NCBI GenBank assembly: GCA_030272585.1
Contig: BSYQ01000007.1
Location: forward strand, 2,360,001-2,424,000
Origin: Bryopsis sp. KO-2023
Lineage: Eukaryota; Chlorophyta; Ulvophyceae; Bryopsidales; Bryopsidaceae
Reading direction: 5' to 3'
DNA: 64,000 nucleotides
Shown here: one piece after another, positions 1 to 64,000 of the stretch
Numbering within the stretch: position 1 is the first letter of the stretch
Layout: every line of letters begins with the position of its first letter
Position numbers and translations under genes: made by a program
Notes under the pieces: model-generated
What the model saw: the letters and a program-made list of their open reading frames with translations, nothing else
Told to the model about the DNA's origin: nothing
Database searches by the model: none

Positions 1-2364
<2,364 letters not shown>

Positions 2365-2655
2365 ATGGCAGCGTCAGCCCTCTCATTCACGACTCTTAGC
2401 TCTCCATGCCTACCTACCTACTTGAGATTTGGTTCAGTGAAGGGAGCTCTGCTTGGGGAGGGAGCAATCATGCAATCGAAACACCTGGCACTGTCTAACA
2501 TGCCAATTTCCTCCTGTGTTCCACGCAGCATCTCTAAAATCCAACCCCTGGCTGCCGACTTGCAAAACAGATATTCAAACCCAATCGGCTGTATGATGAG
2601 GACGCAATCACGACTGTCGACATGGAAGAAGAGCCACTCAATGGACATCCAATGA
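2365..2655 (+). CDS. Hypothetical ORF with transit-peptide-like start
   Basis: A 96-residue frame starts at an ATG in good context (gaccATGG). The start, MAASALSFTTLSS, is rich in Ala and Ser with no acidic residues, as plastid transit peptides often are. The rest has no recognised domain. A different frame continues open just downstream (acidic, Thr/Glu-rich, about 2640-2755), so a spliced gene is possible, but no clear donor or acceptor joins them. It may be a chance ORF. Confidence 0.25.
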   Translation: MAASALSFTTLSSPCLPTYLRFGSVKGALLGEGAIMQSKHLALSNMPISSCVPRSISKIQPLAADLQNRYSNPIGCMMRTQSRLSTWKKSHSMDIQ

Positions 2656-3757
2656 ATCAGAAACTATTAGTGAAGCTGTGGCTACTGAGGGGACCACTAC
2701 AGAGGAATCGGGGGAAGTAGTGAAAGGAGCACAGGGAATGCCGGAATGATTACGGGCATGGAGAGCAAGAGTGACAATTGAGGAAGGATGGTGTTTTGCC
2801 AGCCAGTGGAAATGAAGCAAGAGACAATGACCAAGACATTAAACTTGACGAGGACGTCAAGGTCACAGGAGGGGCAATTGTTACCGTGTACCTGGCATTT
2901 GTGCAGTTGCCAGTACTACAGTTATACAGTTTTGACTGGTCGAATTCGGTATGGTGGTTGTGAGAATGAGAAGGAACAAAAGGGGCGTGAACAGAACTGG
3001 AATCATCTATTCCTTTGGGTGCGACTTGTGTGGACAAACTTTGACCTGTCATATCCGCCAGCAAGAACTTCACTATCGACGATCGAGAAAGAAAAAAAAA
3101 AATCACTTATGAAACGATAAGCATTGCTTCAGTGCACCCCCCCACCCACATCCCAACAGGAATAAATAATAAAAGGAAAAAGAAGCAGGAATGAATAATA
3201 AAAGGAAAAAGAAACGTGGATGTCCCAAAACCGACCAAGAACGACAGTGGCAATATGGTTTTGGTTCATTTCAGTCCTGATTTGGTGCATTCTGCACTCA
3301 GTTCGTTGGTGAGTTCATGTTTCAAGTTTTGGTGCCCATACCTTTGAGACATCAATAGATGCCAAGGTCATGGTGAGTTTTACAAATGTCGACTGAAAGT
3401 CGACAGTCTCTCACTGAAAGTCAGACAGACAGGCAGGTATGAATTGGTGCACTTCTACACTGCTCACTGAACAAAAAAAACAATGGAACCAATGGAAGAA
3501 AAACCCTTTGGCTTCTGTCTGAATGCTTGTCCCCCCCGCTGCTCCAAACATCGCTACAACTACATGTGATAATTTCCCAACCGGGGTGAAAGCACCACCC
3601 ATCAACAGATCAGTGACTTTCCCGAGAAGAAGAAGGAAAAAAAAAAATAGAAGCTAACATTTTCAAAAACCTGCCATGATCAAAACATGCTGAGATCCAA
3701 ATCAGTAGCATCAAAAATTCCAAGAGAGTTGCCAGCCTGGTCAAGGACCCCTGAGCG
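2656..3757. other. Intergenic region, nothing recognised
   Basis: Short unrelated ORFs on both strands show no known motif. This stretch holds the 29-bp tandem repeat at 3157-3214 and the 3' side of the TBC gene. Confidence 0.4.
3157..3214. repeat. Two tandem copies of a 29-bp A-rich unit
   Basis: The unit starts CAGGAATAAATAATAAAAGG and is repeated directly at 3157-3185 and 3186-3214 with one or two differences. Confidence 0.75.
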
Positions 3758-4843
3758 CTACAACTCCAATGCTTTCAAGACGATTTCCCCCACATCCATC
3801 GGCGGGAAATTCTGCAACAGCTTCAGGTTCTGAGAGAAGTCCCCAGCCAGCAATTCCCCCCGGACGTGGGTCAGCATGGAAACACACGCTTTCAGCAACC
3901 AGGTCAATCTGCCCTCCGGAGACCCCAACATGGTGTCCCACAGCCTCAACACATCAGGGAATTCAAATTCCTGGGTCAGGAGCAGCGTTATCCACCGAAA
4001 CGCATAGAATTGAGGGTTGACCTTGTTCGTGTATTCTAGATGGCACCATAACTCTTCGTCGTGGTGCCTCAGCATGTTAGATAATCGCGAAATGGTCGCC
4101 CGAATCCCAGCATTGCTATTGTCCAGCTGTTTGCAAAAGTGATCCCTGAAATCCTCCAAAAGATCCATGAAACAAAAGAAGGCGTCGGCTTCCGCACCCC
4201 TCGAATTCCCGGCATCCGAATCCCGCTTGAAAATGTAATACAAGGGCGCGTAAATTTCGTTCATGCCTTGCACGTATGTCAGTCCTGGGTTGAGCTTGGC
4301 GTATATGAACAAGGCCCGCATCATTTCCCGTCTGTGAGTGGCCGCCTCTTCCCCATCTCCGCTGAAAAAGTGCATGTCGGGGTGTGTCCTCATCACGTCC
4401 CGCTCGATCTGATCTTTTACATCCTTATCCCTAAAAAATGCATTCCATTTGCTGTCTGATTTCAATGCCAGTGGATGGTCGTCATGCGTGACGTCCACAG
4501 ATTCGCAAACCGGCATGCCCCCCAATTTATCAGTTTTCCCGTTCTCATCATTCGGCACCACGATCAATTCGTCGCAGAAAGACTTGTACTGGGCACGCTT
4601 TGCCTCCAACGTTTCTCTCCACTTGGAGCTGTCGGGCGGTAACAGGTTCAACACCAACTTCCAAGTCAACGAGCGAAGGTCGTAACCCTCCGGAATTCCG
4701 TGAACGCACAAGCGTCTCAAGTTGGACACCCCGACGATCGGCTCGCAGAGCTCGTTTCTGAACAGCTGCAGCCGTCCCTCCACGCTCGAAACCACCGAAT
4801 AACTCGAAGAAAGGGCGACGCTTTCCTCCTGCCTTCCGTGCAT
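3758..4843 (-). CDS. TBC-domain Rab GTPase-activating protein, TBC1D13-like
   Basis: The 361-residue protein is intronless as seen. It is predicted to stimulate GTP hydrolysis by a Rab GTPase in membrane traffic. The TBC domain runs from about residue 48 (GIPEGYDLRS) to about 350. The arginine-finger motif IxxDxxR is IERDVMR, with R152. The glutamine-finger motif YxQ is YVQG, with Q192. KVNPQFYAFRWITLLLTQEF near 274-293 is characteristic of the TBC1D13 group and looks more plant-like than animal-like. The first in-frame ATG is at 4843. The longer open frame to 4897 begins only at TTG and crosses a T-run, so it was not used. The length is close to that of plant relatives. An upstream 5' exon cannot be excluded. 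Confidence 0.88.
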   Translation of the reverse strand: MHGRQEESVALSSSYSVVSSVEGRLQLFRNELCEPIVGVSNLRRLCVHGIPEGYDLRSLTWKLVLNLLPPDSSKWRETLEAKRAQYKSFCDELIVVPNDENGKTDKLGGMPVCESVDVTHDDHPLALKSDSKWNAFFRDKDVKDQIERDVMRTHPDMHFFSGDGEEAATHRREMMRALFIYAKLNPGLTYVQGMNEIYAPLYYIFKRDSDAGNSRGAEADAFFCFMDLLEDFRDHFCKQLDNSNAGIRATISRLSNMLRHHDEELWCHLEYTNKVNPQFYAFRWITLLLTQEFEFPDVLRLWDTMLGSPEGRLTWLLKACVSMLTHVRGELLAGDFSQNLKLLQNFPPMDVGEIVLKALEL

Positions 4844-4913
4844 CGAGAACGGAAAAAAAAATCGGTCAAATTCTCGGTTTCCTGCTTCGCGCACCAAGGA
4901 GGGAATTCATCGA

Positions 4914-5246
4914 TCAAAACGCGGGTCTGACACAGATGCCAGTCAAACCATAAAAAGCCCCATTAAATTCTGAAATGGTTGTGGCGTCTGCTGGAACATT
5001 CGTTCGTTCGACAAGCTCTGTTGGGAGTTGGGCAGCGTCACCAAACCGTCCAGCAAAAATATCAGTTTCTTTGATGTTGGATGCTGCCTTGTTTATTCTC
5101 TTGAACGCGCGAGCAATCCACATGTCTCGTTTATGTAAAAAGTAATTCAGGCTTCGTTGATACTGGGTGATATGAGGTTGGAGTGCCACCATGCACTGCC
5201 ATTCTCCACAGTTTTCAATTGTAGATTTTTTTAAAAGCACATTCAT
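4914..5246 (-). CDS. Hypothetical ORF upstream of the TBC gene
   Basis: A 110-residue frame starts at the ATG at 5246 and ends 70 bp before the TBC start on the same strand. It has a basic, helical-looking middle (MWIARAFKRINKAASN) and no recognised domain. It could be an independent small gene, 5' leader of the TBC transcript, or chance. Confidence 0.25.
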   Translation of the reverse strand: MNVLLKKSTIENCGEWQCMVALQPHITQYQRSLNYFLHKRDMWIARAFKRINKAASNIKETDIFAGRFGDAAQLPTELVERTNVPADATTISEFNGAFYGLTGICVRPAF

Positions 5247-5264
5247 TTTTGTTTTCACATTCAC

Positions 5265-8200
5265 AAAACCGAGTTAGCAGAGGGGGTGTAACCAGCAGAG
5301 ATTTCAGCAGTACTTCAGTAGGTTGTGGCCAGGAAGGGTTGATACCGTATTTTCTCTAGTAGAAACCCTGTCTCGATATTTTTTCAATGTACCTCTGTTG
5401 TGTCAGACCCAATTGAATGAGATTATTTATAGGACAGATCAGATCTTGGCAGCAAGGATACAGTCTTCTTCTTGGTTGTATCTAGATCTTTCTGTAAGCT
5501 TCGATTTGCTGTTTGTTGCAACACCTCCAAGGTGCGGGACACTAATGCCAACAACGTTTCAAACGAGACAATGAACACAGATGATCAACTTTTGTTTGTG
5601 AAGTGTTCTTTTTTTTTACAGGCGAGCTCACACACCCTTATTCAACGACCCTCTCATACGTCAATTTCCTAAAACAAAAGCACACAGTGCATTCCAGCCC
5701 AGACCGACGACGGCCTGACAACTATCTCCACTATGATCTTGCATCCAGGTCTGGCCCGATTTAAACTCCACTTATTTGGGTAGACCCCTGTGCGGGGAAC
5801 CGTCGGAAAAATGAATAAAACTCAAACTTTGGTGTCTGTCATACGAGCAATGGGCTCTATTTTTGTTTTTTCACCCCAGTTCTTGTAAATAAAAATGAAA
5901 GAAATTGCAGTTCTTTAAATCCACCGGAATTTGATATTGGTTTCTCGTCAAAAGCAAGAACAAAAAATCAACATCATCGACCATCGATCTAAAAAAAATT
6001 TAAATTAAAAAGAAAAACGTGCTTACAAATTGAGGATTCAAAGCAATAACATCATACGCATGAATTTTGATTTTTTTTTTTTTTTGTTCCAGCATGATGC
6101 AGCCATCATTAAAAGAAACCAAACGGAAAAAAGGAAAGGAAAAAAAAACCATAAAGAAAAATAAAAAAAAGAGGGGGTTGAAATGCTGAGTTTTCCATGA
6201 GAATCCAGCGACTTACATATTTATAGAGCGTCAACAATATCGATAACCCATCCCGAATAATGATGTCAGCCTGCATGAAATCAACAAGTTCTCTTGTTTT
6301 TTTGGTTTTTTTTTTGGTTTGTCTACTTCCCCCCCCTTCACAAAGTCTTCTGTCCTTTCTTTTTTAAATAAATCCTTCTTTTGAATCTGGATAAAAAGAT
6401 GCATGAATCGAATGTGGAAAAATCCTTGCCTTTCGTCAGCAAGCGTTTTTGTTCTTTCTTTTTCTTTTTTTTTTCACCATTTTTTTTTTCTTGTTCTCAT
6501 TCTCTCTATGTGTCGTGAATCGACACCCCTTTTTTTCTTTTTTAAATCCTCCCAGAGAATCGAACAGTCGAAATCGTCAGCCAGCTTGAGAATTCACGAA
6601 AACGTGGCGACATGCCACCGAAAAAAAAAGCGAAATAAAAATCCAACCTAAACATTCTTCTTCCCCCCCCCGCCCCCCCCCCCCCCCCTCCTTCTCTCTC
6701 TCTTTTTTTTTTCCTTTCACAAACTTCCCCCAACACAATCCCTTACATTGTCTTCTAAACCCATACTACTCCCATCCACAATTTTCTACGATGGGGTTTG
6801 TTCTTTTTTTGTTTAAAACAAAACGCCCCTTTTTTGGGAGGGAGAGAGATATTCAATCATGATACTAAACCAGAAAAGTTTTCCTAACCAAAATCGTTCC
6901 ATAGAGGTTGACAGAAAGAAAAAAAAACAAAAAACCCCCCCCCCCCCCCCCCCCCCCCCCCGAATATCGAAAACAGTGGCAAGATGGAGACGCCAATTGC
7001 CTTTCTTTTCAATTTTGTTTTTCAAAGTCCCTTTCTGTAAGTCATCCAATTTTTACTGTGCTTAGATTAATCACTTTTTCTTTTTGAGAGAGAGAATTGC
7101 TTCTTTTTGTGTTTGTTTCCCCCTTCATTTTTTTTTTTGAAATTAAAAGCAAATCATTTTAACACAGGATGACACGACAGGGAATCCCCCCCCCCCCCCC
7201 CTTTCAAAAAAAAAAGAAAGAAAAAGAGAGGAATACACATCTGTATACATAAAAGAAAACACAACCCAACCAGAGAATAAACCACACCACTATGCCAATT
7301 TGCCTTTGGAGAGATCACCTCCACTGGCATTCAAATACAAAACTTTCTTCTTTTCTTTTGCTTTGCTGCTGCTTTCTTTTTTAACTTTGACGTTCTAATA
7401 GAATCATATCATCATAATCCCCCTTAGTTTATTTTTGGCTCCCCCCCCCCCCCTCGATTTCTTTCTTTTTTTTTCTTTTTCCTTTTCCCTCTTTCGCTTA
7501 ATATTTGTGCGAACAATGGCCACTATATGCAGAAAGGTTATTCCGTTCAATACATACACACATTATAAATATATGTTGTTTTTTCAATTATGGATCGACA
7601 GTATTTTATGCAGACACAAAACCTGACACAGACGAGAAACAAAAAAATAGCAATTCGTTTTTTTTTTTCTTTTCTTTTTCTCCTCTTCAATTTTTTTTTC
7701 TTTTTTTTTTTCAATCCCTTTCGAGAATGTGCACACAGTCACCATCATTCCGACATCATTGCTTTTTTTTTGTTTAACTTTTCTTTTGTTTTTTTTTAAC
7801 CCTTCAAATATCCACTACATTCTCCAGTCTTTTTCTTTTCTTTCTTTCAAAGTATACCTTCCCCCATCCCCCCCCCCAAAAAAAACCCAAAAAGAGAAAA
7901 CCCTTCTAAACAAAAGCAATCTTGACCAAAAAAAAACCCTATCCATTCCGATTGTGGCTTTTTTTTATCCTCCACACTCGAGAGGCTTTTTGTTCCATCA
8001 TCATGTTACACAATCAATCATATGAAATTTCTCGCTCGTCGGTTTTTTTTTTTATGCACTTTTTTTTTTCCTTTTTCAAAATCAGCCAAGAGCACAAGAG
8101 AGAGAAAAAAAGAAAAGAAAAAAAAAAGATGGTGATCAAAAAGACAGAAGGGCTTTTTCCCCCACATCCATGCTTATTCTCATGGACACCTCAATTGGAA

Positions 8201-8406
8201 GCTGTTTTCTTTCTTTCTTTCTTCGAAGTTGTGTTTTTTTTTTCCTTCTCCCATTTCCCCCCCCTCCCCCAACAATATCTATCCTTGCACAACCTCCCAA
8301 TCAACATCTCTATGTCATTTAGCCCCCCTCCCCCGACCAACCCAAACCTCATAACTCTCTGCACCTCCACAAGCCTACAAAATTTTACCCAATGCCAGGT
8401 CTGACA
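5265..8406. other. Intergenic, strand-asymmetric polypyrimidine region
   Basis: There is no supported gene between the TBC and ankyrin genes. From about 5,990 onward the plus strand is dominated by T and C runs. Poly-C tracts lie at 6663-6688, 6935-6961 (27 C), 7186-7201 and 7441-7453, and T8-T14 runs are frequent. Apparent ORFs here are Phe/Ser/Pro-rich by-products of these runs. On the minus strand, the sense strand of both flanking genes, the tract is purine-rich, and it lies 3' of the ankyrin gene. Confidence 0.7.
6935..6961. repeat. Homopolymeric poly-C (27 bp)
   Basis: This is an uninterrupted run of 27 C on the plus strand, preceded by an A-rich block. It is the longest of four C tracts within 800 bp. 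It could form i-motif or G-quadruplex/triplex structures, and its length may be affected by sequencing error. Confidence 0.85.
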
Positions 8407-9486
8407 TCATCGTGCATAGCCATGCATCAAGAACTTGACAAGGTCAGAATAACCCAGCGCAACGGCCAGAACCACCGGAGTGCAACCTTTCTCATCTTCG
8501 CATTCGCTGTCAGCCCCGTTCGCCACCAGAATTTTCGCACACCCCAGATGACCCCCCATCGCAGCAGCATGCAGAGGCGTGAGCTGGCAATGATCCGTGA
8601 TATTGACCTTCGCCCCACATTCTTGCACCAGGTACTCCACGACATGCGTGCTTCCACCCGCAGCTGCCGAAAAGAGAGGTGTGCACCCCTTGTTGTTTCT
8701 GGCTTCCACATCCGCCCCTCGTTCGACCAATGCTTTGAGCGTTTCAAAGTGATCCCGTGCGACGGCGATGTGCATAAGGGTCTCCCCCACAGCGTTCACT
8801 TCGTTCACGTCGATGCCAGCATCGCTCAACAGCTCGACCACCGCTTCGTTTCCATTGCTCACAGCCAGCAGCATGGGTGTCTGACCTTTCTTATCCCTGA
8901 TCCCCACATCCGCCCCCTTCTCAATCAACAATCTGACTACATTAACATGACCCCGAGCAGCAGCACCGTGCACCGCCGTCTCTCCTCGAGCGTACCGTTC
9001 ATTAACTTGCACACCGGCCTGAATCAGCAGGTGCACCACTTCCTCATGACCATAATGGGATGCATAAAACAGCGGGGAACGATCTTTGTTGTCTCTTACA
9101 GTTACGTCCGCCCCTGATTCGATCAAACACTCCTCCACATCAGGGAAGCCACCAACAGCAGCTGCATGCACGGCAGTCATCCCACGATGATCCGGGAGGC
9201 TTGCGTCCGCCCCCAAGGACAGCAGACAACTCACCACATCGAAATGCCCGATGGCTGCCGCGAACAGCAGGGGGGTTCTGAGTTTGAAATCTTGTATGTT
9301 CAGCGGCGCCCCCAGCTGTACCAAAGATTGCACCAATTCTACGTTTCCGTCTTGGCATGCGATGTGGAGGATGGTGTCCCCATTGTGGTCGGTGGTGTCG
9401 ATGCTCGTGCCTCTGGATAAGAATTCCTTTGCCGTGCCGAGATCCCCCGAGAAGGAGGCCGCCAACAACAAGCTTTGTTCAGACAT
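8407..9486 (-). CDS. Ankyrin-repeat protein (about ten repeats)
   Basis: This 359-residue protein is built almost entirely of 33-residue ankyrin repeats. Recurrent motifs include GDTILHIAC, RTPLLFAAAIGH, GETAVHGAAARGH, QTPMLLAVSNG, CTPLFSAAAGG and LTPLHAAAMGGH. Each is followed by a VVxLLIxxGAD-type second helix. The ATG at 9486 opens directly into the first repeat, and the protein ends just after the last. No catalytic, membrane or targeting segment is visible. The likely role is protein binding; the partner cannot be inferred. The coding sequence is a single exon. Repeats are well conserved without frameshift, so the gene is probably functional. T-rich sequence at 9530-9560 lies in its upstream region. 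Confidence 0.85.
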   Translation of the reverse strand: MSEQSLLLAASFSGDLGTAKEFLSRGTSIDTTDHNGDTILHIACQDGNVELVQSLVQLGAPLNIQDFKLRTPLLFAAAIGHFDVVSCLLSLGADASLPDHRGMTAVHAAAVGGFPDVEECLIESGADVTVRDNKDRSPLFYASHYGHEEVVHLLIQAGVQVNERYARGETAVHGAAARGHVNVVRLLIEKGADVGIRDKKGQTPMLLAVSNGNEAVVELLSDAGIDVNEVNAVGETLMHIAVARDHFETLKALVERGADVEARNNKGCTPLFSAAAGGSTHVVEYLVQECGAKVNITDHCQLTPLHAAAMGGHLGCAKILVANGADSECEDEKGCTPVVLAVALGYSDLVKFLMHGYAR

Positions 9487-10382
9487 CAGGCAGGAAAACT
9501 CCCCAGAAATTCTACTCTGTATTTGTCTTTTTTTTTGTTTTTTTTTTAATTTTGTTTTTTTGTCAAATAAAAAGGATGAGTAATGCCGTCACCCTGTCAC
9601 CCGACCGCGTGAACCTGGAAGCAAAAAAAAAGAGAAAGAAAAAAGGTCGAATGTCGATCTTGATTGATTTTCATTTTTCAAGTGAGACGAGATTTCGACA
9701 CTCGACACGTACGTTTCGGGTTTGCTGAAACACAGGGCGATGGTTGTTGGGATAGGCTGCGTTTTTTCGGAAACCGCACCCTTCCCCACCCCTCTCAACA
9801 ACAGATTGAAAAGATACGACTTTCACCTTTGGACGACAAGGCAGGCGCATCCACAGTAACTGCAACAGTTACGTTCAGTTACGGATGCCAAAAGACAGAA
9901 CTACTGTTCGATAACGTATGAAAAGAAGTCCCGGAAAAGGGCGAAAACCATCGCCACAATGGGACGTCATCAAACTCAAACGCTTGAGTTTCGGCGGTCT
10001 ATTCTCTTGAGCACTACGTGTGTTGTGCCACGTACCGACTTTTTATCGTTTCTTGGATAACGAAAGCAGGAGAAAAACAAAAAACAAAACACCAGCGCAG
10101 ATACACTCCCCCAGGGCAACGAAGGGACGCAGTTACAGAAACACCGACTGACACTGCGCATTGGATAACTCACTGTGTATTGTTTTTTTCTTTCTTTCTA
10201 CACTTCTAACACGTTCTTTCGAGTCGAGATCTCGAAAAGAAACAAAAGCGGCGACAGGGCAGCGTCAATCAGACGTCTGGATCGGAAGAAGTACACCAAC
10301 TTTCCAGGACGTCTGGTCGCTCTGTCGGCCTTGCGGACTGACGGGGTACGAACGAGCGCTGGCCACCGGAAGAGAGCTCGAA
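9487..10382. other. Intergenic region, nothing recognised
   Basis: T-rich just upstream of the ankyrin start, then mixed sequence with short overlapping ORFs on both strands and no recognised motif. A small inverted repeat (GTAACTGCAACAGTTAC) lies near 9857. Confidence 0.35.
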
Positions 10383-10901
10383 CTATTGTAGTCCCCGGCC
10401 GCGACGACAGTCGGAACTGTGGCACTCGTCCAGTTGCATTAATCTATTTGTAACAATGGGGTAATCGCAGGCCGGTTCATGGTGGAAGAGGTACAAATCT
10501 TGGATGCAAGCTGGTGCAGGCTGTCCCCGAGCCACCACAAAAAAGCGATGGCGATATTTTGGCAGGACTAAACCAGATCTTATCACGGAATGCGATCTGG
10601 GGTGACGCGCTGCAGGCAACGGGATTCCATGCAGGACTCCCAAGAGAAGCATCGTCGCAGAAACTGTGAACTGTTGGATATCCAGCAGCCAAGCTCTGCG
10701 ACTCAAGAGGTTTGGACTGAGTTCCTCCCTCAATTCAGCATTCCAAAAGTGGAGATGAGCTGGGGTAATATAACACAGGGGCATGAGGTGGGGTTTTCCA
10801 ACACAGGGACACGGGGTTCGTCCCTGTGATGAGGTGTGCTGAATTTCTCCTTTTCCGACTGCAGCAAAGATCAACAGGAGACATAAATTTCCTGGCTTCA
10901 T
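10383..10901 (-). CDS. Hypothetical ORF with signal-peptide-like N-terminus
   Basis: A 172-residue frame begins at MKPGNLCLLLIFAAVGKG, which has the form of a signal peptide (one Lys, then a hydrophobic run, then small residues). The rest is rich in Cys, His, Pro and Arg with no recognised domain. The frame is open another 50 codons upstream, but only from a poor hydrophobic/Gly-rich stretch. On the same strand a strong donor-like sequence (ATGTAAGT) lies near 10,925, so a spliced gene in this area is possible. Codon use gives no clear support. This may be a chance ORF. Confidence 0.25.
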   Translation of the reverse strand: MKPGNLCLLLIFAAVGKGEIQHTSSQGRTPCPCVGKPHLMPLCYITPAHLHFWNAELREELSPNLLSRRAWLLDIQQFTVSATMLLLGVLHGIPLPAARHPRSHSVIRSGLVLPKYRHRFFVVARGQPAPACIQDLYLFHHEPACDYPIVTNRLMQLDECHSSDCRRGRGLQ

Positions 10902-11102
10902 GTTCCATGGTGTGAAACAACTTACATGAATCGTGCCACTACCCTTTCCCCCAAAAGCTTCATCAAAACCCCTTATGCCTCCCCAAAGACCCTCGCCAAA
11001 AAAATCTACACCCCAGAAACGGAGGGGGAAAAACATTCCAAAAAAAAACACACAAGGAAAGGCTTGCTATCAAGGTTGTACGATCAACAATTGGTGTCTA
11101 TG
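10902..11102. other. Short intergenic spacer 3' of SDE2
   Basis: About 200 bp separate the end of SDE2 from the hypothetical ORF. It is A/C-rich with an A-run near 11,040. No gene was seen. Confidence 0.4.
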
Positions 11103-12604
11103 CTAAGCCTGTTTGGCCAGGTATTTTTTGTCAATGGCATGCATGGGGGTATCCTTCAGCATGAACAGCCGAGCCGCTCTTTGAGCCAGACTTCCTCCGC
11201 AAATTAAACCACGCCGCTTCAATTCCAGCTTGAGTGCATCGAGACCTACGGCCTCCAAGCTTTTCGAATCTTGAAACTTCGACAAATCCATTTCATGACA
11301 TTCCGATGCGGACCTATCCAACGAAACTCCAACCCTCTTTGAATCCTCAACAGAACTCAGGTCAATCCGTTCAGCATGGCTGTCATTGCTACCGGCAATT
11401 TCGTTTCCCTCAGGACTTCCTACCGGGGCCGGCTGGGTTGCCTCTAACATTATTTCGTCTTCGATTTCGTTATCGTCGCTTTCTGACGACAAATCATCTT
11501 CGTCCAAGAAAGCTAACCTCGATTTTTTCGGCCTGGAAGCAGGGCAGGGCCCGTCGTGTTTTCGTTTTCCACCCATTACGTTCGCTCCGGTTTTCAAGGC
11601 TTGTTGAACAGCGGTTTTGACGCCAGAAATGGTAGATTGCCGTTGAAGGAGCACTTCACCAACATCCACCTGATGAACACGTAGTTTAATTTTCAACTCA
11701 TCGATTCCAGGCTCTTTCGTAGAATTTGATCCCATGGCATGAATTATAGGACATGCATTTTTGGTGTGGTGCTTTCAAATGGGCTGTTGGAAAACAAACC
11801 GACCCCATGACATGAAATACAGGTTTGGTGCTTTGCAAATGGGCTGTTGAAAAACAAACTATGGCTTCAAAGGCAAGTTTCTTGAATTGTTGAAAACATC
11901 ATGAATCATATTGCATGAGGAAAAGCGTCCCAAATGACGTCACCGCGAAATGGCGGAAAGGAAACGCTCGACGTTTTTGATATCGAGCCAAAAATATTGC
12001 CAGCCTCACCTCTTCTCTTTTCGCACGGCGTTCCTCCTTGGACTTCTCCTTCAAGTGTTGGAGGGCAACCTGCTCCAAATCCCTTTCCTTAGATTCCTTC
12101 GACCAGTCGTCCAGCTTCTTTTCAGCGTTAATATGCCTCAATCGCCTGCCGCTCAGGTCCCGACAAGCGTCGTAGTTGGTGGTGATCTTTCCGTCCCGCC
12201 CCTGACCTCTGAGCAGTGCACCGAATCCCCCCTTTCCGCCACGCAGCCGTAGGGCCAGCGTGACGATGTCTCCGTGAGCCAAACCGCATTCACGCAACTC
12301 GCAAGAGTCGTCCAGTTCGCGTCGAGAAAATACCAAGCGCTGGAGAGGCGCTGGAACCCCGCAAGTTTCCTGTTTCGACGCAATGCCAGCAGACAGAAAA
12401 AAACACTAAGAAACACTGAAAGAGCTCCCCTGCTGCTTTGTGCAACAACGGCGACGAAATTCTGTTCCGTTATTGGAACAGTTCTCAGCACGAATTTCCA
12501 CCATCCCGTACCTCCACCCATCTTTTCAACGTTTCGACTTTCCAGCTGGGTTCGCCGTCCACCACCAGCGACCCCTCCGCCAAACTCCTGACGAACAGCT
12601 GCAT
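11103..12604 (-). CDS. SDE2: SDE2 homologue (splicing / genome-stability factor), three exons
   Basis: Exons on the minus strand: 12512-12604, 12010-12369 and 11103-11669. The introns are 142 and 340 bp, both GT-AG and both phase 0, giving a 339-residue product. Exon 1 and the start of exon 2 form a ubiquitin-like fold (MQLFVRSLAEG... LQRLVFSRREL). This ends at the hallmark LRLRGGKGGFG, where SDE2 proteins are cut after GG to expose the Lys-starting mature form. The conserved ACRDLSGRRLRHIN block and a charged coiled-coil follow. Exon 3 has an acidic linker and a C-terminal SAP-like domain (LEAVGLDALKLELKRRGLICGG...RAARLF). SDE2 works in pre-mRNA splicing in fission yeast and in replication-stress control in animals. 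The third-exon acceptor is the least certain boundary. The start codon faces PNPase across the retrotransposon nest. Confidence 0.85.
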
Positions 12605-13105
12605 GGCCAGGAATGAATGGAAAAAAAAGGACCCTTGACTTGTAGCGACCAGAATCACAAGAAACCGAGAAACATTTCTTTTGTTGAAATCAGTCCACAA
12701 ATGTACGGCAAAAACCTTGGAACAGGTGACATGTCAGTCCGACCCACCCCCGAATGCCGCCACCACCCCTCTGTTTGGTTTGCAAGCTTAAGAACGACAT
12801 ATTCCCACTTGAAAATGGGTTTGAGTTTGAGTTAAGACTTTGTTTTACATCCTTTATTATCTTGAAAATGGGTTTGCTCCCAGTTGACCACCCTGACTTC
12901 GAGATGCTCTCAAGAGCATCTTCTAAGACAAGGTTCTTTTAACTTGAGGGAATGGGAGTTTGGAAAATTACGTTATTAAGAATGGGGGAGACCTAGTTGG
13001 GCGAAGCGGTGTGCCTTACACCTCCTTGTTCAATTCTATTCACCACACGATTCTATGCAGAACAAAAACCTTCGAAAGTAGACTCTTTGCTTGGAAACTT
13101 TGCGC
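12605..13105. promoter_or_regulatory. Left half of the divergent SDE2/PNPase 5' region
   Basis: These 501 bp upstream of the SDE2 start hold no supported ORF. They end at the 4-bp GCGC target duplication of element A. With 59,955-60,325 they form one interrupted intergenic spacer. No TATA-like element can be assigned with confidence. Confidence 0.55.
13102..13105. repeat. Target-site duplication of element A (left), GCGC
   Basis: GCGC directly precedes the 5' LTR and recurs directly after the 3' LTR at 59955-59958. Confidence 0.85.
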
Positions 13106-13278
13106 TGTTGGGAATTTGATTTCAGAGTAGCCTTAATTTCTGTAGATGTGAACTAAATTAGTTGATGAGAGGAGAGATCTTGAAGTATAAGTTTGGAAAG
13201 TGGGATTGTGTCCGAGAACAATTTTCTGTAAGAAAAAAACACTTGTTCAAAACAAGGCTAAGGCTGGCGATATTAACA
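13106..13278 (+). repeat. 5' LTR of element A (173 bp)
   Basis: Starts TGTTGGGAATTTG and ends GATATTAACA. Matches 59782-59954 with no difference seen by eye. Confidence 0.93.
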
Positions 13279-14527
13279 TGGTTTCGGAGCTGGTGTTATC
13301 ACTACTCCTGATATCCGCCTTATGCCAAGCCTCGGCGTATCCACTTGTGTGGAAAACACCCGCTGTTTCTGAAAAAGTCACGGCCATTCAGAAACTGGTT
13401 GAGGAGTATGAGAGCCTGGGTCACGAGACAAAAGAAGATAAGGAAAAGGTCTCGCTTATATTAGAAGCGGCCCAGAGCTTGGTTTGGGAACGTCGGAGAC
13501 GAAAAGCACGAAAAGAGGAACCTCCGTTATTCTCACTTGAATTTCTACAGACGGTGGAAAAGATACGGTTGTTGACAGCTCGTCTGAAGCATAGATCGGC
13601 AGACTTGGGTTTACTCGGATTGGGACTTACAACAAGTATGCTGGCGTCTTACTCCCTGAAAGTGGCAAAAGTGCTGTGGAGAACCTTGTCGGACTGGCGA
13701 AACAAACGCTCACCAAGCGTGTGGGCGGCGGAACATAAGCATGGAGGGAAGGACTTTCGAGCTAAAGGAGGAAACCGACGTGGGTTAAGTCAGGAAGACA
13801 TGGAGCTGGTGCGCCGACTTTGCACCCTCCTCAACACGACTACACCACCGGTTTCGTCTGCAGAGATGAGTTCCCAAGAGGAATCGAACCTCAACACAGC
13901 CAGTGGGAACAGCGGACCCATCACCTACAAGCAGCTCCGCGTAAGAATAAGACTTGGGGAGGATCCCAAGCTTCACGACGTACTCGTCGACTCAGGGTCG
14001 ACTGTGAACGTGTTACCTTTGGCATACGCTAAGCGGAATGGTCTTGGAATCCAGCCGTCAACACTTTCCGAGTTGTCTGGGTTCAATGGAGCGAAAGAAA
14101 AAGTCGTCGGCGTAATACCCATGGCGATAGCGGTTGGACCTTGGGAAAGTAGAGAGTCCTTCGTCGTGGCTGCTTCAGCCCGTCAGATAATACTGGGTAT
14201 GCCTTTCCTGAGCCATAGGCAATTGAGCGTGGATTGTTTAAAAGAGTGCTTACGAAGTGTGGACGGGAAAACGGTGGCTTGTCACGTAGTCACTCACCCA
14301 GCGGCAAGTGCACCACCCATCGCCGAAGCCGATCTGCCTTTTCCGGCCCTTTACCCACCTGTTGTGGAACCTCCTCAAGCTGAACACTTTGGAAGTGGAG
14401 GGGAGGTAGCGACTGTTACGCTGTGTGATGGAGAATGTGATGGAGAAGGAGACGGAGACGGAGACAGAACACAGACGTCTGGCCAGGACGCAGAGGAGGC
14501 CACGGGATCTATTGTTTCGACTAACCC
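13278..14527 (+). CDS. Element A polyprotein, segment 1: leader, membrane-like segment, protease
   Basis: The first ATG (13278) overlaps the last base of the LTR and the primer-binding site. The N-terminus MVSELVLSLLLISALCQASA looks like a signal peptide. A second hydrophobic stretch (LGLLGLGLTTSMLASYSL) follows about 100 residues later. No capsid-like domain or CCHC zinc knuckle is seen where Gag should be. The protease core is VLVDSGSTVNVLPL (near 13,980-14,020), with DSG as catalytic triplet and ILGMPFL as its C-terminal flap partner. The frame runs to the B1 insertion and resumes in frame at 20333; the open frame past 14527 is B1 LTR sequence. The 13200 start sometimes implied by the open frame is only GTG inside the LTR. 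Confidence 0.8.
13279..13290 (+). other. Primer-binding site of element A
   Basis: TGGTTTCGGAGC directly follows the LTR. It would pair with a tRNA ending GCUCCGAAACCA. B and C elements have the same 12 bases. The tRNA could not be identified from the sequence alone. Confidence 0.75.
14523..14527. repeat. Target-site duplication of B1 (left), AACCC
   Basis: AACCC flanks B1 at 14523-14527 and again at 20328-20332, inside the A coding frame. Confidence 0.92.
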
Positions 14528-14799
14528 TGTTATAAACCTCTCTCTCCAGGAAAATAACCTCCCAGCGCCCTTCCTTGAAGTCCCTTTAACCCATCAAACC
14601 CCCACTCCTTGATGGGACCCTTGAGATGACAGGGATCACCTCAGGGCGAGACACCTGGGCTTGCTATGAGTCATCCTTTCAGCACACGTGCTATAATGAT
14701 CTCATGGACCTTAAGCATATGACTAGAGCCATGTTAGTGCCCACGACTAACCCTTGAGCTCTAGTAGTGCATAGACATACTCGGCGTACACTTATAACA
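14528..14799 (-). repeat. 3' LTR of B1 (272 bp)
   Basis: Carries inverted ends TGTTATAA and TTATAACA. Matches 20056-20327 and, in reverse complement, both B2 LTRs. Confidence 0.94.
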
Positions 14800-14948
14800 G
14801 TGCCCCCTCCCTGATGTGAAGCCGCCCTCGGCTTTACTAGGGAATCAAATGCTGATTGGCATCAAGCAAAAGATAGTTGTCTTTTGACATTTGCACTTTC
14901 AGAGAAAGAAGATCATCATCATCCAGTGGCCTACTGTGATATGATGTC

Positions 14949-17900
14949 TCAAACCTTCGCTTTTGATCTTCTACGGATCGTGCGAGGTACTACAGTCGAC
15001 TGTTCTTGCGATTGGTGAAATGCATCAACCAATTCCTTTGCATGCAAGACATTTTCTTCGGGTTCCCAAGAGTTATGTTCATGGCCATAACCAAGCCACT
15101 TCACAAGGTATTCTGTATGGCATTTCTTCCCTCTGCGTCGCTCTCTGCGATCAAGAATGCGCTCAACCTCCCACTCCAGATCTCCCTCGATCTCAACAGG
15201 TGGTGGTGGTTGTACAGTTCCTTTAGCCCAATATGGCTTTAACAGTGAAGCATGGAACACCGGATGTATGGGCAAAGTTGCAGGAAGCTTCAGCTTGAAT
15301 GCAACCTCATTTATTTCACGCTCAATTGGGAAAGGTCCTACCCATTTTGGCGTTAATTTACGTGAACCTGGGTGCTTGAGTCGAAGATTTCTTGCATCTA
15401 ATAATACAAGGTCTCCTACTTTGACTTGCACTGGTACACGATGGCGATCAGCTTGCGCTTTAAAGCGTTGCTGTGCGGCTTGAAGGCGTTTCTTTGCCTC
15501 AACAATCCCTTCCCGAATTTCATTCGTCATTTTCTGAACTTCTGGTACAGCCACTTGCTTCGACCCTTTTCTAGGGATCTGAGCAGTCAATGCTGTCCAT
15601 GGATCTCTTCCATAATTCAGAAAGAAGGGTGTTTCACCAGTTGCTTCGGATTTAGAGTTATTTATTGCAAACTCTACAACCGGTAACAAATCCGCCCAAT
15701 TCTTTTGGGATGGCCCGACAAAGTGGCGGAGTGTATCCTCCATGACTTTGTTCATAGCTTCGGTTTGCCCATCTGTTTGTGGGTGATAAGCCGAAGACAA
15801 GGCCTGTGAGATTTCCCATGTATAGCACAACTCCCTGAAGAAGTGCGATACAAATCTCGGGTCTCTATCTGTGACCAACTTCTTTGGCATACCATGTGCC
15901 TTGAATACATGGTTCACAAAGAGTTTTGCTGCTTCCACGGCTGAGCACTCTGTACTTGTTGCCGCCAAATGAACCATTTTGGTCAACATATCCACGAATA
16001 CGAGGATTGCATCATGACCTTCTCCTTTGGATGGTGGGAGATTAGTGACAAAATCCATCGAAACATTTTCCCATTGTGCATTCGGGATAGGCAAGGGTTT
16101 CAGAGGGCCTTGTGGCTTTGTTCGCCTCCCTTTATGCCTTTGACATGAGTCACATCCTCGCACATAGGATTTGATTTGGTCCTCCATTTGAGGCCACCAG
16201 AAATGTTTCTTGATTTGCCGACTTGTCTTAGCCACTCCAAAGTGACCCGAATAGACAGTGCTATGGCAATCTTGGATTATTTCTTGTCTCAATGATCCAT
16301 CATTTGGTACTGATATCACATTTCCATTCCACCAAATTCCATCTTGGTTCTGTAACATCTGGGCAGCTTCCAGAGTTTGATACCAAGGATCTTTGGTGTA
16401 CCCTTCAACCAGCCTTGACTCCAACTGGGTATGATAACCCCGAGGCAGAGATGGGACCTCAGGATCCCGCGGTCTAGAAACCAAGCCACTCGATCTCACG
16501 GTCTCGCATAATACTCCAATTGAAGAAGGAGAAGACGGTATACGTGACAAGGGATCAGCCACATTTACTCGCCCTGGTCTATACTCCCATTCAAATTGGA
16601 AATCATGGAGCAATTCTAGCCAGCGGACCTGCCGTCGATTCAAGGTCGATCGGGAATGAAAGAATGTGTTTGGACTATGGTCGGTAATCACTCGGAATTT
16701 TCTGCCTTGCAAGTAGCATCTCCATAATTGAAGTGCATACACAGTAGCATACATTTCCTGATCACTCGTCGACCAATTGAGTTGTGGACCTTGCAGCTTT
16801 TTGCTTTCATAAGCTATTGGGTGTCCTTCTTGCAGGAGAACTGCTCCAATTGCCTTTGTAGAAGCATCAGTGATTACTTCGAAAGGTTTAGAGAAGTCCG
16901 GCAAAACCAAACACGGTGCTTCCGTGAGTGCCGTTTTCACCCCTTCAAAAGCTGTCTCACACTCATGAGTCCATTCCCATGTCTTCTTCTTTTTGAGAAG
17001 ATCAGTCATTGGAGAAGCCAAGGCTGAATACCCCTGTACGAACTTGCGAAAGTAATTGGCGAGTCCGAGGAACGACCTTGGTGCTTCCGTGAGTGCCGTT
17101 TTCACCCCTTCAAAAGCTGTCTCACACTCATGAGTCCATTCCCATGTCTTCTTCTTTTTGAGAAGATCAGTCATTGGAGAAGCCAAGGCTGAATACCCCT
17201 GTACGAACTTGCGAAAGTAATTGGCGAGTCCGAGGAACGACCTTAAGTCATCCACCCCACTAGGACGAGGCCAATTTTTCACTTTAGCCGTTTTACTCGG
17301 GTCAACTGAGATACCATTGCGGCCCACCACGAAGCCTAAGTAGCGCAACTCAGTTTTGTTGAAGTCACATTTGGACTTCTTCAAGAACAATTTATGTTCT
17401 CGCAACCTTTGTAATACTTCTCGAAGATGTTTCAAATGTTCCTTTGGTGTCTTTGAAAAGACTAAAATATCATCCAAGTAGATCAAGACATATTTGCCAA
17501 TCATACCATGGAAGACTGAGTTCATCAGTGTCTGAAACACTGCCGGTGCGTTTGATAATCCCATCGGGAGCACCCGGTACTCAAATAAACCAAAGGGTGT
17601 TTTGAAGGCTGTTTTGGGGATGTCGTCTTCCTTGACTCTGACCTGCCAGTATCCGGCTCTCAGGTCAAGAGAAGTAAAACATCTCGAGCCTTGTAACTCA
17701 TCCAAGAGATCGTCGATCCGTGGAATCGGGAACTGATTCCGGATAGTTACTTTATTAAGACCCCTGTAGTCTATGCACATCCTGAAGCCTCCATCCTTTT
17801 TCGGTACGAAAAGAACTGGAGCACCCCAAGGGCTAGAACTAGGTCTTATGAGCTTTTTGGCTAAGAGTTCGGACAACTGATCCTGAATCTCTTGCCGCTC

Positions 17901-19511
17901 TGCGGGGGAATACCGAAAAAGTGGCCGGTTTACGGGACGTGTACCTTCTTCTAAAGGAATGTCCACTTCTACGGCTCTTTTCGGGGGATATTCCGCCAAA
18001 CCAGTTACAAACAAATCATCAAATTCCTCCAAGAGAGATTCCATCTCCTTCTCAGGGACTTGATCTGATTCACCGGTTTCCTCCGCTACACTTACATGTG
18101 CGGGTACGTCCTGTACTTCACGAATTACCACCAGAAATGGTTGAAGAGAGGAATCCTTGAGTTTTCTCTTCACCTGTGGAATAGTGAGTAAGGAACCAAC
18201 ATTTTTGTGGGGAATGCTTTGTTCTCCACCAGTGGCCTTGGGCAAAAGACCCTGGCGTATCAAGATCCGTTGACTTGCGGAATTCGTCACGGCACACTTC
18301 TTCTCAAAGAAGGCCAAGACTGCCTTGCGATTTCGCAACCACGTATCACCCAAAATGATATCAAATTTCTCCATCAGATCAATCACCAAACAATTTAACT
18401 TCTCGCGGAAGCCTTGAATTTTCAGAGAGATCTTTGTTTCACCTAAGATATCAATATAACTCCCATTGGCCAATTCGGCTTGCGAACTTGTGGTTACCTT
18501 GAAGGAAATCCCATTTTGTTCACAAAATCTCTTGGAAAGGAATGCTAATCCCTTAGCTCCTGAGTCCAAAAGACAATGGGCAGGAATGCCACTAAGAGTT
18601 CCCTCAAAGTGCATTGACATCCTGTCTTGGGTAAGTAAATCTTGAGTATCCTTTGGTACCAAGGGGACAGGTGGGTCATAGTATACATTCACTGGCCAAG
18701 GAAGACCTGGAAGTCTTTTCCGGCGCTTTCCTTTCATAGCGGTGAACAAAACCATGCCCTTCTTGTATTGTGCAATTAGTCTCATAGAGGCCAAGGCCGG
18801 ATGCGGCTCTTTATTCCACTGTGGAACCAGAATGCAACAAGAAGTATTGTGTCGAGACTTATTCTTTTCTCTCACATAGTGATCAATGTATTTGTGAAGC
18901 TCCTTGAATGGAGGATTCAGCCATACATGCTCGCCCGAAAGAGTAGTCTCAAAAAACCCCTCACCAATACAAAACTTTGCACACAAGGCATTGGTTTGGT
19001 CTGAGTTAGCACACCCGTCCAAGCTAAACGCTTGTCCCGTGAGTGACTCGAGACGCTGAAACTCTGCCTTGAGTATTGTTTTGTCTGATTGGATATTAGA
19101 TCTTTCATTCACATCCTCTGGAGGGACAGAAGTTTGTGCTTCTTCCTGTTTCTCCTTTCTCTTTTGACCACGAGTCACGATAGGCGCTAAATGTGCACTA
19201 TCCACTTCCATTGGGTCACAATTAGGATGAGAATTCAAATCTTGCCTCAGAAATTTCCAGTCATGGGGCTTGGACCTCTGAGAAGCATGTGTAACAACCT
19301 CTTTGGGTTTTCCACATTTATGTCCTCGTGTCCAAGTCTCTCCACAAAACCAGCACAATCCCAACTGTTTGCGAGCTTTCAACTCTGCTTTGGTCAGTTG
19401 GCTGACTGATTTTCTTTTGGAAACTTGAGGTTTAGAGGAATGCTCAGTAGCATTTTTCCTCTCATCAAAAGAATCACTTTGCCCCGTGTTCTTTTGGGTG
19501 GATTTCTGCAT
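14949..19511 (-). CDS. Element B1 polyprotein: zinc knuckle, Dam-like, protease, RT, RNase H, integrase, chromodomain
   Basis: This 1,520-residue product is identical to the B2 product, where the domains are described in full. The ATG at 19511 lies 544 bp inside the 5' LTR, and no capsid-type Gag ORF precedes it. The frame is intact, with RT YLDD, DD35E integrase and C-terminal chromodomain. The 55-residue tandem duplication of the RT-RNase H linker falls at 17079-17243 and 16914-17078. A start much further upstream is unlikely because in-frame stops lie a few codons before the ATG. Confidence 0.95.
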   Translation of the reverse strand: MQKSTQKNTGQSDSFDERKNATEHSSKPQVSKRKSVSQLTKAELKARKQLGLCWFCGETWTRGHKCGKPKEVVTHASQRSKPHDWKFLRQDLNSHPNCDPMEVDSAHLAPIVTRGQKRKEKQEEAQTSVPPEDVNERSNIQSDKTILKAEFQRLESLTGQAFSLDGCANSDQTNALCAKFCIGEGFFETTLSGEHVWLNPPFKELHKYIDHYVREKNKSRHNTSCCILVPQWNKEPHPALASMRLIAQYKKGMVLFTAMKGKRRKRLPGLPWPVNVYYDPPVPLVPKDTQDLLTQDRMSMHFEGTLSGIPAHCLLDSGAKGLAFLSKRFCEQNGISFKVTTSSQAELANGSYIDILGETKISLKIQGFREKLNCLVIDLMEKFDIILGDTWLRNRKAVLAFFEKKCAVTNSASQRILIRQGLLPKATGGEQSIPHKNVGSLLTIPQVKRKLKDSSLQPFLVVIREVQDVPAHVSVAEETGESDQVPEKEMESLLEEFDDLFVTGLAEYPPKRAVEVDIPLEEGTRPVNRPLFRYSPAERQEIQDQLSELLAKKLIRPSSSPWGAPVLFVPKKDGGFRMCIDYRGLNKVTIRNQFPIPRIDDLLDELQGSRCFTSLDLRAGYWQVRVKEDDIPKTAFKTPFGLFEYRVLPMGLSNAPAVFQTLMNSVFHGMIGKYVLIYLDDILVFSKTPKEHLKHLREVLQRLREHKLFLKKSKCDFNKTELRYLGFVVGRNGISVDPSKTAKVKNWPRPSGVDDLRSFLGLANYFRKFVQGYSALASPMTDLLKKKKTWEWTHECETAFEGVKTALTEAPRSFLGLANYFRKFVQGYSALASPMTDLLKKKKTWEWTHECETAFEGVKTALTEAPCLVLPDFSKPFEVITDASTKAIGAVLLQEGHPIAYESKKLQGPQLNWSTSDQEMYATVYALQLWRCYLQGRKFRVITDHSPNTFFHSRSTLNRRQVRWLELLHDFQFEWEYRPGRVNVADPLSRIPSSPSSIGVLCETVRSSGLVSRPRDPEVPSLPRGYHTQLESRLVEGYTKDPWYQTLEAAQMLQNQDGIWWNGNVISVPNDGSLRQEIIQDCHSTVYSGHFGVAKTSRQIKKHFWWPQMEDQIKSYVRGCDSCQRHKGRRTKPQGPLKPLPIPNAQWENVSMDFVTNLPPSKGEGHDAILVFVDMLTKMVHLAATSTECSAVEAAKLFVNHVFKAHGMPKKLVTDRDPRFVSHFFRELCYTWEISQALSSAYHPQTDGQTEAMNKVMEDTLRHFVGPSQKNWADLLPVVEFAINNSKSEATGETPFFLNYGRDPWTALTAQIPRKGSKQVAVPEVQKMTNEIREGIVEAKKRLQAAQQRFKAQADRHRVPVQVKVGDLVLLDARNLRLKHPGSRKLTPKWVGPFPIEREINEVAFKLKLPATLPIHPVFHASLLKPYWAKGTVQPPPPVEIEGDLEWEVERILDRRERRRGKKCHTEYLVKWLGYGHEHNSWEPEENVLHAKELVDAFHQSQEQSTVVPRTIRRRSKAKV

Positions 19512-20040
19512 TTTCTTGCAGTATCCCTCTACTTCAAGCCCGCGGCGAAGAAGTGAGTATGAGAGTTATTTTTAGACCAACACTTGTGTTGGGGGAAACC
19601 TCTGTGGATATTCCCTTTGTCCTTTAGACAAATCTGTAACCACCTCTTTGTGTGGATAACTCTTCTTTTCGTGGTGTTTCCTTGTAAACTGCTTTAATTT
19701 AATTTTTCTTTGGACACAACAAGCACCTCTAGGGTCTGCTTGAAAAATATCCCAAAATTATCCAACCCTGACGAAAAATGTTAAGGACCTCTTGGGTCTC
19801 CTTAAAAGAGAACGAAGGACCTCTTGGGTCTCCTTCTAGACTCGAAAAACCACTCTGCAGAAAGTCTGAAGCAATACCCTAACTTTGACAGAGCATAACT
19901 TTCCGCACACAGCTCGGAATAAACCCCAACTGGACTCAAACGAAGCGGATTTTTCTTAGCTTACTTTTCGACACCTTATTTGTCCAATTCGGACCTTAGA
20001 CGCCGAAGTTATCGTCGTTTCCGTGACGGACTCTTCACCT

Positions 20041-20052
20041 GCTCCGAAACCA
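20041..20052 (-). other. Primer-binding site of B1
   Basis: On the minus strand the 5' LTR is followed by GTT and then TGGTTTCGGAGC, the same site as in A, B2 and C. Confidence 0.75.
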
Positions 20053-20055
20053 AAC

Positions 20056-20327
20056 TGTTATAAACCTCTCTCTCCAGGAAAATAACCTCCCAGCGCCCTT
20101 CCTTGAAGTCCCTTTAACCCATCAAACCCCCACTCCTTGATGGGACCCTTGAGATGACAGGGATCACCTCAGGGCGAGACACCTGGGCTTGCTATGAGTC
20201 ATCCTTTCAGCACACGTGCTATAATGATCTCATGGACCTTAAGCATATGACTAGAGCCATGTTAGTGCCCACGACTAACCCTTGAGCTCTAGTAGTGCAT
20301 AGACATACTCGGCGTACACTTATAACA
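20056..20327 (-). repeat. 5' LTR of B1 (272 bp)
   Basis: Matches 14528-14799 with no difference seen by eye. Followed by the AACCC duplication. Confidence 0.94.
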
Positions 20328-20332
20328 AACCC

Positions 20333-22166
20333 TCTCGATTCTGACCCCTCTTCCTCTATTTCTGTCGATACTCCTATGACCGAAAAAAACAAACTCGATG
20401 CTCCACTCGAGGAGCTGGCATCGGTACAGGAGCCAGCAGAACAAGAAGTCCCACAGCAGGATATGGAGGAAGAGATCACGAGGGTGGAACAGGAGATCAC
20501 GGCAGCAGAAGTCAAGTCCAAGGAGATCACGAAGTCGGAACAGGAGACCATGGCGAAAGGAGTTGTGAAGTCAGAAAGAGAGGCACCTGCAAGCGACACA
20601 ACCAACCTTTTTCGATCCCAGCCACTGGTCACGGTGTACACGGCAGCAAACAAACGCAGTCAAGCCAAACGACTTCGCATTTCTCAAGGGCGCATGTACA
20701 TACCTTTGGGCGGCTCGGTTGTCCTGGGCCCTCGGATGTCCAAGACGGTCATTCCTCCTTTCCGTATCACGGGAGAGGGCATCTGCGGGGTGCTACCTAT
20801 AGGACAAATCATAAATGTGTTTCACACAATCACATTGGGAGGAAATGGAGCAGTCAGAGTCAAATTACACAATATGAGCAATGAGAGTCGCATGCTCACA
20901 GGCAAACTCTGCTTAGCAGCAGTCCTTCTGAAGAAGAATGCGAGATTGTCATGGATCAGTGAAGAGAGTTTGTGCATGGTTGAGCATCAGTTGGATCATC
21001 CCACTCCACTGGATACGAAACAAAACGAGTGGGATGTCCCTATTTCAGATTTGGAAAAGGAATGTTTTGAAGGGGAAGGTGGTTGTAAAAGTGCATTGGC
21101 TTATGGGACAGTTTCAGCACCACCACTTACCCACAGCTCATCAGCTCCCTCTGAGGTGAATCCTCCTTCAGACCTTGGCTCCTCCTCTTATGCACGATTG
21201 CTTGGGTCATGCTTGGATACAGGATGTTGGGCAGCTACACCAACTCTTCCTGCAATCTTGGAATGCACACCTGACACATCAAAGGATACACATGGAGCAA
21301 CAAGGTCAAAAGAGGATATTACTACACATCAGCCACTGGTTCATGTGCTGGCATACGAAATGGAGTCACATCAGGATACAGTAAGAACTGTTTCAGAAAA
21401 ATCAGTTGGAGAGTTGCAAGGAAATTTTGGATTATCGGAATTCACCTTCCAGGGAGTTCCCTCTCCTCCTTCAGCTCCAACGACTCCCCACATGGATGGC
21501 AGTTTACAGCCTTCTCTGGGGACCTCTTCTGAAAACACTCGATTCAATTCTGGAAAGGAAGCAGCAGAGGTACCTTCTGCAGCTCCTGGAGTTTTGAAGA
21601 CAAATTCGGGACTATCGGAATTCACCTTCCAGGGAATTCCCTCTCCTTCTTCAGCTCCAACCACTCCTCACACAGATGGCACTTTACAGCTTTCTCTGGG
21701 GATCCTTTCTGAAAGCTCTCGGGTCAGTTCTGGAAGGGACACACAAGCAGACTTTTCTGCAGATCCAGTTGGACAACATCAACAGACCAATGCAACATTT
21801 CTGGGAGGACACGGAGGGAGTGCAAAGACAAACCTGAATGTGCCTGCAGTTCCACCTCCAACTCCAGAAGCTGCTCAGCTCCCCTTGCGAATGGATAAGG
21901 ACACCTGTGGACAGACAAAGGAAAAGTTGGAAACTGGGAGGAACGAGGATAAAGCAGAGCAAACAGATGAAACGAACTCCCCTGAGGATGCCTCCCTACT
22001 CCAGCACTGGACATCAAGGTTCCCTGACGTCTTCACTGACGACCTACAACACATTCCGAAAAACAAATGGAGTAAACGACTTCGCATATGCCACAGGGAA
22101 ATAGACTGGAGGATACCTATGCACAGAATACCGTTGTCGTCGACAGGAAGACGATACCATCCTACC
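20333..22166 (+). CDS. Element A polyprotein, segment 2: linker with dUTPase-like domain, repeats, RT N-terminus
   Basis: Continues segment 1 in the same frame once B1 and one target duplicate are removed. It starts with an acidic Glu-rich linker. A beta-rich stretch follows (about 20,620-20,950: IPPFRITGEGICGVLP... VRVKLHNMSNESRMLTGKL). It has the spacing of a dUTPase-like fold but no intact catalytic motif, so that call is tentative. Next come two about 60-residue tandem repeats (about 21,420-21,735) beginning GLSEFTFQG. HWTSRFPDVFTDDL and the fingers of RT close the segment. The frame is cut by B2 at 22166 and resumes at 27972. The open frame past 22166 is B2 LTR. Confidence 0.78.
21420..21735 (+). 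repeat. Two tandem protein repeats in element A
   Basis: Two units of about 60 codons, each starting near a GLSEFTFQG-type motif and followed by Pro/Ser-rich text (PSAPTTPH). The units differ at scattered positions, so this duplication is older than the insertions. Confidence 0.7.
22162..22166. repeat. Target-site duplication of B2 (left), CTACC
   Basis: CTACC is repeated at 27967-27971 after the 3' LTR. Confidence 0.92.
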
Positions 22167-22438
22167 TGTTATAAGTGTACGCCGAGTATGTCTATGCACT
22201 ACTAGAGCTCAAGGGTTAGTCGTGGGCACTAACATGGCTCTAGTCATATGCTTAAGGTCCATGAGATCATTATAGCACGTGTGCTGAAAGGATGACTCAT
22301 AGCAAGCCCAGGTGTCTCGCCCTGAGGTGATCCCTGTCATCTCAAGGGTCCCATCAAGGAGTGGGGGTTTGATGGGTTAAAGGGACTTCAAGGAAGGGCG
22401 CTGGGAGGTTATTTTCCTGGAGAGAGAGGTTTATAACA
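22167..22438 (+). repeat. 5' LTR of B2 (272 bp)
   Basis: Starts TGTTATAAGTG and ends GTTTATAACA. Matches the 3' LTR at 27695-27966. Confidence 0.94.
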
Positions 22439-22441
22439 GTT

Positions 22442-22453
22442 TGGTTTCGGAGC
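22442..22453 (+). other. Primer-binding site of B2
   Basis: TGGTTTCGGAGC, three bases after the 5' LTR. Confidence 0.75.
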
Positions 22454-22982
22454 AGGTGAAGAGTCCGTCACGGAAACGACGATAACTTCGGCGTCTAAGG
22501 TCCGAATTGGACAAATAAGGTGTCGAAAAGTAAGCTAAGAAAAATCCGCTTCGTTTGAGTCCAGTTGGGGTTTATTCCGAGCTGTGTGCGGAAAGTTATG
22601 CTCTGTCAAAGTTAGGGTATTGCTTCAGACTTTCTGCAGAGTGGTTTTTCGAGTCTAGAAGGAGACCCAAGAGGTCCTTCGTTCTCTTTTAAGGAGACCC
22701 AAGAGGTCCTTAACATTTTTCGTCAGGGTTGGATAATTTTGGGATATTTTTCAAGCAGACCCTAGAGGTGCTTGTTGTGTCCAAAGAAAAATTAAATTAA
22801 AGCAGTTTACAAGGAAACACCACGAAAAGAAGAGTTATCCACACAAAGAGGTGGTTACAGATTTGTCTAAAGGACAAAGGGAATATCCACAGAGGTTTCC
22901 CCCAACACAAGTGTTGGTCTAAAAATAACTCTCATACTCACTTCTTCGCCGCGGGCTTGAAGTAGAGGGATACTGCAAGAAA
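22454..22982 (+). other. B2 5' leader, no Gag capsid ORF
   Basis: This 529-bp leader between primer site and polyprotein start has no open frame of useful length on the sense strand. It contains a repeated phrase (GGAGACCCAAGAGGTCCTT, twice near 22,660-22,710) that could be RNA structure or a packaging signal. A chromovirus would normally encode matrix/capsid Gag here. Confidence 0.6.
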
Positions 22983-25900
22983 ATGCAGAAATCCACCCAA
23001 AAGAACACGGGGCAAAGTGATTCTTTTGATGAGAGGAAAAATGCTACTGAGCATTCCTCTAAACCTCAAGTTTCCAAAAGAAAATCAGTCAGCCAACTGA
23101 CCAAAGCAGAGTTGAAAGCTCGCAAACAGTTGGGATTGTGCTGGTTTTGTGGAGAGACTTGGACACGAGGACATAAATGTGGAAAACCCAAAGAGGTTGT
23201 TACACATGCTTCTCAGAGGTCCAAGCCCCATGACTGGAAATTTCTGAGGCAAGATTTGAATTCTCATCCTAATTGTGACCCAATGGAAGTGGATAGTGCA
23301 CATTTAGCGCCTATCGTGACTCGTGGTCAAAAGAGAAAGGAGAAACAGGAAGAAGCACAAACTTCTGTCCCTCCAGAGGATGTGAATGAAAGATCTAATA
23401 TCCAATCAGACAAAACAATACTCAAGGCAGAGTTTCAGCGTCTCGAGTCACTCACGGGACAAGCGTTTAGCTTGGACGGGTGTGCTAACTCAGACCAAAC
23501 CAATGCCTTGTGTGCAAAGTTTTGTATTGGTGAGGGGTTTTTTGAGACTACTCTTTCGGGCGAGCATGTATGGCTGAATCCTCCATTCAAGGAGCTTCAC
23601 AAATACATTGATCACTATGTGAGAGAAAAGAATAAGTCTCGACACAATACTTCTTGTTGCATTCTGGTTCCACAGTGGAATAAAGAGCCGCATCCGGCCT
23701 TGGCCTCTATGAGACTAATTGCACAATACAAGAAGGGCATGGTTTTGTTCACCGCTATGAAAGGAAAGCGCCGGAAAAGACTTCCAGGTCTTCCTTGGCC
23801 AGTGAATGTATACTATGACCCACCTGTCCCCTTGGTACCAAAGGATACTCAAGATTTACTTACCCAAGACAGGATGTCAATGCACTTTGAGGGAACTCTT
23901 AGTGGCATTCCTGCCCATTGTCTTTTGGACTCAGGAGCTAAGGGATTAGCATTCCTTTCCAAGAGATTTTGTGAACAAAATGGGATTTCCTTCAAGGTAA
24001 CCACAAGTTCGCAAGCCGAATTGGCCAATGGGAGTTATATTGATATCTTAGGTGAAACAAAGATCTCTCTGAAAATTCAAGGCTTCCGCGAGAAGTTAAA
24101 TTGTTTGGTGATTGATCTGATGGAGAAATTTGATATCATTTTGGGTGATACGTGGTTGCGAAATCGCAAGGCAGTCTTGGCCTTCTTTGAGAAGAAGTGT
24201 GCCGTGACGAATTCCGCAAGTCAACGGATCTTGATACGCCAGGGTCTTTTGCCCAAGGCCACTGGTGGAGAACAAAGCATTCCCCACAAAAATGTTGGTT
24301 CCTTACTCACTATTCCACAGGTGAAGAGAAAACTCAAGGATTCCTCTCTTCAACCATTTCTGGTGGTAATTCGTGAAGTACAGGACGTACCCGCACATGT
24401 AAGTGTAGCGGAGGAAACCGGTGAATCAGATCAAGTCCCTGAGAAGGAGATGGAATCTCTCTTGGAGGAATTTGATGATTTGTTTGTAACTGGTTTGGCG
24501 GAATATCCCCCGAAAAGAGCCGTAGAAGTGGACATTCCTTTAGAAGAAGGTACACGTCCCGTAAACCGGCCACTTTTTCGGTATTCCCCCGCAGAGCGGC
24601 AAGAGATTCAGGATCAGTTGTCCGAACTCTTAGCCAAAAAGCTCATAAGACCTAGTTCTAGCCCTTGGGGTGCTCCAGTTCTTTTCGTACCGAAAAAGGA
24701 TGGAGGCTTCAGGATGTGCATAGACTACAGGGGTCTTAATAAAGTAACTATCCGGAATCAGTTCCCGATTCCACGGATCGACGATCTCTTGGATGAGTTA
24801 CAAGGCTCGAGATGTTTTACTTCTCTTGACCTGAGAGCCGGATACTGGCAGGTCAGAGTCAAGGAAGACGACATCCCCAAAACAGCCTTCAAAACACCCT
24901 TTGGTTTATTTGAGTACCGGGTGCTCCCGATGGGATTATCAAACGCACCGGCAGTGTTTCAGACACTGATGAACTCAGTCTTCCATGGTATGATTGGCAA
25001 ATATGTCTTGATCTACTTGGATGATATTTTAGTCTTTTCAAAGACACCAAAGGAACATTTGAAACATCTTCGAGAAGTATTACAAAGGTTGCGAGAACAT
25101 AAATTGTTCTTGAAGAAGTCCAAATGTGACTTCAACAAAACTGAGTTGCGCTACTTAGGCTTCGTGGTGGGCCGCAATGGTATCTCAGTTGACCCGAGTA
25201 AAACGGCTAAAGTGAAAAATTGGCCTCGTCCTAGTGGGGTGGATGACTTAAGGTCGTTCCTCGGACTCGCCAATTACTTTCGCAAGTTCGTACAGGGGTA
25301 TTCAGCCTTGGCTTCTCCAATGACTGATCTTCTCAAAAAGAAGAAGACATGGGAATGGACTCATGAGTGTGAGACAGCTTTTGAAGGGGTGAAAACGGCA
25401 CTCACGGAAGCACCAAGGTCGTTCCTCGGACTCGCCAATTACTTTCGCAAGTTCGTACAGGGGTATTCAGCCTTGGCTTCTCCAATGACTGATCTTCTCA
25501 AAAAGAAGAAGACATGGGAATGGACTCATGAGTGTGAGACAGCTTTTGAAGGGGTGAAAACGGCACTCACGGAAGCACCGTGTTTGGTTTTGCCGGACTT
25601 CTCTAAACCTTTCGAAGTAATCACTGATGCTTCTACAAAGGCAATTGGAGCAGTTCTCCTGCAAGAAGGACACCCAATAGCTTATGAAAGCAAAAAGCTG
25701 CAAGGTCCACAACTCAATTGGTCGACGAGTGATCAGGAAATGTATGCTACTGTGTATGCACTTCAATTATGGAGATGCTACTTGCAAGGCAGAAAATTCC
25801 GAGTGATTACCGACCATAGTCCAAACACATTCTTTCATTCCCGATCGACCTTGAATCGACGGCAGGTCCGCTGGCTAGAATTGCTCCATGATTTCCAATT

Positions 25901-27545
25901 TGAATGGGAGTATAGACCAGGGCGAGTAAATGTGGCTGATCCCTTGTCACGTATACCGTCTTCTCCTTCTTCAATTGGAGTATTATGCGAGACCGTGAGA
26001 TCGAGTGGCTTGGTTTCTAGACCGCGGGATCCTGAGGTCCCATCTCTGCCTCGGGGTTATCATACCCAGTTGGAGTCAAGGCTGGTTGAAGGGTACACCA
26101 AAGATCCTTGGTATCAAACTCTGGAAGCTGCCCAGATGTTACAGAACCAAGATGGAATTTGGTGGAATGGAAATGTGATATCAGTACCAAATGATGGATC
26201 ATTGAGACAAGAAATAATCCAAGATTGCCATAGCACTGTCTATTCGGGTCACTTTGGAGTGGCTAAGACAAGTCGGCAAATCAAGAAACATTTCTGGTGG
26301 CCTCAAATGGAGGACCAAATCAAATCCTATGTGCGAGGATGTGACTCATGTCAAAGGCATAAAGGGAGGCGAACAAAGCCACAAGGCCCTCTGAAACCCT
26401 TGCCTATCCCGAATGCACAATGGGAAAATGTTTCGATGGATTTTGTCACTAATCTCCCACCATCCAAAGGAGAAGGTCATGATGCAATCCTCGTATTCGT
26501 GGATATGTTGACCAAAATGGTTCATTTGGCGGCAACAAGTACAGAGTGCTCAGCCGTGGAAGCAGCAAAACTCTTTGTGAACCATGTATTCAAGGCACAT
26601 GGTATGCCAAAGAAGTTGGTCACAGATAGAGACCCGAGATTTGTATCGCACTTCTTCAGGGAGTTGTGCTATACATGGGAAATCTCACAGGCCTTGTCTT
26701 CGGCTTATCACCCACAAACAGATGGGCAAACCGAAGCTATGAACAAAGTCATGGAGGATACACTCCGCCACTTTGTCGGGCCATCCCAAAAGAATTGGGC
26801 GGATTTGTTACCGGTTGTAGAGTTTGCAATAAATAACTCTAAATCCGAAGCAACTGGTGAAACACCCTTCTTTCTGAATTATGGAAGAGATCCATGGACA
26901 GCATTGACTGCTCAGATCCCTAGAAAAGGGTCGAAGCAAGTGGCTGTACCAGAAGTTCAGAAAATGACGAATGAAATTCGGGAAGGGATTGTTGAGGCAA
27001 AGAAACGCCTTCAAGCCGCACAGCAACGCTTTAAAGCGCAAGCTGATCGCCATCGTGTACCAGTGCAAGTCAAAGTAGGAGACCTTGTATTATTAGATGC
27101 AAGAAATCTTCGACTCAAGCACCCAGGTTCACGTAAATTAACGCCAAAATGGGTAGGACCTTTCCCAATTGAGCGTGAAATAAATGAGGTTGCATTCAAG
27201 CTGAAGCTTCCTGCAACTTTGCCCATACATCCGGTGTTCCATGCTTCACTGTTAAAGCCATATTGGGCTAAAGGAACTGTACAACCACCACCACCTGTTG
27301 AGATCGAGGGAGATCTGGAGTGGGAGGTTGAGCGCATTCTTGATCGCAGAGAGCGACGCAGAGGGAAGAAATGCCATACAGAATACCTTGTGAAGTGGCT
27401 TGGTTATGGCCATGAACATAACTCTTGGGAACCCGAAGAAAATGTCTTGCATGCAAAGGAATTGGTTGATGCATTTCACCAATCGCAAGAACAGTCGACT
27501 GTAGTACCTCGCACGATCCGTAGAAGATCAAAAGCGAAGGTTTGA
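22983..27545 (+). CDS. Element B2 polyprotein: zinc knuckle, Dam-like methyltransferase domain, protease, RT, RNase H, integrase, chromodomain
   Basis: 1,520 residues in one frame. Residues 53-66 form a plant-chromovirus-type zinc knuckle (CWFCGETWTRGHKC). About 150-275 resemble phage-type DNA N6-adenine methyltransferase (Dam): FSLDGCAN at 162-169, NPPF at 199-202, then CCILVPQW. Protease DSG is at 316-318. RT has YLDD at 678-681. RNase H acidic residues are D882, E919, D944 and D986. The integrase HHCC finger is H1083, H1090, C1120, C1123, and the catalytic triad is D1153, D1215, E1251 (35-residue spacing). GPF is near 1392 and a chromodomain (EYLVKWLGYGHEHNSWEPEENV region) is at about 1446-1500. 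The RT-RNase H linker is tandemly duplicated (757-811 and 812-866). No capsid is seen. The chromodomain would bias integration to marked chromatin. Confidence 0.95.
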   Translation: MQKSTQKNTGQSDSFDERKNATEHSSKPQVSKRKSVSQLTKAELKARKQLGLCWFCGETWTRGHKCGKPKEVVTHASQRSKPHDWKFLRQDLNSHPNCDPMEVDSAHLAPIVTRGQKRKEKQEEAQTSVPPEDVNERSNIQSDKTILKAEFQRLESLTGQAFSLDGCANSDQTNALCAKFCIGEGFFETTLSGEHVWLNPPFKELHKYIDHYVREKNKSRHNTSCCILVPQWNKEPHPALASMRLIAQYKKGMVLFTAMKGKRRKRLPGLPWPVNVYYDPPVPLVPKDTQDLLTQDRMSMHFEGTLSGIPAHCLLDSGAKGLAFLSKRFCEQNGISFKVTTSSQAELANGSYIDILGETKISLKIQGFREKLNCLVIDLMEKFDIILGDTWLRNRKAVLAFFEKKCAVTNSASQRILIRQGLLPKATGGEQSIPHKNVGSLLTIPQVKRKLKDSSLQPFLVVIREVQDVPAHVSVAEETGESDQVPEKEMESLLEEFDDLFVTGLAEYPPKRAVEVDIPLEEGTRPVNRPLFRYSPAERQEIQDQLSELLAKKLIRPSSSPWGAPVLFVPKKDGGFRMCIDYRGLNKVTIRNQFPIPRIDDLLDELQGSRCFTSLDLRAGYWQVRVKEDDIPKTAFKTPFGLFEYRVLPMGLSNAPAVFQTLMNSVFHGMIGKYVLIYLDDILVFSKTPKEHLKHLREVLQRLREHKLFLKKSKCDFNKTELRYLGFVVGRNGISVDPSKTAKVKNWPRPSGVDDLRSFLGLANYFRKFVQGYSALASPMTDLLKKKKTWEWTHECETAFEGVKTALTEAPRSFLGLANYFRKFVQGYSALASPMTDLLKKKKTWEWTHECETAFEGVKTALTEAPCLVLPDFSKPFEVITDASTKAIGAVLLQEGHPIAYESKKLQGPQLNWSTSDQEMYATVYALQLWRCYLQGRKFRVITDHSPNTFFHSRSTLNRRQVRWLELLHDFQFEWEYRPGRVNVADPLSRIPSSPSSIGVLCETVRSSGLVSRPRDPEVPSLPRGYHTQLESRLVEGYTKDPWYQTLEAAQMLQNQDGIWWNGNVISVPNDGSLRQEIIQDCHSTVYSGHFGVAKTSRQIKKHFWWPQMEDQIKSYVRGCDSCQRHKGRRTKPQGPLKPLPIPNAQWENVSMDFVTNLPPSKGEGHDAILVFVDMLTKMVHLAATSTECSAVEAAKLFVNHVFKAHGMPKKLVTDRDPRFVSHFFRELCYTWEISQALSSAYHPQTDGQTEAMNKVMEDTLRHFVGPSQKNWADLLPVVEFAINNSKSEATGETPFFLNYGRDPWTALTAQIPRKGSKQVAVPEVQKMTNEIREGIVEAKKRLQAAQQRFKAQADRHRVPVQVKVGDLVLLDARNLRLKHPGSRKLTPKWVGPFPIEREINEVAFKLKLPATLPIHPVFHASLLKPYWAKGTVQPPPPVEIEGDLEWEVERILDRRERRRGKKCHTEYLVKWLGYGHEHNSWEPEENVLHAKELVDAFHQSQEQSTVVPRTIRRRSKAKV
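25251..25580 (+). repeat. 165-bp in-frame tandem duplication inside B2 pol
   Basis: Two 55-codon units, 25251-25415 and 25416-25580, nearly identical in nucleotides, each starting RSFLGLANYF and ending TALTEAP. The same duplication is in B1 at 16914-17243, so it existed in the parent element. Confidence 0.93.
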
Positions 27546-27694
27546 GACATCATATCACAGTAGGCCACTGGATGATGATGATCTTCTTTCTCTGAAAGTG
27601 CAAATGTCAAAAGACAACTATCTTTTGCTTGATGCCAATCAGCATTTGATTCCCTAGTAAAGCCGAGGGCGGCTTCACATCAGGGAGGGGGCAC

Positions 27695-27966
27695 TGTTAT
27701 AAGTGTACGCCGAGTATGTCTATGCACTACTAGAGCTCAAGGGTTAGTCGTGGGCACTAACATGGCTCTAGTCATATGCTTAAGGTCCATGAGATCATTA
27801 TAGCACGTGTGCTGAAAGGATGACTCATAGCAAGCCCAGGTGTCTCGCCCTGAGGTGATCCCTGTCATCTCAAGGGTCCCATCAAGGAGTGGGGGTTTGA
27901 TGGGTTAAAGGGACTTCAAGGAAGGGCGCTGGGAGGTTATTTTCCTGGAGAGAGAGGTTTATAACA
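27695..27966 (+). repeat. 3' LTR of B2 (272 bp)
   Basis: Matches 22167-22438. Followed by the CTACC duplication. Confidence 0.94.
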
Positions 27967-27971
27967 CTACC

Positions 27972-29891
27972 GGCATCGAGAAACACGAAATCGCTGAGTT
28001 CATGGGAAACCTGGAGCGAAAAGGAGTAGTCGAGCACCTCTTACCTGGACAGCGCGCTCATTTCTCCCCAGTTCTATTCTTGAGGAAGCCGTCAGGGAAA
28101 CTCCGCAAGACTGTCGACTTCAGGACGCTCAATGGCTATTCTCCTCCCTGGGGTTCGTCATCTCTGAATGTGCGTTCGGTGGTGGACTCCATCCCTGCGG
28201 AATGGACGACGTTCTCTGTCCTCGACCTCTCTGACGGTTTCTTCCAATTGGAAGTGTGTCCTTCCCTTCGCCCACTCTTTGGCTTCGAAACAGACGTCGG
28301 ACGCTATTGGTACCTCCGCCTTCCGCAGGGGTGGAGTTCATCACCAGGGCTGTTCCATGAACGCGTGAAGTCCGTTTTGGAGGGGAAGGCCGCCCGAAAT
28401 TTCGTCGACGATATCCTAGTAGGGGGAAGAAACCGCGCAGAGCATGACCTCCACCTTCACCAAGTTCTGGAACGCCTTCGCGAGATCGGGTGGTGCGTAA
28501 ACCCCTCGAAGGCCCAAATCGCTCGCTCGGAAGTCCAATTTCTCGGCTACACCCTGGGTCCTGAAGGCATTTCGTTAAAACACTTCTTGGAGCAACAGCG
28601 AAAAAACTTACCTCCTATCCGCTCTCCCAGCGATCTTCGGAAGGTCCTAGGGCTCTTCAATGTCTCGCGCGGAGTGTGCCCAGGCTACAGCGCATACGTG
28701 GAGCCCCTACACGCACAGCCACCGAACACTCCTGGAGAAACATTGGACCAACTGGCGAAAGAAGCATGGACGAAAATACTGGAGAACAACATCTCACTTA
28801 CGAGGGAAGAAGCCTCCACTTTCCACCTCCAAGTGGATTGGTCGGGAACTGGGCGAGGCTACGTGCTCTTCTCGGGACCGCCGGAACAAGGAAGGGTCGT
28901 CGCGCTCAACTCCCAACGGCTCTCGGGCGTTCCTCCGTCCAGCTTCTTGGGCGAACTCCAATGCCTCGCCTGGTCCCTGAGCGATGTCATGCCTTTGGTG
29001 GGAGCTCGACCTATCGTGGTTTACACTGATTCCCAAAGTGCTTACCACCGCTTACGCAATCCTCCTGGGCCAGACCTCATGTCGGACCTCCGCGCTGCTC
29101 GCCTCGTCGCTTGGATTTGGTCACACTTCCCTTCTCCTGGACGCATGCGAGTGGAGTTTCTGGCAGGTGAAAGCAATCCCTGGGCCGACCAACTGTCGCG
29201 ATGGTTCGCGAAGGAGGACGTCCCAGTCGTCAGCCCTATCCAGGTGTCGCCATCTCGTTCCGCGCTGCAAGCTCTTCACTCGGACGGTCACTGGAAGTCA
29301 CATAAACTCCAGTGGCAATGCCACCAAATGGGCTGGGACGTCAGCCTGTCGGAGATCCACGAAGTCGTTAAAAGCTGTAACACATGCCAACACTTCACGC
29401 CACCGAAGGAAAAAGAGACCTTAGGCTCTCCGACGAACCCAAAGCGGCCTGGCGAGAGCCTTAACATTGATTTGATAGGACCACTACCTGTTGATTCGAA
29501 AGGACACAGATACATAATGTGTTTGGTCGACGGACTTACTCGCCTTGGATTCGCTGTTCCGCTGAAGAAGTCGTCAACCCAATCCATCCTCGCTACTCTG
29601 GACATCTGGCTCAAGGCAGCTCCCACTCCAAACACGATTCTCACCGACGGTGCCAGCTACTTCCAGTCTTCCACGGTCTCCAATTGGGCCCACCGCCGTG
29701 GAATACGGTTGGATCGCGTTCCTGCACACCATCACAGAGCCAATGGATTGATAGAGCGGTTCAACCGAACGTTACTGGATCGTCTGAGAGTTTTGCAATT
29801 CGACCTGGGAGGAGAATGGAGTAATCACATCAACAGAGCCTTGGACCAGATCAACAATATGATTCACGACACCACAAAATACTCGCCTGCT
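27972..29891 (+). CDS. Element A polyprotein, segment 3: RT, RNase H, integrase core
   Basis: Continues segment 2 in frame after removing B2. The RT has SPVLFLRKPSGKLR, LDLSDGFFQLE and LPQGWSSSPGLFHE. Its catalytic FVDD is at 28401-28412, a Y-to-F variant of YVDD; the LPQG/SPxLF wording recalls retroviral RT more than ordinary Gypsy. RNase H follows (VDWSGTGRGYVLF, GELQCLAW, YTDSQSAYHRL). The integrase has an H/H/C/C finger (CNTCQ near 29,380), then D at 29469, D at 29646 and E at 29754, a DD35E spacing. The segment stops at the C-family junction at 29891 after KYSPA. The last part of the integrase resumes at 59458, with some residues apparently lost. Confidence 0.9.
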
Positions 29892-30500
29892 TGTAACCAA
29901 CAAATTGCGTCGCCTTGACCGCTGGGGTCACCCCTGCAGCCGTACTTAACGGTTGTGGTGGCGTTTCTGCAGAACTGGAACGGCAGAAGTGGGGACAGCC
30001 CCTCTTGAACTTGATCACACGGCCTTTGCAAGGCACTTTACTCAGGTCTCTTCTCAAAAGCTTTCTTACAACAATCAAAAAGGTCCACACTCGAACAAAA
30101 CACAAGAACCTAACCCAGAAGATCCGCACCAAGAAGAAGTACAATACCCTAAGATCAGCCGTTTAAATAGGCTGCAGCCTGACTCACCCTTGTCCCATTG
30201 ATCGCCTAGGATCCCACCTACTGATTAAGACAACCTAACCCATCAAGCCTAACTGATCTTTCTAACCACCCTAAGTCCACTCCCTCAGTACCAATCCCTA
30301 GGACTGTCCAACCTAGTCAACTCTGTAGCTGAACTGCTACCTCTAAACTGTGGCGGAACTGCCATGGCAGAACTGTCCCGGGGTGACTGCTAGCCCTACG
30401 TAATCCGTCTGGGACTGCCTCAAGCAGCATTCCCTCCCCTGATATCACTCTAGCCCTGGAGGTGACAAAATTGGTCGAGGCGACGTGGTTTGGGGTTACA
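29892..30500 (-). repeat. 3' LTR of C-minus copy 1 (609 bp)
   Basis: Bounded by TGTAACC and GGTTACA. The minus-strand 3' end reads CAATTTGTTGGTTACA, one T longer than in the other copies. Confidence 0.85.
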
Positions 30501-31255
30501 GCTGTAACCACTCCCCTCCTCCCTTGACTTTTGTCCCCAAAAGTTAAACTCAACCTCCCCCACTGAACTTCTTCTGTCCCTGGTCTTTAGTTGTTAGCTA
30601 GTTGTTCCTAGAACTTTTCCAAAAAGTATCAACAAGAAAATCTTTCTCTTAACTGCCTGACTGGCTACTATGTCTGTAGACGTAGTGCTCAGAAACACAA
30701 AACAAGTGCCCATTGTTACTGCAGATCCATTTTATTTTTAATTTCCACAGCAAAACTGTTCAAGGACATCAAAATGTAAACTAACAATGTTGTTCCTCAA
30801 ACAGGTCCCCCCTTTTTTTTCTTTTTAATCACAGCCATCAGCTGTTCTTTAAACCCAGCAGGACTGTTCAAAGAGCACTCGAATGTAAACCAGTGGTGCT
30901 GCACTTCAATCAGTTCCCCCCCCTTTTTTTTTCCTCATAGCTAACAGCTGTTCTTTCACCCCTATAGGTCAAAGTGACCAGTTTGTCCTTGTTTGTCCCT
31001 TGTTTACCCCCCTTTTCTTCCCCAGGTCTCTATTGAGCTCAAAAAGTATCAAACGGAAAGTTCTTTTCTTTATCGACTGACTGAATACTATTCCTGCAGA
31101 AATAGTACCCAAGAACAAAATAGAACCAAAAACAAAATAAAAACCCACCCACTGCTGCTGCAGAAATACAGCAATACCAAACAAAACAAACAATACAAAA
31201 CAAAACAAAACCAGAAAATACCATATTGTATTTCGCGATCCATCCGTACCACTAG
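30501..31255 (-). other. C-minus 3' untranslated region with diverged internal repeats
   Basis: Noncoding, with poly-T/poly-C runs. Two blocks resemble each other: 30622-30715 and 31039-31125, sharing AAAAAGTATCAA, CTGACTG and TACTAT-CTG-AGA-TAGT phrases. Two further about 110-bp blocks share GTTCAA..TGTAAAC and CAGCTGTTCTTT phrases. GGTTACAGCTGTAACC, a perfect 16-bp palindrome, spans the LTR junction at 30494-30509. The same layout is found next to every C 3' LTR here. Confidence 0.6.
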
Positions 31256-31573
31256 TCAATCGGTCTCCGAATGGTATGGTCGTCCTTTCCTTAGTTGAAC
31301 GCCCGGCTTCTGTAGAAGTTCTGCCACTTCATTTCTTTCTCCTCTCTCCGCTGTAAGCAAGGTGATGAGGTCCACTCCCAATCTCTCCCAAGCTCTCAAC
31401 GGTATATGCTGCCGTAATGGATGAAGTCCCTTAGGCGCTTTCTCTCTCCCATGCTGCCGTAATGGATATAGTTCCTTAGGCGCTTTCTGACTCTCTCTGC
31501 AGTTATGGCACGTCTGCCACACTTGCTCGTCCTCTTTTGAGATATAACTCTTGCTGCAGTGCAGCTGCTGCAC
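31256..31573 (-). pseudogene. Integrase remnant of family C
   Basis: About 105 codons keep the second half of an integrase zinc finger (VWQTCHNCRES) and a segment ending WERLGVDLI, which holds the first catalytic Asp. After that the reading is unrelated to integrase. A KAPKxLxPLRQH unit of about 14-17 codons is duplicated. The second and third acidic residues and the C-terminal domain are absent, so no active integrase can be made. Stop codons separate it from pol. Confidence 0.7.
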
Positions 31574-31981
31574 TCCTCTGGCTCAATCCTCTCCCGCCGA
31601 TGTGCGCATTCTGTCTGTGGATATCTCGAACCACAGACTATCGTTGTTCCTCATTTGGCACCTGTCGCCATTCTCTTTCTCTGCTCAAGTACTTGAGTGG
31701 GTGAGCATCTCCTGCTACCCTTCAATATCGTCGACTTCTTCTGTGCACTTTCGCCTCAGCTTGTCTCCCAGCAGGCAAATCCTTTCTTTCCAAATATTTC
31801 ATTTGATCCTTATCCATCCATTGATCCACTTTTTCCCCCTTGATCTTTTGCAACAACAATGGTAGGCAAGAAATATGCAAAAACCTCACAAAATTCAAGT
31901 GTCCCCTACCACTGTTGAGTACTTCCATTGGGACAACAATGGTTGCACCTTGTCAGCTCTGATCTGGGGTTCCATAGTAAA

Positions 31982-34000
31982 TCATGGACGAAGCGCTGTG
32001 GAACCACTGACTATTGGATGGTCCAGCGGAACTGGAAGCCTTGTCAGTGCATCCGCATTTGCGTTACTCTTCCCAGCGCGGAACTCAATCGTGAAATCAA
32101 ACTCTTGTAGGCGGAGTGCCCACCTCATCAGTTTCCCCGTCAGTTTGGTACCCGTCATCAACCATTGTAAGGCTCTTTGATCAGTCTGCAGCACAAATTC
32201 CGTTCCGTAGATGTATGGCCGAAATAAGGTGCAAGCCCACACCACTGCTAGGCACTCCCCTTCCACTGCAGAATAATTCCTCTCAGCAGGATTGAGACTT
32301 TTGCTGGCATAAGCTACCACATGCTCCAGTCCTTGTTCATCCTTCTGGCATAACACCGCTCCAACAGCCTTACTGCTCCAGTCTGTCTGTAGGATGTAGG
32401 GCAGATGTGGCTGAGGTGGGGTTAGGACAGGTTGGTCTGTGATACTCCTCTTTAACTTTTCAAAGGCCCAATCATGGCGTTCCTCCCACACGAACGGCAC
32501 ATTCTTCTTCAGCAACTCTGTCAGGGGTGCAGCGATCTTCGCGTAGTCGCGCACAAATCTCCTGTAGTAAGAAGTTAGGCCAAGGAAGGACCGGAGTCCA
32601 GACACATCCGTCGGTGGCACCTGCATTTCCACCGTCGCCACTTTCTTTGGATTCATTTTTATCTCCCCTTTGCCCACAACATGGCCCAAGTATAGCAGCT
32701 CTTCAAACCCAAAATCCGATTTGCTTGGGCTGATCCGTAAGTTGGCTTCCTTCAACCGCTGCAGCACTTCTGCCAAAAGCTCCTGATGTTTCTCCCACGT
32801 ATCTGCATAGATGACGATATCATCCAGGTACACAATGACTCCCTTCCACAGCATAGGTCCCAATACTTCGTTCATCATCCTTTGGAACGTTGCTGGAGCG
32901 TTACTGAGTCCAAAAGGCATCACCACAAACTCGTAGAGTCCCTCTTGGGTGATGAAGGCCGTCTTTTCTGCTGCAGCAGGACTCATGCGAACCTGCCAGT
33001 ATCCCGATCGCAGATCCAGGGCCGAGAAGAACTTCGCCTCCGAAAACTGGTTGATGGCATCCTCTATCCGTGGAAGAGGGAAGCTATCCCGGGTCGTGAT
33101 CTTGTTTAGCTTGCGGTAGTCCACACAAAATCGCACGGCTCCATCCGGCTTTGGCACTAGAACAATCGGTGAGGCCCACGGGGATTTCGACTTCCGGACC
33201 ACTCCATCCAAGAGCATCTTCGCCACTTCTGACTTCACCACTTGGTTCTCGGCGAAGCTGAAGCGGTAGGGATTTTGCCTGATAGGGAGGTGATCACCGG
33301 TTGGGATCTCATGGTATAGGACGTTGGTTTGGCCCACTTGATCCGAGGACCAAGCACAGGCGTCCGGATATTCTTCGAGCAAGTCCAGTAACTCCTTCCG
33401 TTGTTGTGGGGTAAGGTGGGAGCTGATTTTAAGGTTCTCTAGTTTTTCTCTAAGTGACACCTGTTCTTTTTCTTTTTCCTTCTCTGTGGCAAACGTTTTA
33501 TTTTCTACCTCCGAAGTCCCTAGGGGAGCAACCCCTGCCCAAATTTGGTTTTCCTGCAGCTGAACTGCTGCCTGTTCAGTCCCTTGTAACCCCAAACTCT
33601 CTTCCCCTTTTTCTTTTCTTTTTCCATTTCCTGTTCTTTTCCCTTTCCCTTCTTTTTCTCTTGTATTTCTTTTTCCTTCTTCTTCCCTTTCTTCCCTTTC
33701 TTTTATCTCTTGTCTCATCAGAATTTCTGCCTCCACTTTTCTGCTGTGACTCAAACACTGTCTGGCCCAAGAGTCTGGCCACCGCCGATTCGCTCGTTCT
33801 ATTTCTTGCCCTTGGCGTTTCATTCTCCATTCCTGCTCCTTGATCCGCCTCCCTGATCGACGCCATTGCTCTTTCCGTCCCCCACGTTTGCCTCGTCTCC
33901 TCCTTTTTCTTTTTCTTTTCTTTTGTCTTTCTGGACCGACCCACTTCCGCCACCCCTCCAGGTGTCGACGAAGGAGGACGTCGGTGGCCGGCCCACTCAA
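31982..34000 (-). CDS. C-minus copy 1 pol: RT and RNase H
   Basis: 672 residues in the -1 frame relative to gag. Gag ends GAT TTT TGA; the pol frame reads TTG AGT from the same bases and has no ATG of its own, so it is probably made by -1 frameshifting. Residues 1-190 are Arg/Lys/Glu-rich, probably helical. RT follows from about 240 (FCVDYRKLN 291-299, YLDD 391-394, FGLSNAPATFQ). RNase H comes next (LQTDWSSKAVGAVL, ADALTRLP). The protein ends after RNase H without integrase. Between about 32,211 and 32,543 it differs from copy 2. Confidence 0.9.
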   Translation of the reverse strand: MSGPATDVLLRRHLEGWRKWVGPERQKKRKRKRRRRGKRGGRKEQWRRSGRRIKEQEWRMKRQGQEIERANRRWPDSWARQCLSHSRKVEAEILMRQEIKEREEREEEGKRNTREKEGKGKRTGNGKRKEKGEESLGLQGTEQAAVQLQENQIWAGVAPLGTSEVENKTFATEKEKEKEQVSLREKLENLKISSHLTPQQRKELLDLLEEYPDACAWSSDQVGQTNVLYHEIPTGDHLPIRQNPYRFSFAENQVVKSEVAKMLLDGVVRKSKSPWASPIVLVPKPDGAVRFCVDYRKLNKITTRDSFPLPRIEDAINQFSEAKFFSALDLRSGYWQVRMSPAAAEKTAFITQEGLYEFVVMPFGLSNAPATFQRMMNEVLGPMLWKGVIVYLDDIVIYADTWEKHQELLAEVLQRLKEANLRISPSKSDFGFEELLYLGHVVGKGEIKMNPKKVATVEMQVPPTDVSGLRSFLGLTSYYRRFVRDYAKIAAPLTELLKKNVPFVWEERHDWAFEKLKRSITDQPVLTPPQPHLPYILQTDWSSKAVGAVLCQKDEQGLEHVVAYASKSLNPAERNYSAVEGECLAVVWACTLFRPYIYGTEFVLQTDQRALQWLMTGTKLTGKLMRWALRLQEFDFTIEFRAGKSNANADALTRLPVPLDHPIVSGSTALRP

Positions 34001-37000
34001 AAATCCGACGTTGTGTAGCTCACCACCCGAGGTGGCTCACTCCCTCCTTTCTCTCCGGTTGCGGCCGCTGCTGGAGGCACTCCTGTTGCAGCCCCTCCTG
34101 TTGGCCTCCATGATTGTGCAGTTTCCCGGAAGTGTTCCAATAGCTTTTTGAGCTCCTCGTTTTCTTGTTGTTTCAGTGCCTCCCGCCTCCGCATGTATTC
34201 CTCTGTTACACCATTCCTTCTCCCCTGTTTTCCTTCCCTTCGCAGTGTTTCCTCCAAACTCCCTTCGTTCTCTTTTTGTATTTTCAAATGGTGCCCTCTT
34301 CTTGCATCCAGTAACTCCATCTCTTGCTGGTGGAGGTGTGAGGCTGCTGCCTCACTCATTCCGTTCTCCCGACGCATGGTGTAGCACTCTTGCAGCACCC
34401 TTGCTTGGTAGTATGTAAGCCGGAGGGTCGGTGGATGTCGACTGGCGGCGGTGGGCTGGTTCAGGCCATCATGAATTGTCCTTGAGTTCGGCTGCAAAAG
34501 TTCCCCGGTAGAAGAGGGTGGTTGGGCTGGTGCAGGACTGGGCTCTTCGATGTGGCGGAGGGTCTGGTAGACAGAGACGACTGCAGCGGTTGCAGGCGTT
34601 ACAGAGTGGATGAACTCGATCGGCACGCCATCCATGCGCTGTCCTGCCATGTATGGAGTGAGCTTTTTGAGCCCGTAGTCGATTTCCGCCCCCGTTTTCG
34701 CTAGCCACGGAGTCCCAATGATCAAGGAGAAGTGGCTGTTCTCCACCACATGGCACGGTACCCTTTGCTTGCATTGTCCAAGGCCAATGGGTAGGGCGGG
34801 GATGTACCCTACTGCCTGCCGAGTCTGTCCATTGCAGTCGCGGTAACGCCCTCTTGGTTCCTCCATAAGGTGTGCTAACCCCGTTTGTGTTAGGAGTTTT
34901 TTGGATATCACACAGGCACTCGCTCCGGTGTCAATGATTGCTCCTGGCACTTTAGTTTCCATCACTTTGGCTGTGGCTGTTGTGACTGCAAATGTGCTTG
35001 TCCTGTCCACTCCTGCCATGGTGGTAACTGCCGGGACTTTTGCCTTGGGCACCCTCAATGCTTTCAGCCAAGCATCAATCAGCTCCGGATGATGTTGACA
35101 GAGTTTGGCCATGGAAACTTCCGCCGTCAGTCCTTCCACAAACTTCTTGGCCTCCGCCTTAGTAAACATGCGCTTCTTCTTTGGCTCCATTGTTGATTTC
35201 TTGACCATCTTCTTTTTCTTTGCCATGGTATTTCTCGGCGATGGTACTTGCATCGGTCTATGCATCACTAGCGGCATCACAACTGGTTTGGATCCTTGTG
35301 GCACATCTTCTGGCTTCGGCACATCCTCTGGTTTCGGCACATCTTCTAGTTCAGGCAGTTGCTTTGGAATCTCTTTTGGCTCTTTCTTTGTTTCAGGGTC
35401 TGGCTCTTCTTTCGGTTCCTCCATTTCAACATCTTCTGCAGTGGTTGGTTGCGGATCTGAGGGTATTGGACTGGTATCCATCGGAGTCCCTCCATTGCTT
35501 CCTTCGACACTGTCCATTGCTCCGTTATCGACATCCATAGCAGAGTACAAGATTGATGCCAGAACTTCCTCTGGTTCCTCCATGGCTGCTGTCACTGGGT
35601 CGGTCTGCTCGAAATCCATAATAAACTCATCGTCAAGTTCTGCTTGGAAGCTCTGCACCCGGTTGGGACAATTTCTTCTGTAATGTCCAAGGCGTAAGCA
35701 ATGCCAACACGTGACTTCGCTCATGTTTATCCGTCCACTCCTTCTCCTCCATTCACTTCCTCTGTGGTTTCCCCGGCCTCTTTCCCCATTGGTAGGTATT
35801 CGATCCACTCCAGTGTCTCCAGTAATGCCATGGCTCACCCCTGCCAGCTCGGGTTCTTCCGATTGTCGCATATCTGCTACCCTTTCTGTCAAGGCGGAGA
35901 TCATCCTCCTGAGTTCGCTATACTGCCGCCCAGATATTCTCACTTGCTGCTCCACTCCTCGAAGTCTTGAATCCGTCACAATTTTGTGATCACGCATTTC
36001 CTTCCTTAGGCTGTCAATTTGCCCATTTACTCTCCGATCCATAACGCCCACTTCTGCCAAAACAGGCTCCAATGCTGCATGCTCCTGCAGTTCTCCCATC
36101 AGTTCGGTTGCTGGGACCGTCACTTCCTTCTGGGTGGAACTGGGGTCCACTTGTCTCTTCTCAACTTGTCCGGCTCTGGCACTGACTCCTTCCAAAGTAT
36201 CCTCCGTGGGTGCATGAAGTATAGGTGTCAACTCCCCCTGAGCTCCATCCTTGTTCGATCGAAGTAAGGACCCATCTGCCACGGCTGGATTGCCTGGTAC
36301 TCTGTTCGCTTCCACTTGCTGTTGCCCTTGGGATGGCACAGATGTATACTCGTCCACTGTTTCATCACCCTTCCGGCTTTGCTCCAAGGTATGGGCTACT
36401 GGTGTTGCTGGGGCAACTCCAAACCAGGCCAGCATGTCCGTTTGCAACTTCTGCCACGTCCTCAATGGGTTTGGCACTCCTTCCACAAGGGCTGGATGTC
36501 TGGATATCCAATTGTCAACCCATGACCGAGCCTCCCTGGTTGTATAGCGGACCAGTCTCTCTATCCTCTCGTCTTCGTGTGGCTGCACTGCTGGGGGTAC
36601 GTTCCAGCCAGAGCCTTCAGCGAGGATCCCATAGGAACGTAACCAGGTGGCCACATCTTCTGCCTCTGCACCCGTAAATGCGGGTAAATGACTGTTAGTC
36701 AACCGATTAGGAAGTCCTTCTGCTGGATGTATCATGGCGCCGCCACTGCCTGGAGTCGGTGGACAAACTGGTGGTGGAACAGGAGGTCTTGGTGGAACGG
36801 GTGGAACAACTGGACCAGGTGGCACAATTGGAGGAATCTGGGGGAGACTGGCAGCAAAGGCAAATGGGTTCAGTGGTGGATGTACTGGGGGCACAGGCTC
36901 TTCCTCGAAACTAGAGGATGTCTCCCTCTTGTCTCTTTCCCCTTCAGGTTTGTCTTCGTCGGAACTGGAACTCGAGGGCTCGTTGGTAGCGCCTCCATTT

Positions 37001-37594
37001 CCTCCGTTCCCTGCAACAACACTGCTCTCTTCTTCCTCTTCTTGTTTGACTTCTTCCTTAACCACAACTTCCGGCTCAACAAAGGCTTCCTCCTCTTCTT
37101 TGGTCACTCGTCTTGCTTCGTCTTCTTCTTTTACTTCTTCCGCAAGCACTTCTTCCTCCTCTTGGACAACCTCGGCTTCTCCTTGGTCAGTAACGCCAAC
37201 GAGGTTTCCTTCTTGTACCTCCCTTCCAGTGGGGTCAACACTTGCTTGCTCTTCTTCTTCTTTAACGACAGCAACCACTTCGTCGTCTACCTCTGCCCTC
37301 GTAACCTCGTCTCCAGCAGCTCTGTCTTCTTGTCTTGCTTCACGTTCTTCAGGAACACTCTCGACCATCACAACCTCTTTCTCGTCAACCTCGTTCACTT
37401 CCTCGTTGTCCCAGCCGCCAAGAAAGTCTTCCTTCAACACCCCTTCGTCGTCAACAAGACCAGCCTCAGAAAAAGCACCAACACTTCCTTGTGCCTCAGA
37501 AACCTCAACGTTCACTCCTTCTGCACCACCAAGGCCTTCTTCCTCGTTTGGTTCTTCTTCCTCGTTCACTTTTTCCGTCAAGATCTTCTTTTTC
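33997..37594 (-). CDS. C-minus copy 1 gag-protease
   Basis: Very acidic Glu/Val/Asp-rich N-terminus (about 200 residues), then a Pro-rich stretch. A retrotransposon capsid-like region (LPAFTGAEAEDVATWLRSYG, about 297-440 counted from 37581) follows. A CCHC zinc knuckle (CWHCLRLGHYRRNC) is near residue 622, an aspartic protease active site (AIIDTGASACVI) near 880, and a charged coiled-coil at the C-terminus. The open frame begins with non-ATG codons; the first in-frame ATG is near 37,368. The frame appears to join across a GT-AG segment (37595-37803) to open sequence at 37804-37934 (see the intron entry), so the true start is uncertain. The protease sits in the gag ORF, not in pol. Confidence 0.87.
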
Positions 37595-37803
37595 CTTCAG
37601 CGCCGCCACAGATCTGAGTGGCAAGTCTCCCTTCTGGTCGTGATCCTTCTCTTTTACCCTCTGTTCTCCTCCAAACCTCGGATAAGTACTGCCCTTGCTT
37701 CTTTTTCCACCTTATGCAGTTCGTCACTCTTTCTTGTATTTGTTCTCGACCTTGCTGCAGCCCAAACAAGACAAAAGCGACCCAACAGCAGTTCTGACCT
37801 AAC
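37595..37803 (-). other. Probable intron in family C leader/gag
   Basis: These 209 bp (minus strand: GTTAGG...CTGAAG) are present here and at 54275-54483 but absent from the plus-strand C element at 43,038. There the flanks are joined exactly as splicing would do (CCTAAG|GAAAAAG). Because AAGG occurs at both ends, a deletion between short direct repeats gives the same product. Confidence 0.5.
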
Positions 37804-38062
37804 CTTAGGTTAAGATCCCACAAGATCCCGAAACCCACAAAGCTTTTTCGCCTTCTCTTCACCCTTGTGAGCGACCCAAGCTCGACCTTGTACCCTTTTG
37901 AAACGTATCCACCCCTGTGGGTCCTTCTCTTCACTCTTGCAAGAGCTTACTCCGCTTCTTTTCTCACTCTCAGGTCTTGCTCGTCCAGACTGCCCACTTA
38001 TAACGACTGCAAGAGCCGTAGTGCACGTCTGCTACAGCACAGCTAAAAAGTGTGCGCGCCTG

Positions 38063-38075
38063 GGCTCCGAAACCA
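38063..38075 (-). other. Primer-binding site of C-minus copy 1
   Basis: TGGTTTCGGAGCC on the minus strand, directly next to U5 (CAATTTGT). Confidence 0.75.
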
Positions 38076-38676
38076 ACAAATTGCGTCGCCTTGACCGCTG
38101 GGGTCACCCCTGCAGCCGTACTTAACGGTTGTGGTGGCGTTTCTGCAGAACTGGAACGGCAGAAGTGGGGACAGCCCCTCTTGAACTTGATCACACGGCC
38201 TTTGCAAGGCACTTTACTCAGGTCTCTTCTCAAAAGCTTTCTTACAACAATCAAAAAGGTCCACACTCGAACAAAACACAAGAACCTAACCCAGAAGATC
38301 CGCACCAAGAAGAAGTACAATACCCTAAGATCAGCCGTTTAAATAGGCTGCAGCCTGACTCACCCTTGTCCCATTGATCGCCTAGGATCCCACCTACTGA
38401 TTAAGACAACCTAACCCATCAAGCCTAACTGATCTTTCTAACCACCCTAAGTCCACTCCCTCAGTACCAATCCCTAGGACTGTCCAACCTAGTCAACTCT
38501 GTAGCTGAACTGCTACCTCTAAACTGTGGCGGAACTGCCATGGCAGAACTGTCCCGGGGTGACTGCTAGCCCTACGTAATCCGTCTGGGACTGCCTCAAG
38601 CAGCATTCCCTCCCCTGATATCACTCTAGCCCTGGAGGTGACAAAATTGGTCGAGGCGACGTGGTTTGGGGTTACA
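38076..38676 (-). repeat. 5' LTR of C-minus copy 1 (601 bp)
   Basis: Same as the 3' LTR but without the terminal GGTTACA at its inner end. Starts TGTAACC at the outer end. Confidence 0.85.
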
Positions 38677-38700
38677 GATAAGCTATACCACTTCGGATTT

Positions 38701-40716
38701 TTGAGTGGGCCGGCCACCGACGTCCTCCTTCGGCGACACCTGAAGGGGTGGCGAGAGTGGGTCGGTCCTGAGAGGAGAAATAAAAGGGGAAAGAGGAGAA
38801 GGAGGAGGGGCAAACGTGCGGGTAGGCGAGAACAGTGGCGTCGAGCAGGCAGGAGGATCAAGGAGCAGGAAGAGAGAATGCAACGCCAAACACAAGAGGT
38901 AGAAAGGGCCAGAAGTCTGTGGCCAGACTCATGGGCCATGCAGTGTTTGAACCATAGTAAAACAGTGGAAGCAGAAATTCTGGTGAGACAAGAGATAAAA
39001 GGGGAAGAAGAAAAGAAAAGAAGGGAAAATTCAAGGGAAGGGGAAGCAGCTGAAAAAGAATTGGGAAGAGAAAAGAAAGAAAAAGGAAAAAGAAAAGAAA
39101 AGTTTGGGTTGAAAGAAATGGGACAGACAGCAGTTCAGCTGCAGGAAAACCAGATTTGGGCAGGGGTGGTTCCCCTTGGGACTTCTGATGTAGAAAATAA
39201 AACGTTTGCCACAGAAAAGGAAAGAAAAGAGGAAAAGGTGTCACTTAGAGAAAAACTGGAAGAACTGAAAATTAGTCCCCATCTTACCCCCCACCAAAAA
39301 AAAGAGCTGCTGGATCTTCTGCAGCAATACCCGGATGCCTGTGCTTGGTCCTCGGATCAAGTCGGGCAAACCAACATCCTATACCACGAGATCCCCACCG
39401 GAGATCATTCCCCCATCAGGCAGAATCCCTACCGGTTCAGCTTTGCGGAGAACCAGGTGGTGAAATCGGAGGTGGCGAGGATGCTCCTGGACGGAGTGGT
39501 GCGGAAGTCGAAGTCCCCATGGGCCTCACCGATCGTCCTAGTCCCAAAGCCAGATGGATCGGTGCGGTTCTGCGTCGATTACCGCAAGCTCAACAAGGTG
39601 ACCACCCGGGATAGCTTCCCCCTCCCAAGGATTGAGGATGCAATCAATCAGTTCTCGGAGGCGAAGTATTTCACGGCACTCGATCTGCGATCGGGGTACT
39701 GGCAGGTCAGGATGAGTCCTGCTGCAGCAGAAAAGACGGCATTCATCACTCAGGAGGGGCTTTATGAGTTCGTGGTGATGCCCTTCGGGCTCAGTAACGC
39801 CCCAGCGACCTTCCAGAGGATGATGAATGAGGTGCTGGGACCCATGCTGTGGAAGGGGGTGATCGTGTACCTGGATGACATTATCATCTATGCGGAGACC
39901 TGGGAAAAGCATCAGGAGATCCTGGCAGAAGTGCTGCAGCGGTTGAAGGAGGCCAACCTGAGGATCAGCCCGAGGAAATCGGACTTCGGGTTTGAGGAGC
40001 TGCTGTACTTGGGCCACATCGTGGGGAAAGGAGAAATAAAAATGAACCCGAAGAAGGTAGCCACAGTGGAGATGCAGGAGCCACCGGTGGATGTGTCTAC
40101 TCTGCGGTCCTTCCTGGGCCTTACTTCTTACTACAGGAGATTTGTGCGCGACTATGCAAGGATCGCTGCACCTCTGACGGAGTTGTTGAAGAAGGATGTG
40201 CCATTTGAATGGAGGGAACGCCACCAACAAGCATTTGAGAGGCTGAAGAAAAGCATTACCGATCAACCAGTCCTGGCTCCACCACAGCCACACCTACCAT
40301 ACATTCTGCAAACAGACTGGAGCAGCCAGGCTGTGGGGGCAGTACTCTGTCAAAAGGATGAGCAAGGGAGAGAGCATGTGGTGGCTTATGCCAGCAAAAG
40401 ACTCAATCCTGCTGAGAGGAATTATTCTGCAGTGGAAGGGGAGTGCCTAGCAGTGGTGTGGGCTTGCACCTTATTTCGGCCATACACCTACGGAACGGAA
40501 TTTGTGCTGCAGACTGATCAAAGAGCCTTACAATGGTTGATGACGGGTACCAAACTGACGGGGAAACTGATGAGGTGGGCACTCCGCCTACAAGAGTTTG
40601 ATTTCACGATTGAGTTCCGCGCTGGGAAGAGTAACGCAAATGCGGATGCACTGACAAGGCTTCCAGTTCCGCTGGACCATCCAATAGTCAGTGGTTCCAC
40701 AGCGCTTCGTCCATGA
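38701..40716 (+). CDS. Plus-strand C pol (first copy): RT and RNase H
   Basis: Same architecture as C-minus pol with scattered substitutions: basic/acidic N-terminal region, RT with YLDD (YLDDIIIYAE), RNase H (LQTDWSSQAVGAVL), end after STALRP. It starts in the -1 frame at TTG over the gag stop. Without its gag half it cannot be expressed as in a complete element. Identical to the copy at 55381-57396. Confidence 0.88.
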   Translation: MSGPATDVLLRRHLKGWREWVGPERRNKRGKRRRRRGKRAGRREQWRRAGRRIKEQEERMQRQTQEVERARSLWPDSWAMQCLNHSKTVEAEILVRQEIKGEEEKKRRENSREGEAAEKELGREKKEKGKRKEKFGLKEMGQTAVQLQENQIWAGVVPLGTSDVENKTFATEKERKEEKVSLREKLEELKISPHLTPHQKKELLDLLQQYPDACAWSSDQVGQTNILYHEIPTGDHSPIRQNPYRFSFAENQVVKSEVARMLLDGVVRKSKSPWASPIVLVPKPDGSVRFCVDYRKLNKVTTRDSFPLPRIEDAINQFSEAKYFTALDLRSGYWQVRMSPAAAEKTAFITQEGLYEFVVMPFGLSNAPATFQRMMNEVLGPMLWKGVIVYLDDIIIYAETWEKHQEILAEVLQRLKEANLRISPRKSDFGFEELLYLGHIVGKGEIKMNPKKVATVEMQEPPVDVSTLRSFLGLTSYYRRFVRDYARIAAPLTELLKKDVPFEWRERHQQAFERLKKSITDQPVLAPPQPHLPYILQTDWSSQAVGAVLCQKDEQGREHVVAYASKRLNPAERNYSAVEGECLAVVWACTLFRPYTYGTEFVLQTDQRALQWLMTGTKLTGKLMRWALRLQEFDFTIEFRAGKSNANADALTRLPVPLDHPIVSGSTALRP

Positions 40717-42166
40717 TTTACTATGGAACCCCAGATCAGAGCTGACAAGGTGCAACCATTGTTGTCCCAATGGAAGTACTCAACAGTGGTAGGGGACACT
40801 TGAATTTTGTGAGGTTTTTGCATATTTCTTGCCTACCATTGTTGTTGCAAAAGATCAAGGGGGAAAAAGTGGATCAATGGATGGATAAGGATCAAATGAA
40901 ATATTTGGAAAGAAAGGATTTGCCTGCTGGGAGTCAAGCTGAGGCAAAAGTGCACAGAAGAAGTCGACGATATTGAAGGGTAGCAGGAGATGCTCACCCA
41001 CTCAAGTACTTGAGCAGAGAAAGAGAATGGCGACAGGTGCCAAATGAGGAACAACGATAGTCTGTGGTTCGAGATATCCACAGACAGAATGCGCACATCG
41101 GCGGGAGAGGATTGAGCCAGAAGAGTGCAGCAGCTGCACTGCAGCAAGAGTTATATATCAAAAGAGGAAGAGCAAGTGTGGCAGACGTGCCATAACTGCA
41201 GAGAGAGTCAGAAAGCGCCTAAGGAACTATATCCATTACGGCAGCATGAGAGAGAGAAAGCGCCTAAGGGACTTCATCCACTACGGCAGCATATACTGTT
41301 GAGAGCTTGGGAGAAAACAAAACAGCGGAAAAAGGGGAAAGACATGAAGTGGCAGAACTTCTACAGAAGCCGGGCGTTCAACTAAGGAAAGGACGACTAT
41401 ACCATTCGGAGACCGATTGACTAGTGGTACGGATGGATCGCGAAATACAATATGGTATTTTCTGGTTTTGTTTTGTTTTGTATTGTTTGTTTTGTTTGGT
41501 ATTGCTGTATTTCTGCAGCAGCAGTGGGTGGGTTTTTATTTTGTTTTTGGTTCTATTTTGTTCTTGGGTACTATTTCTGCAGGAATAGTACTCAGTCAGT
41601 CGATAGGGAAAAGGATTTTTCTTTTGATACTTTTTGAGCTCAATAGAGAACTGGGGAATGAAAGGGGGATACACAAGGGACAAACAGGGAAAAACTGGTC
41701 ACTTTGACCTGTAGGGGTGAAAGAATAGCTGGTAGATGTGAGGAAAAAAAAAGGGGAGAACTGATTGAAGTGCAGCACCACTGGTTTACATTCGAGTGCT
41801 CTTTGAACAGTCCTGCTGGGTTTAAAGAACAGCTGATGGCTGTGATTAAAAAAAAAAAAGGGGGGACCTGTTTGAGGAACAACATTGTTAGTTTACATTT
41901 TGATGTCCTTGAACAGTTTTGCTGTGGAAATTAAAAATAAAATGGATCTGCAGTAACAATGGGCACTTGTTTTGTGTTTCTGAGCACTACGTCTACAGAC
42001 ATAGTAGCCAGTCAGGCAGTTAAGCGAAACATTTTCTTGTTGATACTTTTTGGAAAAGTTCTGGGAACAACTAGCTAACAACTATAGACCAGGCATAGAA
42101 GAAGTTCCGAGGGGAGTGTTAAACTTTTGGGGACAAAAGTTAAGGGAAGAGGGGAGTGGTTACAGC
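40717..42166 (+). other. Plus-strand C 3' region: integrase remnant and internal repeats
   Basis: Includes a remnant at 41125-41385 (VWQTCHNCRES finger half and KAPKxLxPLRQH repeats) that has lost even the first catalytic Asp seen in C-minus. AT-rich noncoding repeats follow, with the palindrome GGTTACAGCTGTAACC at 42159-42174 spanning the LTR edge. Confidence 0.65.
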
Positions 42167-42770
42167 TGTAACCCCCAACCACGTCGCCTCCACCGATTTC
42201 GTCACACTGGCCAGGGCCAGAGTGCTGTCGAGTAGAGGGGAGGTAGTTAGGGCAGTCTTACAAGGTTTGAGTGGGGTTTACAGTCACCCAGGGCAGTCCT
42301 GCCATAGCAGTCCCACCACAGCCTAGAGGTAGCAGTTCAGCTACAAGGTTGACTAGGTTGGACAGTCCTAGGGATTGGTACTGAGGGAGTGAGTGGACTT
42401 TGGGTGGTTAGAAAGATCAGTTAGGCTTGATGGGTTAGGTTGTCTTAATCAGTAGGTGGGATCCTAGGCGATCAATGGGACAAGGGTGAGTCAGGCTGCA
42501 GCCTATTTCAATGGCTGATCTTAGGGTATTGTACTTCTTGGTGCGGATCTTCTGGGTTAGGTTCTTGTGTTTTGTTCGAGTGTGGACCTTTTTGATTGTT
42601 GTAAGAAAGCTTTTGAGAAGAGACCTGAGTAAAGTGCCTTGCAAAGGCCGTGTGATCAAGTTCAAGAGGGGCTGTCCCCACTTCTGCCGTTCCAGTTCTG
42701 CAGAAACGCCACCACAACCGTTAAGTACGGCTGCAGGGGTGACCCCAGCGGTCAAGGCGACGCAATTTGT
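42167..42770 (+). repeat. Shared LTR between tandem plus-strand C elements (604 bp)
   Basis: Starts TGTAACCCCC, ends CAATTTGT and is followed by the primer-binding site. It is 3' LTR to the left unit and 5' LTR to the right unit. Its U3 differs clearly from the C-minus LTRs, so two subfamilies are present. Confidence 0.85.
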
Positions 42771-42876
42771 TGGTTTCGGAGCCCAGGCGCGCACACTTTT
42801 TAGCTGTGCTGCAGCAGACGTGCACTACGGCTCTGGCAGTCGTTATAAGTGGGCAGTCTGGACGAGCAAGACCTGA
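42511..42876 (+). CDS. ORF spanning C LTR and leader
   Basis: A 121-residue frame starts at an ATG in the LTR and reads through U5 and the primer-binding site, stopping 23 bases before the gag frame opens. The N-terminus is hydrophobic/aromatic and the middle basic and Cys-containing. Versions of it occur in all C LTRs, with a different start in C-minus. It may be an upstream ORF, a spliced leader for gag that supplies the missing ATG, or chance. Confidence 0.2.
   Translation: MADLRVLYFLVRIFWVRFLCFVRVWTFLIVVRKLLRRDLSKVPCKGRVIKFKRGCPHFCRSSSAETPPQPLSTAAGVTPAVKATQFVGFGAQARTLFSCAAADVHYGSGSRYKWAVWTSKT
42771..42783 (+). other. Primer-binding site of the plus-strand C element
   Basis: TGGTTTCGGAGCC directly after CAATTTGT. 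Confidence 0.75.
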
Positions 42877-42899
42877 GAGTGAGAAAAGAAGCGGAGTAA

Positions 42900-45800
42900 G
42901 CTCTTGCAAGAGTGAAGAGAAGGACCCACAGGGGTGGATACGTTTCAAAAGGGTACAAGGTCGAGCTTGGGTCGCTCACAAGGGTGAAGAGAAGGCGAAA
43001 AAGCTTTGTGGGTTTCGGGATCTTGTGGGATCTTAACCTAAGGAAAAAGAAGATCTTGACGGAAAAAGTGAACGAGGAAGAAGAACCAAACGAGGAAGAA
43101 GGCCTTGGTGGTGCAGAAGGAGTGAACGTTGAGGTTTCTGAGGCACAAGGAAGTGTTGGTGCTTTTTCTGAGGCTGGTCTTGTTGACGACGAAGGGGTGT
43201 TGAAGGAAGACTTTCTTGGCGGCTGGGACAACGAGGAAGTGAACGAGGTTGACGAGAAAGAGGTTGTGATGGTCGAGAGTGTTCCTGAAGAACGTGAAGC
43301 AAGACAAGAAGACAGAGCTGCTGGAGACGAGGTTACGAGGGCAGAGGTAGACGACGAAGTGGTTGCTGTCGTTAAAGAAGAAGAAGAGCAAGCAAGTGTT
43401 GACCCCACTGGAAGGGAGGTACAAGAAGGAAACCTCGTTGGCGTTACTGACCAAGGAGAAGCCGAGGTTGTCCAAGAGGAGGAAGAAGTGCTTGCGGAAG
43501 AAGTAAAAGAAGAAGACGAAGCAAGACGAGTGACCAAAGAAGAGGAGGAAGCCTTTGTTGAGCCAGAAGTTGTGGTTAAGGAAGAAGTCAAACAAGAAGA
43601 GGAAGAAGAGAGCAGTGTTGCTGCAGGGAACGGAGGAAATGGAGGCGCTACCAACGAGCCCTCGAGTTCCAGTTCCGACGAAGACAAACCTGAAGGGGAA
43701 AGAGACAAGAGGGAGACATCCTCTAGTTTCGAGGAAGAGCCTGTGCCCCCAGTACATCCACCACTGAACCCATTTGCCTTTGCTGCCAGTCTCCCCCAGA
43801 TTCCTCCAATTGTGCCACCTGGTCCAGTTGTTCCACCCGTTCCACCAAGACCTCCTGTTCCACCACCAGTTTGTCCACCGACTCCAGGCAGTGGCGGCGC
43901 CATGATACATCCAGCAGAAGGACTTCCTAATCGGTTGACTAACAGTCATTTACCCGCATTTACGGGTGCAGAGGCAGAAGATGTGGCCACCTGGTTACGT
44001 TCCTATGGGATCCTCGCTGAAGGCTCTGGCTGGAACGTACCCCCAGCAGTGCAGCCACACGAAGACGAGAGGATAGAGAGACTGGTCCGCTATACAACCA
44101 GGGAGGCTCGGTCATGGGTTGACAATTGGATATCCAGACATCCAGCCCTTGTGGAAGGAGTGCCAAACCCATTGAGGACGTGGCAGAAGTTGCAAACGGA
44201 CATGTTGGCCTGGTTTGGAGTTGCCCCAGCAACACCAGTAGCCCATACCTTGGAGCAAAGCCGGAAGGGTGATGAAACAGTGGACGAGTATACATCTGTG
44301 CCATCCCAAGGGCAACAGCAAGTGGAAGCGAACAGAGTACCAGGCAATCCAGCCGTGGCAGATGGGTCCTTACTTCGATCGAACAAGGATGGAGCTCAGG
44401 GGGAGTTGACACCCATACTTCATGCACCCACGGAGGATACTTTGGAAGGAGTCAGTGCCAGAGCCGGACAAGTTGAGAAGAGACAAGTGGACCCCAGTTC
44501 CACCCAGAAGGAAGTGACGGTCCCAGCAACCGAACTGATGGGAGAACTGCAGGAGCATGCAGCATTGGAGCCTGTTTTGGCAGAAGTGGGCGTTATGGAT
44601 CGGAGAGTAAATGGGCAAATTGACAGCCTAAGGAAGGAAATGCGTGATCACAAAATTGTGACGGATTTAAGACTTCGAGGAGTGGAGCAGCAAGTGAGAA
44701 TATCTGGGCGGCAGTATAGCGAACTCAGGAGGATGATCTCCGCCTTGACAGAAAGGGTAGCAGATATGCGACAATCGGAAGAACCCGAGCTGGCAGGGGT
44801 GAGCCATGGCATTACTGAAGACGCTGGAGCGAATGGAATACTTACCAATGGAGAAAGAGGCCGGGGAAGGAACAGAGGAAATGAATGGAGGAGAAGGAGT
44901 GGAAGGATAGACATGAGCAAAGTCACGTGTTGGCATTGCTTAGACCTTGGACATTACAGAAGAAATTGTCCCAACCGAATGCAGAGTTTCCAAGCAGAAC
45001 TGGAAGATCAGTTGATTATGGATTTCGAGCAGACCGACCCAGTGACAGCAGCCATGAAGGAACCAGAGGAAGTCATGGCATCAATCTTGTACTCTGCTAT
45101 GGATGTCGACAATGGAGCAATGGACAGTGCCCAAGGAAGCAATGGAGGGACTCCTGTGGATACGAGCCCAATACCCTCAGAACCGCAAGCAACTACTGCA
45201 GAAGATGTTGTAATGGAGGAACTGAAAGAGCAGCCAAACCTTGAATCAAAGAAAGAGCCAGAAGAGATTCCAAAGCGATTGCCGAAGCCAGAAGATGTGC
45301 CACAAGGATCCAAGCCAGTTGTGATGCCGCCATTGATGCATAGACCGATGCAAGTACCATCGCCCAGAAATACCATGGCAAAGAAGAAGAAGATGGTCAA
45401 GAAATCAACAGTGAAGCCACAGGAGAAGCGCATGTTTACTACAGCGGAAGCCAAGAAGCTTGTGGAAGGACTGACTGCAGAAGTATCGGTAGCAAACCTT
45501 TGTCAGCACCACCCGGAGTTGATCGACGCTTGGCTGAAGGCATTAAGGGTGCCCATGGCGAAAGTCCCAGCAGTTACCACCATGGCAGAAGTGGACAAGA
45601 CAAGCTCATATGCAGTCACTACAGCCACAGCCAAAGTGATGGAAACGAAAGTGCCAGGAGCAATCATTGACACCGGAGCGAGTGCATGCGTTATATCAGC
45701 AAAACTCCTAGCACAAACGGGGTTAACACATCTGATGGAGGCACCAAAGGGAAGGTACCGGGACTGCAATGGAGAGACTCGGCAGGCAGTAGGATACATC

Positions 45801-46573
45801 CCTGCCCTACCTATCGCCCTTGGGCAGAGCAAACAAATGGTACCGTGCCATGTGGTGGAGAACAGCCACTTCTCCTTGATCATTGGGACTCCGTGGCTAG
45901 GGGAAGCGGGGGCGGAAATCGACTACGGGCGCAAAAAGCTCACTCCGTACATGGCGGGACAACGCATGGGTGGCGTGCCGATCGAGTTCATCCACTCTGT
46001 AACGCCTGCAACTGCTGCAGTCGTCTCTGTCTACCAGACCCTCCGCCACATCGAAGAATCCAGTCCTGCACCAGCCCAACCACCCTCTTCTACCGGGGAA
46101 CTTTTGCAGCCAAACTCAAGGACGACTCATGATGGTCTGAACCAGCCCAACGCCGCCAGTCGACATCCACCGACCCTCCGGCTTACATACTACCAAGCAA
46201 GGGTGCTGCAAGAGTGCTACACCATGCGTCGGGAGAACGGGATGAGTGAGGCAGCAGCCTCACACCTCCACCAGCAAGAGATGGAGTTACTGGATGCAAG
46301 AAGAGGGCACCATTTGAAAATACAAAAAGAGAACGAAGGGAGTTTGGAGGAAACACTGCGAAGGGAAGGAAAACAGGGGAGAAGGAATGGTGTAACAGAG
46401 GAATACATGCGGAGGCGGGAGGCACTGAAACAACAAGAAAAGGAGGAGCTCAAAAAGCTTTTGGATTACTTCCGGGAGAGTGCACAAGCATGGAGACCGA
46501 AAGGAGTGCCTGCAGCAGGAGTGCCAGCAGCAACGGCCGCAACCGGAGGGAAAGGAGGGAGTGAGGTGATAAG
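42900..46573 (+). CDS. Plus-strand C gag-protease (interrupted near its end)
   Basis: Open from just after a TAA at 42897, with no early ATG. The 209-bp segment of C-minus is missing here, so the basic leader-encoded stretch is joined to the acidic region. Then come a Pro-rich stretch, a capsid-like region (LPAFTGAEAEDVATWLR), a CCHC knuckle (CWHCLDLGHYRRNC, near 44,930) and a protease (AIIDTGASACVI, near 45,660). Only the last eight or so codons lie beyond the C-minus insertion, at 55363-55384. The frame seems to run on to 46847, but that tail is antisense LTR sequence of the insert. Confidence 0.87.
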
Positions 46574-47181
46574 TGTAACCACAAATTGCGTCGCCTTGAC
46601 CGCTGGGGTCACCCCTGCAGCCGTACTTAACGGTTGTGGTGGCGTTTCTGCAGAACTGGAACGGCAGAAGTGGGGACAGCCCCTCTTGAACTTGATCACA
46701 CGGCCTTTGCAAGGCACTTTACTCAGGTCTCTTCTCAAAAGCTTTCTTACAACAATCAAAAAGGTCCACACTCGAACAAAACACAAGAACCTAACCCAGA
46801 AGATCCGCACCAAGAAGAAGTACAATACCCTAAGATCAGCCGTTTAAATAGGCTGCAGCCTGACTCACCCTTGTCCCATTGATCGCCTAGGATCCCACCT
46901 ACTGATTAAGACAACCTAACCCATCAAGCCTAACTGATCTTTCTAACCACCCTAAGTCCACTCCCTCAGTACCAATCCCTAGGACTGTCCAACCTAGTCA
47001 ACTCTGTAGCTGAACTGCTACCTCTAAACTGTGGCGGAACTGCCATGGCAGAACTGTCCCGGGGTGACTGCTAGCCCTACGTAATCCGTCTGGGACTGCC
47101 TCAAGCAGCATTCCCTCCCCTGATATCACTCTAGCCCTGGAGGTGACAAAATTGGTCGAGGCGACGTGGTTTGGGGTTACA
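46574..47181 (-). repeat. 3' LTR of C-minus copy 2 (608 bp)
   Basis: TGTAACC at the left, GGTTACA at the right. The minus-strand 3' end reads CAATTTGTGGTTACA. Confidence 0.87.
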
Positions 47182-48661
47182 GCTGTAACCACTCCCCTCC
47201 TCCCTTGACTTTTGTCCCCAAAAGTTAAACTCAACCTCCCCCACTGAACTTCTTCTGTCCCTGGTCTTTAGTTGTTAGCTAGTTGTTCCTAGAACTTTTC
47301 CAAAAAGTATCAACAAGAAAATCTTTCTCTTAACTGCCTGACTGGCTACTATGTCTGTAGACGTAGTGCTCAGAAACACAAAACAAGTGCCCATTGTTAC
47401 TGCAGATCCATTTTATTTTTAATTTCCACAGCAAAACTGTTCAAGGACATCAAAATGTAAACTAACAATGTTGTTCCTCAAACAGGTCCCCCCTTTTTTT
47501 TCTTTTTAATCACAGCCATCAGCTGTTCTTTAAACCCAGCAGGACTGTTCAAAGAGCACTCGAATGTAAACCAGTGGTGCTGCACTTCAATCAGTTCCCC
47601 CCCCTTTTTTTTTCCTCATAGCTAACAGCTGTTCTTTCACCCCTATAGGTCAAAGTGACCAGTTTGTCCTTGTTTGTCCCTTGTTTACCCCCCTTTTCTT
47701 CCCCAGGTCTCTATTGAGCTCAAAAAGTATCAAACGGAAAGTTCTTTTCTTTATCGACTGACTGAATACTATTCCTGCAGAAATAGTACCCAAGAACAAA
47801 ATAGAACCAAAAACAAAATAAAAACCCACCCACTGCTGCTGCAGAAATACAGCAATACCAAACATAACAACAATACAAAACAAAACAAAACCAGAAAATA
47901 CCATATTGTATTTCGCGATCCATCCGTACCACTAGTCAATCGGTCTCCGAATGGCATGGTCGTCCTTTCCTTAGTTGAACGCCTGGCTTCTGTAGAAGTT
48001 CTGCCACTTCATTTCTTTCTCCTCTCTCCGCTGTAAGCAAGGTGATGAGGTCCACTCCCAATCTCTCCCAAGCTCTCAACGGTATATGCTGCCGTAATGG
48101 ATGAAGTCCCTTAGGCGCTTTCTCTCTCTCATGCTGCCGTAGCGGATATAGTTCCTTAGGCGCTTTTTAACTCTCTCTGCAGTTATGGCACGTCTGCCAC
48201 ACTTGCTCTTCCTCTTTTGATATACAACTCTTGCTGCAGTGCAGCTGCTGCACTCCTCTGGCTCAATCCTCTCCCGCCGATGTGCGCATTCTGTCTGTGG
48301 ATATCTCGAACCACAGACTATCGTTGTTCCTCATTTGGCACCTGTCGCCATTCTCTTTCTCTGCTCAAGTACTTGAGTGGGTGAGCATCTCCTGCTACCC
48401 TTCAATATCGTCGACTTCTTCTGTGCACTTTCGCCTCAGCTTGTCTCCCAGCAGGCAAATCCTTTCTTTCCAAATATTTCATTTGATCCTTATCCATCCA
48501 TTGATCCACTTTTTCCCCCTTGATCTTTTGCAACAACAATGGTAGGCAAGAAATATGCAAAAACCTCACAAAATTCAAGTGTCCCCTACCACTGTTGAGT
48601 ACTTCCATTGGGACAACAATGGTTGCACCTTGTCAGCTCTGATCTGGGGTTCCATAGTAAA
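47182..48661 (-). other. C-minus copy 2: 3' region and integrase remnant
   Basis: Counterpart of 30501-31981. The integrase remnant (about 47936-48253) has extra changes, including a broken frame relative to copy 1. The AT-rich repeats are preserved. Confidence 0.6.
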
Positions 48662-50680
48662 TCATGGACGAAGCGCTGTGGAACCACTGACTATTGGATG
48701 GTCCAGCGGAACTGGAAGCCTTGTCAGTGCATCCGCATTTGCGTTACTCTTCCCAGCGCGGAACTCAATCGTGAAATCAAACTCTTGTAGGCGGAGTGCC
48801 CACCTCATCAGTTTCCCCGTCAGTTTGGTACCCGTCATCAACCATTGTAAGGCTCTTTGATCAGTCTGCAGCACAAATTCCGTTCCGTAGGTGTATGGCC
48901 GAAATAAGGTGCAAGCCCACACCACTGCTAGGCACTCCCCTTCCACTGCAGAATAATTCCTCTCAGCAGGATTGAGTCTTTTGCTGGCATAAGCCACCAC
49001 ATGCTCTCTCCCTTGCTCATCCTTTTGACAGAGTACTGCCCCCACAGCCTGGCTGCTCCAGTCTGTTTGCAGAATGTATGGTAGGTGTGGCTGTGGTGGA
49101 GCCAGGACTGGTTGATCGGTAATGCTTTTCTTCAGCCTCTCAAATGCTTGTTGGTGGCGTTCCCTCCATTCAAATGGCACATCCTTCTTCAACAACTCCG
49201 TCAGAGGTGCAGCGATCCTTGCATAGTCGCGCACAAATCTCCTGTAGTAAGAAGTTAGGCCAAGGAAGGACCGGAGTCCAGACACATCCGTCGGTGGCAC
49301 CTGCATTTCCACCGTCGCCACTTTCTTTGGATTCATTTTTATCTCCCCTTTGCCCACAACATGGCCCAAGTATAGCAGCTCTTCAAACCCAAAATCCGAT
49401 TTGCTTGGGCTGATCCGTAAGTTGGCTTCCTTCAACCGCTGCAGCACTTCTGCCAAAAGCTCCTGATGTTTCTCCCACGTATCTGCATAGATGACGATAT
49501 CATCCAGGTACACAATGACTCCCTTCCACAGCATAGGTCCCAATACTTCGTTCATCATCCTTTGGAACGTTGCTGGAGCGTTACTGAGTCCAAAAGGCAT
49601 CACCACAAACTCGTAGAGTCCCTCTTGGGTGATGAAGGCCGTCTTTTCTGCTGCAGCAGGACTCATGCGAACCTGCCAGTATCCCGATCGCAGATCCAGG
49701 GCCGAGAAGAACTTCGCCTCCGAAAACTGGTTGATGGCATCCTCTATCCGTGGAAGAGGGAAGCTATCCCGGGTCGTGATCTTGTTTAGCTTGCGGTAGT
49801 CCACACAAAATCGCACGGCTCCATCCGGCTTTGGCACTAGAACAATCGGTGAGGCCCACGGGGATTTCGACTTCCGGACCACTCCATCCAAGAGCATCTT
49901 CGCCACTTCTGACTTCACCACTTGGTTCTCGGCGAAGCTGAAGCGGTAGGGATTTTGCCTGATAGGGAGGTGATCACCGGTTGGGATCTCATGGTATAGG
50001 ACGTTGGTTTGGCCCACTTGATCCGAGGACCAAGCACAGGCGTCCGGATATTCTTCGAGCAAGTCCAGTAACTCCTTCCGTTGTTGTGGGGTAAGGTGGG
50101 AGCTGATTTTAAGGTTCTCTAGTTTTTCTCTAAGTGACACCTGTTCTTTTTCTTTTTCCTTCTCTGTGGCAAACGTTTTATTTTCTACCTCCGAAGTCCC
50201 TAGGGGAGCAACCCCTGCCCAAATTTGGTTTTCCTGCAGCTGAACTGCTGCCTGTTCAGTCCCTTGTAACCCCAAACTCTCTTCCCCTTTTTCTTTTCTT
50301 TTTCCATTTCCTGTTCTTTTCCCTTTCCCTTCTTTTTCTCTTGTATTTCTTTTTCCTTCTTCTTCCCTTTCTTCCCTTTCTTTTATCTCTTGTCTCATCA
50401 GAATTTCTGCCTCCACTTTTCTGCTGTGACTCAAACACTGTCTGGCCCAAGAGTCTGGCCACCGCCGATTCGCTCGTTCTATTTCTTGCCCTTGGCGTTT
50501 CATTCTCCATTCCTGCTCCTTGATCCGCCTCCCTGATCGACGCCATTGCTCTTTCCGTCCCCCACGTTTGCCTCGTCTCCTCCTTTTTCTTTTTCTTTTC
50601 TTTTGTCTTTCTGGACCGACCCACTTCCGCCACCCCTCCAGGTGTCGACGAAGGAGGACGTCGGTGGCCGGCCCACTCAA
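48662..50680 (-). CDS. C-minus copy 2 pol: RT and RNase H
   Basis: 672 residues, same organisation as copy 1 (YLDD 391-394, no integrase). A segment at about 48,891-49,223 carries the sequence of the plus-strand C pol (RDYARIAAPL, EWRERHQQAFERLKK, SSQAVGAV), while the rest is C-minus type. Read by -1 frameshift from gag across GATTTTTGA. Confidence 0.9.
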   Translation of the reverse strand: MSGPATDVLLRRHLEGWRKWVGPERQKKRKRKRRRRGKRGGRKEQWRRSGRRIKEQEWRMKRQGQEIERANRRWPDSWARQCLSHSRKVEAEILMRQEIKEREEREEEGKRNTREKEGKGKRTGNGKRKEKGEESLGLQGTEQAAVQLQENQIWAGVAPLGTSEVENKTFATEKEKEKEQVSLREKLENLKISSHLTPQQRKELLDLLEEYPDACAWSSDQVGQTNVLYHEIPTGDHLPIRQNPYRFSFAENQVVKSEVAKMLLDGVVRKSKSPWASPIVLVPKPDGAVRFCVDYRKLNKITTRDSFPLPRIEDAINQFSEAKFFSALDLRSGYWQVRMSPAAAEKTAFITQEGLYEFVVMPFGLSNAPATFQRMMNEVLGPMLWKGVIVYLDDIVIYADTWEKHQELLAEVLQRLKEANLRISPSKSDFGFEELLYLGHVVGKGEIKMNPKKVATVEMQVPPTDVSGLRSFLGLTSYYRRFVRDYARIAAPLTELLKKDVPFEWRERHQQAFERLKKSITDQPVLAPPQPHLPYILQTDWSSQAVGAVLCQKDEQGREHVVAYASKRLNPAERNYSAVEGECLAVVWACTLFRPYTYGTEFVLQTDQRALQWLMTGTKLTGKLMRWALRLQEFDFTIEFRAGKSNANADALTRLPVPLDHPIVSGSTALRP

Positions 50681-53600
50681 AAATCCGACGTTGTGTAGCT
50701 CACCACCCGAGGTGGCTCACTCCCTCCTTTCTCTCCGGTTGCGGCCGCTGCTGGAGGCACTCCTGTTGCAGCCCCTCCTGTTGGCCTCCATGATTGTGCA
50801 GTTTCCCGGAAGTGTTCCAATAGCTTTTTGAGCTCCTCGTTTTCTTGTTGTTTCAGTGCCTCCCGCCTCCGCATGTATTCCTCTGTTACACCATTCCTTC
50901 TCCCCTGTTTTCCTTCCCTTCGCAGTGTTTCCTCCAAACTCCCTTCGTTCTCTTTTTGTATTTTCAAATGGTGCCCTCTTCTTGCATCCAGTAACTCCAT
51001 CTCTTGCTGGTGGAGGTGTGAGGCTGCTGCCTCACTCATTCCGTTCTCCCGACGCATGGTGTAGCACTCTTGCAGCACCCTTGCTTGGTAGTATGTAAGC
51101 CGGAGGGTCGGTGGATGTCGACTGGCGGCGGTGGGCTGGTTCAGGCCATCATGAATTGTCCTTGAGTTCGGCTGCAAAAGTTCCCCGGTAGAAGAGGGTG
51201 GTTGGGCTGGTGCAGGACTGGGCTCTTCGATGTGGCGGAGGGTCTGGTAGACAGAGACGACTGCAGCGGTTGCAGGCGTTACAGAGTGGATGAACTCGAT
51301 CGGCACGCCATCCATGCGCTGTCCTGCCATGTATGGAGTGAGCTTTTTGAGCCCGTAGTCGATTTCCGCCCCCGTTTTCGCTAGCCACGGAGTCCCAATG
51401 ATCAAGGAGAAGTGGCTGTTCTCCACCACATGGCACGGTACCCTTTGCTTGCATTGTCCAAGGCCAATGGGTAGGGCGGGGATGTACCCTACTGCCTGCC
51501 GAGTCTGTCCATTGCAGTCGCGGTAACGCCCTCTTGGTTCCTCCATAAGGTGTGCTAACCCCGTTTGTGTTAGGAGTTTTTTGGATATCACACAGGCACT
51601 CGCTCCGGTGTCAATGATTGCTCCTGGCACTTTAGTTTCCATCACTTTGGCTGTGGCTGTTGTGACTGCAAATGTGCTTGTCCTGTCCACTCCTGCCATG
51701 GTGGTAACTGCCGGGACTTTTGCCTTGGGCACCCTCAATGCTTTCAGCCAAGCATCAATCAGCTCCGGATGATGTTGACAGAGTTTGGCCATGGAAACTT
51801 CCGCCGTCAGTCCTTCCACAAACTTCTTGGCCTCCGCCTTAGTAAACATGCGCTTCTTCTTTGGCTCCATTGTTGATTTCTTGACCATCTTCTTTTTCTT
51901 TGCCATGGTATTTCTCGGCGATGGTACTTGCATCGGTCTATGCATCACTAGCGGCATCACAACTGGTTTGGATCCTTGTGGCACATCTTCTGGCTTCGGC
52001 ACATCCTCTGGTTTCGGCACATCTTCTAGTTCAGGCAGTTGCTTTGGAATCTCTTTTGGCTCTTTCTTTGTTTCAGGGTCTGGCTCTTCTTTCGGTTCCT
52101 CCATTTCAACATCTTCTGCAGTGGTTGGTTGCGGATCTGAGGGTATTGGACTGGTATCCATCGGAGTCCCTCCATTGCTTCCTTCGACACTGTCCATTGC
52201 TCCGTTATCGACATCCATAGCAGAGTACAAGATTGATGCCAGAACTTCCTCTGGTTCCTCCATGGCTGCTGTCACTGGGTCGGTCTGCTCGAAATCCATA
52301 ATAAACTCATCGTCAAGTTCTGCTTGGAAGCTCTGCACCCGGTTGGGACAATTTCTTCTGTAATGTCCAAGGCGTAAGCAATGCCAACACGTGACTTCGC
52401 TCATGTTTATCCGTCCACTCCTTCTCCTCCATTCACTTCCTCTGTGGTTTCCCCGGCCTCTTTCCCCATTGGTAGGTATTCGATCCACTCCAGTGTCTCC
52501 AGTAATGCCATGGCTCACCCCTGCCAGCTCGGGTTCTTCCGATTGTCGCATATCTGCTACCCTTTCTGTCAAGGCGGAGATCATCCTCCTGAGTTCGCTA
52601 TACTGCCGCCCAGATATTCTCACTTGCTGCTCCACTCCTCGAAGTCTTGAATCCGTCACAATTTTGTGATCACGCATTTCCTTCCTTAGGCTGTCAATTT
52701 GCCCATTTACTCTCCGATCCATAACGCCCACTTCTGCCAAAACAGGCTCCAATGCTGCATGCTCCTGCAGTTCTCCCATCAGTTCGGTTGCTGGGACCGT
52801 CACTTCCTTCTGGGTGGAACTGGGGTCCACTTGTCTCTTCTCAACTTGTCCGGCTCTGGCACTGACTCCTTCCAAAGTATCCTCCGTGGGTGCATGAAGT
52901 ATAGGTGTCAACTCCCCCTGAGCTCCATCCTTGTTCGATCGAAGTAAGGACCCATCTGCCACGGCTGGATTGCCTGGTACTCTGTTCGCTTCCACTTGCT
53001 GTTGCCCTTGGGATGGCACAGATGTATACTCGTCCACTGTTTCATCACCCTTCCGGCTTTGCTCCAAGGTATGGGCTACTGGTGTTGCTGGGGCAACTCC
53101 AAACCAGGCCAGCATGTCCGTTTGCAACTTCTGCCACGTCCTCAATGGGTTTGGCACTCCTTCCACAAGGGCTGGATGTCTGGATATCCAATTGTCAACC
53201 CATGACCGAGCCTCCCTGGTTGTATAGCGGACCAGTCTCTCTATCCTCTCGTCTTCGTGTGGCTGCACTGCTGGGGGTACGTTCCAGCCAGAGCCTTCAG
53301 CGAGGATCCCATAGGAACGTAACCAGGTGGCCACATCTTCTGCCTCTGCACCCGTAAATGCGGGTAAATGACTGTTAGTCAACCGATTAGGAAGTCCTTC
53401 TGCTGGATGTATCATGGCGCCGCCACTGCCTGGAGTCGGTGGACAAACTGGTGGTGGAACAGGAGGTCTTGGTGGAACGGGTGGAACAACTGGACCAGGT
53501 GGCACAATTGGAGGAATCTGGGGGAGACTGGCAGCAAAGGCAAATGGGTTCAGTGGTGGATGTACTGGGGGCACAGGCTCTTCCTCGAAACTAGAGGATG

Positions 53601-54274
53601 TCTCCCTCTTGTCTCTTTCCCCTTCAGGTTTGTCTTCGTCGGAACTGGAACTCGAGGGCTCGTTGGTAGCGCCTCCATTTCCTCCGTTCCCTGCAACAAC
53701 ACTGCTCTCTTCTTCCTCTTCTTGTTTGACTTCTTCCTTAACCACAACTTCCGGCTCAACAAAGGCTTCCTCCTCTTCTTTGGTCACTCGTCTTGCTTCG
53801 TCTTCTTCTTTTACTTCTTCCGCAAGCACTTCTTCCTCCTCTTGGACAACCTCGGCTTCTCCTTGGTCAGTAACGCCAACGAGGTTTCCTTCTTGTACCT
53901 CCCTTCCAGTGGGGTCAACACTTGCTTGCTCTTCTTCTTCTTTAACGACAGCAACCACTTCGTCGTCTACCTCTGCCCTCGTAACCTCGTCTCCAGCAGC
54001 TCTGTCTTCTTGTCTTGCTTCACGTTCTTCAGGAACACTCTCGACCATCACAACCTCTTTCTCGTCAACCTCGTTCACTTCCTCGTTGTCCCAGCCGCCA
54101 AGAAAGTCTTCCTTCAACACCCCTTCGTCGTCAACAAGACCAGCCTCAGAAAAAGCACCAACACTTCCTTGTGCCTCAGAAACCTCAACGTTCACTCCTT
54201 CTGCACCACCAAGGCCTTCTTCCTCGTTTGGTTCTTCTTCCTCGTTCACTTTTTCCGTCAAGATCTTCTTTTTC
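50677..54274 (-). CDS. C-minus copy 2 gag-protease
   Basis: Protein identical to copy 1 over the main open frame (1,194 residues from the TTG at 54261). Acidic N-terminus, Pro-rich stretch, capsid-like region, CCHC knuckle, DTGAS protease and basic C-terminus appear in the same order. The 209-bp GT-AG segment at 54275-54483 separates it from the upstream open sequence. Confidence 0.87.
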
Positions 54275-54742
54275 CTTCAGCGCCGCCACAGATCTGAGTG
54301 GCAAGTCTCCCTTCTGGTCGTGATCCTTCTCTTTTACCCTCTGTTCTCCTCCAAACCTCGGATAAGTACTGCCCTTGCTTCTTTTTCCACCTTATGCAGT
54401 TCGTCACTCTTTCTTGTATTTGTTCTCGACCTTGCTGCAGCCCAAACAAGACAAAAGCGACCCAACAGCAGTTCTGACCTAACCTTAGGTTAAGATCCCA
54501 CAAGATCCCGAAACCCACAAAGCTTTTTCGCCTTCTCTTCACCCTTGTGAGCGACCCAAGCTCGACCTTGTACCCTTTTGAAACGTATCCACCCCTGTGG
54601 GTCCTTCTCTTCACTCTTGCAAGAGCTTACTCCGCTTCTTTTCTCACTCTCAGGTCTTGCTCGTCCAGACTGCCCACTTATAACGACTGCAAGAGCCGTA
54701 GTGCACGTCTGCTACAGCACAGCTAAAAAGTGTGCGCGCCTG

Positions 54743-54755
54743 GGCTCCGAAACCA
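54743..54755 (-). other. Primer-binding site of C-minus copy 2
   Basis: TGGTTTCGGAGCC on the minus strand, next to the 5' LTR. Confidence 0.75.
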
Positions 54756-55356
54756 ACAAATTGCGTCGCCTTGACCGCTGGGGTCACCCCTGCAGCCGTA
54801 CTTAACGGTTGTGGTGGCGTTTCTGCAGAACTGGAACGGCAGAAGTGGGGACAGCCCCTCTTGAACTTGATCACACGGCCTTTGCAAGGCACTTTACTCA
54901 GGTCTCTTCTCAAAAGCTTTCTTACAACAATCAAAAAGGTCCACACTCGAACAAAACACAAGAACCTAACCCAGAAGATCCGCACCAAGAAGAAGTACAA
55001 TACCCTAAGATCAGCCGTTTAAATAGGCTGCAGCCTGACTCACCCTTGTCCCATTGATCGCCTAGGATCCCACCTACTGATTAAGACAACCTAACCCATC
55101 AAGCCTAACTGATCTTTCTAACCACCCTAAGTCCACTCCCTCAGTACCAATCCCTAGGACTGTCCAACCTAGTCAACTCTGTAGCTGAACTGCTACCTCT
55201 AAACTGTGGCGGAACTGCCATGGCAGAACTGTCCCGGGGTGACTGCTAGCCCTACGTAATCCGTCTGGGACTGCCTCAAGCAGCATTCCCTCCCCTGATA
55301 TCACTCTAGCCCTGGAGGTGACAAAATTGGTCGAGGCGACGTGGTTTGGGGTTACA
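54756..55356 (-). repeat. 5' LTR of C-minus copy 2 (601 bp)
   Basis: Outer end TGTAACC (minus strand), inner end CAATTTGT without GGTTACA. Confidence 0.86.
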
Positions 55357-55380
55357 GATAAGCTATACCACTTCGGATTT

Positions 55381-57396
55381 TTGAGTGGGCCGGCCACCGA
55401 CGTCCTCCTTCGGCGACACCTGAAGGGGTGGCGAGAGTGGGTCGGTCCTGAGAGGAGAAATAAAAGGGGAAAGAGGAGAAGGAGGAGGGGCAAACGTGCG
55501 GGTAGGCGAGAACAGTGGCGTCGAGCAGGCAGGAGGATCAAGGAGCAGGAAGAGAGAATGCAACGCCAAACACAAGAGGTAGAAAGGGCCAGAAGTCTGT
55601 GGCCAGACTCATGGGCCATGCAGTGTTTGAACCATAGTAAAACAGTGGAAGCAGAAATTCTGGTGAGACAAGAGATAAAAGGGGAAGAAGAAAAGAAAAG
55701 AAGGGAAAATTCAAGGGAAGGGGAAGCAGCTGAAAAAGAATTGGGAAGAGAAAAGAAAGAAAAAGGAAAAAGAAAAGAAAAGTTTGGGTTGAAAGAAATG
55801 GGACAGACAGCAGTTCAGCTGCAGGAAAACCAGATTTGGGCAGGGGTGGTTCCCCTTGGGACTTCTGATGTAGAAAATAAAACGTTTGCCACAGAAAAGG
55901 AAAGAAAAGAGGAAAAGGTGTCACTTAGAGAAAAACTGGAAGAACTGAAAATTAGTCCCCATCTTACCCCCCACCAAAAAAAAGAGCTGCTGGATCTTCT
56001 GCAGCAATACCCGGATGCCTGTGCTTGGTCCTCGGATCAAGTCGGGCAAACCAACATCCTATACCACGAGATCCCCACCGGAGATCATTCCCCCATCAGG
56101 CAGAATCCCTACCGGTTCAGCTTTGCGGAGAACCAGGTGGTGAAATCGGAGGTGGCGAGGATGCTCCTGGACGGAGTGGTGCGGAAGTCGAAGTCCCCAT
56201 GGGCCTCACCGATCGTCCTAGTCCCAAAGCCAGATGGATCGGTGCGGTTCTGCGTCGATTACCGCAAGCTCAACAAGGTGACCACCCGGGATAGCTTCCC
56301 CCTCCCAAGGATTGAGGATGCAATCAATCAGTTCTCGGAGGCGAAGTATTTCACGGCACTCGATCTGCGATCGGGGTACTGGCAGGTCAGGATGAGTCCT
56401 GCTGCAGCAGAAAAGACGGCATTCATCACTCAGGAGGGGCTTTATGAGTTCGTGGTGATGCCCTTCGGGCTCAGTAACGCCCCAGCGACCTTCCAGAGGA
56501 TGATGAATGAGGTGCTGGGACCCATGCTGTGGAAGGGGGTGATCGTGTACCTGGATGACATTATCATCTATGCGGAGACCTGGGAAAAGCATCAGGAGAT
56601 CCTGGCAGAAGTGCTGCAGCGGTTGAAGGAGGCCAACCTGAGGATCAGCCCGAGGAAATCGGACTTCGGGTTTGAGGAGCTGCTGTACTTGGGCCACATC
56701 GTGGGGAAAGGAGAAATAAAAATGAACCCGAAGAAGGTAGCCACAGTGGAGATGCAGGAGCCACCGGTGGATGTGTCTACTCTGCGGTCCTTCCTGGGCC
56801 TTACTTCTTACTACAGGAGATTTGTGCGCGACTATGCAAGGATCGCTGCACCTCTGACGGAGTTGTTGAAGAAGGATGTGCCATTTGAATGGAGGGAACG
56901 CCACCAACAAGCATTTGAGAGGCTGAAGAAAAGCATTACCGATCAACCAGTCCTGGCTCCACCACAGCCACACCTACCATACATTCTGCAAACAGACTGG
57001 AGCAGCCAGGCTGTGGGGGCAGTACTCTGTCAAAAGGATGAGCAAGGGAGAGAGCATGTGGTGGCTTATGCCAGCAAAAGACTCAATCCTGCTGAGAGGA
57101 ATTATTCTGCAGTGGAAGGGGAGTGCCTAGCAGTGGTGTGGGCTTGCACCTTATTTCGGCCATACACCTACGGAACGGAATTTGTGCTGCAGACTGATCA
57201 AAGAGCCTTACAATGGTTGATGACGGGTACCAAACTGACGGGGAAACTGATGAGGTGGGCACTCCGCCTACAAGAGTTTGATTTCACGATTGAGTTCCGC
57301 GCTGGGAAGAGTAACGCAAATGCGGATGCACTGACAAGGCTTCCAGTTCCGCTGGACCATCCAATAGTCAGTGGTTCCACAGCGCTTCGTCCATGA
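55381..57396 (+). CDS. Plus-strand C pol: RT and RNase H
   Basis: Same protein as 38701-40716. The gag stop (TGA at 55382-55384) overlaps its first codons in the -1 frame. RT has FCVDYRKLNK and YLDD; RNase H has LQTDWSSQAV and ends at ADALTRLPVP...ALRP. No integrase follows. Confidence 0.9.
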   Translation: MSGPATDVLLRRHLKGWREWVGPERRNKRGKRRRRRGKRAGRREQWRRAGRRIKEQEERMQRQTQEVERARSLWPDSWAMQCLNHSKTVEAEILVRQEIKGEEEKKRRENSREGEAAEKELGREKKEKGKRKEKFGLKEMGQTAVQLQENQIWAGVVPLGTSDVENKTFATEKERKEEKVSLREKLEELKISPHLTPHQKKELLDLLQQYPDACAWSSDQVGQTNILYHEIPTGDHSPIRQNPYRFSFAENQVVKSEVARMLLDGVVRKSKSPWASPIVLVPKPDGSVRFCVDYRKLNKVTTRDSFPLPRIEDAINQFSEAKYFTALDLRSGYWQVRMSPAAAEKTAFITQEGLYEFVVMPFGLSNAPATFQRMMNEVLGPMLWKGVIVYLDDIIIYAETWEKHQEILAEVLQRLKEANLRISPRKSDFGFEELLYLGHIVGKGEIKMNPKKVATVEMQEPPVDVSTLRSFLGLTSYYRRFVRDYARIAAPLTELLKKDVPFEWRERHQQAFERLKKSITDQPVLAPPQPHLPYILQTDWSSQAVGAVLCQKDEQGREHVVAYASKRLNPAERNYSAVEGECLAVVWACTLFRPYTYGTEFVLQTDQRALQWLMTGTKLTGKLMRWALRLQEFDFTIEFRAGKSNANADALTRLPVPLDHPIVSGSTALRP

Positions 57397-58846
57397 TTTA
57401 CTATGGAACCCCAGATCAGAGCTGACAAGGTGCAACCATTGTTGTCCCAATGGAAGTACTCAACAGTGGTAGGGGACACTTGAATTTTGTGAGGTTTTTG
57501 CATATTTCTTGCCTACCATTGTTGTTGCAAAAGATCAAGGGGGAAAAAGTGGATCAATGGATGGATAAGGATCAAATGAAATATTTGGAAAGAAAGGATT
57601 TGCCTGCTGGGAGTCAAGCTGAGGCAAAAGTGCACAGAAGAAGTCGACGATATTGAAGGGTAGCAGGAGATGCTCACCCACTCAAGTACTTGAGCAGAGA
57701 AAGAGAATGGCGACAGGTGCCAAATGAGGAACAACGATAGTCTGTGGTTCGAGATATCCACAGACAGAATGCGCACATCGGCGGGAGAGGATTGAGCCAG
57801 AAGAGTGCAGCAGCTGCACTGCAGCAAGAGTTATATATCAAAAGAGGAAGAGCAAGTGTGGCAGACGTGCCATAACTGCAGAGAGAGTCAGAAAGCGCCT
57901 AAGGAACTATATCCATTACGGCAGCATGAGAGAGAGAAAGCGCCTAAGGGACTTCATCCACTACGGCAGCATATACTGTTGAGAGCTTGGGAGAAAACAA
58001 AACAGCGGAAAAAGGGGAAAGACATGAAGTGGCAGAACTTCTACAGAAGCCGGGCGTTCAACTAAGGAAAGGACGACTATACCATTCGGAGACCGATTGA
58101 CTAGTGGTACGGATGGATCGCGAAATACAATATGGTATTTTCTGGTTTTGTTTTGTTTTGTATTGTTTGTTTTGTTTGGTATTGCTGTATTTCTGCAGCA
58201 GCAGTGGGTGGGTTTTTATTTTGTTTTTGGTTCTATTTTGTTCTTGGGTACTATTTCTGCAGGAATAGTACTCAGTCAGTCGATAGGGAAAAGGATTTTT
58301 CTTTTGATACTTTTTGAGCTCAATAGAGAACTGGGGAATGAAAGGGGGATACACAAGGGACAAACAGGGAAAAACTGGTCACTTTGACCTGTAGGGGTGA
58401 AAGAATAGCTGGTAGATGTGAGGAAAAAAAAAGGGGAGAACTGATTGAAGTGCAGCACCACTGGTTTACATTCGAGTGCTCTTTGAACAGTCCTGCTGGG
58501 TTTAAAGAACAGCTGATGGCTGTGATTAAAAAAAAAAAAGGGGGGACCTGTTTGAGGAACAACATTGTTAGTTTACATTTTGATGTCCTTGAACAGTTTT
58601 GCTGTGGAAATTAAAAATAAAATGGATCTGCAGTAACAATGGGCACTTGTTTTGTGTTTCTGAGCACTACGTCTACAGACATAGTAGCCAGTCAGGCAGT
58701 TAAGCGAAACATTTTCTTGTTGATACTTTTTGGAAAAGTTCTGGGAACAACTAGCTAACAACTATAGACCAGGCATAGAAGAAGTTCCGAGGGGAGTGTT
58801 AAACTTTTGGGGACAAAAGTTAAGGGAAGAGGGGAGTGGTTACAGC
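57397..58846 (+). other. Plus-strand C 3' region: integrase remnant and internal repeats
   Basis: Second copy of 40717-42166. The integrase remnant is at 57805-58065. The palindrome GGTTACAGCTGTAACC lies at 58839-58854. Confidence 0.65.
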
Positions 58847-59457
58847 TGTAACCCCCAACCACGTCGCCTCCACCGATTTCGTCACACTGGCCAGGGCCAG
58901 AGTGCTGTCGAGTAGAGGGGAGGTAGTTAGGGCAGTCTTACAAGGTTTGAGTGGGGTTTACAGTCACCCAGGGCAGTCCTGCCATAGCAGTCCCACCACA
59001 GCCTAGAGGTAGCAGTTCAGCTACAAGGTTGACTAGGTTGGACAGTCCTAGGGATTGGTACTGAGGGAGTGAGTGGACTTTGGGTGGTTAGAAAGATCAG
59101 TTAGGCTTGATGGGTTAGGTTGTCTTAATCAGTAGGTGGGATCCTAGGCGATCAATGGGACAAGGGTGAGTCAGGCTGCAGCCTATTTCAATGGCTGATC
59201 TTAGGGTATTGTACTTCTTGGTGCGGATCTTCTGGGTTAGGTTCTTGTGTTTTGTTCGAGTGTGGACCTTTTTGATTGTTGTAAGAAAGCTTTTGAGAAG
59301 AGACCTGAGTAAAGTGCCTTGCAAAGGCCGTGTGATCAAGTTCAAGAGGGGCTGTCCCCACTTCTGCCGTTCCAGTTCTGCAGAAACGCCACCACAACCG
59401 TTAAGTACGGCTGCAGGGGTGACCCCAGCGGTCAAGGCGACGCAATTTGTGGTTACA
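58847..59457 (+). repeat. 3' LTR of the plus-strand C element (611 bp)
   Basis: Matches 42167-42770 with the extra terminal GGTTACA. The next bases, CACGACG, are element A sequence. Confidence 0.86.
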
Positions 59458-59696
59458 CACGACGACCAGCTCCCAATCGTCATTTTCACTATGTGGGAGA
59501 AGAAGTCCTAATCCGGGATTACGATCGTCTGTCGCGCGAATTGGGAAAACTGGAGCCGATTTGGAAGGGACCTTACAGAATCATTACTCACATTTCCGGT
59601 AGAAGGTTCAAGGTAGCTCCAGTCACGAGGGAAGTTAAAAAGGGACGCAAGCCTTACTTAATACTTCATGCCAACCAGATGAAGCATTACTACTAG
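59458..59696 (+). CDS. Element A polyprotein, segment 4: integrase C-terminus
   Basis: The frame RRPAPNRHFHYVGEEVLIRDYDR is followed by a GPY-type motif (IWKGPYRIITH) and ends HYY with TAG at 59694-59696. It is the integrase C-terminal domain of A. The join to segment 3 cannot be read exactly, because the C array replaced the junction and some codons of A seem to be missing. Confidence 0.82.
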
Positions 59697-59781
59697 GCTT
59701 TGAGGGATCTCCTATTTTTTTACTAATTTATTTCTCTTTGCGAAATTTCGTTATATCGGAGTTTTTCTGCGCGGTGAAGCG

Positions 59782-59954
59782 TGTTGGGAATTTGATTTCA
59801 GAGTAGCCTTAATTTCTGTAGATGTGAACTAAATTAGTTGATGAGAGGAGAGATCTTGAAGTATAAGTTTGGAAAGTGGGATTGTGTCCGAGAACAATTT
59901 TCTGTAAGAAAAAAACACTTGTTCAAAACAAGGCTAAGGCTGGCGATATTAACA
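59782..59954 (+). repeat. 3' LTR of element A (173 bp)
   Basis: Matches 13106-13278 with no difference seen by eye. Followed by GCGC. Confidence 0.93.
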
Positions 59955-60325
59955 GCGCCAAATTCTGTAAGCATCCGTGAAAAGTGCACGAAAGAGACGC
60001 GTACAATTCATTCTGAAAATTTCGAGGGAAAATAAAAAAAAGGCATGGGGAGAAAGAATGGAACAGCCCACAAATCGGTAGAAGGTCGCCAAAGCAAACA
60101 AAACAAAACGAACAATCAAACATCAAATTGCATTGTGGAGGAGAATTGCCGAAGCAAACAGACGGAAAGACAGGGAAGGGATGCATACTCTTAACGTAAA
60201 TTTGATGGACAAAAATTTGTTTCCCAAGTGGAGCGAGGCTGACTGGATCAACCTACTGAAACACACAGAAGCTTCAAATTTCTGTTATGGTGTACTGTCT
60301 TCGTTCTTTAAACGCCGACCCCACC
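59955..60325. promoter_or_regulatory. Right half of the divergent SDE2/PNPase 5' region
   Basis: About 370 bp between the element A 3' LTR and the PNPase start. A-rich near 60,030-60,120. No separate gene is supported; the ORF crossing the PNPase start in another frame is a shadow. Confidence 0.5.
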
Positions 60326-63300
60326 ATGCCGAACGCTTTGCTGCACAACGTCGGCACGCGTCGACTTGGTTGCTTCACGTCCACAGCCCAAAACTGTGCG
60401 TGCTGTTCCGATGCCGCGAGAAATCGACCTCAGTCCCAGCGACGCCCGTTAAGCGGACCAAGCAGCCGTTTCTTCGAAAAGGTTTCCGTACACCCTTCGA
60501 AAAATTCCCTCCGACAGTCTGGAGTGGTTGCGGATGCGCCGGAGGTGGCGACCGTTTACCCCATCCCTGAACGAAAACGGTTGGAGGTGGACGTGGGCGG
60601 CAGAAAGGTTGGCCTGGGAGTCTGAAGTTATTTTGAAAACCAGATTCTGCTGTGTTTTTTTTTGTTTTTTTCTTTTAATTTATTTGTTCTTCTCTTCAAC
60701 AAAGATGCATGTGTCACATTGATGTGGGATATCATGTGGTCATGATGCAGATATATTTAGAAACTGGCGAAGTGGGCCGTCAAGCTAATGGTGCAATTTT
60801 GGCTTCGGATGGAGAGACGGTAATTGAGGATCAGCAACTCAGGACATCTGCGGAATCTGAAAGAAGAACCCCCCCAAAAAAAAATTGATATTAATACATT
60901 TACTGCACCACTCTCATCAGTTTATCCATTCAATTGTCGGGCAAACCTACACTGTGGCCTTCATCTTGGAGGGGCCCCATTTGGCCACTGTCCATTTCCA
61001 TTTTTCTTTTTTTTTTGTTCCATTTCATTGTCTGCAGTAGTGATTGTAGATGCCAACACAGAATCTTTTTTAAGTGCCGCTTTTTCATTTTTTTCCTTGA
61101 AAACATTTTTTTTCTGCCCTCAGGTGATTTACACAACGGCGTGCTGTAACAATGATAAGCCCACATCATACAGTGATTTCGTGCCACTCACTGTTGATTA
61201 TCAAGAGAAATTCAGTGCAGCCGGGAAAACGAAGTAAGGAAATGATGTTTTTTTTGGAAAATGTGATCTGAATCGATGGATGATGAACGCAAGTTGTTAC
61301 AAAAAAATACCTCAATTTTGAAGAAATTCAAATTAACAGATAAAAAAGTTAAAAAAAAAATTCCCCACTGTCGGCATCATATCAGTGATATTTTCCGGCG
61401 ATCCACAGCAGGAAAAGAATTCGAAGCCCTTTTTCGTTCAACCAGTGACGTTTTTTTATCAAGAAGCAAGGTAGACCGGTTGGTTGGTTGGGTCGTGAAG
61501 AAATTGGTTGGTGTTTCCTGCAGGGGTGGTTTTATGAAACGAGATCGAGCGGTGGATCATGAAATCTTGACGGCGAGGTTGGTCGATCGCTCCATCCGTC
61601 CTCTGTTCATGGATGGCTGGGTGAATGAAACTCAGGTGTTGGAATGGGTGGTCAGTTTTGATGGGGAGCACCTCCCTGAGCCTCTGGCCATTACTGCAGC
61701 CGGCGCTGCTCTTGCAATATCGGGTATGTGTCAGGGCTGGTGGTGGGGATACAGTTGTTTTGCTGTTTTTCATTTTTTTTACTTCAAAAAATGATTATTT
61801 ATCCCAAAGAAAATAATTATAAAAACAATTTGAATTTTTGATTTTATAATTAAATTGCCAATTTAATTTTTTAGTTTAATTTTAACTTTAAAGGGGCCCT
61901 GTGTAATCTGATGAATTTGAAGAAGAATTAGGTTTAAAAAAATATGCTTTTTTTTGGGGGCAAGATTTGTGACAAATTCTGAGAATTGAAAATTCACTCT
62001 GACAAACTGTCATTTTTACTTCTTGAAGAAAAGAGATCGTGTCGATATCATTCGGAATTCAAAATTTGACGGGAGCGTCTCGTTCGTGCAGATATTCCTT
62101 TGGCAAAAGCTGTGGCAGGTGTTCGTGTCGGTTGGATCGAGGGTGAAGGCCCAGTTGTGAACCCGACGCTGGAGCAGCTGGAAAATAGCAAGCTGGATTT
62201 GCTGCTGGCCGGGACTGCGGATGCAGTGATCATGATCGAGGGCTATGCGGACTTTCTGTCAGAGGAAGACATGATGAAGGTCCCCAAGAGAAAGTCCTGT
62301 GGATATTGGTGCAAATGTAAAGACCCCTCACACATTGAGGCCAAATTTTTTGTGTTGCCAGTTAAAAAATCTTTCCACCTTTTCGTCGCCCAGTTTTTTT
62401 TTTTTTTTTTTTTAATCGGTTAATATACTTCGCTAAGTCTAGCCAATTTGACCTTTTTTTTCGGGTCGAAATTCTTTCTAGTTTTGACGGTACGTAGGGA
62501 ATAAGCATCGCCCCCTGAACCCGACACCTCAAGCTTGTGTTACTTTTCTGGTTTTCAAATATATTTGAAATTGAAATTATTCTACACACACGGCCGAAAA
62601 GGTCGAGTGCAGCCTGTTCTCGGAAATGTGGTACAGGTTGACTCAGGAAAAAAAAACACACACTGTACCATTGCCATGCCCATATCTAGGTCTCTACCTT
62701 GTCAAATCTATATTCAAAAAGAAACACAGTGTTGTATCTTGGTGCGTTTCGATGTGGTCAGAAGAGAGGTTTACGAAACGGAAAGAAAAAGCTACTGTTA
62801 GGTGCTGCTCTTTTTGTTTTTTTCGTCGAACATCATCCAGACAGCTGGGGGCCAGCCCAGCTTTCAAAAAAGAAAACGACACAATGCTGCTGTCTCCGGT
62901 AAAAGCAGCCATCGTAATATTGCTGTAAGAAAAATAATATTTTCAAAAATATCGCAGTGTGGGCCCTGAACAACGAAGGATGTGTTTCGCAGGCGATCGA
63001 CTTGGGGGTGAAAGCCGTGAACTCGGCTGCAGATCAAATCGCTAAATGGGCGGAACAAGTTGGGAAGCAGAAATTGATCGACTACCTCATCCCATGTCCG
63101 AGCAGCTTGGTCGACACCCTCGACAGCTTCTGTGGACTGGAGCTTAAGGAAGTTTTCAAGGAGTGGGAAAAGAAGGTCCGAGGTGCTCAAATGAAGGAAA
63201 TCTGGCAAAGAATATCGAAAAAATTCATCGAGCGCACGGAAGAGGGGCCTGAATCGGCCGAGGATCAAGAAACATACGAAGCTGTGTACTGGAAGAACGC

Positions 63301-64000
63301 CTTCAAGGTGAGAAGTGATTCTCAAACGTTGCATGTTGGGTCGAGGATGCACACGAGGTGGATGGTGGTGTTTTTTAGCGTTGCTCGATCGCCTTCCGTT
63401 TCGATATGTGTATGGTTGGTTGCTTTTTTTTGTAGACCCTGCAATCGAAGATCATCCGTGAGCGAGTTTTCAGCGAAGGGGTTCGAATCGATGGGCGTGG
63501 AGTCGAGGAAATTCGACCCATCTCGTCCAGAGCGACGATCCTCCCTAGAACGCATGGCAGTACGCTTTTCACCCGGGGAAGCACTCAGGCATTGTGCGTT
63601 GCCACGTTGGGTGAGACTGGTTCATCCAAGGAAAATTACAAGAAATCGTGATGGGGAGTCCCCATCAGAATTCAAGAAAATTCCACATGATTGCTTGACA
63701 AAGGGGGCACAAGCTTCTGGTTTCCCCCCTTGATGGGATGCGTATTACAATTCGAAAGGGCTTTGTCTGATCGCTCGCGTCTGCCCATATGTTCCAATTC
63801 CATTTCAAATGATTGCTCGCTTGGAATGTTCTAGAATTATACCTCGACATCAGAAAGTAAGGTCCAGAAAGAAGATCAAGATTAAGATTAATAAGATTAA
63901 GGGAATAGTTTTCGATTTCATGGGGGTGTTTTTCATGTTCCTGTGGGCAGGTGGGCGGAAATCGGCTCAGAGAGTGAATACGATCAAGGTGGATGATGTT
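60326..64000 (+). CDS. PNP: Plastid-type polynucleotide phosphorylase, 5' eight exons (partial)
   Basis: Exons: 60326-60607, 60751-60819, 61124-61233, 61524-61723, 62092-62279, 62993-63307, 63436-63610 and 63951 onward, all with GT-AG introns and consistent phases. The start [15 protein letters not shown] lies in context ACCATG; an S/T/R-rich extension of about 70 residues looks like a transit peptide. The first RNase PH domain has [39 protein letters not shown] and [15 protein letters not shown]. An all-helical linker follows in exon 6. The second RNase PH domain begins in exon 7 ([33 protein letters not shown]) and continues in exon 8 (SAQRVNT). KH and S1 domains should be beyond the edge. 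PNPase degrades and polyadenylates organellar RNA. Plastid rather than mitochondrial targeting is an inference from sequence resemblance. Confidence 0.92.

Follow-up and report, generated by a model that had tools for sequence, protein, structure and literature searches.

A domain homologous to phage-type DNA adenine methyltransferases (Dam; PF05869/phrog_111) lies between the nucleocapsid zinc knuckle and the protease in the polyproteins of a chromovirus clade of the green alga Bryopsis sp. KO-2023, and it is under purifying selection there, also in families that have lost the catalytic motif. Our favoured reading, to which we assign a probability of about 0.55 with its parts taken jointly, is that a phage/bacterial-type Dam was captured once and retained by purifying selection in five families, with a non-catalytic binding fold as the function common to all of them. 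The window, meaning the whole analysed stretch of 64,000 nucleotides, holds two copies of one such element, B1 and B2 (Table 1). The original prediction had placed a Dam-like stretch between the zinc knuckle and the protease of the B polyprotein; that position is confirmed, and the sequence stretches quoted for it were found at the coordinates given. The start proposed for the domain also stands, although the domain runs slightly beyond the proposed end at 23807; for B1 the proposed coordinates (18687-19079) are right, with the coding strand being the minus strand, as the plus-strand reading is junk with stops.

Both copies of B are 5.8 kb long and have TG..CA LTRs, a primer-binding region, a purine tract and 5-bp target duplications, in keeping with chromovirus LTR elements. 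Profile matches along the B open reading frame follow the chromovirus order (protease, RVT_1, RNase H, integrase H2C2, rve, Tf2-1 SH3 and Chromo), and this PR-RT-RNaseH-IN arrangement with a C-terminal chromodomain identifies B as a chromovirus (Ty3/Gypsy, Metaviridae). The primer-binding region would pair with a tRNA 3' end; Rfam and tRNA scans across the window gave no matches. Because their target duplications differ, B1 and B2 are independent insertions, and a segmental inversion was rejected as the origin of the pair. Within their RNase H region, both also carry an exact tandem duplication of 165 nt, or 55 aa (25250-25579 and 16915-17244), and a 1538-aa frame occurs, among the matches listed, only in these two window copies; the two different target duplications suggest that the variant with the 165-nt duplication has itself transposed. 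B1 and B2 are seemingly inserted in one other Gypsy-like element (flanks 13200-14527, 20328-22166 and 27967-29918), since the reading frame stays open through both sites once the flanks are joined with one target duplication removed. The ORFs of another Gypsy family at 31982-57396 repeat every 16,680 positions (31982/48662, 33997/50677 and 38638/55318), a spacing that suggests a large tandem duplication or nest.

Table 1. Features of the two B copies in the window (positions within the 64,000-nucleotide stretch).
Feature	Position	Strand	Remarks
B2, complete chromovirus LTR element	22167..27966	+	LTRs 22167-22438 and 27695-27966, TG..CA, 272 nt each
B2 target duplication			CTACC, 5 bp, flanking both ends
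B1, element identical to B2, inverted	14528..20327	-	Own target duplication AACCC (plus-strand reading)
Primer-binding region	22439..22453	+	Directly 3' of the 5' LTR; TTGGTTTCGGAGC common to representatives of all five families
B polyprotein, 1520 aa	22983..27545	+	NC knuckle, Dam-like domain, PR, RT, RNase H, IN (H2C2, core, SH3), chromodomain
B1 polyprotein	14949..19511	-	Same as that of B2
Zinc knuckle CWFCGETWTRGHKC	23139..23180	+	Residues 53-66; assigned by eye, no profile match
Dam-like N6-adenine methyltransferase-fold domain	23415..23831	+	Residues 145-283, between zinc knuckle and protease; end approximate
Same Dam-like domain in B1	18663..19079	-	100% match on the minus strand
AdoMet-loop equivalent SLDGCANSDQTNALC	23469..23513	+	Putative loop; Asp invariant in 109 Dams and all five element families
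Catalytic tetrapeptide NPPF (motif IV)	23577..23588	+	
Aspartic protease active site LLDSGAKG	23922..23945	+	LLDSGA at residue 314; protease follows the Dam-like domain
Chromodomain region	27336..27482	+	C-terminal

The host genome has 107 chlorophyll-binding profile matches, and one of its Lhca proteins departs at 6 of 264 residues from chain 7 of PDB 6igz, a structure that PMC11194369 links to Bryopsis corticulans, as expected of a Bryopsis or a near relative. The domain is abundant in the genome (91.1 Mb, 28 contigs searched), with at least 150 copies recovered by the B domain (150 of 180 candidates were scored and all matched), 147 of these 150 being free of internal stops and some being partial. 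Five Dam-bearing families were distinguished: B, with 29 near-identical full-length matches, F68, which is about 68% identical, and F45, F42 and F40. The open frames of their representatives span 1483-1781 aa, the paired LTRs are 99-100% identical, and each of the five carries the domain between the knuckle and the protease. F40-type copies are regularly spaced in two places (G000:C5:5824946, 5835188 and 5845430, at ~10.2 kb; C6:2583441, 2595385 and 2607327, at ~11.9 kb), as if a stretch holding the element were tandemly amplified. A search with the B reverse transcriptase gave 1703 candidates, the best 150 of which (76-100% identity) appear to belong to the same five families by identity steps and ORF sizes. 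The capsid region is absent from the B polyprotein, a match to the F68 capsid being found at 0 of 29 B loci and at 10 of 10 F68 loci; the ORFs of F45, F42 and F40 have Gag-like N-termini. The stretch without a capsid region can be followed at 22439-22982 and in B loci L009-L037. We read B as a Gag-less derivative inside the chromovirus clade, which may depend on Gag provided in trans.

Seven other chromovirus families, picked from 150 of 1093 scored Tf2-1 SH3 matches, showed no Dam-like domain in their N-terminal stretches, the best E value for the domain being 0.38 in the longest frame and 1.4 in six frames (positive controls, 1e-54 or better). In a maximum-likelihood tree of RT-RNaseH, the five Dam families stood apart from these seven and from three Gypsy ORFs of the window (ultrafast bootstrap 99); F45, F42 and F40, all of which lack the catalytic motif, formed a clade (100), from which B together with F68 branched off at 96. 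The domain tree (FastTree; 61 sequences, with alternate phage/bacterial rows) likewise grouped the element domains (0.996) and, within them, the motif-less ones (0.987), while B was placed weakly (0.549) nearer to the motif-less domains than to F68. A single capture by the clade ancestor is the simplest reading, and the domain was probably acquired in this way and then maintained.

The relationship to Dam was recovered by several kinds of comparison, in support of the Dam-like domain that the original prediction had placed in a chromovirus polyprotein. Against Pfam Dam (PF05869), the B domain alone scored 23.7 bits (E=4.2e-5; curated cut-off 28.1) and the F68 domain 30.3 bits (4.1e-7), above the cut-off; the B domain also matched phrog_111 'DNA methyltransferase' (E=1.3e-9) and, far below its cut-off of 97, TIGR01712 (NCBIfam phage_N6A_met; 22.4 bits, 7.2e-5). 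Up to E=10, the only other Pfam family matched by B was PCIF1, likewise an adenine-N6 methylase. A profile of 109 phage and bacterial Dams, whose rows had been aligned jointly with the Bryopsis element domains, gave 33.4 bits for B, 42.4 for F68 and 13.3-19.8 for the motif-less families, compared with 10.4 bits for the best shuffled sequence (9419 reported of 12000 made), and profile-profile comparison with seven phage Dams gave a probability of 97.2 (E 2.9e-11). Single-sequence matches were weak for B: among 50,697 phage records searched by tblastn (E<=1), its domain matched 328, with a best listed E of 0.1, and that of F68 matched 616, with a best listed E of 2e-4 over 86% of the query. Annotation as methyltransferase or methylase was found for 20 of 20 matches listed for B and 35 of 40 listed for F68, the other five being hypothetical or unannotated. 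The motif-less domains of F45, F42 and F40, searched alone, matched no Dam family in Pfam or PHROG, and a search with P0001 in viral contigs gave no confirmed match. An ordinary Gag or linker identity was rejected: no such match appeared, and conservation of the neighbouring linker is much lower.

The predicted structure agrees with the sequence profiles, having Rossmann-like strands and helices with NPPF after a central strand, as in class I AdoMet-dependent methyltransferases. The model was built on an alignment of 89 of the 109 clean phage/bacterial Dams, and the same stretch folded as a single sequence reached a pLDDT of 36, so that structure and sequence match do not count as separate lines of evidence. 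Nearest to the model among solved structures were adenosine-N6 methyltransferases, with PCIF1/CAPAM first, over an aligned part of about 124-141 residues out of chains of 467-494 residues. This ranking raises the alternative that the domain of B and F68 is a PCIF1-like RNA methyltransferase that makes cap m6Am or internal m6A on genomic RNA, and some sequence likeness (phmmer E=0.0042; Pfam PCIF1_WW 0.006), the placement beside the nucleocapsid, near RNA, and the known m6A RNA demethylase of orchid Ty3/Gypsy elements (PMC9289625) speak in its favour. Against these points, the sequence is closer to phage Dam than to PCIF1, as the phrog_111 match indicates. Furthermore, PDB searches with profiles A5 and A1 yielded one unrelated match (E=0.83) and none, respectively; as no solved phage-type Dam was matched, PCIF1 may head the structure list by default. 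In PCIF1/CAPAM, further PCIF1 regions surround the methylase core, and the domain scan of the polyprotein found none of them. We therefore consider an RNA methyltransferase improbable.

Counted over 109 Dams (118 phage/bacterial stretches less nine with stops), the invariant positions are, in domain numbering, Asp21, Trp47, Asn55-Pro56-Pro57-[Tyr/Phe]58, Gly108 and Phe112, and B and F68 retain every one of them except Trp47. The element domain shares with phage and bacterial Dams, in the same order, an LDxxA-type loop with the invariant Asp, NALC.KF, VW-NPP[FY], an LVP strand and a G..F strand; it differs from them in being embedded in a retrotransposon polyprotein and in lacking NPP[YF] in three of five families, where motif IV reads DPGR (F45 and F42) or NPGK (F40). 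Among 49 sequences examined, two of which repeat a place, all 39 distinct copies of B and F68 (29 and 10, respectively) had NPPF, in one case directly after a stop, and none of eight distinct copies of F45 (three), F42 (one) and F40 (four) had NPP[YF]. All five families have also lost Thr-Pro near the domain start (98/95% in the 109 Dams), Trp47 (100%), Thr89 (94%) and Arg109 (98%), and Arg88 (91%) is retained in F68 only, being lost in B, F45, F42 and F40. Because these near-invariant Dam residues are missing, we class the domain as Dam-derived and not as a functional Dam enzyme.

These residues bear directly on the alternative that B and F68 encode an active DNA adenine methyltransferase, which would place 6mA on element cDNA or host DNA. 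The invariable NPPF and Asp21 would fit ongoing catalysis, in F68 together with Arg88, and to this extent they count against a non-catalytic reading; in addition, profile searches relate the domain to DNA N6A methylases of phages, the host genome itself contains MT-A70 matches (10 exon matches), and in Chlamydomonas, according to PMC12695648, 6mA lies on expressed genes and 5mC is confined to transposons. On the other side stand the lost Dam-typical residues and the sister families that keep the same placement without the catalytic motif. GATC counts gave no clear separation of B/F68 from the motif-less families, and GATC content was dropped as a signature of activity. An active DNA methyltransferase is thus a possibility to be taken seriously, albeit one that we hold to be rather unlikely.

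Purifying selection on the domain was evident from comparisons between families. Ratios of pN/pS, which in the deeper pairs rest on nearly saturated synonymous sites, were lower in the domain than in the preceding linker for B/F68 (0.27 (0.20-0.38) versus 0.68 (0.48-1.00)), for F45/F42, both motif-less (0.26 (0.17-0.40) versus 0.63 (0.43-0.97)), and for F42/F40 (0.43 (0.34-0.54) versus 0.83 (0.58-1.18)); no clear difference was found for F68/F42 (0.52 versus 0.61). The corresponding protease values were 0.19, 0.22, 0.33 and 0.53 (B/F68, F45/F42, F42/F40 and F68/F42), and those of RT were 0.12-0.18. Within B (30 sequences, 29 distinct), 17 variant codons were replacements and 8 were silent, and these recent variants look close to neutral, as expected of inserted copies. 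That low visible constraint, and the loss of the catalytic motif in three of five families, could be taken to mean that the domain is a fossil passenger, kept only since its deletion would break the Gag-Pol frame. However, the linker, although part of the same reading frame, retains 6-45% identity across the six pairs examined, from which it follows that in-frame drift is tolerated there, while constraint on the domain between families is nearly protease-like and exceeds that on the linker, motif-less pairs included. A passenger role is accordingly very improbable, and the structural leftover that the original prediction had offered as one reading is too weak a description of a domain more conserved than the preceding linker even between families without the motif.

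Several known systems share part of this arrangement. Dam-like domains have been described in DIRS elements (PMC3783388 and PMC5890265), and PMC3266345 assigns them no role. In DIRS1-like retrotransposons (RT-RH-Dam pol) the domain follows RNase H, and the elements have a tyrosine recombinase and neither protease nor DDE integrase (PMC3783388); the B domain, in contrast, lies between NC and PR of an LTR chromovirus that has both a protease and an rve (DDE) integrase. At L045 (2129-4198) the same genome also holds a DIRS-like element that encodes RT-RNaseH-Dam, and comparable ORFs occur at L046, L047 and L049. The L045 element has HPPW in its Dam in place of the expected NPPY, and its second long ORF gave no Pfam match and was read by eye as a tyrosine recombinase. 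Transfer from this local Dam was rejected, as the element domains did not group with it in the domain tree, in which the short domain gives weak resolution. Captured DNA methyltransferases are also known from other retroelements (de Mendoza et al. 2018, PMC5890265), including Ty3/Gypsy according to PMC6338049; these are cytosine-C5 enzymes structurally unrelated to Dam, and the polyproteins scanned here gave no C5 methylase match. The orchid ALKBH5-like demethylase (PMC9289625) is likewise a Ty3/Gypsy accessory domain of adenine-N6 methylation, but it is an eraser in a separate ORF with in vitro activity, and ours is a writer fold within Gag-Pol, known from sequence. In retroviruses and Tat elements, the tether RNase H retains an enzyme fold after its catalytic residues were lost (PMC10508981), which is a precedent for a fold outlasting its active site in a retroelement polyprotein; it differs in being a native RNase H beside an active second copy, whereas here the fold is a captured methylase and no second copy was seen. 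Among open-licence papers we found no earlier case of a chromovirus with an adenine methylase domain, so that the placement is new as far as searched, and the series from motif-intact to motif-less domains under constraint is unusual. Betaretroviruses carry a captured enzyme, dUTPase, at this same polyprotein position between NC and PR, although both the enzyme and the virus group are unrelated.

We propose that, in a Bryopsis-like green alga, the ancestor of a chromovirus clade acquired in a single event a PF05869-like domain of phage/bacterial type, which would then have been fixed between the nucleocapsid and the protease of Gag-Pol, with purifying selection retaining it in what became five families. 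The F45/F42/F40 clade has lost NPP[FY], sharing the change of the second P to G, while keeping fold and constraint, and further Dam-typical residues are gone from all five. As the domain persists without the catalytic motif and Dam residues are lost throughout the clade, the common function is most likely non-catalytic: an AdoMet- or nucleic-acid-binding fold beside the zinc knuckle, which in single-ORF families would be made 1:1 with Gag and may act on element RNA or cDNA within the particle, during RNA packaging or reverse transcription or ahead of integration. The data show the homology, the placement, the single clade, the motif loss and the purifying selection, from which we infer a binding role, the timing and the substrate; adenine methylation may still occur in B and F68. 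The unclear difference between domain and linker in F68/F42, the motif-less domains without a Dam family match and the conflicting node (0.549) in the domain tree count against our explanation.

A bolder version, which we regard as tentative and on balance doubtful, is that this is a living retrotransposon clade with its own phage-derived adenine-N6 writer inside a particle-forming polyprotein, in which B and F68 would methylate nucleic acid before integration and the module of the sister families would be a dead binder; if so, a single polyprotein position would offer a natural series from writer to binder. Should the B/F68 domain methylate DNA, it would leave a mark like the one on expressed Chlamydomonas genes (PMC12695648), and new insertions could resemble active chromatin, with 6mA marking active genes in green algae. 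Because motif-intact and motif-less versions occur in many young copies in one genome, the question of whether adenine methylation or the fold alone is useful to retroelements is testable here. The finding adds a second retrotransposon lineage with a captured Dam-like domain, and it bears on 6mA in green algae.
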